Shown piece after piece: positions 1-64,000 of a stretch of DNA of 64,000 nt. A program made the position numbers and the translations under genes. The notes beneath the pieces are model-generated. The model was given only the letters and a program-made list of their open reading frames with translations, was not told where the DNA came from and did no database searches. Positions within the stretch are counted from its first letter, which is position 1. Each line of letters opens with the position of its first letter. The stretch comes from an uncultured Prochlorococcus sp. (GTDB lineage: Bacteria > Cyanobacteriota > Cyanobacteriia > PCC-6307 > Cyanobiaceae), in assembly GCA_902624105.1 (NCBI GenBank), contig CACNWH010000001.1:62001-126000 (forward strand), given 5' to 3'.

Positions 1-2
1 TA

Positions 3-194
3 AAAATTCGTTTAAAAGATCAAATGTGTAATGGAGTGAGATGGCGTGAAACAATGGATTTAATTAAAGAGCAAGGTAAAGATATTCATCTCGTTGAGAT
101 CGGCCCTTCTAATGTTCTTGGAGGACTGGCTAAGCGACATTTAAAAAATATTATGATTAGTCAAGTATCATCGGCTAAAGAAATTACTTATTAA
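3..194 (+). CDS. fabD: Malonyl-CoA:ACP transacylase, C-terminal fragment (start lies before the window)
   Basis: Open frame from the window edge: KIRLKDQMCNGVRWRETMDLIKEQGKDIHLVEIGPSNVLGGLAKRHLKN..., typical FabD C-terminus; directly upstream of plsC. Confidence 0.8.
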   Translation, partial: KIRLKDQMCNGVRWRETMDLIKEQGKDIHLVEIGPSNVLGGLAKRHLKNIMISQVSSAKEITY

Positions 195-198
195 CTTT

Positions 199-819
199 AT
201 GGGTTATTTGTTTATTAATAAAATTACTTATCAATTTATTAGCAATTTTATAGTTTTTCCTATTTTTAAATTTTTATTTCGTGGAGAATTAGATGGAGCT
301 AATAATATTCCTGATGAAAACTCATTCATTCTTGTTTCCAATCATGGTTCTTTGCTAGATCCTCCATTTTTAGGCCATGCATTAGGAAGAAAAGTATCCT
401 TTATGGCAAAGCAAGAATTATTTCGCATACCTGTTCTTTCACAAATTATTAGAGCATGTGGAGCTTATCCAGTTAAAAGAGGTTTAGTTGATAAAAGTTC
501 AATTATCGAGGCATCCAAAAAACTAATTAATAATGAAATTATTGGTATTTTTATTGATGGCACTAGACAAAAAGACGGATTTGTAAATAATCCTAAAAAT
601 GGTGCAGCCTTAATAGCTTCAAAAACAAAGAAATTATTATTACCAGTTGCAATAATAAATTCTCATAGATTGGTGAGATTTAAATTTTTTCTACCTTACT
701 TTAATAAAGTCATAATTAGAATAGGTAAACCAATTAATTATCCGTTAAGTACCTCAAAGGCGGATATAACTGAAATAACAATAAAACTGAGAAATGAAAT
801 TAATTTTTTATTAGATTAA
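199..819 (+). CDS. plsC: 1-acyl-sn-glycerol-3-phosphate acyltransferase
   Basis: NHGSLLDPPFLG (NHxxxxD motif) and FIDGTRQKDG acyltransferase motifs. Confidence 0.88.
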   Translation: MGYLFINKITYQFISNFIVFPIFKFLFRGELDGANNIPDENSFILVSNHGSLLDPPFLGHALGRKVSFMAKQELFRIPVLSQIIRACGAYPVKRGLVDKSSIIEASKKLINNEIIGIFIDGTRQKDGFVNNPKNGAALIASKTKKLLLPVAIINSHRLVRFKFFLPYFNKVIIRIGKPINYPLSTSKADITEITIKLRNEINFLLD

Positions 820-1472
820 TTAACTGGTTCTATAGGGTAAATAGGTAATACATTTTTCCAATGATTTTGGATTAGATTTTTATGGTTTCTGGCAGATGAT
901 TCTAGTAGCTGTTTTAGCTCATCTGCAATATCATATTCGGCCTCAAAGAATAGCTCTGCTCCTGTGAAATCTTTATACAGTTTGGGACTAATTACCTCTT
1001 CAATATATAAATTTGAATTTAATTTGTCCAAAATATTTATTCTGTATTTACCAGCTATATAGCCTCTAGTCTTTAATCTTTTTATAATCCAGAAATTTTT
1101 ATTATTCTCTAAAATGTCATTCTTAATAGCAATTCTTTTTGCCATAATTTTAAAAGAACTATATTTATCTAGAGGACAATTTAGCTGTTGAGAAATTGCT
1201 CTTGCACAAACAACAATCTGACGAGAAGCATTAAAGTTTGCTGGCCCTATACTTACAGAAATCCTTGCGATAGAGGCAAATTGCTTGTTTCTTAAGAATT
1301 CAGCCAAGGTGCTTATTAAATTTTGTGATAGATCTTTATTTAATTTTTTTATAAAAAAGTTATCTTTAATAGTTGTATTTTTTAAATCTTTATAACCAAA
1401 ACCAAAAAAATCATTTGTGCTGTGAATTGCAAGTATAAATTTATTATTATCACTATTTTGCGTAGGCAGCAT
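816..1472 (-). CDS. tsaB: tRNA threonylcarbamoyladenosine biosynthesis protein TsaB-like (YeaZ/M22 family)
   Basis: Size, ILAIHSTNDFFGFG N-terminus, RISVSIGPANF motif, PIYPIEPVN C-terminus. Confidence 0.7.
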   Translation of the reverse strand: MLPTQNSDNNKFILAIHSTNDFFGFGYKDLKNTTIKDNFFIKKLNKDLSQNLISTLAEFLRNKQFASIARISVSIGPANFNASRQIVVCARAISQQLNCPLDKYSSFKIMAKRIAIKNDILENNKNFWIIKRLKTRGYIAGKYRINILDKLNSNLYIEEVISPKLYKDFTGAELFFEAEYDIADELKQLLESSARNHKNLIQNHWKNVLPIYPIEPVN

Positions 1473-1681
1473 TTTACTTTTTAAATTTTTATCTAAAATT
1501 TATTCTTAGATGCAACTAACTTGTTTGGCACATAGAATATAAATATTATAAAAAATTAGTGAATTAATTTTATTTTCCTTTATTTTAGTAAATATGACAT
1601 ATATTGCTTTAAGTTGAATATTAATAATTATTTGTATAGTGATTTATCTTTCTAATTTTTTAATTAAGCAATCAAGTAAAA

Positions 1682-2923
1682 ATGGAAATAAAAAAAAGTC
1701 TTAATGATCAAAATTTATCAATACAACATTCTTTAATAGTTTCTAAGATTAAAGATAAAATAAAAAAATATCAAAATTTAGTCAATATTGTATCTGAATT
1801 ACCGAGTGGATCAATTCTTGTCGGTGGTTATATAAGAGATCTTATATTGGATAGGATAAGTCCCTATCCTGATATTGATATTGTTGTACCAAATAAATCT
1901 ATAGAGATAGGAAAAAATATTGCAGAAAAATTTTCTGGTAAATTTTTATTACTTGATCCAAATAGAAACATTGTAAGAATTATATTTACAGATTTTGTTT
2001 TTGACATAGCAAATCAAACACATGAATTATTAACTGAGGATTTAAACAGTAGAGATTTCACAATTAACTCTATAGCATTTTCATTTGATAATGAAAAATT
2101 AATAGATCCAGCGAATGGAATATATGATTTAAATAATTCTTTATTAAGGACTCTCCGTAATGAAAATCTTCTGTATGATCCTCTAAGAATATTAAGGTGT
2201 TTTCGTTTTGTATCAGAGTTAAATTTTCATATTGAACCTCATATGATTGAATTTATTAAATTAAATAAATATTATCTGAAAGCAGTTTCTGTAGAAAGAA
2301 TTCAGTATGAATTAAAAAAAATTGTTTACGGTAAGGAAGCTTTTAAGACTGTTGAATTACTTAATAAAATAAAGATGTTTGATTGGATTCAATCGTATGA
2401 AAATAATCATTCAAATAGCTTAATGTTTATAAATTTTGATAATTTTTTACAAGATGAAATTGATAAATTTTTCCCAATAGCTTATTTAAAAGAGTTATTG
2501 AAAAAGCCTGTTATTACAAAATTTAAATTTAGTAAGTCTGATACATTTGCTATTAATTCTTTAAGAAGATGGAGCGAAAAACTTAAAAAAAAGTCGATAC
2601 TGAATTTTACAGAAATTGAAAGATACGAGTTGCATAAAGACTTAGAAATGATTTTACCTGCATTTATTCTGTATTTGCCAAAAAAATTTCATAAAGAATG
2701 GTTAGAACGGTGGCGAAATAAAGAAGATAAATTATTTCATCCAAGAATTTATATCAATGGTAATCAACTAAAAAATATTGTTGATATTGAAGATGGTCCC
2801 TTGCTGGGAGATTTACTTAATTACCTTTCTAGGGAATTCGCCTATGAAAGACTCAATAATTTTGATGAAGCAATTTATAAAGCTAAGGGATGGTTTCAAC
2901 AAAATGCGCCAAAATGTGATTAA
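1682..2923 (+). CDS. tRNA nucleotidyltransferase / poly(A) polymerase family
   Basis: LVGGYIRDLILDR...PDIDIVV nucleotidyltransferase motif; RDFTINSIAF; DPLRILRCFRF. Confidence 0.9.
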   Translation: MEIKKSLNDQNLSIQHSLIVSKIKDKIKKYQNLVNIVSELPSGSILVGGYIRDLILDRISPYPDIDIVVPNKSIEIGKNIAEKFSGKFLLLDPNRNIVRIIFTDFVFDIANQTHELLTEDLNSRDFTINSIAFSFDNEKLIDPANGIYDLNNSLLRTLRNENLLYDPLRILRCFRFVSELNFHIEPHMIEFIKLNKYYLKAVSVERIQYELKKIVYGKEAFKTVELLNKIKMFDWIQSYENNHSNSLMFINFDNFLQDEIDKFFPIAYLKELLKKPVITKFKFSKSDTFAINSLRRWSEKLKKKSILNFTEIERYELHKDLEMILPAFILYLPKKFHKEWLERWRNKEDKLFHPRIYINGNQLKNIVDIEDGPLLGDLLNYLSREFAYERLNNFDEAIYKAKGWFQQNAPKCD

Positions 2924-2977
2924 ATACACATAGTCAACTTTGTTTTTTTTATTTAGATCCAAATTATTTTTAAATTT

Positions 2978-3391
2978 ATGGGCATTCGTATTTACATTGG
3001 AAATTTACCAAAAGGTTTTAATCCAAAAGAATTTGATAGTGTACTTAAGTCACTTGAAGAAGATATAAGATTTAAACCTGTATTAGACAAAGAAACTAAA
3101 GAATGTAGAGGATTTGGTTTCGCAACAGCTAATAATGAGAAAAGTGCAATTTCTCTAATTGAAAAGTTAAATGGATTTGAATTTCAAGGTGCAAAGTTAA
3201 GAGTTGAAAAATCAGAAAAAAAGGATTCCGCATCTAATAAGAAAAATGGAATTAATAAAAATAATAAAAGAAAGAATATCAAGAAAATTGTTCATAGCGA
3301 TGCACCAAATCTTCAGTCTCCTGACCCAAGATGGGCAGGTGAACTATCAAAATTAAAAGATTTACTTGCTAATCAAAAAGCACCAGCCTAA
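2978..3391 (+). CDS. RRM-type RNA-binding protein with a basic C-terminal tail
   Basis: RNP-2-like IYIGNLP and RNP-1-like CRGFGFATA; Lys/Asn-rich tail. Confidence 0.9.
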   Translation: MGIRIYIGNLPKGFNPKEFDSVLKSLEEDIRFKPVLDKETKECRGFGFATANNEKSAISLIEKLNGFEFQGAKLRVEKSEKKDSASNKKNGINKNNKRKNIKKIVHSDAPNLQSPDPRWAGELSKLKDLLANQKAPA

Positions 3392-4300
3392 TTACTTAAA
3401 TCTAGAAATTAGGAATGAGATTGGAACCTCAAAAGCCTTTATGGTCTTATTAACATAAGCTCTATTGTTAAAAACGTCATAATCTAGATTTTCTATAGAA
3501 TTTAAAATTTTTCTATAAAGTCTTAAAGATGTCCATACAGGCCAGCGTGCATCTGCTGAAAGCCACTTTATTCCCTCTTCTGAAGTCTTAAACCACTCTC
3601 TGGCTCTGTTGAGTTGAAAAGCCATTAAATTTTTCCACTGTTTATTGATTTTTCCCGACAACAATTCTTCTTCTGAATATCCAAATTGTTTGATCTCATC
3701 TTGAGGAAGATATATTCTTCCTCTCTGTCTATCTTCTCCAACATCCCTCAAGATATTTGTTAATTGATTAGCAATGCCTAGTGCTATAGCAGCTTCAGAA
3801 ATATCAGGAACTTCTATCCATGATGCAGCTTCATAAAAAGCATCTATACCCATAACATTTTGTGTCATTAGCCCAACTGTGCCTGCAACTCTATAGCAAT
3901 AAAGTTTTAGTTCATCAAAATTTTTATATCTAAATTTAGTTAAATCCATCCTTTGTCCTGCAATCATGTCCAAGTATGGGTCAATAGTTTGAGGATATTT
4001 TTCTAATGTATCTACCAGAACTGCATCTAAATCTGTTTTAACAATGCCTTTAAAAATATCTTTTGTGTTTTCTTCCCATGAATTTAAATCATCTGAAAGT
4101 TCTTCTTCTGACTTTTTAAGAGCTTCTTGACTATCCATTAATTCATCAGTTCTTCTACACCAAACATAAATTGCCCAAATAGCTTTTCTTTTCTCATAAG
4201 GCAGTAATAAAGTCCCTAAATAAAAAGTTTTAGCCCATTGTTGAGTTTCCTTTCTGCATATTTCATATGCATCTTCAAGATTATTGAATGATTTTTTCAA
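3392..4300 (-). CDS. crtB: Phytoene synthase
   Basis: Squalene/phytoene synthase motifs RRTDELMD and NILRDVGEDRQRGRIYLPQDE; adjacent to crtP. Confidence 0.95.
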   Translation of the reverse strand: MKKSFNNLEDAYEICRKETQQWAKTFYLGTLLLPYEKRKAIWAIYVWCRRTDELMDSQEALKKSEEELSDDLNSWEENTKDIFKGIVKTDLDAVLVDTLEKYPQTIDPYLDMIAGQRMDLTKFRYKNFDELKLYCYRVAGTVGLMTQNVMGIDAFYEAASWIEVPDISEAAIALGIANQLTNILRDVGEDRQRGRIYLPQDEIKQFGYSEEELLSGKINKQWKNLMAFQLNRAREWFKTSEEGIKWLSADARWPVWTSLRLYRKILNSIENLDYDVFNNRAYVNKTIKAFEVPISFLISRFK

Positions 4301-4344
4301 AAAATTTCTATTAATTAATTACTACTTAATTTATCTTATATTTC

Positions 4345-5769
<1,425 letters not shown>

Positions 5770-5821
5770 TTATCCTAAAGTTAAAGCATTATAATTTTTT
5801 TTGTTGCATTTTTTTAAAATT

Positions 5822-6169
5822 ATGGAAAATATGCTTATTAAATCCACAACTAGACATGTAAGGATTTTTACGGCTGATGTGATTAATAGAGAGTTAAAAT
5901 TTGATCCAAATAAGCTTACCATTGATGTTGATCCTGATAATGAGTTTTTATGGAATGAGGAAAGTTTGCAAAAGATAAATGAAAAATTTAATAATCTCGT
6001 AAAAGAGAGAGCTGGAAAAAATTTAGATGATTATGAACTTCGTAAAATTGGTTCAGAAATTGAAGGTTTAATTAAAGTTTTGCTTCAGCAAGGCTTATTA
6101 AGCTATAACCCCGAATGTAGAGTAATGAATTATTCAATGGGATTACCAAAAACTAAAGAACAATTGTGA
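5822..6169 (+). CDS. ndhM: NAD(P)H-quinone oxidoreductase subunit M (ATG at 5822 preferred over the TTG at 5801)
   Basis: [16 protein letters not shown] and [20 protein letters not shown], NdhM-like. Confidence 0.85.
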
Positions 6170-6786
6170 ATAGATTTTCTGATAGACGTCCTAGAAGTAA
6201 TTCAAGGAGGCGTCCTTATCCCTCAAACAATCCAAATTTAGATGATTATTCCAATCGAAGGAAAAGATTGCCATCTTCGCAGAAAGAACCTATTACTTTT
6301 AATACGGGAACTATTGCTGTACTTGCTGGTGTTTTAATACTTGGTGTAGGTATAGGCAGTGCTATTACTAGTACAACAGATGGTGGGCAAGGCAATATAG
6401 CTAGTCAGCAACAGCTTGATATGGCTGTTCCTGACCCAGAATTCTGTAGACAATGGGGAGCTAGTGCATTTGTTATCGATGTTGAAATGTATACAACTTT
6501 AAATCCCTCAACAAGCTTTGTTACTCAACCTGCATTACAGCCAGGATGCGTTATTAGAAGGGAGAATTGGACTGTATTACAAAAACAAGGGGCTATTAGT
6601 AATGAAGACGTTAGAGAATGTAAACAGAGGATGAATACTTTTGCTTATATAGGATCAATACGTGATAAGCCTATTGTTAAATGTGTATATCAAACTGATG
6701 TAAAGGAAAATAAATTTATTATCAAGGGAGATGGTCAAGCTGAAGATGGAGGAATAGGTATTAATAAAGAGGCTTCTCAATTTTAA
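6166..6786 (+). CDS. Conserved cyanobacterial single-TM protein (DUF3172-like)
   Basis: GTG start overlapping the ndhM stop by 4 nt; Arg-rich N-terminus, one TM segment, then [14 protein letters not shown] and Cys-containing C-terminal domain. Confidence 0.75.
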
Positions 6787-6788
6787 GT

Positions 6789-7721
6789 TTATTTATTTTT
6801 GAAACTTGAGAATTGAGGTAGTATATCTTTTTTAAAGGCTTTTGAAGCTTTTGAAGTGTATCTTGATGGATTAGTGATGAGTTTAAGCTCTCTTTTTACT
6901 CCTAAATCAGTAATTGAAGGCTTATGGATAGTGCCTGAGGCTAGTTCTCTTTCGATTGAAACTACTGGAAGGAAAGCCGCTCCAAGGCCAGACTGAACAG
7001 CATTTTTAATTGCTTCTAATGAATTTAATTCCATTTCAATCTTAAGTCTTTGTATATCTAGGCCTGAATTTTTAAGAAGTTCATCAACAACTTTTCTTGT
7101 GGTTGATTGAGAATCAAGCGTCACAAAACTTAGTGTATATAAATCTTCCTTAACGAGTTCTTTTTCTTTGGAAAGTCTATGTTTTGATGGCAAAACTAAT
7201 GCAAGTTCATCCGTTGCATAAGGTGTTATGTGTAAAAGATTCTCTAACTCAGGTGGTAATTGACCTCCAATTATTCCTAAATCAATTTGACCATTAGCGA
7301 CACTCCATCCTGTTCTCCTTGTACTGTGAACCTGAAGTTGAACCGAAACATCTGGATATTTCTGCCGAAAAAGACCTATCATTCTTGGCATTAAATAAGT
7401 ACCAGTTGTTTGGCTTGCCCCGATTATTAAAGTACCTCCTTTGAGGCTATTTAAATCTTCCACAGCTTTGCAAGCTTCATCGCATTGATTAAGTATCCTT
7501 TGACAATATTCGAGTAATATTTGACCTGCTTCCGTTAAAAGAGCTTTTCTTCCTCCTCTATCAAAAATTGTAATGTTAAGCTGTTTCTCAAGATTTTGAA
7601 TTTGTAAACTAACTGCAGGTTGAGTAATAAATAACAAATTTGCAGCTTTTTTAAAACTACCCTGTTCTGCAATAGCTTTTAATATTCTTAATTGATCAAG
7701 TGTAAATGGTAGCTCAGGCAT
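6789..7721 (-). CDS. LysR-family transcriptional regulator (RbcR/Ycf30-like)
   Basis: N-terminal [46 protein letters not shown]; LysR substrate domain. Confidence 0.88.
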
Positions 7722-7809
7722 CCAAATGCCAAAATATATATTAAAAGTTTAATACTTAGCTGAAATATTGTTAATAATAAATTATAAATAATTGTTAATT
7801 AGAAATTTT

Positions 7810-8559
7810 ATGGAAGCTCACAAAACTTCATTAGTGGTTTTCATATTAATTGTAATTTTTGCAGTAATCCATAGTGGGGGGGCTGCTTTAAGAAATAAGG
7901 CTGAATTGATCATGGGACCAAGATTATGGAGGCTTATTTTCGTCTCATTAAGTTTACCTTCAGCAATTATCTTAATTGGTTATTTTTTGACACATAGATA
8001 TGATGGAATAAGGTTATGGAATTTACAGGGAAATACCTTTGTTTTTTATATTGTTTGGTCTTTAACAGCAATTAGTTTTATTTTTTTATATCCAGCAACT
8101 TATAATTTATTAGAAATCCCTTCGGTTCAAAAACCAAAAGTAAGAATTTACAGTACTGGGATAATGCGAGTTACACGTCATCCTCAAGCGATAGGTCAAA
8201 TAATATGGTGTATCGCTCACTCATTATGGATTGGGACTTCTTTTACTTTGGTAACATCTTTTGGTTTGATATGTCATCATTTGTTTGCTATTTGGCATGG
8301 TGATAAGAGATTAGAATTTAAATTTGGTGAAGAATTTTATCAATTCAGAGACAGTACATCAGTTATCCCATTTTTAGCGATCATTGAAGGGAGACAAATA
8401 TTTAAATTTAGAGAGTATTTAAAATTCTCTCAGCTAGGTATTTTTATTGCAATTATTGTAATTTGGACTTCACACAAATATATAAATATTGCCGTAATGC
8501 AATTTAATTCATCTTTTTTGTCTGAATTTCTTGATTGGCAGTTTAAAATTAATCTATAA
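7810..8559 (+). CDS. NnrU-domain membrane protein, probable 15-cis-zeta-carotene isomerase (Z-ISO-like)
   Basis: Multiple TM segments and RVTRHPQAIGQIIWCIAHSLWIGTSF, resembling Z-ISO; ATG at 7810 is an alternative to the track start at 7792. Confidence 0.8.
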   Translation: MEAHKTSLVVFILIVIFAVIHSGGAALRNKAELIMGPRLWRLIFVSLSLPSAIILIGYFLTHRYDGIRLWNLQGNTFVFYIVWSLTAISFIFLYPATYNLLEIPSVQKPKVRIYSTGIMRVTRHPQAIGQIIWCIAHSLWIGTSFTLVTSFGLICHHLFAIWHGDKRLEFKFGEEFYQFRDSTSVIPFLAIIEGRQIFKFREYLKFSQLGIFIAIIVIWTSHKYINIAVMQFNSSFLSEFLDWQFKINL

Positions 8560-8571
8560 ATAATATTAAAA

Positions 8572-10653
8572 ATGCCTCAAGCTTCTGAAATTGCATGGTT
8601 AATTCCTGTCTTACCTTTAATAGGGGCAGTTATTTCTGGTCTGAGTTTGATAAGTATCAATAAAAAAATAAATAAACTAAGAGAATATGTGGCAATTGGT
8701 TTACTAACATTTGTGGGTGCATCGGCAGTTATTAGTTATAAAGCTTTGTTTGAACAAATTAATGGATATAGATCTATAGAAAAATTATTTGTATGGGCAA
8801 GTGCGGGAGATTTTGAAATACCAATGGGATTCGTCTTAGATCCCTTAGGAAGCGTGATGCTTACATTGGTTACAACAATCACTCTTTTGGTAATGATTTA
8901 TTCACATGGTTATATGGCTCATGATAAGGGCTATGTGAGATTTTTTACTTATTTAGCACTTTTCAGCAGTTCGATGATGGGGCTAATAATAAGTCCAAAT
9001 TTATTGGAAATTTATGTCTTTTGGGAATTAGTTGGTATGTGCTCTTATCTATTAGTAGGTTTTTGGTATGACAGAGATGGAGCTGCTCATGCGGCACAAA
9101 AAGCCTTTGTTGTTAATAGAGTAGGAGATTTTGGGCTTTTATTAGGAATTTTAGGATTATATTGGGCTACAAAGAGTTTTGATTTTAATGATATTGCCTT
9201 AGGAATCTCTCAATCTTTAGCAGATAATTCTTTACCAGGATGGGCAGCGTTATTACTTTGTTTCTTAGTCTTTTTAGGGCCGATGGCAAAATCAGCTCAA
9301 TTCCCCCTTCATGTATGGTTACCAGATGCCATGGAGGGTCCTACGCCTATTTCAGCTTTAATACATGCTGCAACAATGGTCGCAGCGGGAGTATTTTTAG
9401 TTGCTCGACTTGATCCTCTTTATAGTTTATTCCCTTCCATGCAATTTATAATCGCCATGGTTGGAACTATTACTTGTTTCCTTGGAGCATCGATTGCTCT
9501 TACTCAGATGGATTTAAAAAAAGGGTTAGCTTACAGTACAGTTTCACAACTTGGTTATATGATGCTCGCTATGGGATGTGGAGCTCCATTAGCAGGTATT
9601 TTTCACTTAATCACACATGCTTGCTTCAAAGCAATGTTATTCCTAGGATCTGGCTCAGTTATTCATGCAATGGAAGAAGTAGTAGGTCATCAACCTGTCC
9701 TTGCACAAGACATGAGATTAATGGGTGGATTGAGAAAAAAGATGCCTTTTACTTCTATCACTTTTCTAATTGGATGTGTAGCGATAAGTGGAATTCCTCC
9801 CTTGGCTGGATTTTGGAGTAAAGATGAAATTCTTGGTAATGCTTTTGTTTCTTTCCCTGCTTTTTGGTTTATTGGATTTATGACAGCAGGAATGACTGCT
9901 TTTTATATGTTTAGGTTATATTTTCTTACCTTTGAAGGCGATTTTAGAGGTAATGATGAACAATTAAAGGCAACACTAATTTCTGCTGCTGGTTTGAAAT
10001 TTGAGGATGATTCTCATGATAGTGCTGATTCTCCTGAGGATGTAGATATCTCAGGATTTGATCAACATGGAGAATCTCATGAAGAAGTTTTGCATGGAGA
10101 AGTTCATGAATCCCCTTGGTCTATGACATTTCCTTTAGTATTTTTAGCTTTCCCTTCAGTTATTATTGGATTTATGGGCCTACCTTGGGACAATAAGTTT
10201 ATAAAATTATTAGACCCTGAAGAGGCATTAATACTTGCTCAAGAATTTGATTTAAAAGAATTTTTGCCATTAGCAATTGCTTCTGTAGTAATTGCTTCTA
10301 CTGGTATAACAATTGCATATTTAGCTTATTTCGCTCATAAAATAAATTTATCTATTCTTTTTGCTAAAAGATTTCCCTCTATCAATAAATTTTTATCTAA
10401 AAAATGGTATTTAGATGAAATAAATGAAAGAATATTTGTTAAAGGCACAAGAAGGATAGCAAAAGAAATTTTAGAGGTTGATTCAAAAGTTGTAGACGGT
10501 GTAGTTAATTTGACAGGTCTTGTTACTTTAGGGAGTGGTGAAGGATTGAAATATTTTGAAACTGGCCGAGCTCAATTTTATGCACTTATTGTTTTTGGAG
10601 GTGTTATTTTACTTGTTGCAATATTTGGTTTTCAATCTCCACAAGTTGCATAA
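8572..10653 (+). CDS. ndhF: NAD(P)H-quinone oxidoreductase subunit 5
   Basis: Multi-TM; YVFWELVGMCSYLLVGFWYDR, VWLPDAMEGPTPISALIHAATMVAAGVFL, ISGIPPLAGFWSKDEIL. Confidence 0.95.
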   Translation: MPQASEIAWLIPVLPLIGAVISGLSLISINKKINKLREYVAIGLLTFVGASAVISYKALFEQINGYRSIEKLFVWASAGDFEIPMGFVLDPLGSVMLTLVTTITLLVMIYSHGYMAHDKGYVRFFTYLALFSSSMMGLIISPNLLEIYVFWELVGMCSYLLVGFWYDRDGAAHAAQKAFVVNRVGDFGLLLGILGLYWATKSFDFNDIALGISQSLADNSLPGWAALLLCFLVFLGPMAKSAQFPLHVWLPDAMEGPTPISALIHAATMVAAGVFLVARLDPLYSLFPSMQFIIAMVGTITCFLGASIALTQMDLKKGLAYSTVSQLGYMMLAMGCGAPLAGIFHLITHACFKAMLFLGSGSVIHAMEEVVGHQPVLAQDMRLMGGLRKKMPFTSITFLIGCVAISGIPPLAGFWSKDEILGNAFVSFPAFWFIGFMTAGMTAFYMFRLYFLTFEGDFRGNDEQLKATLISAAGLKFEDDSHDSADSPEDVDISGFDQHGESHEEVLHGEVHESPWSMTFPLVFLAFPSVIIGFMGLPWDNKFIKLLDPEEALILAQEFDLKEFLPLAIASVVIASTGITIAYLAYFAHKINLSILFAKRFPSINKFLSKKWYLDEINERIFVKGTRRIAKEILEVDSKVVDGVVNLTGLVTLGSGEGLKYFETGRAQFYALIVFGGVILLVAIFGFQSPQVA

Positions 10654-10735
10654 TTTAGAATTGTGTTTCTTCACACCTATTTGGGTGAAAATTCTGAGAA
10701 TATTTCTAAACTCTAATTATTAATATCTTTGTCAC

Positions 10736-12376
10736 TTGATTGATTATTTCTCAATAAATAATTTGCTTACAAATTCTTTTGGGCAATTAGGAGCTGGCCT
10801 AAACAGTATCCCATGGTTGTCTTTGTCTATTTTATTTCCAATCATTTGCGCTTTTATTGTTCCTTTTATCCCTGATAAAGGCAAAGGTAAAGAGGTGAGA
10901 TGGTTTGCCCTTGTTGTAGCTTTAACAACTTTTCTTATCACTGTTGGAGCATACATAAATGGATTTGATATTAACGATGAAAATGTTCAACTTAAAGAAA
11001 GTGTAAATTGGCTTCCAAATTTAGGTTTGACTTGGTCAGTCGGAGCAGATGGTATATCAATGCCTTTAATATTATTGACAAGTTTTATAACTGCTTTAGC
11101 TGTTTTAGCAGCTTGGCCAGTAAGTTTTAAGCCGAAATTATTTTTTTTCTTGATTCTTGCAATGGACGGAGGCCAAATAGCTGTATTTGCAGTACAAGAT
11201 ATGTTGTTATTTTTTTTAGCGTGGGAGCTTGAGCTATTACCTGTCTATCTATTATTGGCTATTTGGGGAGGTAAGAAAAGGCAGTATGCAGCTACAAAAT
11301 TTATTATTTATACAGCTGGAAGTTCTATCTTTATTCTTTTAGCATCATTAGCAATGGGCTTTTATGGTAGTGGCGCCCCTAATTTTAATTTTGAACATTT
11401 AGCTCAGCAAGACTTTAGTCAAAATTTTCAAATTTTATGTTACGCGGGACTATTAATCGCATTTGGGGTTAAGCTTCCTATCGTCCCTCTTCATACTTGG
11501 TTGCCAGATGCTCATGGAGAAGCTACTGCCCCAGTTCATATGTTATTGGCAGGAATACTATTAAAGATGGGAGGATATGCTCTTTTAAGGTTTAATGCAC
11601 AACTATTACCTGTGGCACATGCTCAATTTGCACCTTTACTGATTGTTTTAGGTGCAGTAAATATAATTTATGCCGCTTTTACTTCATTTGCTCAAAGAAA
11701 TCTAAAAAGAAAAATAGCATATAGTTCTATTAGTCATATGGGATTTGTCTTGATAGGTATTGGAAGCTTTAGCGCACTTGGGACAAGTGGAGCAATGCTA
11801 CAAATGGTAAGTCATGGTCTTATTGGTGCCAGCCTTTTTTTCCTTGTTGGAGCTACATATGATAGGACAAAGACTCTTAAGCTTGATGAGATGGGAGGAG
11901 TTGGTCAGAAAATGAGAATTATGTTTGCTTTGTGGACTGCTTGCTCACTAGCTTCTTTAGCATTACCAGGGATGAGTGGCTTTGTATCAGAGTTGATGGT
12001 ATTTACTGGATTTGTAACTGATGAAGTGTATACATTACCATTTAGAATAACTATGGCATCTTTAGCTGCTGTAGGTGTTATTTTAACTCCTATCTATTTA
12101 CTTTCTATGTTGAGAGAAATATTCTTTGGTAAAGAGAATCCTACTTTAGTTGGAGAAAGAAAATTAATTGATGCAGAACCAAGAGAGATTTATATTATCG
12201 GTTGTTTACTTTTGCCCATTATTGGAATAGGACTTTATCCTAGATTAATTACAGAAAGTTATTTAGCTTCTATAAATAATTTAGTTGATAGAAATCTAAA
12301 TGCGGTCAAACAAAATATAAAAGCAGTCGAATTTGTTGATGATAATACTGTTATCCTAAAATCACCGCCTATATAA
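10736..12376 (+). CDS. ndhD: NAD(P)H-quinone oxidoreductase subunit 4
   Basis: [55 protein letters not shown] start as given by the track. Confidence 0.95.
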
Positions 12377-12410
12377 CTTTAAGTAAATTTAAAATTATTG
12401 GCGAATTGAT

Positions 12411-13316
12411 TTGTTAGCAGATAACTTTAATGTAGTCACATTGTTCAAAATATCTAATTCAACATCTATTGATAGGTCAGGTTTAGGACCTAGATTGTTG
12501 ATTAAATTTCTTCAAGATGCTGCTGGCAGGGGAGAATTAGATCCATGGGATGTTGATGTTATAAGTGTAATAGATAGTTTTTTAGATCAATTTGATAATA
12601 AATTTGAAAGCTCTCAAGGGAATAATAATTCATATGAGAAGGATTTGTCAGAGACAAGTGAGGCCTTTTTTGCAGCATCAGTTTTGGTAAATCTGAAAGC
12701 TCAAATTTTAGAATCGGATGTTTTCCCTGAAGATCAAAATGGTTTTGAAGATGATTTTGAAATAACTGAACAACCTTGGATTAATAATAATTTTGATATT
12801 CCACAATATCCAGAAAAATATCTCAGGAGAAGATCAGCAGCTCAACCTATTGTTAAAAGAACAGCCACTTTAGGTGAATTAATCAGTCAACTTGAATCGA
12901 TTGCAGAAACAATCGAGACTCAGGATATACTTTTAATGAAAAGGAAAAGAAATAAGAAATATTCTGACAAAGCACTTATTGATCAAGTAAAGAGCTTAGC
13001 CCATAGGGAGAAATTACCTGAGACGACAAAGGCCTTAGGAGATTTTATCGATAAATGGGAAAAAGCATTGCAGTGGATAGACTTTGAATATTTAGTTGTT
13101 AGATGGAAAGAAGTTGCACAAAAAGATCTTGATAAAGATAGATTAGGGGTCTTCTGGGCTTTACTATTTTTATCTTCTCAAAATAAAATTGAACTTAAAC
13201 AAATTAAATCACTTTATGGCCCAATAAAAATTAAAAGGGTCATTCCAGAAGGTGGTTTAGCTCAATTGCCTATCGAGAATCTGGAAGTGACAGATACTTC
13301 TCCGACCGCTGCATAG
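12411..13316 (+). CDS. scpA: Segregation and condensation protein A
   Basis: LIKFLQDAAGRGELDPWDVDVISVIDSFL, AASVLVNLKAQIL, C-terminal winged-helix-like region. Confidence 0.85.
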   Translation: MLADNFNVVTLFKISNSTSIDRSGLGPRLLIKFLQDAAGRGELDPWDVDVISVIDSFLDQFDNKFESSQGNNNSYEKDLSETSEAFFAASVLVNLKAQILESDVFPEDQNGFEDDFEITEQPWINNNFDIPQYPEKYLRRRSAAQPIVKRTATLGELISQLESIAETIETQDILLMKRKRNKKYSDKALIDQVKSLAHREKLPETTKALGDFIDKWEKALQWIDFEYLVVRWKEVAQKDLDKDRLGVFWALLFLSSQNKIELKQIKSLYGPIKIKRVIPEGGLAQLPIENLEVTDTSPTAA

Positions 13317-13361
13317 AGGATTTGGAGGAAATCAGGCTAATGTTCTACAAAGAGGTTTAAA

Positions 13362-14546
13362 ATGCCTATGAAGGCAATGATACTTGCAGCTGGTAAAGGA
13401 ACTCGCGTTCAACCTATTACGCATATAATTCCTAAGCCGATGATCCCAATTTTGCAAAAGCCTGTAATGGAGTTTTTGTTGGAATTATTAAAAGAACATG
13501 GGTTTAGAGAAATAATGGTTAATGTTTCTCATTTGGCTGAAGAGATAGAGAATTATTTTAGAGATGGACAAAGATTTGGAGTTGAAATAGCCTATAGCTT
13601 TGAGGGTAGGATAGAAGATGGAGAATTAATTGGCGATGCGTTGGGTTCCGCAGGAGGTTTAAAAAAAATTCAAGATTTTCAAAACTTTTTTGATGAAACT
13701 TTTGTTGTTGTATGCGGAGATGCCCTTGTTGATTTGGATTTAACTGAAGCAGTTAAAAGACATAAAAAGAAAGGTGCAATAGCTAGTCTAATAACTAAAA
13801 AGGTTAACAAGAAAGAAGTCTCAAGTTATGGTGTAGTCGTTTCAGATAATGAAGGCAAAGTAAAAACATTTCAAGAAAAGCCTTCTGTAGAAGACGCCCT
13901 AAGTGATTCTATAAATACTGGAATTTATTTATTTGAACCTGAAATATTTGATCATATTCCCTCTGGTAAAAAATTTGATATTGGAGCAGATCTTTTCCCA
14001 AAATTAGTTGAAAATAATTTACCATTTTATGAGCTGCCAATGGATTTTGAGTGGGTTGATATTGGAAAAGTACCTGATTATTGGAGTGCAATCAGAAGCG
14101 TACTGCAAGGTAAAGTAAGACAAGTTGATATACCTGGGAAAGAGGTAAAACCTGGTGTTTATACAGGTCTAAACGTCGCAGTTAATTGGGACAAAGTCAA
14201 TATTAAAGGGCCCGTCTATATTGGTGGAATGTCAAGAATCGAGGATGGTGCAACTATTATCGGACCATCTATGATTGGTCCAAGTTGCTGTATCTGTGAA
14301 GGTGCAACAATAGATAATTCTATTATCTTTGATTACTCTAAAATTGGGAAGGGTGTTCGACTCGTAGATAAACTGGTTTTTGGAAGATATTGTGTAGGAA
14401 AAAATGGTGATCATTTTGATTTGCAAGAAGCATCTTTAGATTGGTTAATTACAGATTCAAGAAGAATGGATTCTTCTGAGCCCTCACCTCAGCAGAAAGT
14501 GATGGCAGAACTTTTGGGCAGTGATTTGATTAATATTCCAGATTAA
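13362..14546 (+). CDS. NDP-sugar pyrophosphorylase, mannose-1-phosphate guanylyltransferase-like
   Basis: MKAMILAAGKGTRVQPITHIIPKPMIPILQKPVMEFLLELL; C-terminal left-handed beta-helix hexapeptides. Confidence 0.9.
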   Translation: MPMKAMILAAGKGTRVQPITHIIPKPMIPILQKPVMEFLLELLKEHGFREIMVNVSHLAEEIENYFRDGQRFGVEIAYSFEGRIEDGELIGDALGSAGGLKKIQDFQNFFDETFVVVCGDALVDLDLTEAVKRHKKKGAIASLITKKVNKKEVSSYGVVVSDNEGKVKTFQEKPSVEDALSDSINTGIYLFEPEIFDHIPSGKKFDIGADLFPKLVENNLPFYELPMDFEWVDIGKVPDYWSAIRSVLQGKVRQVDIPGKEVKPGVYTGLNVAVNWDKVNIKGPVYIGGMSRIEDGATIIGPSMIGPSCCICEGATIDNSIIFDYSKIGKGVRLVDKLVFGRYCVGKNGDHFDLQEASLDWLITDSRRMDSSEPSPQQKVMAELLGSDLINIPD

Positions 14547-15420
14547 TCTCTGCTCTTTTTAAAATCTCTGGTATTAAATGTTCACTTTTTACAGCCATCA
14601 GATGAACTCCTTGAGCTATATCTATAAATTCTCTCAATTGTTCTGCAGCAATATTTATACCCTCTTCCATAGGATTGTCTGATTCTTTAAGCCTATTAAG
14701 GATATGATCAGGAATATTTGCGCCAGGTACAAATTTGTTTATAAAAAGTGCATTTTTATAAGATTTGAGCAAGAAAACTCCAGCTAGGACTGGCAAGTTT
14801 AATGGGTTGCTAATTTTATCGCAAAAATCAACAAGGTATTTTTTATCCATAATCATTTGTGTCTGTATAAAGTGAGCTCCCGCTTCTTTTTTTTTCTCGG
14901 TTCTCATTTTTAATACCTTTAAATTTTTATAACTTGGATCTGCTGCCGCTCCAGCAAAAATTTCTGTTTTATTATCACTTAATAATTGATTAGTAGGATC
15001 AATCCCATTATTAAACGATTGTATTTGTTTAAGTAGCTTAACTGATTCAAATTCATGTACAGCTTTTGTATCTTTTTGATCCCCAGCTTTGACTGAGTCC
15101 CCAGTAATGCAAAGAATATTTTTTATACCTAGGGCATTCGCTCCAAGAATGTCAGATTGTAAAGCAATTTTATTACGATCCCGGCAGGATATTTGCATTA
15201 TAGGTTCTATCCCATTATCTAGTAATAGCCTTGACATTGCTAAACTGCACATCCTCATTACAGCTCTGCTCCCATCTGTTATATTAACTGCATGTACCTT
15301 ATCTTTTAAAAGTTGTGCTATTTTTAGAGATCGAGTGGGATCACCTCCTCTTGGAGGCATTAATTCTGCCGTGATTGCTTTAGAATGGGATTCTAAGGTT
15401 TTTTGAAGTTTTGATTTCAA
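14530..15420 (-). CDS. metF: Methylenetetrahydrofolate reductase
   Basis: AELMPPRGGDPTRSL, HAVNITDGSRAVMRM, CITGDSVKAGDQ; TIM-barrel pattern. Confidence 0.85.
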   Translation of the reverse strand: MKSKLQKTLESHSKAITAELMPPRGGDPTRSLKIAQLLKDKVHAVNITDGSRAVMRMCSLAMSRLLLDNGIEPIMQISCRDRNKIALQSDILGANALGIKNILCITGDSVKAGDQKDTKAVHEFESVKLLKQIQSFNNGIDPTNQLLSDNKTEIFAGAAADPSYKNLKVLKMRTEKKKEAGAHFIQTQMIMDKKYLVDFCDKISNPLNLPVLAGVFLLKSYKNALFINKFVPGANIPDHILNRLKESDNPMEEGINIAAEQLREFIDIAQGVHLMAVKSEHLIPEILKRAEINLEY

Positions 15421-15498
15421 TTGCTAAATGTTGGCTTGTTAGTTAACAACAATGATGAGATTGACAAACTTTATTACTATAAAAAAAGAGCTGTCCAA

Positions 15499-15777
15499 AT
15501 GCAAATGGTTGATGACGATGTAAACAACTTTGATATGATGGGTCTCTCATCAAGAGAGATGGAAATTATTGATTTAGTTGCGGATGGATTAACTAATCAA
15601 GAAATAGCAGTGAAACTTACTATTAGTAAAAGAACTGTGGATAATCATGTTAGTAATATGTTCACTAAAACTGGATCCAAGAATAGGGTAGCACTATTAA
15701 ATTGGGCAATGGATCATGGGAAAATTTGTAGAGATGGATTTAATTGCTGTTCTTTGCCTGATTCTGATCAAAATTAA
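15499..15777 (+). CDS. Small LuxR/GerE-type HTH regulator (PedR-like); ATG at 15499 preferred over the TTG-type start at 15421
   Basis: LSSREMEIIDLVADGLTNQEIAVKLTISKRTVDNHVSNMFTKTGSKNRVAL; Cys-rich C-terminus CRDGFNCCSLPD. Confidence 0.8.
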   Translation: MQMVDDDVNNFDMMGLSSREMEIIDLVADGLTNQEIAVKLTISKRTVDNHVSNMFTKTGSKNRVALLNWAMDHGKICRDGFNCCSLPDSDQN

Positions 15778-15925
15778 TATCTCCTAAATCTTCAATATTG
15801 TCATTAAGCGACATCAATAAATAATTCTGTGAATTCAGATCAAAAAGCTCAGCATAAGCTATACAAGCATCTTTATCAGAATTCACATATCTTAATATGC
15901 CCTCTTTATCGTAAAGACCATACAT
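15740..15925 (-). CDS. Small hypothetical protein (61 aa)
   Basis: Non-repetitive ORF MYGLYDKEGILRYVNSDKDACIAYAELFDLNSQNYLLMSLND; fills the gap, tail-to-tail overlap with the upstream regulator. Confidence 0.6.
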   Translation of the reverse strand: MYGLYDKEGILRYVNSDKDACIAYAELFDLNSQNYLLMSLNDNIEDLGDINFDQNQAKNSN

Positions 15926-16005
15926 ATCTGATTCATTAAGTTAATTTAGGAATATAAAGAAAATCTAAAGGAAAAAGGTATTATTTGGCTAGCTTTAGGC
16001 TGAAT

Positions 16006-16485
16006 TTAATATATTTCTTTATTCCAGTATGAAAAAGGTTTATTAGATAATTCAAAATTTGAGAATTTTTTAACTCCGGTAATTTCTTTTGATAAGAAAC
16101 TTGGAAAATTAATTTGTTCATTTATTGTTTTTAATTCAACTTCAGCTATCTCTAAGGGAAAATTATTTCCTTTAAATCGGTCAATTATCCACTCTTTCCC
16201 CTTGAAATGTAAGTAAAATCTTTCTTTTATAATAGGATTTTTTATTTCTGAAATAATCATTTCTCCTTCTTTTTTGGGAATCTCATATTCAAATTCGAAA
16301 TTCTTAGACTTTGAAATATACTTTTTTAAAGTTAATTTAAATAGATCATCTTCTGATCTGATTCTTACTATCCAGTCCTCAGAATATGAGGATAAATAAC
16401 CTTGAATGATATTTGACTTACGGTTAATTAATTTTTCCCAATCATTATTTTTAATTAAGAATCTTCTTTCAATTTCAATACACAT
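16006..16485 (-). CDS. CYTH-domain protein (adenylate cyclase/thiamine-triphosphatase-like fold)
   Basis: IEIERRFLIKN (ExExK-like) start, alternating charged strands, WIIDRF...FPLEIAEVEL. Confidence 0.85.
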   Translation of the reverse strand: MCIEIERRFLIKNNDWEKLINRKSNIIQGYLSSYSEDWIVRIRSEDDLFKLTLKKYISKSKNFEFEYEIPKKEGEMIISEIKNPIIKERFYLHFKGKEWIIDRFKGNNFPLEIAEVELKTINEQINFPSFLSKEITGVKKFSNFELSNKPFSYWNKEIY

Positions 16486-16505
16486 GAAAATTTATATCAA
16501 TAATT

Positions 16506-17399
16506 TTAGGATAGATTTCCTCTCCATTCTAATTTCTTAACTAAAGTGCTGTAATAAGAAATATTATTATTCAGTGAAACCATTTTTGCTGGCTTATTAG
16601 CTTTGATAATTTCACAATAATCATTCTCATGAAGAATTAGGCATTTTGTTCCATCCTTCCAAAGTTGCAAAGAATTTTTTTCTTTGTTGATATTCTTTAT
16701 TACAATTTTACTATTGTCAGGTATAACTATTGGCCTGCTGGAAAGACTCATTGGACATATTGCGTTAATAACAAATGCATTAATTAAAGGATGGACTATT
16801 GGACCTCCAGCTGCCATTGAATATGCAGTAGAACCAGTTGCTGAAGAAATAATTAATCCATCACCTTTATATTCATTAACCTTTTCATTATTGATTTCAA
16901 TGCTAATTTGATTGGTCGGGGATATATCAGTTTCTATTGATTTGAAATAAAAGTCATTCAATGCGTAAAATTCAGAAATTTTATAATTTCTATCAATTAA
17001 GTCTATTGCATGATGGTTGCATTGAAGAATCGTTCTTTCATCAATCTTAAATTTATTTTTTTCTAAAAGATCAATAAATGACTTTTCAATTAAAAATTTT
17101 CTATCTTGAGATAAAAATCCTAAATTACCACCAATATTGAAACTAAGAATCGGAATATTAAAATTAAAAATTGCATTTGCAGTTTTAAGTACAGTACCAT
17201 CCCCTCCAAGAACAATAACTAAATCTGGTAAGCAGTTGTTTATCTCTAAATTTAATTGCAGAGTTTTGCTATCAAAGGTGCTTGCTAATTTTATTACAGC
17301 AATTTTTTGAGATTTCAGTAAATTTTCGCAAAAGAGAGCTGTTTCTTTTGCTATTTTGCTTTTAGATCTATAAATTATAAGAACCAACGATAGTTTCAT
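16506..17399 (-). CDS. nadK: NAD kinase
   Basis: VIVLGGDGTVLKTANAI (GGDG), GDGLIISSATGSTAYSMAAGGPIVHP. Confidence 0.95.
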   Translation of the reverse strand: MKLSLVLIIYRSKSKIAKETALFCENLLKSQKIAVIKLASTFDSKTLQLNLEINNCLPDLVIVLGGDGTVLKTANAIFNFNIPILSFNIGGNLGFLSQDRKFLIEKSFIDLLEKNKFKIDERTILQCNHHAIDLIDRNYKISEFYALNDFYFKSIETDISPTNQISIEINNEKVNEYKGDGLIISSATGSTAYSMAAGGPIVHPLINAFVINAICPMSLSSRPIVIPDNSKIVIKNINKEKNSLQLWKDGTKCLILHENDYCEIIKANKPAKMVSLNNNISYYSTLVKKLEWRGNLS

Positions 17400-17409
17400 T
17401 AAACATTTC

Positions 17410-17730
17410 TTACCATTTGAGTAAGTTAAAGCTTTCCATGTCCACAGTGACTCTATTTCTATAAAGAGATAATAAAATTGCTAATCCTACAGCAGCTTCT
17501 GCTGCTGCTACTGTAATTACAAAAATCGCAAAAACTTGGCCTTGTATCAAATTATTATCAATATAAGAGGAAAATGCCATTAAATTTAAATTTACTGCAT
17601 TAAGCATTAATTCAATACTCATTAAAACTCTCACAGCATTTCTACTATTTAGTAATCCCCAAATACCTATGCAAAATAGAATAGATGAAACAATCAAAAA
17701 AGCTTGCAATGGGATTGAGTCAAGGTTCAT
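17410..17730 (-). CDS. ndhE: NAD(P)H-quinone oxidoreductase subunit 4L
   Basis: NuoK-like: [20 protein letters not shown]...[17 protein letters not shown]. Confidence 0.95.
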
Positions 17731-17748
17731 CGTGTCAATTTAATAAAG

Positions 17749-18348
17749 TTACTTTTTTTCAATCAGCAAGGGTTTGTCTGATTTTTCTATAAGTTCTTGA
17801 TCTACAGGAAGACCTGTCGAAATATCTTCTGACAAAACATCCCTCCTCGCCAAGACAATAGCTCCAATCATAGCCATTAAAAGTAAAACAGATGCCACTT
17901 CAAAAGGTAGTAAATAATCACTAAATAAATGCTCTCCAAGTCTTATAGTTGATTCTTCACCTATTGATTGTTTTGGATCAGCTATGATCCATGTATTGGA
18001 TAAGTCAACTCGTACAAGTAGACTCAAAAGTGTGATACAAATAGTTGATGAAATTAATTTTCTAGAATTAAGATATTTAATTGGCTTCAGATCCTCTTTT
18101 TTATTAACAAGCATAATTGCAAATAAAATTAAAACATTAATAGCACCTACGTATACAAGTACTTGTGCAGCCGCCACAAAACTTGCGTTTAATAATAAAT
18201 ACAAACCTGCAACACTCATGAAAACTCCCCCTAGTAAAAAAGCAGAGTAAACGATGCTATCTAATAAAACTACTCCCAATGAACCAATAATAATAATTAG
18301 GGATAAAATTGAAAAACAAATTAATTGTGTGGTAACTGCAATAGACAT
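17749..18348 (-). CDS. ndhG: NAD(P)H-quinone oxidoreductase subunit 6
   Basis: NuoJ-like TM pattern: FVAAAQVLVYVGAINVLILFAIML; position between ndhI and ndhE. Confidence 0.93.
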   Translation of the reverse strand: MSIAVTTQLICFSILSLIIIIGSLGVVLLDSIVYSAFLLGGVFMSVAGLYLLLNASFVAAAQVLVYVGAINVLILFAIMLVNKKEDLKPIKYLNSRKLISSTICITLLSLLVRVDLSNTWIIADPKQSIGEESTIRLGEHLFSDYLLPFEVASVLLLMAMIGAIVLARRDVLSEDISTGLPVDQELIEKSDKPLLIEKK

Positions 18349-18358
18349 CTAAATTTAT

Positions 18359-18976
18359 TTACTTTCCTACAGGTACCTCTTCTGTAGTATTTGAAGATAC
18401 CATCCAATCTAACACTTCTTCAGGTAATTTACCCACTCTAGGATCGGATGATGGAATATCATGAGGATCCATTACACCTTTTGGTAGATATGTTAATTCC
18501 TTAAGTGACTTGACAGTTGGATCAGAAGTGACATTTGTAGGTAGTCTACCGAGAGCAACATTATCATAATTTAAATTATGCCTATCAAAAGTGGCTAATT
18601 CATATTCTTCAGTCATTGATAAGCAATTTGTAGGACAATACTCAACGCAATTACCGCAAAAAATACATGCACCAAAATCTATTGAATAGTTTCTTAATTC
18701 CTTTTTTTTCGTCTCTTTGTTCATCACCCAGTCCACAACAGGTAAATTTATGGGGCAAACACGAACACAAACTTCACATGCTATACATTTATCAAATTCA
18801 TAGTGAATCCTTCCTCTGTATCTCTCAGAGGGAATAAGTTTTTCGTAGGGATATTGAACTGTTACAGGCCTTCTTTTAAGGTGGTCAAAGGTAACAGTGA
18901 TGCCGTCGAATAAATATTTACTTGCGCCAAAAGCTTCTTTAACATAGCTGTTGACTTTTTGAAAAAAATCTTTCAT
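18359..18976 (-). CDS. ndhI: NAD(P)H-quinone oxidoreductase subunit I
   Basis: Two 4Fe-4S motifs: [12 protein letters not shown] and [12 protein letters not shown]. Confidence 0.96.
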
Positions 18977-19046
18977 TGCCAGAAACTTTACTTAACATTA
19001 TTATACAACATTTTTACCAATTTGGTAAGTAAATATACTTAAAAAC

Positions 19047-20165
19047 TTAGCCCCCAAAAAATCTGGGCAACGCGAGTTTTAATCCTGCAGTCAATAATAA
19101 ATTTGCTAGAGAAATTGGTAAGAGAAACTTCCAACCTAAATCAAGTAATTGATCAATTCTAACTCTAGGAGTTGTCCATCTTAGTAAGATTGCTATGAAT
19201 ACAAGTAAATATGCTTTTAGAATTGTCATTACAATACCTAGAGTTGCAGTTATAACCTGAATAAAAGATGTATCTATTGGAATGTTTAAAACTCTTGAAA
19301 TAGTTTCTACAGGTATAGGAAAACCCCATCCACCCAAATATAAAACTGATACTAATAATGCTGATAAAATTAAATTTATGTAACTTCCTAGATAAAATAA
19401 TGCAAATTTCATCCCCGCGTATTCTGTTTGATAGCCAGCAACAAGTTCTTCTTCAGCTTCAGGTAAATCAAATGGTAATCTTTCACATTCTGCTAACGCA
19501 CAAATCCAAAAAATGATAAATCCAATGGGCTGTCTCCATATATTCCAACTTAGTATTCCTGCTCCGCTTTGTTGATTTACTATATCAACTGTGCTTAGAG
19601 AATTTGTCATCATTACAATTGCTAAAACAGATAAGGCAAGTGGTATTTCGTAACTTATAGACTGAGCTGCTGCTCTGAGACCTCCTAGAAGTGAATATTT
19701 GTTGTTAGAAGCATATCCACTCATCAAAAGGCCTATAGGTTGAATACTACTCAGAGCTATCCAGAGAAAAATACCAACGCCTACATTGCTTATTAGCAAA
19801 TTTTGTCCAAATGGTACTATTAACCAAGATAATATGACAGGAACTAAAACTAATATTGGTCCAGCAGTAAAAAGTATTGAATCTGCTTTATCTGGGATGA
19901 TATCCTCTTTAACAAGTAATTTGAGACCATCAGCGATCGGCTGTAATACTCCTAATGCTCCTGCATATTCTGGTCCAATCCTTTGCTGTGCAGCTGCAGA
20001 AATTTTTCTTTCAAGCCAAACTGTTACTAGCACCCCAACAACAGCAGCTACTAAAACTATTAGCATTGGGAAAGGAAGCCAGATGATATGTGCTATCTCA
20101 CTAGGTACTCCAAAAGATTTCAGAGCCTCATTAAAACTAAATTCAAGATCTAAGCCGTTTGTCAC
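19047..20165 (-). CDS. ndhA: NAD(P)H-quinone oxidoreductase subunit 1
   Basis: [49 protein letters not shown]. Confidence 0.96.
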
Positions 20166-20240
20166 AATCTTTTAACGATCTAATAATACATTAACTCCTT
20201 TAAGAGCAAAATCGCGTATTTACTAGTGAATAAAAAATAA

Positions 20241-21383
20241 TCACCTTTGATCAGGTGGAATCCAATTTCTGCAGGCGGAACCAGTATAGATTTGTGATGG
20301 TCTAAAAATCCTATTAGCGCCAAGCTGCTCTCGCCAATGTGCTAACCATCCAGCAACTCTAGAAATTGCGAAAATCGGAGTAAAAAGATCCCTAGGGATG
20401 CCTAATTTTCTATAAACTAAACCTGAGTAATAATCCACATTTGGATAAATACCCTTCGCTCCAAGTATAGGGACAGCTTCCTCTTCGAGTTTCATAGCAA
20501 CTTCGTACATTTCATCTTTACCAAATCTCTCAAAGAGCTCCTCAGCTAATCTTTGGAGGATAGTTGCTCTTGGATCTTTAACTTTATATTCTCTATGACC
20601 AAATCCCATTATTTTTCTTTTAGTTAGTAAGGCCTCCTTTATAAATGAAGCCGCGTTCTCAGGAGTGTTTATATTTTCTAACATTGAGATGACATCTTCA
20701 TTGGCTCCTCCATGAAGAGGTCCGGCTAATGTTCCTACAGCTGATGCTACGACTGCATATGGATCTGTTAATGTACTCGCGGTAACTCTTGCACTAAAAG
20801 TACTTGCATTTAGACTGTGTTCTGCATGTAAGATGAGACACTTATCAAAAACTTTTGCCGCTAGTGGATCCTGTTCTTTTTCAGTGAGCATATATAAAAA
20901 ATTGGAAGAATAGGATAAGTCATCTCGTGGTTGAATTGGATCTTGACCTTTTCTTATAAGTTGAAAGGCAGCAACCATAGTGGGAATCTTTGCAATAAGT
21001 CTAATAACAGCGTTATAAACATATTTTGGGTCGTCAATAACTCTTCTTGAATAGAACAAACCTAATGAAGCGGCGCTTGACTGAAGAGCATCCATTGGGT
21101 GTCCTGAAGAGGGAAAACATTTCATCATATCTCTAACTCTGAAGCTTAATCTTCTATGCATTTGAACTTCGGCTTCAAAATTTTTGAGCTCACTGACTGT
21201 TGGTAATTCTCCCCATATTAAAAGAAATGCTGTTTCTAAAAAACTACTTTTTTGTGCTAGTTCTTCAATATCATATCCTCGATATAAAAGCTTTCCCTGT
21301 CTACCATCTATGTCGCAGATTGAGGATTTTGTAACAGGGATTCCCTCTAAACCTGGTTTAAAATTATTATTTGGAATATTCAA
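20241..21383 (-). CDS. gltA: Citrate synthase
   Basis: HAEHSLNASTFSARVTAST, GPLHGGANEDV, MGFGHREYKVKDPRA. Confidence 0.95.
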   Translation of the reverse strand: MNIPNNNFKPGLEGIPVTKSSICDIDGRQGKLLYRGYDIEELAQKSSFLETAFLLIWGELPTVSELKNFEAEVQMHRRLSFRVRDMMKCFPSSGHPMDALQSSAASLGLFYSRRVIDDPKYVYNAVIRLIAKIPTMVAAFQLIRKGQDPIQPRDDLSYSSNFLYMLTEKEQDPLAAKVFDKCLILHAEHSLNASTFSARVTASTLTDPYAVVASAVGTLAGPLHGGANEDVISMLENINTPENAASFIKEALLTKRKIMGFGHREYKVKDPRATILQRLAEELFERFGKDEMYEVAMKLEEEAVPILGAKGIYPNVDYYSGLVYRKLGIPRDLFTPIFAISRVAGWLAHWREQLGANRIFRPSQIYTGSACRNWIPPDQR

Positions 21384-21498
21384 GAATTTTACTAAAATAA
21401 ATTATGTTTAAAAAATAAATTAAAAAATTATTTTTATTCATAATTAATAATAAATCCTTAATGATAAAAAATCTTTAAATATTAATTTGTTTTGTAAT

Positions 21499-22944
21499 TT
21501 AAAATATTTTTAAAGTTGATTCTAAATATACTTTTTCATTCTGTTCAGGTATGATTTGGCTGATATTTATATTTATATCGTCAAGTGAGAATAATTCAGT
21601 ATTTAAAAAGTATTGTAGATTTTTCAGAGATTCGTAATATTTAACAAGTTGTCTATTATTAATGGACTTTATGAAAAATATGTCATTAAAAATAAATTTA
21701 TGTGATTTAATTTCACTATTATATTTAAAATATTGATCGGATAGAGTGGTTTTTGAAGCTATATTTAGTAATGTATCAAAATCATTACTAATGTATATAG
21801 TTTCCTCATCTTTGAGGCTAAAAATAGGATTTTCTTTTTCATAAGAAATATTATTATCTTTTATTTTTAATTGATCGTTTGTATAAATCGAATAATTTAT
21901 ATTATTAATAAATAATTCTTCTTTTTTATAATTTTTAAGAAAGTTAAATTCATCAATTGAAATTTTATTGGGCAATTTGCTTTTAAAACATAAAACCCAA
22001 TTATTATTATTTGTTATAAATAAAAGTTCCTCATCTAATTCTTGAATAATTTCTTCTATAAATTCTTTTTGATTGATATCATTATATAAAAAATTTATAT
22101 TTTTCCTATATTTGGAATATTTATTAGTAAGAATTATATCTTTAATATTATCTATTTGACTATTATTTATTTCAGTATTAATTTTATTAATATTTGAGGA
22201 AAATGACCTCAACTTGATTTTATTATCTTCGTAATCAAGAATAGTTATTAGTTCATTAAATTTTTGTATTTCTGGATTTGAATTATTTTCTTTATCAATA
22301 TATTTTGAAATTGATAATAACTTTATTTTTTTTAAATTAATATCTTCTGGTATTAAATTTCGTGGTAAGATTTGTTTTCTTGTATTATTTGATTGTAGTG
22401 AACTATCAATAATTTTTTTATTTGAGGATGCTATTATATAATTATCTTTAGTCAAAAGTATATGGCTTATATAATTAAGCTTCCCAAGCCTTTTTAATTC
22501 AAAAATTTGATCAGATTTTTCTAATTCTTCATCAGAATTAATAATATTATTAATGTTTTTATTATTTTTTAATTTAAAAATTAACAAAATATCTTTTTTA
22601 TTTAATTCATTTCTAAAAAATGTTATAGCTAATTCATTATCATAAATATCTTCAATTTTTTCTTGTAGATTAAAGCCTAAATATGAAAGAATACTATCTT
22701 TAATTAGATTAAGTTCCTCTTTTTTTTCTTCTGGGATGTTTTTTTTAATATAATTTTTTATATTTTTATTTGTTGAGTTGCTAAGTATAGTTAATTCATA
22801 GTTGATTGGTATATAATTAAGGATACTCATATTTGTAATATCAGGTTTATTGTTTTTAATTCCTTTTAGGAAGAAAGTTGATATAAATACTGTAAATAAA
22901 AGTATAAAAAATATAATTATTATTTTCTTTAATTTATTATTCAT
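21499..22944 (-). CDS. Hypothetical protein with N-terminal TM anchor, DUF3352-like
   Basis: Long intact ORF; hydrophobic N-terminus IIIIFFILLFTVFISTFFL; very Ile/Asn/Lys-rich. Confidence 0.65.
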   Translation of the reverse strand: MNNKLKKIIIIFFILLFTVFISTFFLKGIKNNKPDITNMSILNYIPINYELTILSNSTNKNIKNYIKKNIPEEKKEELNLIKDSILSYLGFNLQEKIEDIYDNELAITFFRNELNKKDILLIFKLKNNKNINNIINSDEELEKSDQIFELKRLGKLNYISHILLTKDNYIIASSNKKIIDSSLQSNNTRKQILPRNLIPEDINLKKIKLLSISKYIDKENNSNPEIQKFNELITILDYEDNKIKLRSFSSNINKINTEINNSQIDNIKDIILTNKYSKYRKNINFLYNDINQKEFIEEIIQELDEELLFITNNNNWVLCFKSKLPNKISIDEFNFLKNYKKEELFINNINYSIYTNDQLKIKDNNISYEKENPIFSLKDEETIYISNDFDTLLNIASKTTLSDQYFKYNSEIKSHKFIFNDIFFIKSINNRQLVKYYESLKNLQYFLNTELFSLDDININISQIIPEQNEKVYLESTLKIF

Positions 22945-23026
22945 TTTATTTTTATTCTTAACAAATTCATTATTCTTGCAACTCTTATTATTAAATTGTT
23001 ATAAGTATTTTAATAACACATAACTT

Positions 23027-23377
23027 ATGTCCAATATTCCTAAATCCATAACAGTGCATGATTTGAAAGATTGGTTAAATTCGAATAATGAAAATCCTAT
23101 TATAATTGATGTAAGAGAAGATCTCGAAATAGAGATTGCTTCACTTCCTTTCGTTAATATTTATCTCCCTATTAGTAATGTTTCTTTTAACAATGTTTCT
23201 TCAATAATTTCAAAATATATTAATAAGAAGTTTGTAATTTTATGTCATAAAGGTATCAGAAGTTATAATTTTGCCCAATGGTTAATTGAAAATGAATTGG
23301 TAAAGGATGTATGGAATTTAGAGGAAGGTATTGATGGGTGGAGTATTCACATTGACCCTAGTATCCCAAGATATTAA
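23027..23377 (+). CDS. Rhodanese-like domain protein
   Basis: IIDVREDLEIEIASLP and active-site loop CHKGIRS. Confidence 0.9.
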   Translation: MSNIPKSITVHDLKDWLNSNNENPIIIDVREDLEIEIASLPFVNIYLPISNVSFNNVSSIISKYINKKFVILCHKGIRSYNFAQWLIENELVKDVWNLEEGIDGWSIHIDPSIPRY

Positions 23378-24628
23378 TTAATCGATCTCATCAATTCTCG
23401 AAGAGACTGTATTAACATCCTTATCTCCTCTTCCTGAACAGTTGATAATAATTTCACTATCTTCATTTAAGGTTGGACATAATTTCTCAAGCCAAGCAAA
23501 TGCATGAGCTGTTTCTAAAGCAGGGATAATGCCTTCTAGTTCACTAACAAGTTTTAAAGCTCTTAAAGCTTCTATATCCGTAACTGCTCTATATTCAGCA
23601 CGTCCAATATCTTTTAAGAAACTATGTTCAGGACCAACTCCTGGATAATCTAGCCCTGCACTAATTGAATGTGCTTCTTGAACCTGCCCTTCATTATCTT
23701 GTAAAAGAAGGCTCATTGATCCATGAAGTATCCCAATGGTCCCTTTTGTAATTGTTGCAGCATGTTTATCAGTATTGATTCCACTCCCAGCTGCTTCAAC
23801 CCCAATTAGTCTTACATTTTTATCATTTATAAATGAATGAAAAAGTCCCATTGCATTAGATCCTCCACCTACGCAAGCAAGCAATATATCTGGCATCTTG
23901 CCAAATGATTCTAAGCATTGCTTTTTTGTTTCTTCTCCAATTATTGAGTGAAAGTCCCTAACAATCATGGGGTATGGGTGTGGGCCCGCAACCGAACCTA
24001 AAATGTAATGTGTATTCTCAACATTAGAAACCCAATCGCGAATAGCTTCGCTAGTAGCATCTTTTAGGGTAGCTGTACCTGAAGTTACAACTTTTACTTC
24101 TGCTCCAAGAAGTTTCATTCTAAAGACATTAAGAGATTGTCTTTTTATATCTTCTTCGCCCATATAAATAACACATCTGAGACCAAACCTTGCACATACT
24201 GTTGCTGTCGCTACACCATGCTGCCCTGCTCCTGTCTCAGCGATAATCCTAGATTTGCCCATCCTTATAGCTAATAAAGCTTGTCCTAAAGCATTATTAA
24301 TTTTATGAGCACCTGTATGATTTAGATCCTCTCTTTTAAGCCATATCCTATTTCTAATATTTTGCTTTTGATAATGTTTCGTTAATCTTGAAGCTTCATA
24401 TAGAGGTGTTTCTCTTCCTACATATGTTTTTAGTAAATGATCTAATTCATTAGTAAATTTTTTGTCAGCCCAAGCTTCTTTGGAAGCTTTTTCTAATTCG
24501 AAAAGAGCAGGCATAAGAGTTTCAGGAACGTATTGACCTCCATATTTTCCATATCTACCTGATTTGGAAGGACGATCAAAATCGTCGTATTTATTATTTT
24601 GATCTTCAAGAGAAATTGAGCTTACCAA
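23378..24628 (-). CDS. trpB: Tryptophan synthase beta chain
   Basis: [37 protein letters not shown] (PLP Lys), [10 protein letters not shown]. Confidence 0.97.
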
Positions 24629-24676
24629 TTTTCTATAATGTAATAATTAATTTAACTATAGATTATCTAGAAAATA

Positions 24677-24985
24677 ATGCGAAATAAAAATTGGATTGAA
24701 TTTGATAATAACAACTTTAAAAATAAAGAAATAGAAGATAAAGATTGTGAAAGCAAATCAAGAAAGTTAAAAATTTATAAAGAAAAAAAAGGCAAGAAAG
24801 GAAAGACTGTGACAATAATTTCAGGATTTCCATCACAAAACACTTCGCAAATCGGTAAATTGTTAAGAAAGTTAAAGGTCTATTGTGGTACAGGTGGATC
24901 TTTAAGTGATCAAGGCATTCAATTGCAAGGTGATATGCAAGATAAGGTAAAAATTTTTCTTCTTAAAGAAGGCTATGCCATTTGA
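24677..24985 (+). CDS. SUI1/eIF1-family translation factor (YciH-like)
   Basis: KGKTVTIISGFPS...LRKLKVYCGTGGSLSDQGIQLQGDMQDKVKIFL. Confidence 0.9.
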   Translation: MRNKNWIEFDNNNFKNKEIEDKDCESKSRKLKIYKEKKGKKGKTVTIISGFPSQNTSQIGKLLRKLKVYCGTGGSLSDQGIQLQGDMQDKVKIFLLKEGYAI

Positions 24986-25038
24986 TGCCTTAGGTTTACA
25001 ATAATTATTTAGTAATTTAATTCCTTGTTAGAAACCTA

Positions 25039-25662
25039 ATGATTAATCCTAATTTAGAAAATAACAAAAATATAAAGTGGCATAACTCTGCAATAAGTCG
25101 GCAAAATCTAGAGAGTCTCAGAGGCCATAAAGGAATGGTTATTTGGTTTACAGGTTTATCAGGATCTGGTAAGAGTACTCTGGCTAATGCCTTAAATGAA
25201 GAATTACACGGTAAGAGAATATCGACTTATTTGTTAGACGGAGATAATATTAGGCATGGCTTATGTAAAGATCTTGGATTCTCTGATAAAGATAGAGAAG
25301 AAAATATTAGAAGAATAGGAGAGGTCGCAAATTTATTCATGAATGCTGGGATTGTCACAATTACAGCTTTTGTTTCACCTTTTAGATCTGATAGAGAAAA
25401 AGTTAGAAATATAATTGGCAAAGATTTTATTGAAATATTTTGTGCAGCGAATCTTGATATCTGTGAAAAAAGAGATACGAAAGGTCTTTATAAGAAAGCA
25501 AGGATGGGAGAAATTAAGGATTTTACAGGTATATCAAGTCCTTATGAAATACCAAATGAGCCAGAGATTATTGTAGAGACTGGTTTGTTAGATCTTCATG
25601 CTTCAGTAATTCAAATTATGAAATATTTGAGCGAAAAAGAATTATTAAATTTAGATAATTAA
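25039..25662 (+). CDS. cysC: Adenylylsulfate kinase
   Basis: P-loop [43 protein letters not shown]. Confidence 0.96.
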
Positions 25663-25667
25663 ATTTT

Positions 25668-26213
25668 CTATTGAGATAAATTCTTTCTTAAAAAGTTTTT
25701 AATTCCTTTAGTTTTTAAACTTTCATTTTTTATGGTGACTTCCTGATGAATATTTTTTCTAAAGGCTTTAAGCTTTCTATATACTTCATGATCGCTTAAT
25801 GCCAATATTTGAGCAGCTAGTAAACCAGCATTTTTACTTCCATTGATTGCCACTGTAGCGACAGGAACGCCAGCAGGCATCTGAACAATAGATAAAAGAG
25901 AATCAATACCTTTTAGAGATTTACTTTGAACAGGAACACCTATTACAGGGATAATTGTCAGTGATGCAAGCATACCAGGTAAATGAGCGGCGCCTCCTGC
26001 TCCAGCAATAATAATTTTAATATTATTTGATTCAGCTTCTCTGGCAAAATTCACCATCTCTAATGGAGTACGATGTGCGGATAAAATGCAAACTTCAGTT
26101 TTTAATCCAAGTTCTTCAAGTATTTCAACTGCAGATTTCATAATGGGAAGATCTGAATCACTTCCCATGACCACGGAAATCTTATTAGAAGTACTTTTAT
26201 TTAATGAAGGCAA
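25668..26213 (-). CDS. purE: N5-carboxyaminoimidazole ribonucleotide mutase
   Basis: VVMGSDSDLPIMKSA, SAHRTPL, IAGAGGAAHLPGM. Confidence 0.97.
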   Translation of the reverse strand: MPSLNKSTSNKISVVMGSDSDLPIMKSAVEILEELGLKTEVCILSAHRTPLEMVNFAREAESNNIKIIIAGAGGAAHLPGMLASLTIIPVIGVPVQSKSLKGIDSLLSIVQMPAGVPVATVAINGSKNAGLLAAQILALSDHEVYRKLKAFRKNIHQEVTIKNESLKTKGIKNFLRKNLSQ

Positions 26214-26301
26214 AATAACAAATCAATTCTTTTCTTATGATGACGTGCTATTAGTTGAATGCTAGTTAGTTAATATTAAAAAGTTAAGATTAGAAAAATT
26301 T

Positions 26302-27003
26302 ATGATTAATAGTAAAAATCTTGAAAAAAATGAAGTAAAAGAATACTTCAATGGAACAGGTTTTGATAGATGGAATAGGATCTATAGTAAATCTGATGAT
26401 GTTAACACAGTTCAGAAAAACATTAGGATAGGGCATCAAAAAACTGTTGATGATGTCATTAAATGGATAACGAAATATCCTGAACTGTCAAAAATGACTT
26501 TTTGTGATGCAGGGTGTGGAGTAGGAAGCCTTACAATCCCGTTATTAAGGGCAGGAGTCAAAGATATACAAGTTAGTGACATTTCTGGCTCAATGATTGA
26601 TGAAACTAAGTTGCGTATTAAAAATGCAGGTTTAAGTACTAGAGGAATAAAATATATAGTGAGTGATCTTGAACAGTTAACAGGAACTTTTGATTTTGTT
26701 GTTTGCTTAGATGTATTTATTCATTATCCGCAATCTGTAGCTGAAGAGATGGTTAAGCACTTATGTGATTTAAGTTCATCAAGATTAATAGTTAGCTTTG
26801 CACCATATACTCCTTTATTGGCGATACTAAAAAATATTGGAAAAATGTTTCCTGGACCAAGTAAAACTACAAGAGCATATACACTCAGAGAGGATGGTAT
26901 CATTTCTGCTGCGAAAGAAAAAGGTTTCGTTGTCTCTCAAAAGAAATTAAATCAAGCGCCATTTTATTTCTCCAAATTAATAGAATTTAAAAAGGTAAAT
27001 TAA
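26302..27003 (+). CDS. chlM: Mg-protoporphyrin IX methyltransferase
   Basis: SAM motif FCDAGCGVGSLTIPLL; GTGFDRWNRIYSKSDDVN; CLDVFIHYPQ. Confidence 0.92.
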   Translation: MINSKNLEKNEVKEYFNGTGFDRWNRIYSKSDDVNTVQKNIRIGHQKTVDDVIKWITKYPELSKMTFCDAGCGVGSLTIPLLRAGVKDIQVSDISGSMIDETKLRIKNAGLSTRGIKYIVSDLEQLTGTFDFVVCLDVFIHYPQSVAEEMVKHLCDLSSSRLIVSFAPYTPLLAILKNIGKMFPGPSKTTRAYTLREDGIISAAKEKGFVVSQKKLNQAPFYFSKLIEFKKVN

Positions 27004-27004
27004 T

Positions 27005-27730
27005 TTACGTTACAAGATTATTTTCGAGTGCGTATCTAACTAACTCAGTTCTACTTGAAGTACAAGTTTTTATAAATAACCTACTAACATACTTCTCAAC
27101 ATTCCTTATCGATGTCTCCAGTTTTCTTGCAATTTCTTTATTCATAAGTCCTTCAGCAACAAGTTGCAAAACACTGGCCTCTCTTGGAGTAAAACTTGGA
27201 ATAGTTATATCGCTCTCTTGATTATTTGAGTTATTTTTGGTGAGCATGGATTTGATTTCAGTAATTTGTTTAGCCATCTTGCTAACATCAGTGTCTGCGA
27301 ATCTAGCGGCTTCTTTAAGTAATCTATCTTGCCTCTTTATTACATTATTTACTCTTGCAGCTAATTCATCTGGATCAAATGGTTTAGAAATATAATCATC
27401 AACCCCTGCGATATATCCTTGAGTTCGATCTAGAGTCATACCTTTAGCCGTAAGAAAAATTACAGGTGTTCCGCTTAACCTCTCATCCTCTCTGATCTTT
27501 TCTAGCAGTGCATAACCATTACATCGAGGCATCATAATATCACTAATGATTAGATCTGGAAAGAACTTCTGGGCTTTTTCCCAGCCATCTTCTCCATCAA
27601 CTGCAACAGTAATTTCGAATCCTTCATCTTCAAGAAAAGTTTTTACAGCATTTCTTAAACCAGGCTCATCATCAACTAATAAAATTTGAGATTTCTTTTT
27701 TTCTTCGTTAGTTGGGGTAGATTCATTCAT
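27005..27730 (-). CDS. Two-component response regulator, receiver plus LuxR/NarL-type HTH (Rre1/Ycf29-like)
   Basis: QILLVDDEPGLRN, PDLIISDIMMPRCNGY, VIFLTAKG, KPFDPDELAARVNN; C-terminal FTPREASVLQLVAEGLMNKEIARKL. Confidence 0.9.
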   Translation of the reverse strand: MNESTPTNEEKKKSQILLVDDEPGLRNAVKTFLEDEGFEITVAVDGEDGWEKAQKFFPDLIISDIMMPRCNGYALLEKIREDERLSGTPVIFLTAKGMTLDRTQGYIAGVDDYISKPFDPDELAARVNNVIKRQDRLLKEAARFADTDVSKMAKQITEIKSMLTKNNSNNQESDITIPSFTPREASVLQLVAEGLMNKEIARKLETSIRNVEKYVSRLFIKTCTSSRTELVRYALENNLVT

Positions 27731-27785
27731 TTTTATTTTTATAGATTATTAATGATGTTTATAAAAATTTTATATACTAAAAAAT

Positions 27786-28934
27786 ATGGTTTCAAGTCCT
27801 ATACTACTAGATTTTCAATCTTCAACACCATGTTTGAAGGAAGTTGTTGAAGAAATGAGTTCTTATTGGATGGAAAATTTTGCTAATCCATCAAGTAAGG
27901 GAAATCTATCAGGGTTATATGCAAGTGCTTCTCTTGAGGTTTTAAGAACAAAAATTCAAGAAAATTTGAATTTACATAACAAAAAAATAATTTTTACTAG
28001 TGGAGCTACAGAATCTAATAATTTGGCTTTATTCGGATTCGCTAGAAATTTTCAACAAAGAACTGGTCGATATGGAAATATTATTACTTTGAGCACAGAA
28101 CACAAGGCTGTTCTAGAACCTCTACGACAATTAAAAAAGGAAGGTTTTAGCATAACTGTATTAAATCCTGAATCAGATGGGTTAATTTTGGAAAAAAATC
28201 TTTTAAATGCATTGAGAGATGATACTTTTCTAATTAGTATAATGCTCGCAAATAATGAGATTGGAGTGGTACAACCTATTGAAAAAATCTTTAAAATTTG
28301 CCAAAAAAATAATATTAAATTTCATACTGATGCGGCTCAATGTCCTGGATATTTGCCAATTAAAAATTTTGATTCATTAGCTAATATGATCACTTTAAGC
28401 TCGCATAAGATATATGGTCCTAAAGGTATTGGGCTATTAATAATGGATGAAGATATTCAATTAAATCCAATATTTTATGGGGGTGGCCAAGAATTTGGAT
28501 ATAGATCTGGAACACTATCTTTACCATTGATTGCTGGCTTTTCAAAAGCAATTGAAGTAGCGATTAAAAATCAAGAAAGAAATACAATGCAACTCGCTAA
28601 GCTAAGAAATAATCTTATGGATGGTTTATTAAAAAAGAATTCTAAAATTTTAATTAATGGATCAATTATTAATAGGTTGCCCCATAACTTAAATTTGACA
28701 GTACTAGATGTTAATGGTTCTAAGTTTCATAAATATATTAAGTATCAAATTACATGCTCAAGTGGTTCGGCATGCAGTAATGGAGAAGTATCTCATGTCC
28801 TAACATCCATGGGTAGATCATTAAAAGAGGCTGAATCATCAGTAAGGCTTAGTATTGGTTTAAGTACAACAGCTGAAGAAATAGAAAATTCTATTGATGT
28901 AATAACCGAGACCATAAACAAATTAAGAAAATAA
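27786..28934 (+). CDS. Cysteine desulfurase (NifS/IscS family)
   Basis: FTSGATESNNLALFGF, HTDAAQCPG, SSHKIYGPKGIGLL, CSSGSACSNG catalytic Cys loop. Confidence 0.93.
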   Translation: MVSSPILLDFQSSTPCLKEVVEEMSSYWMENFANPSSKGNLSGLYASASLEVLRTKIQENLNLHNKKIIFTSGATESNNLALFGFARNFQQRTGRYGNIITLSTEHKAVLEPLRQLKKEGFSITVLNPESDGLILEKNLLNALRDDTFLISIMLANNEIGVVQPIEKIFKICQKNNIKFHTDAAQCPGYLPIKNFDSLANMITLSSHKIYGPKGIGLLIMDEDIQLNPIFYGGGQEFGYRSGTLSLPLIAGFSKAIEVAIKNQERNTMQLAKLRNNLMDGLLKKNSKILINGSIINRLPHNLNLTVLDVNGSKFHKYIKYQITCSSGSACSNGEVSHVLTSMGRSLKEAESSVRLSIGLSTTAEEIENSIDVITETINKLRK

Positions 28935-29837
28935 TTATTTTAATTGTGCTATTCTCAATTTTGCACTTCTAGATCTTTTATTGTTTTCTATTTCTTCTTC
29001 TGACGGAAAGATTGGTTTTTTTGTTAAATTAATAAATCTTTCATCATTTTTAAAATAATTTTTTACTTTTCTATCTTCAATAGAGTGAAAACTTATTATT
29101 GATATTATCCCTCTTGGAACAAGCCATGAGGAGGCATTATTAAGTAATTTTTCCAAAACTTCAATTTCTTTATTAACTGCAATTCTCAATGCTTGGAATG
29201 TTCTGGTGGCTGGATGTATTTTTCTGTATCTAAATTTTGGAGGGAAGCATCCTCCAATAGCATATGCTAATTCTTTTGTACCAGAATAGGAACCTTTTAT
29301 TTGAATATCATTTTTGATTTTTCTTGCTATTTTTCTAGACAGTTTTTCTTCCCCGTATTTATAAATTAAATCTGCTAATTCATTTTCTGTTAAATTGTGA
29401 ATTAAATCTTTCGCCTTGGTTTTTTGAGTTGGGTTCATACGCATATCTATTGGACCATCTTTTTGAAAACTAAATCCTCTTTCAGGTGTTTCTATTTGAT
29501 TACTATTAAATCCTAAATCTGCTATCACAAATGATACTTTCTCTTTTGGCTTAAAATCTGAAAAATTAGTTTGAATAATTTTAATCCGATTTTTAAAAAT
29601 ATATAGTTTATTTGAAGCAGCTTCAATAGCGAATGGATCTTGATCTAATCCAATCATTTGTAAATTAGGAAATTTGTTTAATAATTCGAAAGTGTGTCCA
29701 CCGCCGCCCAAAGTAGCATCTATTCCCACAAAGCTCCTATTTGATTGTTGAGGAAAATTATTAATAGAGCTAATAATTTGATCAACCATAACTGACTTAT
29801 GATTGAAAAAAGATGAATTTTTGGAGTCAATTTCCAT
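28935..29837 (-). CDS. rsmH: 16S rRNA m4C1402 methyltransferase
   Basis: HKSVMVDQ, GIDATLGGGGHT, DLGFNSNQIETPERGFSFQKDGPIDMRM, ATRTFQALRIAVN. Confidence 0.96.
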   Translation of the reverse strand: MEIDSKNSSFFNHKSVMVDQIISSINNFPQQSNRSFVGIDATLGGGGHTFELLNKFPNLQMIGLDQDPFAIEAASNKLYIFKNRIKIIQTNFSDFKPKEKVSFVIADLGFNSNQIETPERGFSFQKDGPIDMRMNPTQKTKAKDLIHNLTENELADLIYKYGEEKLSRKIARKIKNDIQIKGSYSGTKELAYAIGGCFPPKFRYRKIHPATRTFQALRIAVNKEIEVLEKLLNNASSWLVPRGIISIISFHSIEDRKVKNYFKNDERFINLTKKPIFPSEEEIENNKRSRSAKLRIAQLK

Positions 29838-29874
29838 AACTATCTATTAGTATTTATAAAGAGGGAAAATTTTA

Positions 29875-31062
29875 ATGGCTCAGCTAGAGACTAGAACCGA
29901 ACCAATGGTGGTCAATTTTGGGCCGCATCATCCATCTATGCATGGTGTTTTAAGATTGGTGGTAACTCTTGATGGTGAAAACGTAATTGATTGTGAACCG
30001 GTAATAGGTTATTTGCATAGAGGTATGGAAAAAATTGCTGAGAATAGAACAAATGTTATGTATGTCCCTTACGTGAGCAGAATGGATTATGCCGCGGGTA
30101 TGTTCTATGAAGCTATTGTAGTTAATGCACCAGAAAGATTAGCTAATATTCCCATTCCTAAAAGAGCCAGTTATATAAGAGTACTAATGCTGGAGCTTAA
30201 TCGAATAGCTAACCACCTTTTGTGGCTTGGGCCTTTTTTAGCTGATGTGGGTGCTCAAACTCCATTCTTCTATATATTCAGAGAAAGAGAAATGATATAC
30301 GATCTTTGGGAATCTGCTACAGGTCAGAGATTAATAAATAATAATTTTTTTAGAATAGGTGGTGTAGCATGTGATTTACCTTATGGATGGTTAGATAAGT
30401 GTATTGATTTTTGTAATTGGTTCGCTCCAAAAATTGATGAATATGAAAAATTAATTACAAATAATCCAATTTTTAGAAAGCGTATAGTAGGTCTAGGCAA
30501 AATTGATAGAGATCAAGCGATCAATTGGTCTTTATCAGGGCCAATGCTTAGAGCCTCTGGGGTCTCATGGGATCTTAGAAAAGCAGATGATTATGAATGT
30601 TATAGTGATTTCGATTGGCAAATTGCAACAGCTGAGGAAGGTGATTGTTATGCCAGATATCAAGTAAGAGTTGAAGAAATGAGACAGTCTCTGAGTATAA
30701 TAAGGCAAGCATGCGAGATGATTCCTGGTGGCCCAACTGAAAATTTAGAAGCTCAAAGGATGGCAACTGATGATAAAAAAAGTGATATTTTTGGAGTTGA
30801 TTATCAATATATCGCTAAAAAAGTAGCACCGACTTTCAAAATTCCTAATGGAGAACTATATACAAGACTTGAATCTGGCAAAGGTGAAATAGGTGTTTTT
30901 ATACAAGGTAATAATGAAGTTACCCCTTGGAGATTTAAAATTAGAGCTGCAGATTTAAATAACCTGCAAATTCTTCCTCATATACTGAAAGGTGCAAAAA
31001 TTGCTGATATTATGGCAATCCTAGGTTCAATAGATGTAATTATGGGATCAGTTGATAGATAA
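29875..31062 (+). CDS. ndhH: NAD(P)H-quinone oxidoreductase subunit H
   Basis: [50 protein letters not shown]. Confidence 0.97.
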
Positions 31063-31070
31063 CATTTACA

Positions 31071-31520
31071 ATGGAATCAATTAATTGGTTAAACTTAAAA
31101 AGAAAAGTGAGGTTTGGTGATTGCGATTCTGCCAATGTTATACATTTTCATAACTTATTAAAATGGTCGCATGAAGCCTGGGAAGAAAGTCTAGATAAAT
31201 ATGGAATACCACTAAACGAAATTTTCCCTGATGGAGTTTCTCAAGAAAAATCTGCACTACCAATTGTTAATTGTGAAGCTAAATTTTTTGAGCCAATAAC
31301 CTTTGGAGATTTATTATCAATCCAAATCTCGCCACAGAAAATTAACAATCATTTATTTCAAGTTAAAAATAAATTTTTTAAAGGCTCAATTAAAGTAGCA
31401 GAGAGTATTATCATCCACTGTTCAATTAATCCAAATACAAGAGTTAAAACTGACTTATCAGAAAATTTAGAAAAGTGGATAGAGGCATCAAACTTAAATT
31501 ATCGGATTGAAGAGTGCTAA
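31071..31520 (+). CDS. 1,4-dihydroxy-2-naphthoyl-CoA thioesterase-like (hotdog fold)
   Basis: VRFGDCDSANVIHFHNLLKWSHEAWEESL; adjacent to men genes. Confidence 0.85.
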   Translation: MESINWLNLKRKVRFGDCDSANVIHFHNLLKWSHEAWEESLDKYGIPLNEIFPDGVSQEKSALPIVNCEAKFFEPITFGDLLSIQISPQKINNHLFQVKNKFFKGSIKVAESIIIHCSINPNTRVKTDLSENLEKWIEASNLNYRIEEC

Positions 31521-31526
31521 TTGTGC

Positions 31527-32735
31527 TTACTCCTTATTTTTCCAATCTTGTATACAATTATCTGAGACTATCTTTGTTTGATTAACAATCCACTCAAAAG
31601 GTTTTTCAAATTTTTGGAAGCTATCTGAAAAATCTTCTAATTTTTTTATTGATTTAAATAAATTTTTATTTTCCGTATTTTCTTTGAAATTTATCAATAT
31701 TCTGTACCTTTGTCCCCAAATTATGTCATTTATTTTTTCAAATTTAAAATTTTCAATAGGTAAATTTTCTTCGGTTATGAAATTTACTATTTTTTGTTTT
31801 ATCAAATCAAGAAATATAATTTCACCACCTGAGTTAATTGTGTTATCTATTCGGCCATAAACAATTAGATATTCCTTATTATTCTTTGTGAATTTCTTGC
31901 CAATATCTCCACTCTCCCACCATCCCTCTAAATTTTTAAAATCTTTCATTTCTGAAGATTTATTAACTTCTTTACCTATCCTTTCAGTTTTAATTTCGAT
32001 TAAATTTTTTTCATTAATTCTTACATTGATATCTTTTAAGATCTCCCCATCATTTAGATTTTCATTCAGAAATTCTGTAGGCTTTAAGCTTGAAATCATA
32101 GCAGCTGTTTCTGTAGCTCCATAACAGGGTGATAAATTAATTTTTTCTCGAATACATTTTTTTAAAATATTTTTAGATATACTCGCACCTCCAACCCATA
32201 TTAGATCAAATAACTTTAGCCAACAAATTCCTTCTTTATTTAATAAGAGCCTATATAACTGAGTTGGAACTAGTGAAGTTATTAATTTTTTGCGAGACTT
32301 ACCTTTTATTGTTAATGTTTTTTCTAAAAGATATCTACTTTCTTTTATCATTTTTCTTGAAATATTAAAATATTCGCATTCCCAAATTTTACTTCTCCAT
32401 AACGGCATGAATCCACTGATATGACTTAGTGGTAATGTATTAAAAATAATAATATTACTTAGGTCAAAGTATTGCTCCTCAAGCCATTTCCCACAATAAT
32501 TCGCAGATTGATTCAGGTTTGCTATTGAGTGGTAACAATGCTTTGGCATATTTTTACTGCCACTACTATTTAAAATTATGCCAGGTTTTTCCAAATTCAT
32601 GGAACATAAATGATTAGAAATATAAAAATTACTTTTTATGTGTATTACTTTTCTTTCTTTTAAGTATTGAAGAATTAATTCTGAAGATAATTCATCATTA
32701 TGTGCAACTATAATTTCATTAATTTTATTATTCAT
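31527..32735 (-). CDS. menE: O-succinylbenzoate-CoA ligase-like (acyl-CoA ligase family)
   Basis: AMP-binding family features: ILNSSGSKNMPKHCYHS, SPCYGATETAAM, YGRIDNTINSGGEII; overlaps menC by 4 nt. Confidence 0.85.
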   Translation of the reverse strand: MNNKINEIIVAHNDELSSELILQYLKERKVIHIKSNFYISNHLCSMNLEKPGIILNSSGSKNMPKHCYHSIANLNQSANYCGKWLEEQYFDLSNIIIFNTLPLSHISGFMPLWRSKIWECEYFNISRKMIKESRYLLEKTLTIKGKSRKKLITSLVPTQLYRLLLNKEGICWLKLFDLIWVGGASISKNILKKCIREKINLSPCYGATETAAMISSLKPTEFLNENLNDGEILKDINVRINEKNLIEIKTERIGKEVNKSSEMKDFKNLEGWWESGDIGKKFTKNNKEYLIVYGRIDNTINSGGEIIFLDLIKQKIVNFITEENLPIENFKFEKINDIIWGQRYRILINFKENTENKNLFKSIKKLEDFSDSFQKFEKPFEWIVNQTKIVSDNCIQDWKNKE

Positions 32736-33700
32736 AAATTATTCCATATTATTTCTGGATCATTTTTAAAAAGGAAAGTATTAGGCATTTGTTTTAAGGC
32801 TAAACCAGGAACTTTTGGAGTTGAACCTAATAATTGTAAATATGATAAGTGAAATAAAAATCTTTTGCCTACTCCAGTTTCGAAAGAGGAACTAAGGGAT
32901 TTAAGGCTATTTTTATTATTCAATTCTTCTAATAGTTTTAAAGGATTTTTCTCTTGGGAGGGTCTTCGTATTTGCCAACCATGCCAAGAATGAATTAGTT
33001 GGGGATATTTCAATAATGATTCGTCTAAAGCCACAGGAATCTTTTGGTTTAATTCATGTGATCCTTCAATATCATCAATTCCAAGTGGTTGTTCAATCCA
33101 GTCTAAATTTTTATTATCACTCAGTATTTCTGCCCATCTATTTGCGCATTGTCTATTCCAAGCACCATTTGCATCAATTCGTAATTTAATATAATTTTCA
33201 TATTGGTTAAGTATTTCCTCTAAAATTTTTTCTTCAATTTTATTTTCTTTAGTAGCTACTTTCCATTTAATCGTATAAACTCTAGGTTTTGATTTATATT
33301 TTATTTTAAGTTCTTTTAATTTTTCAATTATTGTAGAAGAATCCACCAAAATTGCACTTTGATGAATTTCGTTAAATTTATATTTATCTTGATATTTGAT
33401 TATTCCTTCTAATTCTCCTAATGCGCATTTAATTCCAGATTGTATACATGGATGAAAATTATATATTTTTTTAGTTAACTTTTCTATATTAATATTTTCT
33501 GGAATCATATTTAATTGTTTTTCGCATAAAGATATATGCTCATCAAACAAAGGCGTAATTTCTCCAAAGCCATCATTAAAACTATCAATGGAATTTAATT
33601 TTATAATCCACCCTTTTTTATAATTAAATTTTCTTTTTGAATTTAAAATAGATTTTGGAAATTCAAAGAAAAAGAATTTTTTTTTAAATGTTATATTCAT
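32732..33700 (-). CDS. menC: o-succinylbenzoate synthase (enolase superfamily)
   Basis: KWKV, LRIDANGAW, WIEQPL, VALDESL enolase-superfamily signatures; between menE and menA. Confidence 0.88.
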   Translation of the reverse strand: MNITFKKKFFFFEFPKSILNSKRKFNYKKGWIIKLNSIDSFNDGFGEITPLFDEHISLCEKQLNMIPENINIEKLTKKIYNFHPCIQSGIKCALGELEGIIKYQDKYKFNEIHQSAILVDSSTIIEKLKELKIKYKSKPRVYTIKWKVATKENKIEEKILEEILNQYENYIKLRIDANGAWNRQCANRWAEILSDNKNLDWIEQPLGIDDIEGSHELNQKIPVALDESLLKYPQLIHSWHGWQIRRPSQEKNPLKLLEELNNKNSLKSLSSSFETGVGKRFLFHLSYLQLLGSTPKVPGLALKQMPNTFLFKNDPEIIWNNL

Positions 33701-34630
33701 TTAGGATGAAAAAAAACCAGAAACCAGCCCTAGTGCTAGCCCTATTCCATTCATAGTTTGAATTTTAATAGCAATGAATTTACACCTTTTGAGAGAACCA
33801 GGATTGTCATGAAATTTATTTAAAATTTTTATTAATTTTATTGAATAAGGAAGACTAATAAAATAAAGCAAACATGATGGCGGAATGAATCCAGTTAATA
33901 TTGTAAAAAATTGAAAGGTATAAATTGTTCCTATAATCCATGGGATAAGTGATGCAGATTTTTTTGCTCCTAAAATAACTAAAGGTGAATTTTTTCCATG
34001 ACTTTTGTCTTCCTTAATTTGGTGAAAATGTGAGCAAAATAAAACTAAGGTAATTGCTAAAGACGGCCCGCTTCCTAACATGAATGCTTCTTTCCAGGGA
34101 ATTTGTGAATAGTAAATATTATTAGGATCTAAAGCAATTAATGCTGCTGAATGAGCTAATGGGCCAAAAGCAATCCAACATAATGGCTCCCCAAAACCAA
34201 AATAACCTAATCTAAAAGGAGGCCCTTGATATAGATAACCTAAAATACAACAGCCGACAACTAAGATAAATACATTAATATTTGTTGATCTAGAAATTAA
34301 ATAAACAATAAATAATCCTATTATTAACGATAAATATGCTGTTAAAGATATAATTTTTTTATTTTTAATGAGATTAACTACAGAATCAAATTTAAATTTA
34401 TCAATGCCCGTTTCTGAGTCATATAAATCATTTGTAAGATTTTCCCAAAAAAGTATCAAGATGGAAGCAAATATAAATGAAAAGAAATTTAAAATACTAA
34501 TATTATTGTGCACATAAAGGTTAAATGCACCTGAAATAATAATAGGTATAATTGCAACTGAATATAGAGGCCATTTTATTGTTTGAACCCATAGATTTTT
34601 TCCATCTTCTTTAATCATCAATATCTTCAA
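33701..34630 (-). CDS. menA: 1,4-dihydroxy-2-naphthoate phytyltransferase
   Basis: UbiA-type LTNDLYDSETGIDK motif; multi-TM. Confidence 0.9.
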   Translation of the reverse strand: MKILMIKEDGKNLWVQTIKWPLYSVAIIPIIISGAFNLYVHNNISILNFFSFIFASILILFWENLTNDLYDSETGIDKFKFDSVVNLIKNKKIISLTAYLSLIIGLFIVYLISRSTNINVFILVVGCCILGYLYQGPPFRLGYFGFGEPLCWIAFGPLAHSAALIALDPNNIYYSQIPWKEAFMLGSGPSLAITLVLFCSHFHQIKEDKSHGKNSPLVILGAKKSASLIPWIIGTIYTFQFFTILTGFIPPSCLLYFISLPYSIKLIKILNKFHDNPGSLKRCKFIAIKIQTMNGIGLALGLVSGFFSS

Positions 34631-34715
34631 AAAGTTAATATTATTATTTAATATAAATGATAAATTGATTTATATTTCTTGATTAAACTTATGGTTTTGT
34701 TTTTGCACTAATTTT

Positions 34716-36098
34716 ATGGATGATAAGATAGCTTTTCTTAATTTCTCAGATGATATTTTAAATAAAATTGAAAAAACTCGTCTTAAAAAGGGAATAATTA
34801 GTTTTTGTATTGATTTACCAATTAGGGATTTAATTGATATTTGCTCAATTTTTTTAGAGGAATATAATTTTTCTATTTTTTGGGAGGAAAATAATAATAT
34901 TTCATTTCTAGCTTTAGATAAATGTAAAAGTATGGAATTTAAGGGACCTAATAGATTTCAATTAGCAAAAAATTTTAACGATAAAACATTAAAAAATATA
35001 ATAAATTTAGAAAGTCAATATAAATTTTCTTCTCTTACGAAGATATTTTATTTTTTTACTTTTAGAGAAAATTCAAACAAATATATATTTGATAACGATT
35101 TTTCTATTTTAGAAGGGGTTTTACCAAAGTTTTTAATTATTAATGATGGCAAAAACATTACACTTAGAATGAATATCGAAATTGATCCAACAATATCTAT
35201 TCAAGATAGTATTCATGAATTTTGGGGTATTAGAGAGAAAATAATTTCTTCAAAAAGTCAAAATTATAATTATGGTAATCCAAATATATCTTTAGATGAT
35301 TTTTACAAATCCTTTTATAAAACGTATCCATTATTAAATAAACAAATCTCTTCAGCTATTAAGTTGATTAATGATGGTTGCATTGAGAAATTAGTATTAG
35401 GATCTAGATTAATGTTTCAACTAAAGAACAAATTAAATATTATCCAAATATTAAATAAATTAAGGTTAAGTCAAACTAATGCCTGTAGATATCTTTGGAA
35501 AAGAAATAAGGAGAATATGATTTTTGGTGCATCTCCAGAAAAATTATTTTCATTAAAAGAAAAAGTTTTGCAATTAGAGGCAATTGCTGGAACTGAAAAA
35601 ATTGGATTTGATATGGATACTTTTCTTAGAAGTGATAAGAATTTAAGGGAGCATAATTTTGTTATAAATTATTTAATTGAAAATTTGAAATTTTTAAATT
35701 TTAGAAACTTTAAAAAAGGGGAAATAAAGGTTAAAGAATTCGGAAATATAGCTCATCTATGTACCTTAATAAGTGTAGATGTTAATAAAATATGCCCATT
35801 TGTATTACTCGAAAAGTTACATCCATCCCCTGCAGTGTGCGGTTTTCCTAAGGAAAAAGCTTTAGATTATTTAGATAGCCTTGAAAATTTTGATAGAGGA
35901 AATTATGCCTCACCCTTCGGCTGGGTAGATGTAGAAGGTAATGCTGATTTTAGAGTAGCTTTAAGAGGAGCAAAGATAGTTAGAAGCGGTATAGAGTTTA
36001 TAGCTGGATCAGGTTTAGTAAAAGGATCTATTTCTGAAAAAGAAATTGATGAAATTAAATTAAAATTTGCCTCATTAGCAAATCTAATTTTTGATTAA
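34716..36098 (+). CDS. menF: Isochorismate synthase
   Basis: Chorismate-binding domain: IEKLVLGSRLMF, IFGASPEKLFSL, LHPSPAVCGFPKEKAL, GLVKGSISEKEIDEIKLK. Confidence 0.92.
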   Translation: MDDKIAFLNFSDDILNKIEKTRLKKGIISFCIDLPIRDLIDICSIFLEEYNFSIFWEENNNISFLALDKCKSMEFKGPNRFQLAKNFNDKTLKNIINLESQYKFSSLTKIFYFFTFRENSNKYIFDNDFSILEGVLPKFLIINDGKNITLRMNIEIDPTISIQDSIHEFWGIREKIISSKSQNYNYGNPNISLDDFYKSFYKTYPLLNKQISSAIKLINDGCIEKLVLGSRLMFQLKNKLNIIQILNKLRLSQTNACRYLWKRNKENMIFGASPEKLFSLKEKVLQLEAIAGTEKIGFDMDTFLRSDKNLREHNFVINYLIENLKFLNFRNFKKGEIKVKEFGNIAHLCTLISVDVNKICPFVLLEKLHPSPAVCGFPKEKALDYLDSLENFDRGNYASPFGWVDVEGNADFRVALRGAKIVRSGIEFIAGSGLVKGSISEKEIDEIKLKFASLANLIFD

Positions 36099-36100
36099 AT

Positions 36101-37027
36101 TTAATTAATAATATTTAGCAATTTACCAATTACTTCTTCTGAAATATTTCTATTTGATAATTTTTCTATTTCTCTTAGACCAGTTGGACTTGTGACATTA
36201 ATCTCACTAAGCATTCCATTAATAACATCTATACCTACAAAAAATAGTCCTTCTTCTTGCAGATGTTCAGATAATTCTAGACATATACTTTTTTCTGCAT
36301 TACTTAGGAAGGTTTTTTCAGCTTTTCCTCCCATCGCTAGGTTACTTCTAAAATCTCCTTGATTTGGGATTCTATTTATTGCTCCCAATGGTTTTCCATC
36401 TACAATTATTATTCTTTTATCTCCATTTTGTACCTCGGGAATAAATTTTTGCATCATAACTGGCAATTGTTCTTGTGAAGTAATTAGTTCAATGATTGCT
36501 CTAGAACCAGGAGAATTTTTATTCAATCTAATAACACCCTGACCTCCTTTGCCTCCTAAAGGTTTAATAACAACTTCTTCGTTAGCTTGTGCAAAATTAA
36601 TTAAATCATTGACTTTGCTAGCGACAATGGTTGGAGCCATCAGATGGCTATATCTTAATGCTCCTAATTTTTCATTCCATGCCCTTAGAGATGATGGTTT
36701 GTTGACGACTTTGACACCTTTTCTTTCCGCTACTTCAAGCAGATGTGTCGCGTATAGATAACCTTCATCAACAGGAGGATCTTTTCTCATCCAAATACAG
36801 CTAAATTTTGCAAGTGGAATGCATTTATTCTCTTTTAATTCAATCCATGGAGTAGGTTCTATATTTATACAGGATGCCCAAACCTCATCTCCTCTTGCCT
36901 CAAGATCTTGTGGAGTGCAAACCCAAACTTCGACTTTTTTTTTGTGGGTTGCCTGCATTAATGCAGCAGATGAATCTTTTTCTGGGTTTATATTCTTTAT
37001 TGGATCAATTACAAAAAGAAATTTCAT
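36101..37027 (-). CDS. gshB: Glutathione synthetase
   Basis: [10 protein letters not shown]...[32 protein letters not shown]...[13 protein letters not shown]. Confidence 0.95.
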
Positions 37028-37032
37028 ATAAA

Positions 37033-37287
37033 TTATGCAATAAGTGAGTCTAATTTATTTTCTTCCTCCAATGAATATAGATCGTCACATCCTCCAATAC
37101 TATTATTATCTATAAATATTTGAGGAAGGGATCTTTTGCCATTAGCTCTCTCGCTCATTTTTTCTCTAGCTGATTCATCTCCATCAATTTTATATTCGAT
37201 AAAGTCTATATTCTTTTTGTTAAGTAAAGTTTTAGCACGAATACAAAATGGACAATATTGCCACGTATAGATTTCAACTTTTTTCAT
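37033..37287 (-). CDS. grxC: Glutaredoxin
   Basis: [17 protein letters not shown] with CPFC active site; [18 protein letters not shown]. Confidence 0.95.
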
Positions 37288-37363
37288 GTTTTTTAAAATA
37301 TTATTTACTTTATACTATTAAATAAAAGTACTTGTTAGATTATAAATAATAAATTTGTCTATT

Positions 37364-38480
37364 TTGTTAGATCTTACAGAATTTAGAAAAGACCTTTCTT
37401 CATGTAAAGAGCGCCTGAGCAAAGCTCAGGAGTATCTTTGACATTCCTAAACTCAAAGCACAAAAGATAGATTTAGAACAACAAGCTGCTGTAACAGGAT
37501 TTTGGGAGAATCAAGAAAAGGCAAAAATATTAATGAGAAATCTCGATGAAGTTAAAGAACAACTAAATCTATTAGAAAAATGGCAATCGTTAATTGCTGA
37601 TGCGAATGCTTCCCTAGATCTTTTTGCATTAGATCCTGAGGAAGACTTGATAAAAGAATCTCAGATAGGATTAGATATTCTCAAAGAAGACTTAGATAGG
37701 TGGGAACTTCAAAGATTACTTAGTGGAGAATACGATAAAGGTAATGCAGTTCTTTCAATTAATGCAGGTGCTGGGGGTACAGATGCTCAAGATTGGGTTG
37801 AAATTTTATTTAGGATGTACTCCCGATGGTCAGATGCTCATTCTATGAAATTAACTATTAATGAGTTATCAGAGGGTGAGGAAGCTGGATTTAAAAGTAT
37901 TACTTTTGAAATTGAAGGAAAATATGCTTATGGATATTTGCAAAATGAAAAAGGTACCCATAGATTAGTCAGGATATCTCCATTTAATTCAAATGGAAAG
38001 AGACAAACTAGTTTCGCGGGAATTGAGGTTATGCCAAAATTAGATGAAGATATCTCCTTGGAGATTCCAGAAAAAGATATAGAAATAAATACAAGCAGAT
38101 CAGGCGGTGCTGGGGGACAAAATGTTAATAAGGTTGAAACTGCTGTGAGAATTACTCATTTACCAACAGGGATATCTGTTCGCTGTACACAGGAAAGATC
38201 ACAGTTACAAAATAAAGAGAAGGCAATGCTTCTTCTTAAATCAAAGTTACTAATTATTGCTAGAGAACAGAGAGCAGAGGAAATAGCAGATATAAAGGGT
38301 GATATTGTTGAAGCCGCCTGGGGTAATCAGATTAGAAATTATGTTTTTAATCCTTATCAATTAGTCAAAGATCTTAGAACTAATCAAGAGAGCACAGATG
38401 TTGAAGGTTTCTTGAATGGGAATATAGATAATTTTATATACGGATTATTGCGTCTAAATGTTTCTTCAGAAAAAATATAA
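37364..38480 (+). CDS. prfB: Peptide chain release factor 2, expressed by programmed +1 frameshift at CTT TGA C (frame 1 37364-37438; frame 2 from 37440)
   Basis: Frame 1 reads (TTG)[24 protein letters not shown] then TGA at 37439-37441; after +1 shift reads [24 protein letters not shown]...; [10 protein letters not shown] motif; AGGAG-TAT-CTT-TGA-C signal. Confidence 0.93.
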
Positions 38481-38485
38481 AAATT

Positions 38486-38665
38486 ATGACTAAAAAAGAA
38501 AATATTGAAAAGAAGGTAGCACCTCCCAGTTTCATCAAATTAGCAATGAGAAATATGGTCAGAAAAGGTTCTAAAAGTTTGGTTCATTTTAGTGTGACTT
38601 TTTTAATATTATTTGGAATCCTAATATTATTAGCAACTCTGGGTAAACCAAATATACCCTTTTAA
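38486..38665 (+). CDS. Small single-TM protein, 59 aa (DUF3285-like), absent from the ORF track
   Basis: ATG at 38486: MTKKENIEKKVAPPSFIKLAMRNMVRKGSKSLVHFSVTFLILFGILILLATLGKPNIPF*; sits between prfB and ybeY with tight spacing. Confidence 0.75.
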   Translation: MTKKENIEKKVAPPSFIKLAMRNMVRKGSKSLVHFSVTFLILFGILILLATLGKPNIPF

Positions 38666-38670
38666 GGAAT

Positions 38671-39219
38671 ATGATTTATCAAAAAAATTCTATAGAATAT
38701 ATTGAATTAGTATTTAAAAACTCTTTTGAAATAGAGTCAAATAAGCTTAATGTGTATGATATTAAACACTATATTTTTGAACATGATTTTTGGGAGAATA
38801 CCTTTTTGAGATGGATTAATATTCTATTGAATGAATTTAAACAGTTTTTGCCAAATTATTTATTAGATAAAAAATCTGGTTCATTAAGTTTTGAAATTGT
38901 TGATGATCTAAAAATATCGGATTTAAATCAAACATGGCTAAATAAATTAGGACCTACTGATGTTCTTTCTTTTCCTATTCTGTCGAAAGAGGATGCAGTG
39001 AATGATCTTAATTCTGTAGAATTTGGAGATATTTTTATATCTTTGGAAATGGCATTGACACAATCAATGGAATATAATAATTCAGTTGAACAAGAAGTGA
39101 TTTGGTTAGCTAGTCATGGATTCTTACATTTATTAGGGTGGGATCATCAAGATCAAATTCAATTAGAGAATATGCTAAAAATTCAAGAATATTTGATTTC
39201 AAAATTAAATATTGAATAA
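38671..39219 (+). CDS. ybeY: Endoribonuclease YbeY
   Basis: GPTDVLSFP and zinc motif HGFLHLLGWDH. Confidence 0.95.
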   Translation: MIYQKNSIEYIELVFKNSFEIESNKLNVYDIKHYIFEHDFWENTFLRWINILLNEFKQFLPNYLLDKKSGSLSFEIVDDLKISDLNQTWLNKLGPTDVLSFPILSKEDAVNDLNSVEFGDIFISLEMALTQSMEYNNSVEQEVIWLASHGFLHLLGWDHQDQIQLENMLKIQEYLISKLNIE

Positions 39220-39226
39220 ATAAATT

Positions 39227-39643
39227 ATGGGTCATCGATATAATTACATAAAAGTAAGAAGAGAGTCTTATCAAATCTCAAGAAATATTTTTGCTAGTTT
39301 TAAATTTGCTATTAATGGATTAATTTATTGTTTCCAAACTACTCGTAATTTCCGCATACAAATTTTATTTGGTGCATTAATAATAATTATTTGTTTTCTT
39401 TTGAAATGTAATCTTAATGAATATATGATAATAATTTCTACAATTTTTTCTGTTTTAATACTTGAATTATTAAATACCTCAATCGAATCTATAGTAGATT
39501 TGTATGTTAAAAATAAGTTTAATAAACTTGCAAAAATATCTAAAGATTGTTCAGCAGCATCTGTTTTATTAGCATCTGTTAATTCAATTTTTGTTGCTGC
39601 ATTTATATTTTTTCCTAAAATTAAAGTGATCCTTTTTAGTTAG
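39227..39643 (+). CDS. dgkA: Diacylglycerol kinase
   Basis: Three TM segments; ELLNTSIESIVDLYV and AKISKDCSAASVLLAS motifs. Confidence 0.9.
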   Translation: MGHRYNYIKVRRESYQISRNIFASFKFAINGLIYCFQTTRNFRIQILFGALIIIICFLLKCNLNEYMIIISTIFSVLILELLNTSIESIVDLYVKNKFNKLAKISKDCSAASVLLASVNSIFVAAFIFFPKIKVILFS

Positions 39644-39649
39644 AAGAAA

Positions 39650-40246
39650 ATGTTTTTAGTAATAGATAATTATGATAGTTTTACATATAATCTGGTTCAG
39701 TATTTAGGAGAACTATCTTCAGAATATTCTATTACTAAAAATATTTTAGTAAAAAGGAATGATCAAATTACCTTGGATGAAATTTCAAAGCTTAACCCCA
39801 AAGGCATTCTTTTATCCCCTGGTCCTGGCAATCCAGATGAGTCAGGTATTTGTATACCAATTTTAAAAGAAATTTCAAAAGATATTCCAACTTTAGGTGT
39901 TTGTCTCGGTCATCAAGCATTAGCGCAAGCTTATGGGGGGAAAGTTATTATTGGACAAGAATTAATGCATGGTAAGACTTCTAATATATTTCATAAAGGT
40001 AATGGTTTGTTTGAGGATATACAAAGTCCATTTCTTGCTACAAGATATCATAGCTTGATAGTTGATCATGTTACATTACCTAACTGTTTCGAAGTTACGG
40101 CTTATTTAGAGGATCAAACCATCATGGGTATTTGTCATAAAGAATATAGTCATATGCAAGGTATTCAATTTCATCCTGAAAGTGTATTAACAGAATTTGG
40201 TCATAAAATAATTGGCAATTTTCTTAAAATGGCTCAAGAGATGTAA
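39650..40246 (+). CDS. Glutamine amidotransferase subunit of anthranilate/para-aminobenzoate synthase
   Basis: DNYDSFTYNLVQYLGEL, LSPGPGNPDESG, GVCLGHQALAQAYGG, GIQFHPESVLTEFG. Confidence 0.93.
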   Translation: MFLVIDNYDSFTYNLVQYLGELSSEYSITKNILVKRNDQITLDEISKLNPKGILLSPGPGNPDESGICIPILKEISKDIPTLGVCLGHQALAQAYGGKVIIGQELMHGKTSNIFHKGNGLFEDIQSPFLATRYHSLIVDHVTLPNCFEVTAYLEDQTIMGICHKEYSHMQGIQFHPESVLTEFGHKIIGNFLKMAQEM

Positions 40247-40260
40247 AATTTATAAATATA

Positions 40261-40989
40261 TTGAATACAATTGTGAAACTTAAGAGATTACTTTTTTTAA
40301 TATTATTTTTATTACTACCCTCTAATGTAAATTCGCAGGAGTTAATATTAAAAAGTTTTGGGTATAGTCAATTTTTAATAAAAGGTGAAGGTAAATCAAT
40401 ACTAATTAATCCATTTAAAGCTGTTGGTTGCGCTAGCCAATTTAAAGAGTCTCAAAATATTGAAAAAGATTTAACATTGGCAAGCTCAAGATTAGCTGAT
40501 GAAGGTTATAACCCAAATAATGAGTTAATGTTTGTTCAACCAGGTACTTATGAATATAATGATTTAATTTTTAATGGAATATCCATACCTCATGATCGTT
40601 TTAATGGAAGAAGATACGGAAACGCAACTGTATGGACTTGGAATCAAAGTGATTTTAAGATTGTTCATATGGGAGGAGCTGCAGGCGAGATAACTTTTGA
40701 AGACCAAATTATAATTAATAGACCAGATATTTTATTTATTTCTATTGGAGGAGGTATTAAATCATATTCAGGCGAAGAAGCATTTAATATAATAGAAATA
40801 TTAAATCCTAAAATAATTATTCCTGTGCACTTTTTGACTACTAAAAAAAATATTGATAATTGTGATCTTTCTAATGAAGATAAATTTTTGGAAAATATTT
40901 CTCAATATGAAGTCAAATATATTGGAAAAGAATTGAAACTAAATTCAAAAGAATATAAAGATAAGATTGTTTATATTTTTAGAAATTAA
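40261..40989 (+). CDS. Secreted metallo-beta-lactamase-fold protein (UlaG-like) with degenerate metal motif
   Basis: Signal peptide LLFLILFLLLPSNVNSQE; SFGYSQFLIKGEGKSILINPF start; IVHMGGAAG and IIPVHFLT motifs. Confidence 0.7.
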   Translation: MNTIVKLKRLLFLILFLLLPSNVNSQELILKSFGYSQFLIKGEGKSILINPFKAVGCASQFKESQNIEKDLTLASSRLADEGYNPNNELMFVQPGTYEYNDLIFNGISIPHDRFNGRRYGNATVWTWNQSDFKIVHMGGAAGEITFEDQIIINRPDILFISIGGGIKSYSGEEAFNIIEILNPKIIIPVHFLTTKKNIDNCDLSNEDKFLENISQYEVKYIGKELKLNSKEYKDKIVYIFRN

Positions 40990-40990
40990 T

Positions 40991-42097
40991 TTATTTTTGA
41001 TCTAATTTTGTATAAATTTCCCAAAAGAGTTTCATTTGTTCAATAACTCCTATGCTAACCCTGACTGATTGATTAATATCTTTTTTGTTTTTCATATTTC
41101 TAATTAAAATTCCATTCTCTTTCATTCCCTTTTCTAAATCTTCAGGGGATTGATTAGGCCAAATTAAAAAATAATTTCCTCCATTAAAGTTATATCTTAT
41201 ATCTAGTGATTCAAATTTTTCTTTAATCCAATTTCTTGCTTCCTTAACTTTTGAAACATAATTATCAATATATGCTTGATCATCTAAGGCTGCGCTTGCT
41301 GCTGTGACTGCAAAACTATTTACATCGTACGGCCCAGTTACTTTGTTAATTTGTTTAATAATTTGCTCATTACCAAAAGCAAAACCGACTCTTAAGCCTG
41401 CTAATCCTGCGGTTTTAGAAAGTGATTGGATAATAACTATATTTTTTGTCTTTTTAAAGTCAATTATTGGGAGTAAGCTATCTCCATAAAATTTTTCATA
41501 TAATTCATCTATCACAATTAAAGATTTTTGATTTTTATTTGCGATTTCCATAATATTTTCAGCACTTATTACTGATCCTGTTGGGTTGTTTGGATTACAT
41601 ATGAAAATTAATGTTGGATTATATTTTTGTATGCTTTCGTAAAACTTTGTAAGTGGAAATGTGAAATTATTGCCATTATATGTACAAGATTTTATTATCA
41701 TTCCAGACATTTCAGCACATGGGAAATAGTATCCAAATGTTGGATTAGTAGTTAAAAATACTTTATTTTTTTCGCCAAAAGCTTTACAGATTGCATTAAT
41801 AGCAGCATCCGCACCATTAAAAATACCAATTTCATTTTTATCAAACTTTCTATTTTTGTTATATTTAAGACAAATTTTATTTCTCAATAAATCATATTCT
41901 GGATAAATAGAAATCTCATTGATTTTTATATTCTTAATTGCATCATAAACTTTATGACTTGGTCCAATAGTATTTTCATTAAAATCTAATCTTAATAAAT
42001 TCCTTCTATTCTCTAATGGCGCAGAATAAGATTTTAGATTTTCTATGTATTCATTTGGTTCAGGGGTTGAGTTATTTAAGTTATTTAATTTTGACAT
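40991..42097 (-). CDS. Histidinol-phosphate aminotransferase-family PLP enzyme
   Basis: RLDFNENTIGPS, NPNNPTGSVIS, VIDELYEKF, QSLSKTAGLAGLRVGFAFG. Confidence 0.85.
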   Translation of the reverse strand: MSKLNNLNNSTPEPNEYIENLKSYSAPLENRRNLLRLDFNENTIGPSHKVYDAIKNIKINEISIYPEYDLLRNKICLKYNKNRKFDKNEIGIFNGADAAINAICKAFGEKNKVFLTTNPTFGYYFPCAEMSGMIIKSCTYNGNNFTFPLTKFYESIQKYNPTLIFICNPNNPTGSVISAENIMEIANKNQKSLIVIDELYEKFYGDSLLPIIDFKKTKNIVIIQSLSKTAGLAGLRVGFAFGNEQIIKQINKVTGPYDVNSFAVTAASAALDDQAYIDNYVSKVKEARNWIKEKFESLDIRYNFNGGNYFLIWPNQSPEDLEKGMKENGILIRNMKNKKDINQSVRVSIGVIEQMKLFWEIYTKLDQK

Positions 42098-43911
42098 TAC
42101 ATTCGTTCTAAAGTTTCTATTCCAAGAAGATTAAGACTTAATCTTAAAGTCTTTTCAGTTAGAGAACAAAGAGCTAATCTCGAATTCCTAATTTGTTTAT
42201 CTGCTTTAAGAATGGGTACTTGATCATAAAATCTATTAAATGTTTGACATAGTTCAAATAAATAATTACATATTCTATTTGGCATTAAGTCATTCTCAAC
42301 AGAGACTATTAACTCATCATATCTTAATAGCTTTTTAAGAAGTTTCCATTCATACAAGTTCTCATAAGTAATATGTTCAGTATTAGAAATATCTTCTTTG
42401 AAATTATTTTTTCTATTTATTCCCGCAATTCTAACAAGTGTATATAGAAGATATGGAGCCGTATTACCATTTAAGGCAAGCATTTTATCAAAGCTAAATT
42501 GATAATTTGTGATTCTATTTTGACTTAGATCTGCATATTTAACAGCTCCAATACCTATCACCTTAGATGTTTTATCAATAAATTTATTATCTTCATTTCT
42601 TTTTTCAGTCTTTATTCTTGTCATTAGATCTTCCCTCGCTCTGTTTATAGACTCTGATAATAAATCTTTTAAACGAATAGTTTTACCTTCTCTAGTTTTA
42701 AGTTTTTTACCATCATTTCCCTGTACTAACCCAAATGGAACATGTATTGCTTCACAATTGTCTGGAATCCATTTAGCTTTATGAGCTACCTGGAAAATAC
42801 CGTAAAAATGATTAGATTGTCCTTGATCGGTTACATATATAATTTTTTTTGCTTCATCACCTATATCTTTTTTGCTAAATCTATATTTTATTGCAGCTAA
42901 ATCAGTAGTAGCATAATTATATCCCCCATCTTGCTTTTGAATAATTAAAGGAAGAGATCCTCCTTCTTTATTTGTTAGCCCCTCTAAAAAAACGCATTGA
43001 GCTCCATCATTCTCTTCCGCGATACTTTTGAATTTTAGTTCTTCAACGATTGATTTAAGAAAAGGATTATAAAAAGATTCTCCTCGCTCTTCTATCTTTA
43101 TATTCAAGATTTCATATATTAAATCAAACTCTTTTCTTGATTGACTACATAATAATTTCCATGCAGCTATAGAATCTTTATCACCACTTTGTAATTTAAT
43201 AACTTCCTCTCTTGCTTTTATCTGAAATTCAGCTTGATTATCAAACTTTATTTTGGACTTTTTATAAAAAGATACTAGATCACCGATATCGATTCCTGAA
43301 ATGTTATTTAAATATTCTGGATATTCATCTTTTAGATATGCGATAAGCATACCAAATTGTGTACCCCAGTCTCCTACATGATTTATTCTTAAAACATCGT
43401 AGCCTCGCAATTCAAAAATTCTAGATATTGAATCTCCGATAATTGTTGATCTTAAGTGACCAACATGCATTTCCTTTGCGATATTTGGACTAGAAAAGTC
43501 AACTATTACTTTTTTATTAATATCTTGTTCATTTTTTGAAAAAGCAAGTGGTATCCCTACTCTTTCACATTTTAAATTTTCTATTAGTTTGTCTATAAAA
43601 ATATTTTTTTTAACTGAAATATTAATAAAACCTGGTCCAGCCACTTCCAAACTTTCAACAATATCAATAAACTCTTTATTGTCGTTGACTAAGTCTATAA
43701 TTTCTGATGCAATTAATTTTGGATTCTTGCCATAATACTTAGATAAAATCAGGCTAATATTTGATTGATAGTCACCAAACTCCTCTTTTGAGGATTGAAC
43801 AATAATATTTTTTTTTAAATTATCAAATTCTTCGATTTTATTATTCTTCTTAAGACTTTCTTTTAAAGAGAGAGTCAAATATTTTTTTAAAATATTAAAA
43901 GTTTTTAGCAT
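42097..43911 (-). CDS. argS: Arginyl-tRNA synthetase
   Basis: [25 protein letters not shown] (HVGH class I signature); DALR-type C-terminus. Confidence 0.97.
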
Positions 43912-43941
43912 AGAGTAATATTTGAAATTTAATCTATCAAT

Positions 43942-44835
43942 TTAATCAATATAACGCATACTCAAGTCAATCCATTTACTTTTTGTTGTTGCAGAACTTG
44001 TTGATATTAGATTAATGCCATCTATAATATAATTTTCAATTTCATCTGGATTTATTCCAGATACTTCAATGATTAAATTTTTCTTTACGTCTTTACAATC
44101 ATTATTTAAACTAATTTGTCTTAATAAATTAATATTATCTCTTAATATATTTGGTTCGATTTCATCTAATAAAATACTATCTGCACCAGCGAGTATGGCT
44201 TCTTTAGCCTGAACTATACTTTCTGCTTCTACTATTATGTGGGTTGTAAAAGGTGTATTTAAACGTATCCTCTCAATTGCATTTTTTATATTTTTACTCC
44301 AAGCTATATGATTTTCTTTAATCATTGCTGCGTCGTATAGCCCCATTCTATGATTTATTCCCCCTCCGCATTTAAATGCATACTTTTCTAGATTTCTTAA
44401 TCCTGGTGTAGTTTTTCTTGTATCAGCTAATTTGATGCTAGTATTTCTAAGTTTTTCTACGATTTTATAAGTATGAGTTGAAATACCAGAAAGATGCATA
44501 GCAATATTTAAAGATATCCTCTCACTGGCTAATAAACTTCTGGATGGGCCATCTAATTCTATTAATATTTGATTTTTTTTAAAGTTTTGGCAGTCTTTAA
44601 TTAATGGATTAAAATTTATATTCTGATCAATGTGATTAAAAATTATTTTTAAAAGTTCAATTCCACAAAAAATACCATCTTCTTTCGCTATCCAACAAGC
44701 TTTACCAATATTTTCTGTAATACATGATTGTGTAAGATCACCACTTCCAATATCTTCAACAATCCATTCATTTATTTTATTTTTCAATTGTGGTGAATTC
44801 CAGTCCAAAATAAAATTATTTATTTCAATTATCAT
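43942..44835 (-). CDS. nadC: Nicotinate-nucleotide pyrophosphorylase (carboxylating)
   Basis: EDIGSGDLTQ, ADTRKTTPGLRNLEKYAFKCGGGINHRMGLYDAAMIKENH. Confidence 0.96.
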   Translation of the reverse strand: MIIEINNFILDWNSPQLKNKINEWIVEDIGSGDLTQSCITENIGKACWIAKEDGIFCGIELLKIIFNHIDQNINFNPLIKDCQNFKKNQILIELDGPSRSLLASERISLNIAMHLSGISTHTYKIVEKLRNTSIKLADTRKTTPGLRNLEKYAFKCGGGINHRMGLYDAAMIKENHIAWSKNIKNAIERIRLNTPFTTHIIVEAESIVQAKEAILAGADSILLDEIEPNILRDNINLLRQISLNNDCKDVKKNLIIEVSGINPDEIENYIIDGINLISTSSATTKSKWIDLSMRYID

Positions 44836-44881
44836 TTTAACTTTAAAAGTAAACTTAATTCATTGTTATTTAGTTTTAGAT

Positions 44882-46264
44882 TTACTTACCAATACAAAAC
44901 TTTGAAAAAATATTATCTAATAATTCTTCCGTTAATTCTTCTCCAGTTAATTTAGCCAGATTTTTAATACTATCTCTTAGTTCAATTGCTAAAAAATCAA
45001 AAGGTAATTTTTTATCGATTATTTCTGAGGTGTCATTTAAGTTTTTTAAAGAATCTTTTAAATTAGACAATTGTCTTTCATTAAGTAATACCTCAATATC
45101 TTGGTATTCTTTATTTCCACATTTTTCTATTATTTTTTCTATCAATAAGTTTTCACCCTGACTCTCTTTTACACTCATAAAAATTGTATTTTTTGCATAT
45201 TTTTTATTTGTTATTTTTTTTGTTTTAATAAGATCTTTTTTATTACCTAATATCGATATAAGTTTTTTAGCTGGAATTTTTTCTATGATTTCCTCATCAT
45301 CTTTATCTAGGCCAATTGTAAGATCAAAAATATAAATAATATATTCACATTCTTTGATCATTGCTAAACTTTTTTTAATTCCAATTTTTTCAATATAATC
45401 CTCAGTATTTCTTATCCCTGCAGTATCGATAATTCGAATAGGAATATCTTTAATAATCAAATTGACTTCAATAATATCTCTTGTTGTTCCTGGAATTTCA
45501 GTAACAATTGCTTTATTTTGTTTAGAAAGTAAATTTAATAAAGAGCTTTTGCCAACATTTGTTTTACCAATTATTGCTATTGAAATTCCATTTTCTATGT
45601 AACGATTTCTATTTGTAGTCTCGATTAAGTAATTTATTTTTTCTTTAATTATGTTTAAATCTTTTGAAAACTTTTTATAATCAAATTCTTGAAAGTCTTC
45701 TTCAAAATCTACTCTTGCCTCAATTTCCGCTAATTGGTCAATAAGAGATTTTTTAATAAGATTTATTTGCTTATTTAATTCTCCTTGTATTCCTTTAAAT
45801 GCAATTTCTGCAGCTCTAATATTATTAGAATTGATTAATTTATTAATTGATTCTGCTTGAGTTAAATCAATTTTTCCATTTAAAAAAGCTCTTTGACTAA
45901 ATTCCCCTGGGTTAGCTAATCTAACATGCGAAATTTTTAAAAGAATATCTAATATTCTATTCACTATAATAATACCCCCATGACAATGAATCTCAACAAT
46001 GTCTTCGCCAGTAAAACTATTGGGAGATCGCATTACTAGTATTAAAATTTCATCAATTAATTTCTCATTTTCAAGATCTTTTGCATAACCATGAAAAACT
46101 CTATTTGATTCCCAAGCTTTTTTTGATTTCGTTTGTACAATTCTTCTACATGCATTTATAGCATCTGGACCTGATACTCTTATAATTGCAATTCCTCCTT
46201 TACCTAAAGTAATTGCTGAAGCTATCGCTGCTATTGTGTCATCTAAAGGTATTATTGTACTCAT
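44882..46264 (-). CDS. mnmE: tRNA modification GTPase MnmE
   Basis: [60 protein letters not shown]-terminus. Confidence 0.97.
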
Positions 46265-46327
46265 TTCTCACTTTGTAAAAAATAATTTTGTAAGATAAAC
46301 AAAATTTCTGCCTATAGAATTTTCAGA

Positions 46328-46768
46328 ATGAATTTAATTAAAGAATTATTCAGTAAAAAAATTCTATCATTAATTTGGCAGCAAGATGGTACACCATATT
46401 TTAAAGCGAAAGGTACTGCAGCAGGTGTCTTTAGTGGCTGCTTCCCTTTCTTTGGTTTTCAAACATTATTGGGAATATTCCTTGCGAGAATTATAAAAGG
46501 TAACTTAGCTTTAGCCGCAATTGGAACATGGGTAAGTAATCCTTTTACTTATATTCCTTTATATTTTTTAAACTATAAAATAGGATCTTTCCTTTTACAT
46601 GATGATGAAAATATAATAATTCAACCAAGTCTGATAAAAGAAGAATTTTGGCAACAAGGTTGGTTTATAATTTCAAGATTAATACTTGGTTCTAGTGTTA
46701 TTGGATTGCTTTTGGGTTTGATAAGTGGCACCTTAACTTATTATCTAGTAAAAATCATAAAAAAGTAA
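46328..46768 (+). CDS. DUF2062 membrane protein
   Basis: AAGVFSGCFPFFGFQTLLGIFLARIIKGNLALAAIGTWVSNPFTYIPLY. Confidence 0.85.
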   Translation: MNLIKELFSKKILSLIWQQDGTPYFKAKGTAAGVFSGCFPFFGFQTLLGIFLARIIKGNLALAAIGTWVSNPFTYIPLYFLNYKIGSFLLHDDENIIIQPSLIKEEFWQQGWFIISRLILGSSVIGLLLGLISGTLTYYLVKIIKK

Positions 46769-46811
46769 ATCTTTAATAAATTTCCAATTATTTTGATTTA
46801 ATCATTTTTTA

Positions 46812-49121
46812 CTACGTTAATTCGACTCTCGCAATTTCAATAACATCAGCCATTGACTTTATTTGATCTATAGTTTTATTTAATTGACTATAACTTTCAA
46901 GTTCCACGCATAAATTAATAATTGCAGGTTTATTGAATGCGGTCTTAACACTTGCATCACTCACATTTATTCCTTTATCAGATAAACGCATCAAAATATC
47001 TTTTAATACTCCAACTCTATCTATAACTTCTATCCTTAATTGAATTGGAAATTTATTGTTATTAATTTTATTAGTTTGATTCCATCTCACTGGTAATCTT
47101 CTTTCTATTGGAATTGGATTAACATTTTCACAATCTCTTCTATGAATAGTAATACCATGGTTACCTAAAGATACTGCTCCCACAATTTCTTCTCCAGGGA
47201 GGGGGCTGCAGCATTTGCCAATACGATAATCTAATCCTTCAATACCAGATATTGGAGATTTATTTGCTACTTTTGAATAATTTTTTGTTAAGAGATTTTG
47301 ATCTTTTATATTTTGAGCTATTTCATTATCAGTTTCATTCTTATTTTTAATATTTTTAATATTTATTTCCTCTCTAAATCTATTTAAGACTTGCTGAAGA
47401 GTAGTTCCTCCATAACCTAGAGATGCCAATAGGTCTTCAGTATTCTTTAAATTACATCTTTGAGCAACTTTATTCATTTCTTCACTGTTCATAAGTGATT
47501 CAAATCCATTCTTTCCAATTCCTTTTTCTAATAAATCTCTCCCTCGCTTAATAGTGTCTTCTCGATGACTTTTTTTATACCATTGTCTTATACGATTTTT
47601 GGCAGTAGGTGTGACTGCAAAATTTAACCAATCTAGACTTGGATTAGAATTATTACTTGTAAGTATTTCAACAAAATCACCATTTTTTAAAATTGTTGAT
47701 AATGGTGATAATTTTTCATTTATTCTTATGCCATTGCAATGATTGCCAACTTCAGAATGTATTCTGTAAGCAAAATCGATAGCAGTAGAACCTTTTCTCA
47801 AGCTCACAACATCACCTTTTGGGGTAATGACAAAAACCTCTTCATCAAAAAGATCTGCTTTAATTGATGCTAAGTAATCATTATGATCTTTTTCATTTCC
47901 TTCTTGTTGCCATTCTAGTAGTTGTCTGAACCAATTAAATTTTTCAGCTTCCGCGAATGCAGGAGAACCGCCCTCTTTATACTTCCAATGAGCAGCAATA
48001 CCAAATTCAGCGACTTGATGCATCTCAGTTGTTCTAATTTGGATTTCAACTGGTCTATATCTACCAATGACAGATGTATGTAAAGATTGATATCCATTAG
48101 GCTTCGGAAGACCTATGTAGTCTTTGAATCTACCTGGTATAGGTTTAAAAGTATCATGAACTACTGCTAATGCTCTATAGCAGTAATCTGTATTTGACAC
48201 AATTATTCTCAGTGCAGCCACATCATAAATTTCATTAAATTGTTTTTGCTGCCTCTCCATTTTGCTCCAAATCCCATATAAATGTTTTGGCCTCCCACTA
48301 ATCTCAAATTGATCTAATCCAGCAGCTTTTAGTTTATCTTTTATAAGAGTTAATGTATTATTCAACCTTTGTTCTCTATCACTTCTTTTGATTGAAATTT
48401 GGTCTTTTAAATTTTCATATTTTTCTGGTTCGAGAAATTTAAAAGCTAGATCTTCTAATTCCCATTTAAATCTATTAATTCCTAATCTATTTGCTAGGGG
48501 AGCATAAATTTCTCTTGTTTCTCTAGCAATTCTTTTTTTTCTTTCTTCACTAAGCCATTCAATAGTTCTCATATTATGTAATCGATCAGCTAGTTTTACT
48601 AAAACTACCCTTATATCTCTAGCCATTGCTAAAAACATTTTTCTTAGATTTTCAGCTTGAGCTTCTGTTCTATTTGTAAAGTGAATTCCACCAAGCTTGG
48701 TCACACCTTCTACAAGTATTTTTACTTCTAATCCGAAATTATTTTCAATCTCAGTTAAAGGAATACCAGTATCCTCTACTACATCATGTAAAAGTCCTGC
48801 TGCGATTACTGATGGGCTAGCACCAATCTCTTTTAAAAGATCTGCGACTGCAACAGGATGAATTATATATGGTTCGCCGCTTGCTCTCAGTTGTCCTTCA
48901 TGTGCTTTAAATGCCAACTTAAATGCCTCAGCTATTAAAACTGAATTTTTAGTATCATTATTATTTTTATTTTCGGAATTTATTAAGCTATCTCTGAGCC
49001 ATTGAGGCAATTTTATTTGATATTTTGATTGATGACTTTCAAAACTTTTATTTTCAGGCAAAATAGAATTTGAAACAATTTGTTCCTTTTTTTTGTTTGA
49101 ATTTGTCTTGGCTTCAAACAT
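46812..49121 (-). CDS. spoT: RelA/SpoT-type (p)ppGpp synthetase/hydrolase
   Basis: HD domain LLHDVVEDT, synthetase RFKDYIGLPKPNGYQSLHT, TGS domain, C-terminal ACT domain. Confidence 0.95.
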   Translation of the reverse strand: MFEAKTNSNKKKEQIVSNSILPENKSFESHQSKYQIKLPQWLRDSLINSENKNNNDTKNSVLIAEAFKLAFKAHEGQLRASGEPYIIHPVAVADLLKEIGASPSVIAAGLLHDVVEDTGIPLTEIENNFGLEVKILVEGVTKLGGIHFTNRTEAQAENLRKMFLAMARDIRVVLVKLADRLHNMRTIEWLSEERKKRIARETREIYAPLANRLGINRFKWELEDLAFKFLEPEKYENLKDQISIKRSDREQRLNNTLTLIKDKLKAAGLDQFEISGRPKHLYGIWSKMERQQKQFNEIYDVAALRIIVSNTDYCYRALAVVHDTFKPIPGRFKDYIGLPKPNGYQSLHTSVIGRYRPVEIQIRTTEMHQVAEFGIAAHWKYKEGGSPAFAEAEKFNWFRQLLEWQQEGNEKDHNDYLASIKADLFDEEVFVITPKGDVVSLRKGSTAIDFAYRIHSEVGNHCNGIRINEKLSPLSTILKNGDFVEILTSNNSNPSLDWLNFAVTPTAKNRIRQWYKKSHREDTIKRGRDLLEKGIGKNGFESLMNSEEMNKVAQRCNLKNTEDLLASLGYGGTTLQQVLNRFREEINIKNIKNKNETDNEIAQNIKDQNLLTKNYSKVANKSPISGIEGLDYRIGKCCSPLPGEEIVGAVSLGNHGITIHRRDCENVNPIPIERRLPVRWNQTNKINNNKFPIQLRIEVIDRVGVLKDILMRLSDKGINVSDASVKTAFNKPAIINLCVELESYSQLNKTIDQIKSMADVIEIARVELT

Positions 49122-49176
49122 TTCTATTTCCTTTTCATTTATTTTATTTATTACTGGTTAAATTTGCTACAAAATT

Positions 49177-50775
49177 ATGAAAATAAATTTCAGCAAAATT
49201 TTAGAAATTAATAATTTAACTGTTACTTACAGTCCTAATCAAATCCCAGTTCTTAAGAATTTGCAGTTAGAAGTAAATAAAGGAGATCATCTAGCATTAG
49301 TAGGACCCTCAGGTTGTGGTAAAACGACATTGGCAAAATCAATTATTAATATGTTGCCTAAAAATTCAATTTCTACTGGAGAAATATTTGTTATGGGTGA
49401 GAATTGTAAAGTTATGAATAATGAACAATTACAAACTTTCAGAAGGAAAAATTTTGGTTATATATATCAAGACTCAATTAGAAAATTAAATCCACTCATG
49501 ACTGTTGAAGCTCATTTATATGAGTTGTTAAAGATCCATAAACCTGATACTTCAGATTGTGAAATAGAGAAACTTGTACATGAAATTTTCTTCAAAGTTG
49601 GAATTGATATAAGAAGATTAAAATCATATCCTCATGAATTTAGTGGGGGGATGCGTCAAAGAGTATGTATAGCGTTGGCATTAGCATTAAACCCTTCGAT
49701 AATCATTGCAGATGAACCAACTACTAGTCTTGATTCATATACAAGTTATCAAATAATGGATGAACTTTTAAATTTGTGTAAAAAATTTGATATCACTTTA
49801 ATTTTGATTAGCCATGATATTCATCTTGCGGCAAAATGGTGTAAAAAAATAGCTATTTTTGATAAGGGAAGAATTAAAGAGTATGGAGAAATAAAAGAAA
49901 TTCTTAATTCTCCAAAATCTGATATTGGTAAAAAATTAGTCGCCTCTGCTTTTTATAAATTACAAGCAAATACTTTATTCTCTAAAGAAAATCCTGTCAT
50001 ATTAGAAGTTGAAAATTTAAGATGTTGGTATAGATCAGGTTATTCTTTTTTTAGTCAAAAATGGAATAAAGCTATTAATCAAGTCAGTTTTAAATTGTTT
50101 CGAAATGAAACTTTAGGTTTCGTAGGTATTTCAGGGAGCGGAAAAAGTACTTTAGGAAGAGCACTAGTTGGACTTTTAGATCAGCGAGGAGGAAATATAA
50201 AAATTAATATTGACAATGGAAATTTTAATAGAAATCTAAAAATTCAAAAAGCTAGGAATATCCAAATGATCTTTCAAGATCCATTTTCAAGTCTAAACCC
50301 TAAGATGACTGTTCAAACAATCCTAGAAGATATACTGTTTTTACATAATTCTTCTAGTAAGAAAATTATGAAAGATAAGCTTAAATCGACTTTAAATAAA
50401 TTAAATTTACCTTTTCATAGTAACTTTCTTAATTCTTACCCTAATGAATTATCTGGCGGGCAACTACAAAGAGTAGCAATTGCGAGAGCACTTTTAATTA
50501 ATCCTAAAATACTTATTTGTGATGAGAGTGTAACAATGCTTGATGCAACAGTAAAAATGGAGATTTTAAAATTATTAAGACAAATTCAGGAAGAAATGAC
50601 TTTATCAATTATCTTTATCACACATGATTTAGGATTAGCAAAAAAATTTTGTGATAGGTTATTGATTATCAATAAAGGTACAGTTGTAGAGGAAGGTGAT
50701 TCTTTTCAAGTATTCAATAATCCTCAACATAATGTCACTAAAAATCTTATTAAAAATAGTTTAAATATTAATTAA
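49177..50775 (+). CDS. Fused double-ATPase ABC transporter protein (oligopeptide/dipeptide, YejF-like)
   Basis: Two Walker A motifs (GPSGCGKTT, GISGSGKST) and two signatures (FSGGMRQR, LSGGQLQR). Confidence 0.93.
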   Translation: MKINFSKILEINNLTVTYSPNQIPVLKNLQLEVNKGDHLALVGPSGCGKTTLAKSIINMLPKNSISTGEIFVMGENCKVMNNEQLQTFRRKNFGYIYQDSIRKLNPLMTVEAHLYELLKIHKPDTSDCEIEKLVHEIFFKVGIDIRRLKSYPHEFSGGMRQRVCIALALALNPSIIIADEPTTSLDSYTSYQIMDELLNLCKKFDITLILISHDIHLAAKWCKKIAIFDKGRIKEYGEIKEILNSPKSDIGKKLVASAFYKLQANTLFSKENPVILEVENLRCWYRSGYSFFSQKWNKAINQVSFKLFRNETLGFVGISGSGKSTLGRALVGLLDQRGGNIKINIDNGNFNRNLKIQKARNIQMIFQDPFSSLNPKMTVQTILEDILFLHNSSSKKIMKDKLKSTLNKLNLPFHSNFLNSYPNELSGGQLQRVAIARALLINPKILICDESVTMLDATVKMEILKLLRQIQEEMTLSIIFITHDLGLAKKFCDRLLIINKGTVVEEGDSFQVFNNPQHNVTKNLIKNSLNIN

Positions 50776-51742
50776 TTTTTTTGATCGTTTTTAAAAGTTT
50801 TTGAAATTCGTATGGCAAATCAGCTTCGAAAATCATTTCATTACCATTAATAGGATGTATCAATCCTAGACGATTTGCATGAAGAGCTTGTCCTGATAAA
50901 TTACAAGGAAGTTTTTTACATCTACCATATAAAGGATCTCCAAGAATGGGATGTTTAATGTAAGCACAGTGAACTCTAATTTGATGAGTTCTCCCAGTAT
51001 CTAATTTGAAGCTCATTAATGAATAATTACCAATTTTTTCAATTAATTTCCAATGAGTGCATGCATATCTACCTTCATTTTCTTCAACAACAGTATATTT
51101 TTTTCGATCATTTGGATGTCTTCCAATATTACCCAATATTTTACCTTCTTTTTGTTTAGGTGCTCCATGAATAACCGCTAAATAATTTCTTGATGCAATT
51201 TTATTCTTTATTTGTAGTTGAAGATTTACTAATGCTTCTTGACTTTTAGCCACAACAATACAGCCTGAGGTGTCTTTATCTAATCGATGAACGATCCCAG
51301 GCCTTAACTTCCCATTTATACCAGGTAAATTTTTGCAATGAGCTAATAGTCCATTAACTAAAGTGCCGGATTTATGTCCCGGAGCAGGATGAACCGTTAC
51401 TCCTGATGATTTATTAATAACTATGATATGCTTATCTTCAAATAAAATATCAAGATCCATTTTTTCTGGTTTTAGATAAGGTAATGGCTCAGGTGGTGTC
51501 AACCAAATTTGTACATTATCTCCTTGCTTTAAGGGTGTTTTAGCTTTTGCTGGTTTATAATTAATCAAAATTAATCCAGAATTTATAAAATTCTGAATAC
51601 TTGTTCTGCTCTGCTCTGGTCTTTGACTTACAAGCCATCTATCAAGTCGCATAGGTAATTCAAACTTATATTTAATTTCTATTAGCTCTCCTTCTCCTTC
51701 ACCAAATAAAGAATTGTGTTCAGAATTCACTTGGTACCTCAA
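50768..51742 (-). CDS. Ribosomal large subunit pseudouridine synthase (RluD family)
   Basis: S4-like N-terminus and GIVHRLDKDTSGCIVVAKS catalytic motif. Confidence 0.94.
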   Translation of the reverse strand: MRYQVNSEHNSLFGEGEGELIEIKYKFELPMRLDRWLVSQRPEQSRTSIQNFINSGLILINYKPAKAKTPLKQGDNVQIWLTPPEPLPYLKPEKMDLDILFEDKHIIVINKSSGVTVHPAPGHKSGTLVNGLLAHCKNLPGINGKLRPGIVHRLDKDTSGCIVVAKSQEALVNLQLQIKNKIASRNYLAVIHGAPKQKEGKILGNIGRHPNDRKKYTVVEENEGRYACTHWKLIEKIGNYSLMSFKLDTGRTHQIRVHCAYIKHPILGDPLYGRCKKLPCNLSGQALHANRLGLIHPINGNEMIFEADLPYEFQKLLKTIKKIN

Positions 51743-52592
51743 GACAAATTTTACCTAACATTTGAGTCCTGAAATCTTCAAGCAATTTATTTGCCATTCT
51801 CCTCTGATTACCTGAGGTATGTTTCTCAGAAGCTAGTTTAATCCATTGATCTGGATCTTTAAAATTTTTATCTAAATCTATGCTATATCTTTTAGATATC
51901 TGATTTAAAGAAATATTCGATACTGGATTATTATGTAATTTTAAAATGATTCTCAGAAATTCTCTAGCAACACTATCAAGATCGTATGCTGCTTCACCAA
52001 TATCATCGCAGATTGCAAGATTTAAAGCAGATTTTTGATTATCTAAATCAGGTGGAATTATTCCTGGAGCGTCTAGTAAATCGATACCATTATTTAATCT
52101 TATCCATCTCAGAGATCTTGTGACACCAGCTTTTCTTGCACTTTTTGCTACTCTTTTTCTCGCAATTCTATTAATTAAAGCTGACTTCCCTACATTTGGA
52201 AAACCTAATGTTAGTGCCCTAATAGATCTTGCCTTCATACCTCTTGATTCTCTTCTAATATCTATTGATACTCTTGATTCTGATGCGGCTTTGTATATTT
52301 CTTTTATGCCAATTCCCTTTTTTGAATCACACCAAAGGGGAGTTTTATCTCTTTCCTTAAACCAATTAGTCCATTTATTAATTGCAGAATCTGAAATCAT
52401 ATCTGCTCTATTTATAACTAAAAGATGTTTTTTATCTTTTATCCACTTATTGAGATGTAGATGACTAGTTGAAAGTGGTATTCTTGCATCTCTTACTTCA
52501 ATAACAAGATCTACTCTTTTTATGGTTTCCTTGAGTTTCTTTTCAGCTTTTGCTATGTGACCTGGATACCATTGAATTTTAGGTATTTTCAC
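51720..52592 (-). CDS. Ribosome biogenesis GTPase (YlqF/RbgA family), circularly permuted
   Basis: WYPGHIAKAEKKL, VINRADM, GFPNVGKSALINRI, LLDAPGIIPP. Confidence 0.93.
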   Translation of the reverse strand: MKIPKIQWYPGHIAKAEKKLKETIKRVDLVIEVRDARIPLSTSHLHLNKWIKDKKHLLVINRADMISDSAINKWTNWFKERDKTPLWCDSKKGIGIKEIYKAASESRVSIDIRRESRGMKARSIRALTLGFPNVGKSALINRIARKRVAKSARKAGVTRSLRWIRLNNGIDLLDAPGIIPPDLDNQKSALNLAICDDIGEAAYDLDSVAREFLRIILKLHNNPVSNISLNQISKRYSIDLDKNFKDPDQWIKLASEKHTSGNQRRMANKLLEDFRTQMLGKICLEVPSEF

Positions 52593-52799
52593 ATTAATAA
52601 AATGTTTGGAATAAAAAATTTTTTAATTATTTATTCTGATTTAAATATATCTTATTCTATTTTTGTAATTAAAACTTTTTATCAATTAACTAATTAAAAA
52701 AATTTTTTAAATTTTATTAAGGCATAACTATTTAATACTAAATTTTTACCCAATAGCGATTTATAAACGCTAGGGTTTCAAGGTTATTAAGAAGTATTC

Positions 52800-54008
52800 A
52801 TGTCAAAGTTATCTCTTTCAAGTTTAAGCAAATCATCTCTAGAGGGTAAAAAAGTACTAGTTCGCGTTGATTTTAATGTTCCACTTAATGAGGAAGGAAA
52901 GATTACTGACGATACTCGCATAAGAGCAGCTATCCCAACAATTGAATATTTGATTAATAATTCATCAAAGGTAATATTGTCAGCTCATTTTGGAAGACCT
53001 AAAGGTAAAGTAAATGAGAAGATGAGACTAACTCCAGTAGCCTCAAGATTAAGTTCAATTCTTCAAAAGAAAGTCACTTTATCAAGTAGCTGTATTGGAG
53101 AAGAAGCGAATGCTTTAGCTAATGCACTAAATAATGGTGATGTTATGTTATTGGAAAATGTAAGATTTTATGAAGAAGAAGAGAAAAATGATAAGGATTT
53201 TGCGAAAAGCTTAGCCTCTATTGCTGATATGTATGTTAATGATGCTTTTGGTGCCGCACATAGAGCTCATGCCTCTACACAAGGAGTGACAGAATTCTTA
53301 AATCCATCTGTAGCAGGATTCTTATTAGAGAAGGAGCTTAAATACTTGCAAGGTGCTATTGATAATCCTCAAAGACCATTAGCCGCAATAGTTGGTGGCT
53401 CTAAAGTCAGTAGTAAGATAGGGGTTTTAGATTCTCTTTTGGATAAATGCGATAAAATAATTATTGGCGGAGGAATGATATTCACTTTTTATAAAGCTAG
53501 AGGTTTAAATGTTGGAAAAAGTCTGGTAGAGGAAGATAAATTAGAATTAGCAAGAAATTTAGAAAAGAAAGCACAAGATAAAGGGGTTGAATTACTTTTA
53601 CCTTCAGATGTAGTTCTTGCTAATGAATTTTCACCAATTGCAGATACTAAAATTTCTAATATCAATTCTATAAGTGGAGATTGGATGGGATTAGATATTG
53701 GTCCAGAATCCATTGAAACATTTCAAAAAGCTCTCTTAGAATGTAAATCAATAATTTGGAATGGCCCTATGGGTGTATTTGAATTTGAAAAATTTGCTAA
53801 TGGTACTAATGCTATCGCAAAAACTTTAGCTGATTTAAGCTCTTCTTCTGATGTTTGTACCATTATTGGAGGTGGAGATTCTGTCGCTGCTGTAGAAAAA
53901 GCAGGATTAGCAGATCAAATGTCTCATATTTCAACTGGTGGCGGAGCGAGCTTAGAACTTCTTGAAGGTAAAATACTTCCAGGAGTTGCTGCTCTTAATG
54001 ATTGCTAG
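52800..54008 (+). CDS. pgk: Phosphoglycerate kinase
   Basis: [47 protein letters not shown]. Confidence 0.98.
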
Positions 54009-54009
54009 T

Positions 54010-54732
54010 TTAGAAATTTTCAACGATATTCACAGTTTTTGTAAATGATATCAAACCACTTGGATGGGCTATTATTCCTGTCCACGTTTGAGTACCTGGT
54101 ATTAATGGAGCTCGAGATACTTTGAAAATACCTCCTGTAGCAAGAGGCTCCAAAGGAACTGATTGATTTAATAATTTCTGTTCTTGATACTCTGTAATGC
54201 CTCCGGCAATGATTGTTTCTTCTAATGGTTGATTCAAAATTATATCTATATCATATTTTGAACCTGTTAAAACTTTATCAGGGATAGAGATTTGAATATC
54301 AATTTGATTATCATCACTCCTTATAGTAGTCAAATTATTCTGAATATTACTTTTTTTGATTAATCCATTGTCGTAGTTAAATACAAAATTAAAGTTTGAT
54401 TTTAATTTAAATTTTTTCCCATTTAAATTTTTACTACCATGAAGTCTCATTTCAAGTTTATGTTGATTAGCGTTAATTGATTTTGATTTAATTATTTTCC
54501 ACTCTGCATCAGGGAATTCTTCTATTAATTTGATAAATTTATTTTTAAAGTCAATTCTTTCATTTTTATCAAAATATTTTTCTAGTGTGATAAAGTTTCT
54601 TTGATTTAATTCATTTTCAATATTTTGAAAATCTTTTTTAAAGTTTTCTTGGCAAATTGCAAATCTTGATAATATGAGATAAAAAAAGATGTATATAAAG
54701 CTTATTATTCTAGAAAAGGAAATTTTAATCAT
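54010..54732 (-). CDS. Hypothetical secreted protein
   Basis: Signal peptide ISFIYIFFYLILSRFAICQ; intact 240-aa ORF between pgk and murG; no family recognised. Confidence 0.65.
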   Translation of the reverse strand: MIKISFSRIISFIYIFFYLILSRFAICQENFKKDFQNIENELNQRNFITLEKYFDKNERIDFKNKFIKLIEEFPDAEWKIIKSKSINANQHKLEMRLHGSKNLNGKKFKLKSNFNFVFNYDNGLIKKSNIQNNLTTIRSDDNQIDIQISIPDKVLTGSKYDIDIILNQPLEETIIAGGITEYQEQKLLNQSVPLEPLATGGIFKVSRAPLIPGTQTWTGIIAHPSGLISFTKTVNIVENF

Positions 54733-54762
54733 ACAAAATTAATTTTAGTTACTATAGATGAT

Positions 54763-55881
54763 TTGCCAACTTTTATGAAAAGAAAAATAGAAAATTTATT
54801 AGTTGCAGCTAGTGGCACTGGTGGGCATATTTTTCCAGCATTAACAATTGTTGATAATCTTGATAGAAATTGGAAAATTAATTGGTTGGGTATACAAAAT
54901 AGATGTGAAATTAATCTAGTACCTAAAGAATATAATTTATTTACATTAAAAATTGATTCTCCTCAAGGTAATAAATTATCACTAATTATTAAGTATTTAC
55001 ATGTATTTATGGCAACTTTGCCAGTAATTAGAATAATCATTAGTAAAAAAATTAATTTAGTTTTTGCTACTGGTGGATATATATCAGTTCCATCCATTAT
55101 TGCAGCAAAATTTTTAAATATACCTGTCATAATTCATGAATCTAATCTAGTACCTGGTTTAGCAACAAAGTATTTTGGTAGATATTGCAATTTTGTTTTA
55201 ACAGGTTTTCAAGAAACTGCTTCTTATTTAAAAGGATGTAATATTGTTTTTACAGGAACTCCACTCCGTAATCAATTTTATATTGATCATAATATTCCTA
55301 GTTGGGTGCCAGTTGGTAATCATCCTTTGATAATTATTATGGGAGGTAGTCAAGGTGCACAAGTTATAAATGATGTTATTTATAAATTATTAGATTTTTT
55401 AAACGATAATAATTTTAGAATAGTTCATATTTTAGGTGATACTTTAGATCCTAAATTTCGTAAGAAAAAAAATAAAAATTATATTCCAATAGCTTTTACA
55501 AATGAAATTGCTGCATTAATGCAAAATTGTGATTTAGTGATTTCTAGAGCTGGATCTGGTGCAATAAATGAAATTATTAAAACAAAATCGCCTTCAATAC
55601 TAATTCCATATCCAAATTCTAAAAACAATCACCAAGAAAAAAATGCTTTAATTCTTTCTTCAAAAGGTTGTTCAATAATGATTGAGCAAAATAAAAATTT
55701 AGAGAGAAATTTAAAAAAAAATATACAGAGAATCTTTAATAAAGAATCTAATAAGTCAAGAAATCAATATAAAATTTTAGATACTATGAAAGATAATATT
55801 TCTGAATTTGATTTAAAAGATTCTAGGAAAGAAATTGAGAAAATTATCAATTCTTATAAAAAAAACTTTTCAAGCTCATGA
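54763..55881 (+). CDS. murG: UDP-N-acetylglucosamine--lipid intermediate GlcNAc transferase
   Basis: ASGTGGHIFPALTI, ATGGYISVPSIIAA, IHESNLVPG, SRAGSGAINEII. Confidence 0.95.
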   Translation: MPTFMKRKIENLLVAASGTGGHIFPALTIVDNLDRNWKINWLGIQNRCEINLVPKEYNLFTLKIDSPQGNKLSLIIKYLHVFMATLPVIRIIISKKINLVFATGGYISVPSIIAAKFLNIPVIIHESNLVPGLATKYFGRYCNFVLTGFQETASYLKGCNIVFTGTPLRNQFYIDHNIPSWVPVGNHPLIIIMGGSQGAQVINDVIYKLLDFLNDNNFRIVHILGDTLDPKFRKKKNKNYIPIAFTNEIAALMQNCDLVISRAGSGAINEIIKTKSPSILIPYPNSKNNHQEKNALILSSKGCSIMIEQNKNLERNLKKNIQRIFNKESNKSRNQYKILDTMKDNISEFDLKDSRKEIEKIINSYKKNFSSS

Positions 55882-56936
55882 GCTATTATTTGATTTTTCT
55901 TATGTGTTTGTAAACTAATTCTCGCCCACTTATCATCTAAACATCTAAATGAAGAACATTCTCTAATAAGTATTTTTTTTCTAGATAAATAATTTATGAC
56001 CTCAATTAGAGAATCTTTGCTCTCTATTAAGAAGAAATTTGTAGATGATGCATGTACTTTTATTTGGCTAATTCTCCTCAGTTCATTTATTAACCATGGT
56101 TTTTCAATATTTATCCAAGAATGAATTTTTATTATCCATTTTTTATATTCTTCTTTATTTTTTAATAATGTTATTCCTGCTTGAATTGCAAGTGAGTTTA
56201 CTGGCCATGGATCTCTTAAGTTATTAAGATTTTGACATATTGTTGAGGAACAAATCATATAACCTAGTCTTAATCCAGGAATACTAAATAATTTAGTTAA
56301 ACTTCTTATGACAATTAAATTATCAAATTTTTTTGTAAGAGGTATTAATGATTCATTTTCACCATTTGGTGTTAATGATAAAAATGCTTCATCACAAATT
56401 ACTAGTTTATATCTCTCAATTAATTCTTCTATTGATTTTTTATCCCATAATTGTCCAGTTGGATTATGAGGATTAGTAATCCAAAGGACATCGCATTTAG
56501 GTTGTATTGGAAAAGGTTGTTTTATATTTTTAAAATTATTTTTAGGTAGTTCCTCAAGAAAATATTTTGCTCGCCAACAATTCAATGCTCTTTCATAATC
56601 TACAAATCCTGGTACAGGTAAGCAGTTTATATGATATTTTGCAGCTTCACATCCTATCCAAGTTATTAATTCCGAAGCTCCATTACCAGGCATAATGCAG
56701 TTAGGATCAATGTCATGAAAACTCCCTATAGTTTTTTTAAGCTTATTCAAATTTCTTTCAGGATAATATCTGAAACTTTCATTTTTTATGGCAAGATATA
56801 ATTCATCTTTTAGAAAATCAGGTATTGAAAATGGAATGATAGATGCACTTGCATCAATAATATCTGATAATGAAAAATTAAATTTCTCCGCAAAGTAAAA
56901 TATATTCCCTCCATGTTTAAAGTCTAAATTTTTCAA
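55854..56936 (-). CDS. CobD/HisC-family PLP enzyme, probable threonine-phosphate decarboxylase
   Basis: HGGNIFYFAEKF...DASASIIPFSIP, ITNPHNPTGQLWD, CDEAFLSLTP, RSLTKLFSIPGLRLGYM. Confidence 0.8.
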   Translation of the reverse strand: MKNLDFKHGGNIFYFAEKFNFSLSDIIDASASIIPFSIPDFLKDELYLAIKNESFRYYPERNLNKLKKTIGSFHDIDPNCIMPGNGASELITWIGCEAAKYHINCLPVPGFVDYERALNCWRAKYFLEELPKNNFKNIKQPFPIQPKCDVLWITNPHNPTGQLWDKKSIEELIERYKLVICDEAFLSLTPNGENESLIPLTKKFDNLIVIRSLTKLFSIPGLRLGYMICSSTICQNLNNLRDPWPVNSLAIQAGITLLKNKEEYKKWIIKIHSWINIEKPWLINELRRISQIKVHASSTNFFLIESKDSLIEVINYLSRKKILIRECSSFRCLDDKWARISLQTHKKNQIIAHELEKFFL

Positions 56937-56988
56937 AATATAGAATTTATGCTGATCATATTTAAATATACTTATAAATTTTTATATT

Positions 56989-58158
56989 TTAATTTTTCCA
57001 CAATAAACCTGAACCAATAGCGTCTTTAATATTGGATATTTGATAATAATTTAGTTGTTTGAGAATACCTTGTAATATATCGGGAACTAATCTAGGCCCT
57101 TTGTAAATCCAACCAGTATAGATTTGTATCAATGATGCACCAGAGGAAATTCTCTCCCAGGCAGCTTCTGGAGAATCTATCCCTCCCACGCCAATTAAAA
57201 TTAGATTTTTATCAAGATTGTGAATATGTTTTATGATTTGATTAGCCTTATTTCTTAATGGCTTACCACTTAAACCTCCGCTTTCTTCAGATAATAGGGT
57301 ACCTGTTTTTTTTATAAGGGTATTTTCAAGGCCTAGCCTGTCGATACTGGTATTTGTAGCGATGATACCATTAATATTTTCATCATTTATTAGTTGGCAA
57401 ATTGCATCTATATCTTTGAAACTCAGATCTGGAGCTATCTTTACAAAAAGAGGTGGACAATCAGGTAGATTTTTGATTTCTTTAAGTAATTCCTTAAGAA
57501 GGACTGGATCCTGTAACTTTCTTAGTCCTTTTGTATTAGGCGAACTAACATTGATCGCAGCATAATTACAATATGGGATAAGAAGTTTTAAAGAAGAGAT
57601 ATAATCATCTGTTGCATTTGAAATTGTTGTTATTTTTGATTTTCCAAAATTTATCCCTAAACAATTCTTGTCTCTATCAGCCTTTTTTTTTATATTTTGT
57701 CTAATTAAATTCTTTAATAATAAGTCAGCTCCATTATTATTAAAACCCATTCTATTTAATGCAGCTTGTTCTTTAGAAATTCTAAATAATCTTGGTTTTG
57801 GATTCCCTGGCTGTGCATATTGAGTAACTGTTCCTAATTCAGAAAAACCAAAACCAAAATCTTGCCAGATATTTGCTGCTATACCGTTCTTATCAAATCC
57901 AGCAGCAAGTCCTATCGGATTAGAAAAATTTATGCCACAAATTTCCTGATTTAACTTTTTATCAGTAATACATAATTCGTTTCTTAACTCCTGAAGATAA
58001 TTTGATATGACCAACCACTCTTTATTACTAGAACAAAATGCTAATAGCTTTAAAGATAAATTTGTTAGACATTCTGCATCAACACCTTTATCTTCCTTTA
58101 GTATTGGCTTGATTAATCTTTCGTAAATATTAGTGATTGAATATAGATTGTTTATCAT
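56989..58158 (-). CDS. pyrD: Dihydroorotate dehydrogenase (class 2)
   Basis: FSNPIGLAAGFDKNG, NRMGFNNNGAD, INVSSPNTKGLR, IGVGGIDSPEAAWE. Confidence 0.96.
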   Translation of the reverse strand: MINNLYSITNIYERLIKPILKEDKGVDAECLTNLSLKLLAFCSSNKEWLVISNYLQELRNELCITDKKLNQEICGINFSNPIGLAAGFDKNGIAANIWQDFGFGFSELGTVTQYAQPGNPKPRLFRISKEQAALNRMGFNNNGADLLLKNLIRQNIKKKADRDKNCLGINFGKSKITTISNATDDYISSLKLLIPYCNYAAINVSSPNTKGLRKLQDPVLLKELLKEIKNLPDCPPLFVKIAPDLSFKDIDAICQLINDENINGIIATNTSIDRLGLENTLIKKTGTLLSEESGGLSGKPLRNKANQIIKHIHNLDKNLILIGVGGIDSPEAAWERISSGASLIQIYTGWIYKGPRLVPDILQGILKQLNYYQISNIKDAIGSGLLWKN

Positions 58159-58878
58159 TTAGAGTTTTTGATTATTTTCTTCAATTAACCAAAGTTTTTT
58201 ACTCGTTGGTTTAATAATCCAATTGCGCCAATTAAATTGCTTCAAACCTTTTATTAAATTACTCTCTTCAATAGAAAGTAAATCACACAATTCACTATTT
58301 GTTAATAAAAATCCTTTTTGTGCAAATTTGCTTACCAATTCAAGACGAGAATATAAATTAATTATTTCTTTCGGCGCTACATCACTTGAATCAATATTTT
58401 CTTTTTTATTCTTTTCTGCTCTGTTAATACCTTTACTGTAATTAGTAGCTATTACATCTACTCTTTCGTTGTATTTATCTCCACTATGACCTTTCACGAA
58501 TTCCATACTTACTTCCTTAATTCTTAATCCATCGATCTTTTGCCATAAATCTAAATTCTGCACTGGCTTACCAGTACTTGTTTTCCATCCATTTTTCTTC
58601 CAATTATTAATCCAATTGCTATAGCCATCAATTAAATATTTACTATCGGTTCGTAATTTAAAATTATTTTTTAGCTTAAATTGTTTTAATTTCTCTAAAG
58701 TTTTTATAGCCGCCATTAGTTCCATCCTATTATTTGTTGTATTTAACTCAAAACCTCCAATCTCTAATTCACTTCCGTCTTCAAATATAATTAATCCTCC
58801 CCAACCTCCTTTCCCAGGATTACCACTGCAGGCTCCATCAGTAGCAGCTTCTATTGCAATATTCTGACTACTATTCAT
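58159..58878 (-). CDS. rnhA: Ribonuclease HI with C-terminal extension
   Basis: [59 protein letters not shown]. Confidence 0.93.
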
Positions 58879-58923
58879 AGATTTAGAGCCGATAATAGAA
58901 ACTACCGGCTTATAGTGCTTTTA

Positions 58924-59319
58924 TTACTTCAGTGTAACTTTTCCTCCAGCTTCTTCAATCTCTTTCTTTAAAGCCTCAGCATCTGCTTTTGCTACAGCTT
59001 CTTTGACAGTCTTAGGTGCTGACTCTACGAGGGCTTTGGCGTCTCCTAAACCAAGTCCAGTAGCATTTCTGACAACTTTAAGCACTTTTATTTTTGCAGA
59101 TGCATCAAAACTTTCTAGGACTACATCGAATTCGCTTTGCTCTTCAGCAGCTGAGGCATCTCCATCTCCACCACCTGCGCCTGGAGCGGCCATAACGACT
59201 CCCGCTGATGCTGCGGCAGATACTCCAAATGTTTCTTCTATTTGCTTGACTAGCTCAGAAGCTTCTAACAGTGAAAGTGATTTTAGTGATTCAAGAATTT
59301 CTTCAGTTTTGGCAGACAT
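58924..59319 (-). CDS. rplL: 50S ribosomal protein L7/L12
   Basis: [19 protein letters not shown]...[34 protein letters not shown]. Confidence 0.98.
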
Positions 59320-59346
59320 TTTTTTTGTTGATAAGTGAATTGGAAT

Positions 59347-59874
59347 TTAAGATTCTGAACTTTCAGAATGTTGCTTTAGTGATCTAGCAAGTCCAGAAGG
59401 AATTTCGTTGATACCAATGGCAAGTTTAGTTGCGATACCATTTAAGGCACCTGCAATTTTCGCCATTAATACCTCTCTTGAAGGAAGATTAGCTATTTCT
59501 TTGATTTCAGCTTGACTGAGAAGTTTTCCTTCAAATAAAGCACCTTTAGTTTCGGATTTATTTGTTTCTTTTTGAAAAGATTGGATAGCTTTTACAGCTC
59601 CTCCCACATCTTCTTTTATTAAAACAAAAGCATTAGTACCTGTTAACAAAGAATCTAGATCAGACCAGTTACTTTCTCCTTCAATTGCTCTACGCATTAA
59701 AGAATTCTTTGTAACCTTACAAATACCGTGATTTGCCCGCAATTTAGCTCGCAAATCAGACATTTCTTTTATTGATAGACCCTTGTAATCTAGGACTACT
59801 GCCATTTCCGATTCATTTAAGAGGGTTTTAATCTCTTGAACGATTTGTTGCTTTTTCTCAAGTGTTCGGCCCAT
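59347..59874 (-). CDS. rplJ: 50S ribosomal protein L10
   Basis: [40 protein letters not shown]; upstream of rplL. Confidence 0.97.
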
Positions 59875-60063
59875 TCTTTTTTTTGGATCGTAATTTAGGA
59901 AGAGCAGGAAATGCGACTAAGGGAAATTGGAGGGTCGCTTTTATTAGATCCAAAAAAGGATGACATTTAAAAACTAACCTAGGTGGGAATTGTAATTTAG
60001 TAAAACTAAATCAACCCACTTTCTCTGGTCGTATTATTGCAATATTTATTGTACTACAGAGAG
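59875..60063 (-). promoter_or_regulatory. Structured 5' leader of rplJ (L10-type leader candidate)
   Basis: Long untranslated spacer upstream of rplJ with an 11-bp perfect inverted repeat (59879-59889 / 59947-59957) enclosing GCGAC/GTCGC (59913-59917 / 59934-59938). Confidence 0.6.
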
Positions 60064-60771
60064 TTAACTTTCTTGTTGATAATCTTGTAATGCACCAATA
60101 TCAATTTGAATTGATGGTCCCATTGTTGAAGATAAATAAAGTGTTCTCCAATACTTACCTTTTGCACCACTAGGCTTGTTTTTATCAATTGCTTCTTGTA
60201 ATGTCTTTAAATTTTCAAATAATTGATTAGTAGAAAAGCTTGCTTTACCAAAACGAACGTGAACTATACCAGCTTTGTCTGCTCTAAATTCCAACTTCCC
60301 TGCTTTGAATTCTTTAATAGCATTCACAATATCATTCGTTACGGTTCCAGCCTTTGGATTTGGCATTAAACCTCTAGGTCCTAAAACTCGTCCAAGCTTA
60401 GCAACCTTAGGCATCATATCTGGGGTTGCTATTAATAAATCAAAATCCATATTACCTTTATTGATACTCTCTACTAAATCTTCTTCCCCAAATAAATCTG
60501 CACCTGCTGTTTTTGCTTTTGAAACGTTCTCTCCACTTGTTATTACTGCAATCTTTATAGTTTGTCCTGTACCATTAGGTAAAGTAACTGTGGTTCGAAG
60601 CTGTTGATCGGTATATTTTGGATCAATACCTAATCTAATGTGAGCTTCTATAGTTTCATCAAATTTTGCATTTGCATTTTCTTTTACGATGGTTAAAGCT
60701 TCTTGAGCTTTATAGATACGGTCTTCAATCTTATTAGATAGAAGTTCCATTCTTTTAGATAATTTTTTCAT
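60064..60771 (-). CDS. rplA: 50S ribosomal protein L1
   Basis: [41 protein letters not shown]. Confidence 0.98.
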
Positions 60772-60834
60772 AATTTATTTGGGTGCAAACGGCTAGAGTT
60801 AACCTCCCCGATAAGTTTAATTTTAAATGTAGTA

Positions 60835-61260
60835 TCAATCTGATATTGATACGCCCATATTTCGAGCTGTACCTTCAATTACTTTCATCGCAGATTCGAT
60901 ACTTGTACAGTTTAGATCAGGGAGTTTAGTTTTGGCTATTTCTTCTAGTTGAGATTTACTTATTTTGCCAACTGCACCTTTTGCAGATTCGCCAGCACCT
61001 TTCTCAATTCCTGCGGCTTTTGTTATTAAAACTGATGCAGGTGGAGTTTTTGTAATAAAGGTAAAACTTCTATCTTCAAAAACTGATATTTCAACTGGAA
61101 TAACAAAGCCAGCTTTATCTTGTGTTCTTGCATTATATTCTTTACAGAAAGCCATGATGTTAACACCATGCTGACCTAATGCGGGTCCAACTGGAGGCGC
61201 TGGGTTCGCTTTCCCTGCCTGAAGAGCTAATTTAATTAATGCAACAACTTTTTTTGCCAT
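60835..61260 (-). CDS. rplK: 50S ribosomal protein L11
   Basis: [35 protein letters not shown]. Confidence 0.98.
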
Positions 61261-61328
61261 TTTCTTTTGAATTTAAAATGAAATTACAGTACTTACTTAA
61301 CAATACAATAAATCAGGTTTAGTTTAAA

Positions 61329-61937
61329 TTAGTTTTGTTTATTGATTTGAGAAAATTCTAATTCTACAGGAGTCTCCCTCCCAAAAATTGAGAGTAATGC
61401 TTTTAATTTATTCCTTTCTCCAGAAACTTCTATTACTTCCCCTTGAAAATCTTTAAAAGGACCACTAGTAACTATAATCCTGTCTTTTTCTTCAATATCC
61501 AATTTGACAATAGCTTTTTTCTCGGAAGCTCGCTTGAAAATCCTATTAACTTCTTGTCTTGATAATGGTCTAGGTTTGATATGACCTCTTGATCTCCCAC
61601 TCCCTCTACCATCTTCTGCGCCAACAAAATTAATAACATTAGGTGTACTTTTAACTGCCATCATAGTATCTTCATCTAAAACCATTCGAACTAGGACATA
61701 GCCTGGGAATACTTTTTCTTCTGTTGTTTGCCTTGAGCCATCTTTTTTTAGCTTTATTCCAGGTGTTTGTGGAATTTCAATCTCAAGAATTCTATTGTTA
61801 ACCCCTAAAGTTACTGATCTCTGTTCAAGCGTTGCTTTTACTTTATTCTCACAACTTGAAGCAACTTGAATTGCATACCACCTTGCTATGCCAGTGTTAG
61901 CTTTAGATGAAATTAAACTACTAGACTCGTTACTCAT
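61329..61937 (-). CDS. nusG: Transcription antitermination protein NusG
   Basis: RWYAIQVASSCENKVKATLEQR, VFPGYVLVRMVLDE; KOW VTSGPFKDFQGEVIEV. Confidence 0.97.
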   Translation of the reverse strand: MSNESSSLISSKANTGIARWYAIQVASSCENKVKATLEQRSVTLGVNNRILEIEIPQTPGIKLKKDGSRQTTEEKVFPGYVLVRMVLDEDTMMAVKSTPNVINFVGAEDGRGSGRSRGHIKPRPLSRQEVNRIFKRASEKKAIVKLDIEEKDRIIVTSGPFKDFQGEVIEVSGERNKLKALLSIFGRETPVELEFSQINKQN

Positions 61938-62000
61938 GATAGGTTAAGACTGAAATCTCGGGATAAATTAAAGTTGGCATTAATAAAGAAAAAAACATTA

Positions 62001-62249
62001 TTAATTTAACTGAAAAATTTGTGAAGCTGCCCATCCATAGAATCTACTTACAGCAGCAATTGCAGCTGCTGAAAAAGAAACCATTATGATAACAGCAACT
62101 GATTCACTAAATAATTGCTGTTTATTTGGCCAAACAACTAATTTTAGTTCATCATAAGTGGAGATAAAAAAGCTTTTCTTCTTTTTTTCGATATCACCAT
62201 CTGAAGAGATGTCTTCAGAAAGATCTTGTTTGGAAGAGGGAATTGTCAC
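62001..62249 (-). CDS. secE: Preprotein translocase subunit SecE
   Basis: STYDELKLVVWPNKQQLFSESVAVIIMV; position upstream of nusG. Confidence 0.95.
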   Translation of the reverse strand: MTIPSSKQDLSEDISSDGDIEKKKKSFFISTYDELKLVVWPNKQQLFSESVAVIIMVSFSAAAIAAVSRFYGWAASQIFQLN

Positions 62250-62296
62250 GAATACAAGTTTAACAATTAACTTTATCTTATTTGTATACTAACTTA

Positions 62297-64000
62297 TTAA
62301 TTTGCTCGTAGGCTAGGAGTGAATAAAATATCTTCAGGATTTTTTGAATCAACTTTGATTGAAATTATTTTTTTGTTCTTAAAATTATTTTCTAGAAGTC
62401 TTGTTGCTAGTGGATTCTCTATTTGTCTTCTAATTTCTCTACTTACAGATCTCGCTCCATATTTAGGCTCATAAGAATCGTTTGCTAGTTTTACTATTAC
62501 TTTTTTATCAACTTTAATATTTATTTCTTGTTCCATTAGTAATTTCTTAAGGTCATCTAATTGAAGCGTAATTATTTTTTGTAATTGTTGTTTAGATAAT
62601 GGTTCAAATTGTATGACTTCATCTATACGATTTAAAAATTCTGGTCGAAAAATAGATGTAAGTGAATCATGAATAGCTCTATTCAATGTTTTATTAATTA
62701 AATCTTCATTAGCATTATCATTATTTAATTTAATTTTATTTTCTAATATTGCTTTGCCTGCTAAATTACTGGTCATAATTATTACTGCATTTTTAAAATC
62801 AATAGTGCTTCCTTGAGAGTCTGTTAGCCTACCTTCGTCCAGTACTTGTAGAAGAATATTAAAAACTTCTGAATGAGCTTTTTCTATTTCATCCAAAAGT
62901 ATTACAGAATAAGGCTTTCTTTTTACGGCTTCTGTTAATTGCCCCCCCTCTTCATACCCTACATATCCTGGAGGTGCACCTAATAATCTAGCTACTGCAT
63001 TTCTTTCCATATATTCACTCATATCTAACCTTAATAAAGCCTCTTCTTCATCAAATAATGATGCCGCAAGAGATTTAGCTAATTCAGTTTTTCCTACTCC
63101 AGTTGGCCCCATAAAAAGGAAAGAACCTATTGGCCTTTTGGGGTTCTTCATCCCTGCTCTTGCTCTCCTTATCGCCGCAGATATAGCTGTAATAGCTTTT
63201 TCTTGACCTATAACTTTTAAACTAATTTCTTTTTCTAAATTTATCAATTTCTTACGCTCATTAGATACTACTTTTGAGAGTGGAATACCTGTCATTTTAC
63301 AGACAACATCTGCAATATCTTCAGGAAGTACTTTAAATTTCATCTCAAAATTTTTATTTGTTTCTAAAAATTTCTCTATTTCATCAATATCTTTTTTTAC
63401 CTCTGATAAGTAGTTTTCAAATTCAGCTAGTTTTTTGAAATTTGATTGATTATGAGAATATGATTTAATCGTTTTAATTAAAGTTTCTTCTTCCTCAAAC
63501 AGCTTCATTAATTCAGATAGCTTTTCTTTAAATCTGATCCATTCTTTATTTAAAAAATTTATATTTTCAGATATTAGTGCAGATTTATTTAATAAAGATT
63601 CTTTCGTTTCATTTCCTTCAAAAGATAAATTATTTATTAAATTGTTGATCTCTAACAGATTTTTTTCTTGATCAAGTATTACCTGAGGTTTTATATTCGT
63701 TTCAATTTTTAATTGAGCAGCAGCTTCATCAATTAGATCAATTGCTTTATCAGGTAGATATTTATCACTGATGTACCTGTCAGCGAGTTTCGCTGCATAA
63801 TTAACAGCTTCATTTGTAATTTTAATGCCATGATGTATTTCATATTTTCGCTTGATTCCATTAAGAATTTTGGAACTTAATTCTAATGATGGTTCATTAA
63901 CAAAAATTTTTTGGAAGCAGTTATTTAATACTTGATCTTTCTCAATACTTTCGCGAAATCTTTCTGGAGTGGTTGTGCCAATACATCTTAAATAACCAGC
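62297..64000 (-). CDS. clpB: ClpB-type AAA+ chaperone, 5' end beyond the window; track start at 63508 is only an internal Met
   Basis: Frame stays open to window end (AGYLRCIGTTTPERFRESIEKDQVLNNCFQ...YISDKYLPDKAIDLIDEAAAQLK); second Walker A GPTGVGKTELAKSLA; Clp sensor/C-terminal motifs. Confidence 0.93.
   Translation of the reverse strand, partial: AGYLRCIGTTTPERFRESIEKDQVLNNCFQKIFVNEPSLELSSKILNGIKRKYEIHHGIKITNEAVNYAAKLADRYISDKYLPDKAIDLIDEAAAQLKIETNIKPQVILDQEKNLLEINNLINNLSFEGNETKESLLNKSALISENINFLNKEWIRFKEKLSELMKLFEEEETLIKTIKSYSHNQSNFKKLAEFENYLSEVKKDIDEIEKFLETNKNFEMKFKVLPEDIADVVCKMTGIPLSKVVSNERKKLINLEKEISLKVIGQEKAITAISAAIRRARAGMKNPKRPIGSFLFMGPTGVGKTELAKSLAASLFDEEEALLRLDMSEYMERNAVARLLGAPPGYVGYEEGGQLTEAVKRKPYSVILLDEIEKAHSEVFNILLQVLDEGRLTDSQGSTIDFKNAVIIMTSNLAGKAILENKIKLNNDNANEDLINKTLNRAIHDSLTSIFRPEFLNRIDEVIQFEPLSKQQLQKIITLQLDDLKKLLMEQEINIKVDKKVIVKLANDSYEPKYGARSVSREIRRQIENPLATRLLENNFKNKKIISIKVDSKNPEDILFTPSLRAN

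Follow-up and report, generated by a model that had tools for sequence, protein, structure and literature searches.

The comparisons described here suggest that cyanobacteria drive the textbook +1 frameshift of release factor 2 (RF2) by an mRNA hairpin in place of a strong Shine-Dalgarno (SD) sequence. RF2 synthesis is the standard example of +1 programmed frameshifting, with a duplex between mRNA and rRNA taught as the upstream stimulator. In the window, the 64,000-nucleotide stretch of Prochlorococcus DNA analysed in this study, a perfect 7-bp stem lies just ahead of the prfB shift site. From sequence comparison the structure is well supported in all its aspects, namely the hairpin, its position, its conservation and its covariation. 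By analogy with artificial hairpins, we assign a probability of roughly 60% to the reading that this cis-acting hairpin refolds beside the ribosomal E site, stimulates +1 frameshifting and largely replaces the mRNA-rRNA duplex.

The prfB leader and its hairpin

All features of the locus are on the forward strand. The zero-frame leader ORF (37364–37441) extends from a putative TTG start to the in-frame UGA and reads TTG TTA GAT CTT ACA GAA TTT AGA AAA GAC CTT TCT TCA TGT AAA GAG CGC CTG AGC AAA GCT CAG GAG TAT CTT TGA. The spacer codon TAT (37433–37435) sits in the E site once CUU has reached the P site and is followed by the shift site CTT TGA C (37436–37442; CTT at 37436–37438, TGA at 37439–37441, C at 37442). 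The RF2 body (37440–38480), where GAC at 37440 is the first codon read in the +1 frame, matched the prfB model TIGR00020 above cut-off. The window thus holds the arrangement of the prfB +1 cassette, a short zero-frame leader up to CUU UGA C and the RF2 body in the +1 frame. The window is of HNLC-type Prochlorococcus: its RF2 and the RF2 of Prochlorococcus marinus bv. HNLC1 share 97% identity. The leader ORF contains no ATG; a second in-frame TTG was found at 37355, upstream of the putative start, and TTG 37364 and TTG 37355 are the only plausible starts. Given this, the current annotation may place the RF2 start late, for example at ATG 37533. Downstream of prfB, ORFs of the ybeY type (38671–39219), the diacylglycerol kinase type (39227–39643) and the trpG/pabA type (39650–40246) were recognised by eye.

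The hairpin consists of the 5' arm CCTGAGC (37414–37420), the triloop AAA (37421–37423) and the 3' arm GCTCAGG (37424–37430). Direct reading and a script agreed exactly, in position and sequence, with the perfect 7-bp stem of the original prediction at 37414–37430. The reading also bore out that the AGG of the 3' arm (37428–37430) is shared with the internal SD-like AGGAG (37428–37432), for which a duplex with the 16S tail of -6.6 kcal/mol was predicted. Counted from the C of CTT the hairpin occupies positions -22 to -6 and ends 2 nt from the E-site codon, so that a stable stem stands right behind the E-site codon at CUUUGA, as in a refolding-hairpin stimulator. Folded in isolation it reached -10.0 kcal/mol (z = -4.25). 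Among the 21 perfect Watson-Crick hairpins of 7-3-7 geometry in the 64-kb window, it was the sole one at or below -8 kcal/mol. The stem had been described as unusually GC-rich, and this was correct, since its codons are rare in the window: CGC makes up 1.3% of Arg, CTG 3% of Leu, AGC 8% of Ser and CAG 15% of Gln codons. An Rfam search gave no match above any gathering score; two matches below threshold were attributed to chance.

Only in the HNLC clade can an outer AAAGAG pair with the AUCUUU of the shift site (37402–37444 in the window) and so lengthen the hairpin, giving a 61-nt fold of -18.7 kcal/mol. We rejected this long helix as a functional unit, as it consumes the shift site and its outer arm is absent in most relatives.

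Conservation in cyanobacteria

Leaders of prfB were gathered at genus, family and class level by protein search and retrieval of the region. Of 328 cyanobacterial prfB loci, 302 have the 17-nt stem unit in identical register to CUU UGA with all seven pairs, and 321 have it with at least six of seven; the loci include many close relatives, mainly Prochlorococcus, and reduce to 89 distinct 31-nt sequences. The stem extends from Prochlorococcus through the most divergent families sampled (e.g. f4, f29, f30 and f33). A covariance model trained on the 89 distinct sequences matched 284 of 291 Cyanobacteriia genomes; among the seven it missed, four genomes (G400, G423, G443 and G554) were also without a prfB match in the protein search. 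The picocyanobacterial comparison that had been proposed was therefore too narrow in scope, the hairpin being class-wide. When the same geometry was scanned along prfB, the stem appeared at only one of 945 offsets, with 7/7 pairs in 85% of sequences against 11% at the next best offset, in a calculation in which the sites of three loci (L310, L318 and L325) were misplaced. The spacer codon was kept as TAT, TGT, TAC or TGC across cyanobacteria. Taken together, the sequences indicate that the hairpin is probably ancestral to Cyanobacteriia and part of the programmed +1 frameshift signal of prfB.

Carriage by phages was also considered. The motif pattern matched two viral contigs, neither of which was convincing as a prfB leader, and this candidate was discarded.

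Covariation of the stem

The stem occurs in several forms. CCTGAGC/GCTCAGG is that of the window clade and CCTGGGC/GCCCAGG that of most marine Synechococcus; CCTGGGT/ACCCAGG is found in many other cyanobacteria and CCTGAGT/ACTCAGG in some, so that the inner stem alternates between AGC/GCT, GGC/GCC, GGT/ACC and AGT/ACT. Most high-light Prochlorococcus have CCTGGGT/GCTCAGG, in which every pair is kept, two of them as G.U. In the 89 distinct rows, pair 5 was GC, GU or AU in 84 and never A-C, and pair 7 was CG, UG or UA in 74; G.U was tolerated at both (GU in 20/89 rows at pair 5, UG in 15/89 at pair 7). Paired cells amounted to 94.9%, as compared with at most 54% in slid versions of the alignment, and 40 cells had changes on both sides of the pair. 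The covariation score was 0.242, against 0.166 ± 0.010 for shuffled alignments; none of 500 shuffles reached it, and it exceeded all slid versions.

For correlated evolution we wrote our own version of Pagel's test and ran it on a single gene tree, that of RF2, with a topology from FastTree (141 rows, one of which, L310, was misplaced). The partners gave p = 4.6e-7 at pair 5 and 3.7e-9 at pair 7, whereas non-partner columns in the same test gave p = 0.05 and 0.004. Shared ancestry or codon bias thus makes up part of the signal, and the partners are clearly stronger. Sign tests on independent pairs across well-supported branches were always in the pairing direction at pair 5, with too few informative pairs to give the tests power. 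Covariation had been named beforehand as the check on the hairpin, its absence to count as refutation; it was present, and it marks the element as a conserved RNA structure of the kind expected of a stimulator.

Shine-Dalgarno strength inside and outside the class

What is left of the SD element in most cyanobacteria is AGGA, whose AGG forms part of the stem. The non-photosynthetic sister classes have AGGAGG or AAGGAG ahead of the shift site without the stem, and the covariance model found no match at E <= 0.01 in 23 sister-class genomes. Beyond the phylum the outgroups were few, E. coli and 12 prfB genes from PLSDB records, three of which had no recognisable shift site. The stem was absent from E. 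coli and the other nine genes (Fusobacteriota, Bacillota, Bacteroidota and Alphaproteobacteria), which carried AGGGGG, AGGAGG or AGGG. A survey of prfB in 12,753 genomes from 2025 likewise gives an SD consensus approaching AGGGGG, and neither hairpins nor cyanobacteria are mentioned in its main text (PMC12421855).

The predicted SD:anti-SD energy had a median of -3.7 kcal/mol in cyanobacteria, -6.6 in the sisters (mean -8.3) and a value of -9.9 in E. coli, while the hairpin energy was -9.5 in cyanobacteria, 0 in the sisters and -0.6 in E. coli; these are thermodynamic values for RNA without the ribosome, with medians that include the same three misplaced sites. The 16S tail was not found in the window's own genome assembly, which is 67% complete, and four of ten relatives contained the exact tail string; the energies were therefore calculated with an anti-SD that is an assumed conserved tail. 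The AGGAG of the window (-6.6) is stronger than the SD of most of its class. From the outgroup motifs and the energies we concluded that the hairpin arose on the cyanobacterial branch alongside a weaker SD.

Judged by gene and shift site, the locus is a prfB frameshift cassette, from which the class departs in the strong internal SD 3 nt before CUU: it has mostly AGGA, at a median of -3.7 compared with -6.6 to -9.9 elsewhere. It shares with the bacterial cassette the gene, CUU UGA C, the 3-nt spacer codon, the short leader ORF and an AGG element directly 5'. The canonical cassette has a strong, accessible SD and no described upstream hairpin, whereas in cyanobacteria the AGG is held in a covarying stem. 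AGGA is kept in nearly all cyanobacteria, and the SD may still act there; the stem and the Asp/Glu codon account for most of this conservation.

Proposed refolding of the hairpin on the ribosome

Artificial hairpins placed beside the E site stimulate +1 shifting at CUUUGA on 70S ribosomes with about 60% of the effect of an SD; they do so only without RF2, and less when destabilised (PMC6321510). It has been suggested that stem closure pulls the mRNA 5'-ward, and the same text asks whether a cis hairpin could substitute for the SD on 70S ribosomes (PMC3639245). The prfB hairpin resembles these refolding hairpins (Huang, Cho, Chang 2018, PMC6321510; Cho et al. 2013, PMC3639245) in its place beside the E site, the CUUUGA site, the 70S ribosome and, in the proposed action, the +1 direction and the mimicry of an SD duplex. 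It differs in having a natural 7-bp stem, where those described were designed, with a 12-bp stem, and acted in E. coli extract (PMC6321510). The accessible parts of both papers describe no natural prfB example.

We infer refolding on the ribosome, stimulation, and the sign and size of the effect as follows. The ribosome translating the leader would melt the stem. At low RF2 it would stall on a UGA left unread in the A site, with CUU occupying the P site, and the 3' arm would then lie at -12 to -6, behind the E site in the space of an SD duplex, where it could pair again with the 5' arm. Closure of the stem 2 nt from the E-site codon may pull the mRNA 5'-ward or loosen the E-site contacts, the peptidyl-tRNA would slip from CUU to UUU, and full-length RF2 would be produced. 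The hairpin would in this way do inside the mRNA most of what the duplex of mRNA and 16S rRNA does in other bacteria. For this the exit region would have to accommodate a span of 7 nt from the outer pair of the arms to the E site, a demand that counts against this reading. Also counting against stimulation, three loci of AT-rich Prochlorococcus relatives (L009, L145 and L176) have lost most of the stem and yet retain CTTTGAC.

For T4 gene 60, too, the pulling of mRNA 5' and a forward movement have been ascribed to a stem that closes behind the P site, where the mRNA exits (PMC5009743); that system is a 50-nt bypass in a phage gene and not a +1 shift, and the stem is one signal among several. 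In viruses (the SARS-CoV attenuator; barley yellow dwarf virus) stem loops just 5' of the recoding site alter efficiency, as stated in PMC5009743 and PMC3639245, but there the frameshift is -1, on 80S ribosomes and with downstream stimulators alongside. For RF2 itself a 2016 review gives the SD as the upstream stimulator (PMC5009743), and a study of prfB autoregulation from 2026 includes no hairpin (PMC13245932). Targeted literature searches found no description of the cyanobacterial prfB hairpin, and an earlier remark is possible (e.g. Baranov et al. 2002). We hold it about evenly balanced whether the ancestor of photosynthetic cyanobacteria exchanged an rRNA-dependent SD for an mRNA hairpin that drives the +1 shift and was kept by the class, to our knowledge the first natural bacterial +1 shift driven by an upstream hairpin.

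With its covarying hairpin, a whole class lets one examine in nature how a duplex 5' of the shift site moves the ribosome forward, including the question raised in PMC3639245. In cyanobacterial prfB, frameshift predictors tuned to the SD could overlook a functional element, and synonymous recoding could destroy it.

Other possible roles for the hairpin

The original prediction offered that the hairpin could sequester the stimulatory element and tune recoding. That a conserved, covarying structure engages the AGG was upheld; the direction is probably not sequestration, as the lineage with the hairpin has a weakened SD and artificial hairpins at this place stimulate the +1 shift (PMC6321510). 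In its fuller form, the hairpin would compete with the anti-SD for the AGG and lower frameshifting or make it conditional on temperature, salt or ribosome speed, as a tuning switch. The AGG is common to stem and SD, AGGA is conserved, and the stem would win, exceeding the SD duplex in stability by about 6 kcal/mol. However, there is little reason to hide an element so weak that it can be spared, the SD is weaker where the stem is present and strong where it is absent, and upstream artificial hairpins raised +1 shifting and did not lower it (PMC6321510). We consider this switch unlikely.

The hairpin might also block internal 30S initiation at the SD-like sequence, with a nearby TTG or GTN as start, or shield the leader from misfolding. 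Strong stems generally occlude ribosome binding and the 3' arm covers the AGG, but species with a much stronger SD at the site have no such stem, and we find such a guard improbable.

Highly improbable, in our judgement, is a role in transcription or as DNA, either as a palindromic operator or as a hairpin that makes RNA polymerase pause and so ties transcription to the ribosome on the leader. E. coli has a NusG-suppressed pause just 5' of the prfB regulatory stop codon (PMC10268239). The constant register to CUU UGA suggests the ribosome instead. The DNA palindrome is disfavoured by the frequent G.U pairs, which spoil a palindrome in DNA and not a stem in RNA; a pause hairpin in nascent RNA is unaffected by this argument.

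Lastly, the stem had been thought possibly to reflect the conserved codons of LSKAQE, that is, to be a functionless result of the conserved peptide RLxxxQD/E and the SD. In its favour, most stem columns vary little. Against it stand the covariation, in the score relative to shuffles as in the correlated evolution, and the codons themselves: CTG was found in 325/328 and CGC in 319/328 loci in spite of their rarity in the window, and of the 324 Ala/Thr codons that face the purine, 322 have a pyrimidine as their last base. With the codon usage of the window, R-L-S-K-A-Q-E would give the full stem with a probability of 0.001, or 0.003 with the 3' arm fixed. Redrawing the codons by each gene's own usage, about 23 sequences with at least six pairs were expected and 136 of 141 observed, an effect size and not a p-value, as the sequences are related. 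The stem also survives replacements of Ser/Gly, Ala/Thr and Lys/Asn/His/Gln, and since stem changes accompany those of Ser/Gly and Ala/Thr, what is conserved is not the peptide. With covariation, codon redraw and offset controls all opposed, we rejected conservation of peptide or codons as the cause and leave the by-product next to no probability.

Variant stems and shift sites

In AT-rich picocyanobacteria a broken or bulged stem was seen at L009 (Prochlorococcus sp. W8), L142 (G176), L145 (G156) and L176 (G214), four loci that form natural experiments on the roles of the stem and AGGA. At L009, L142 and L176 the AGGA has decayed too (CAAGA) and CTTTGAC is retained. In family f13, L310 (G468) and L308 (G496) have CTTTGAA or CTTTGAG in place of the near-universal CTTTGAC, and their hairpin is retained apart from a C-A mismatch at the loop end.
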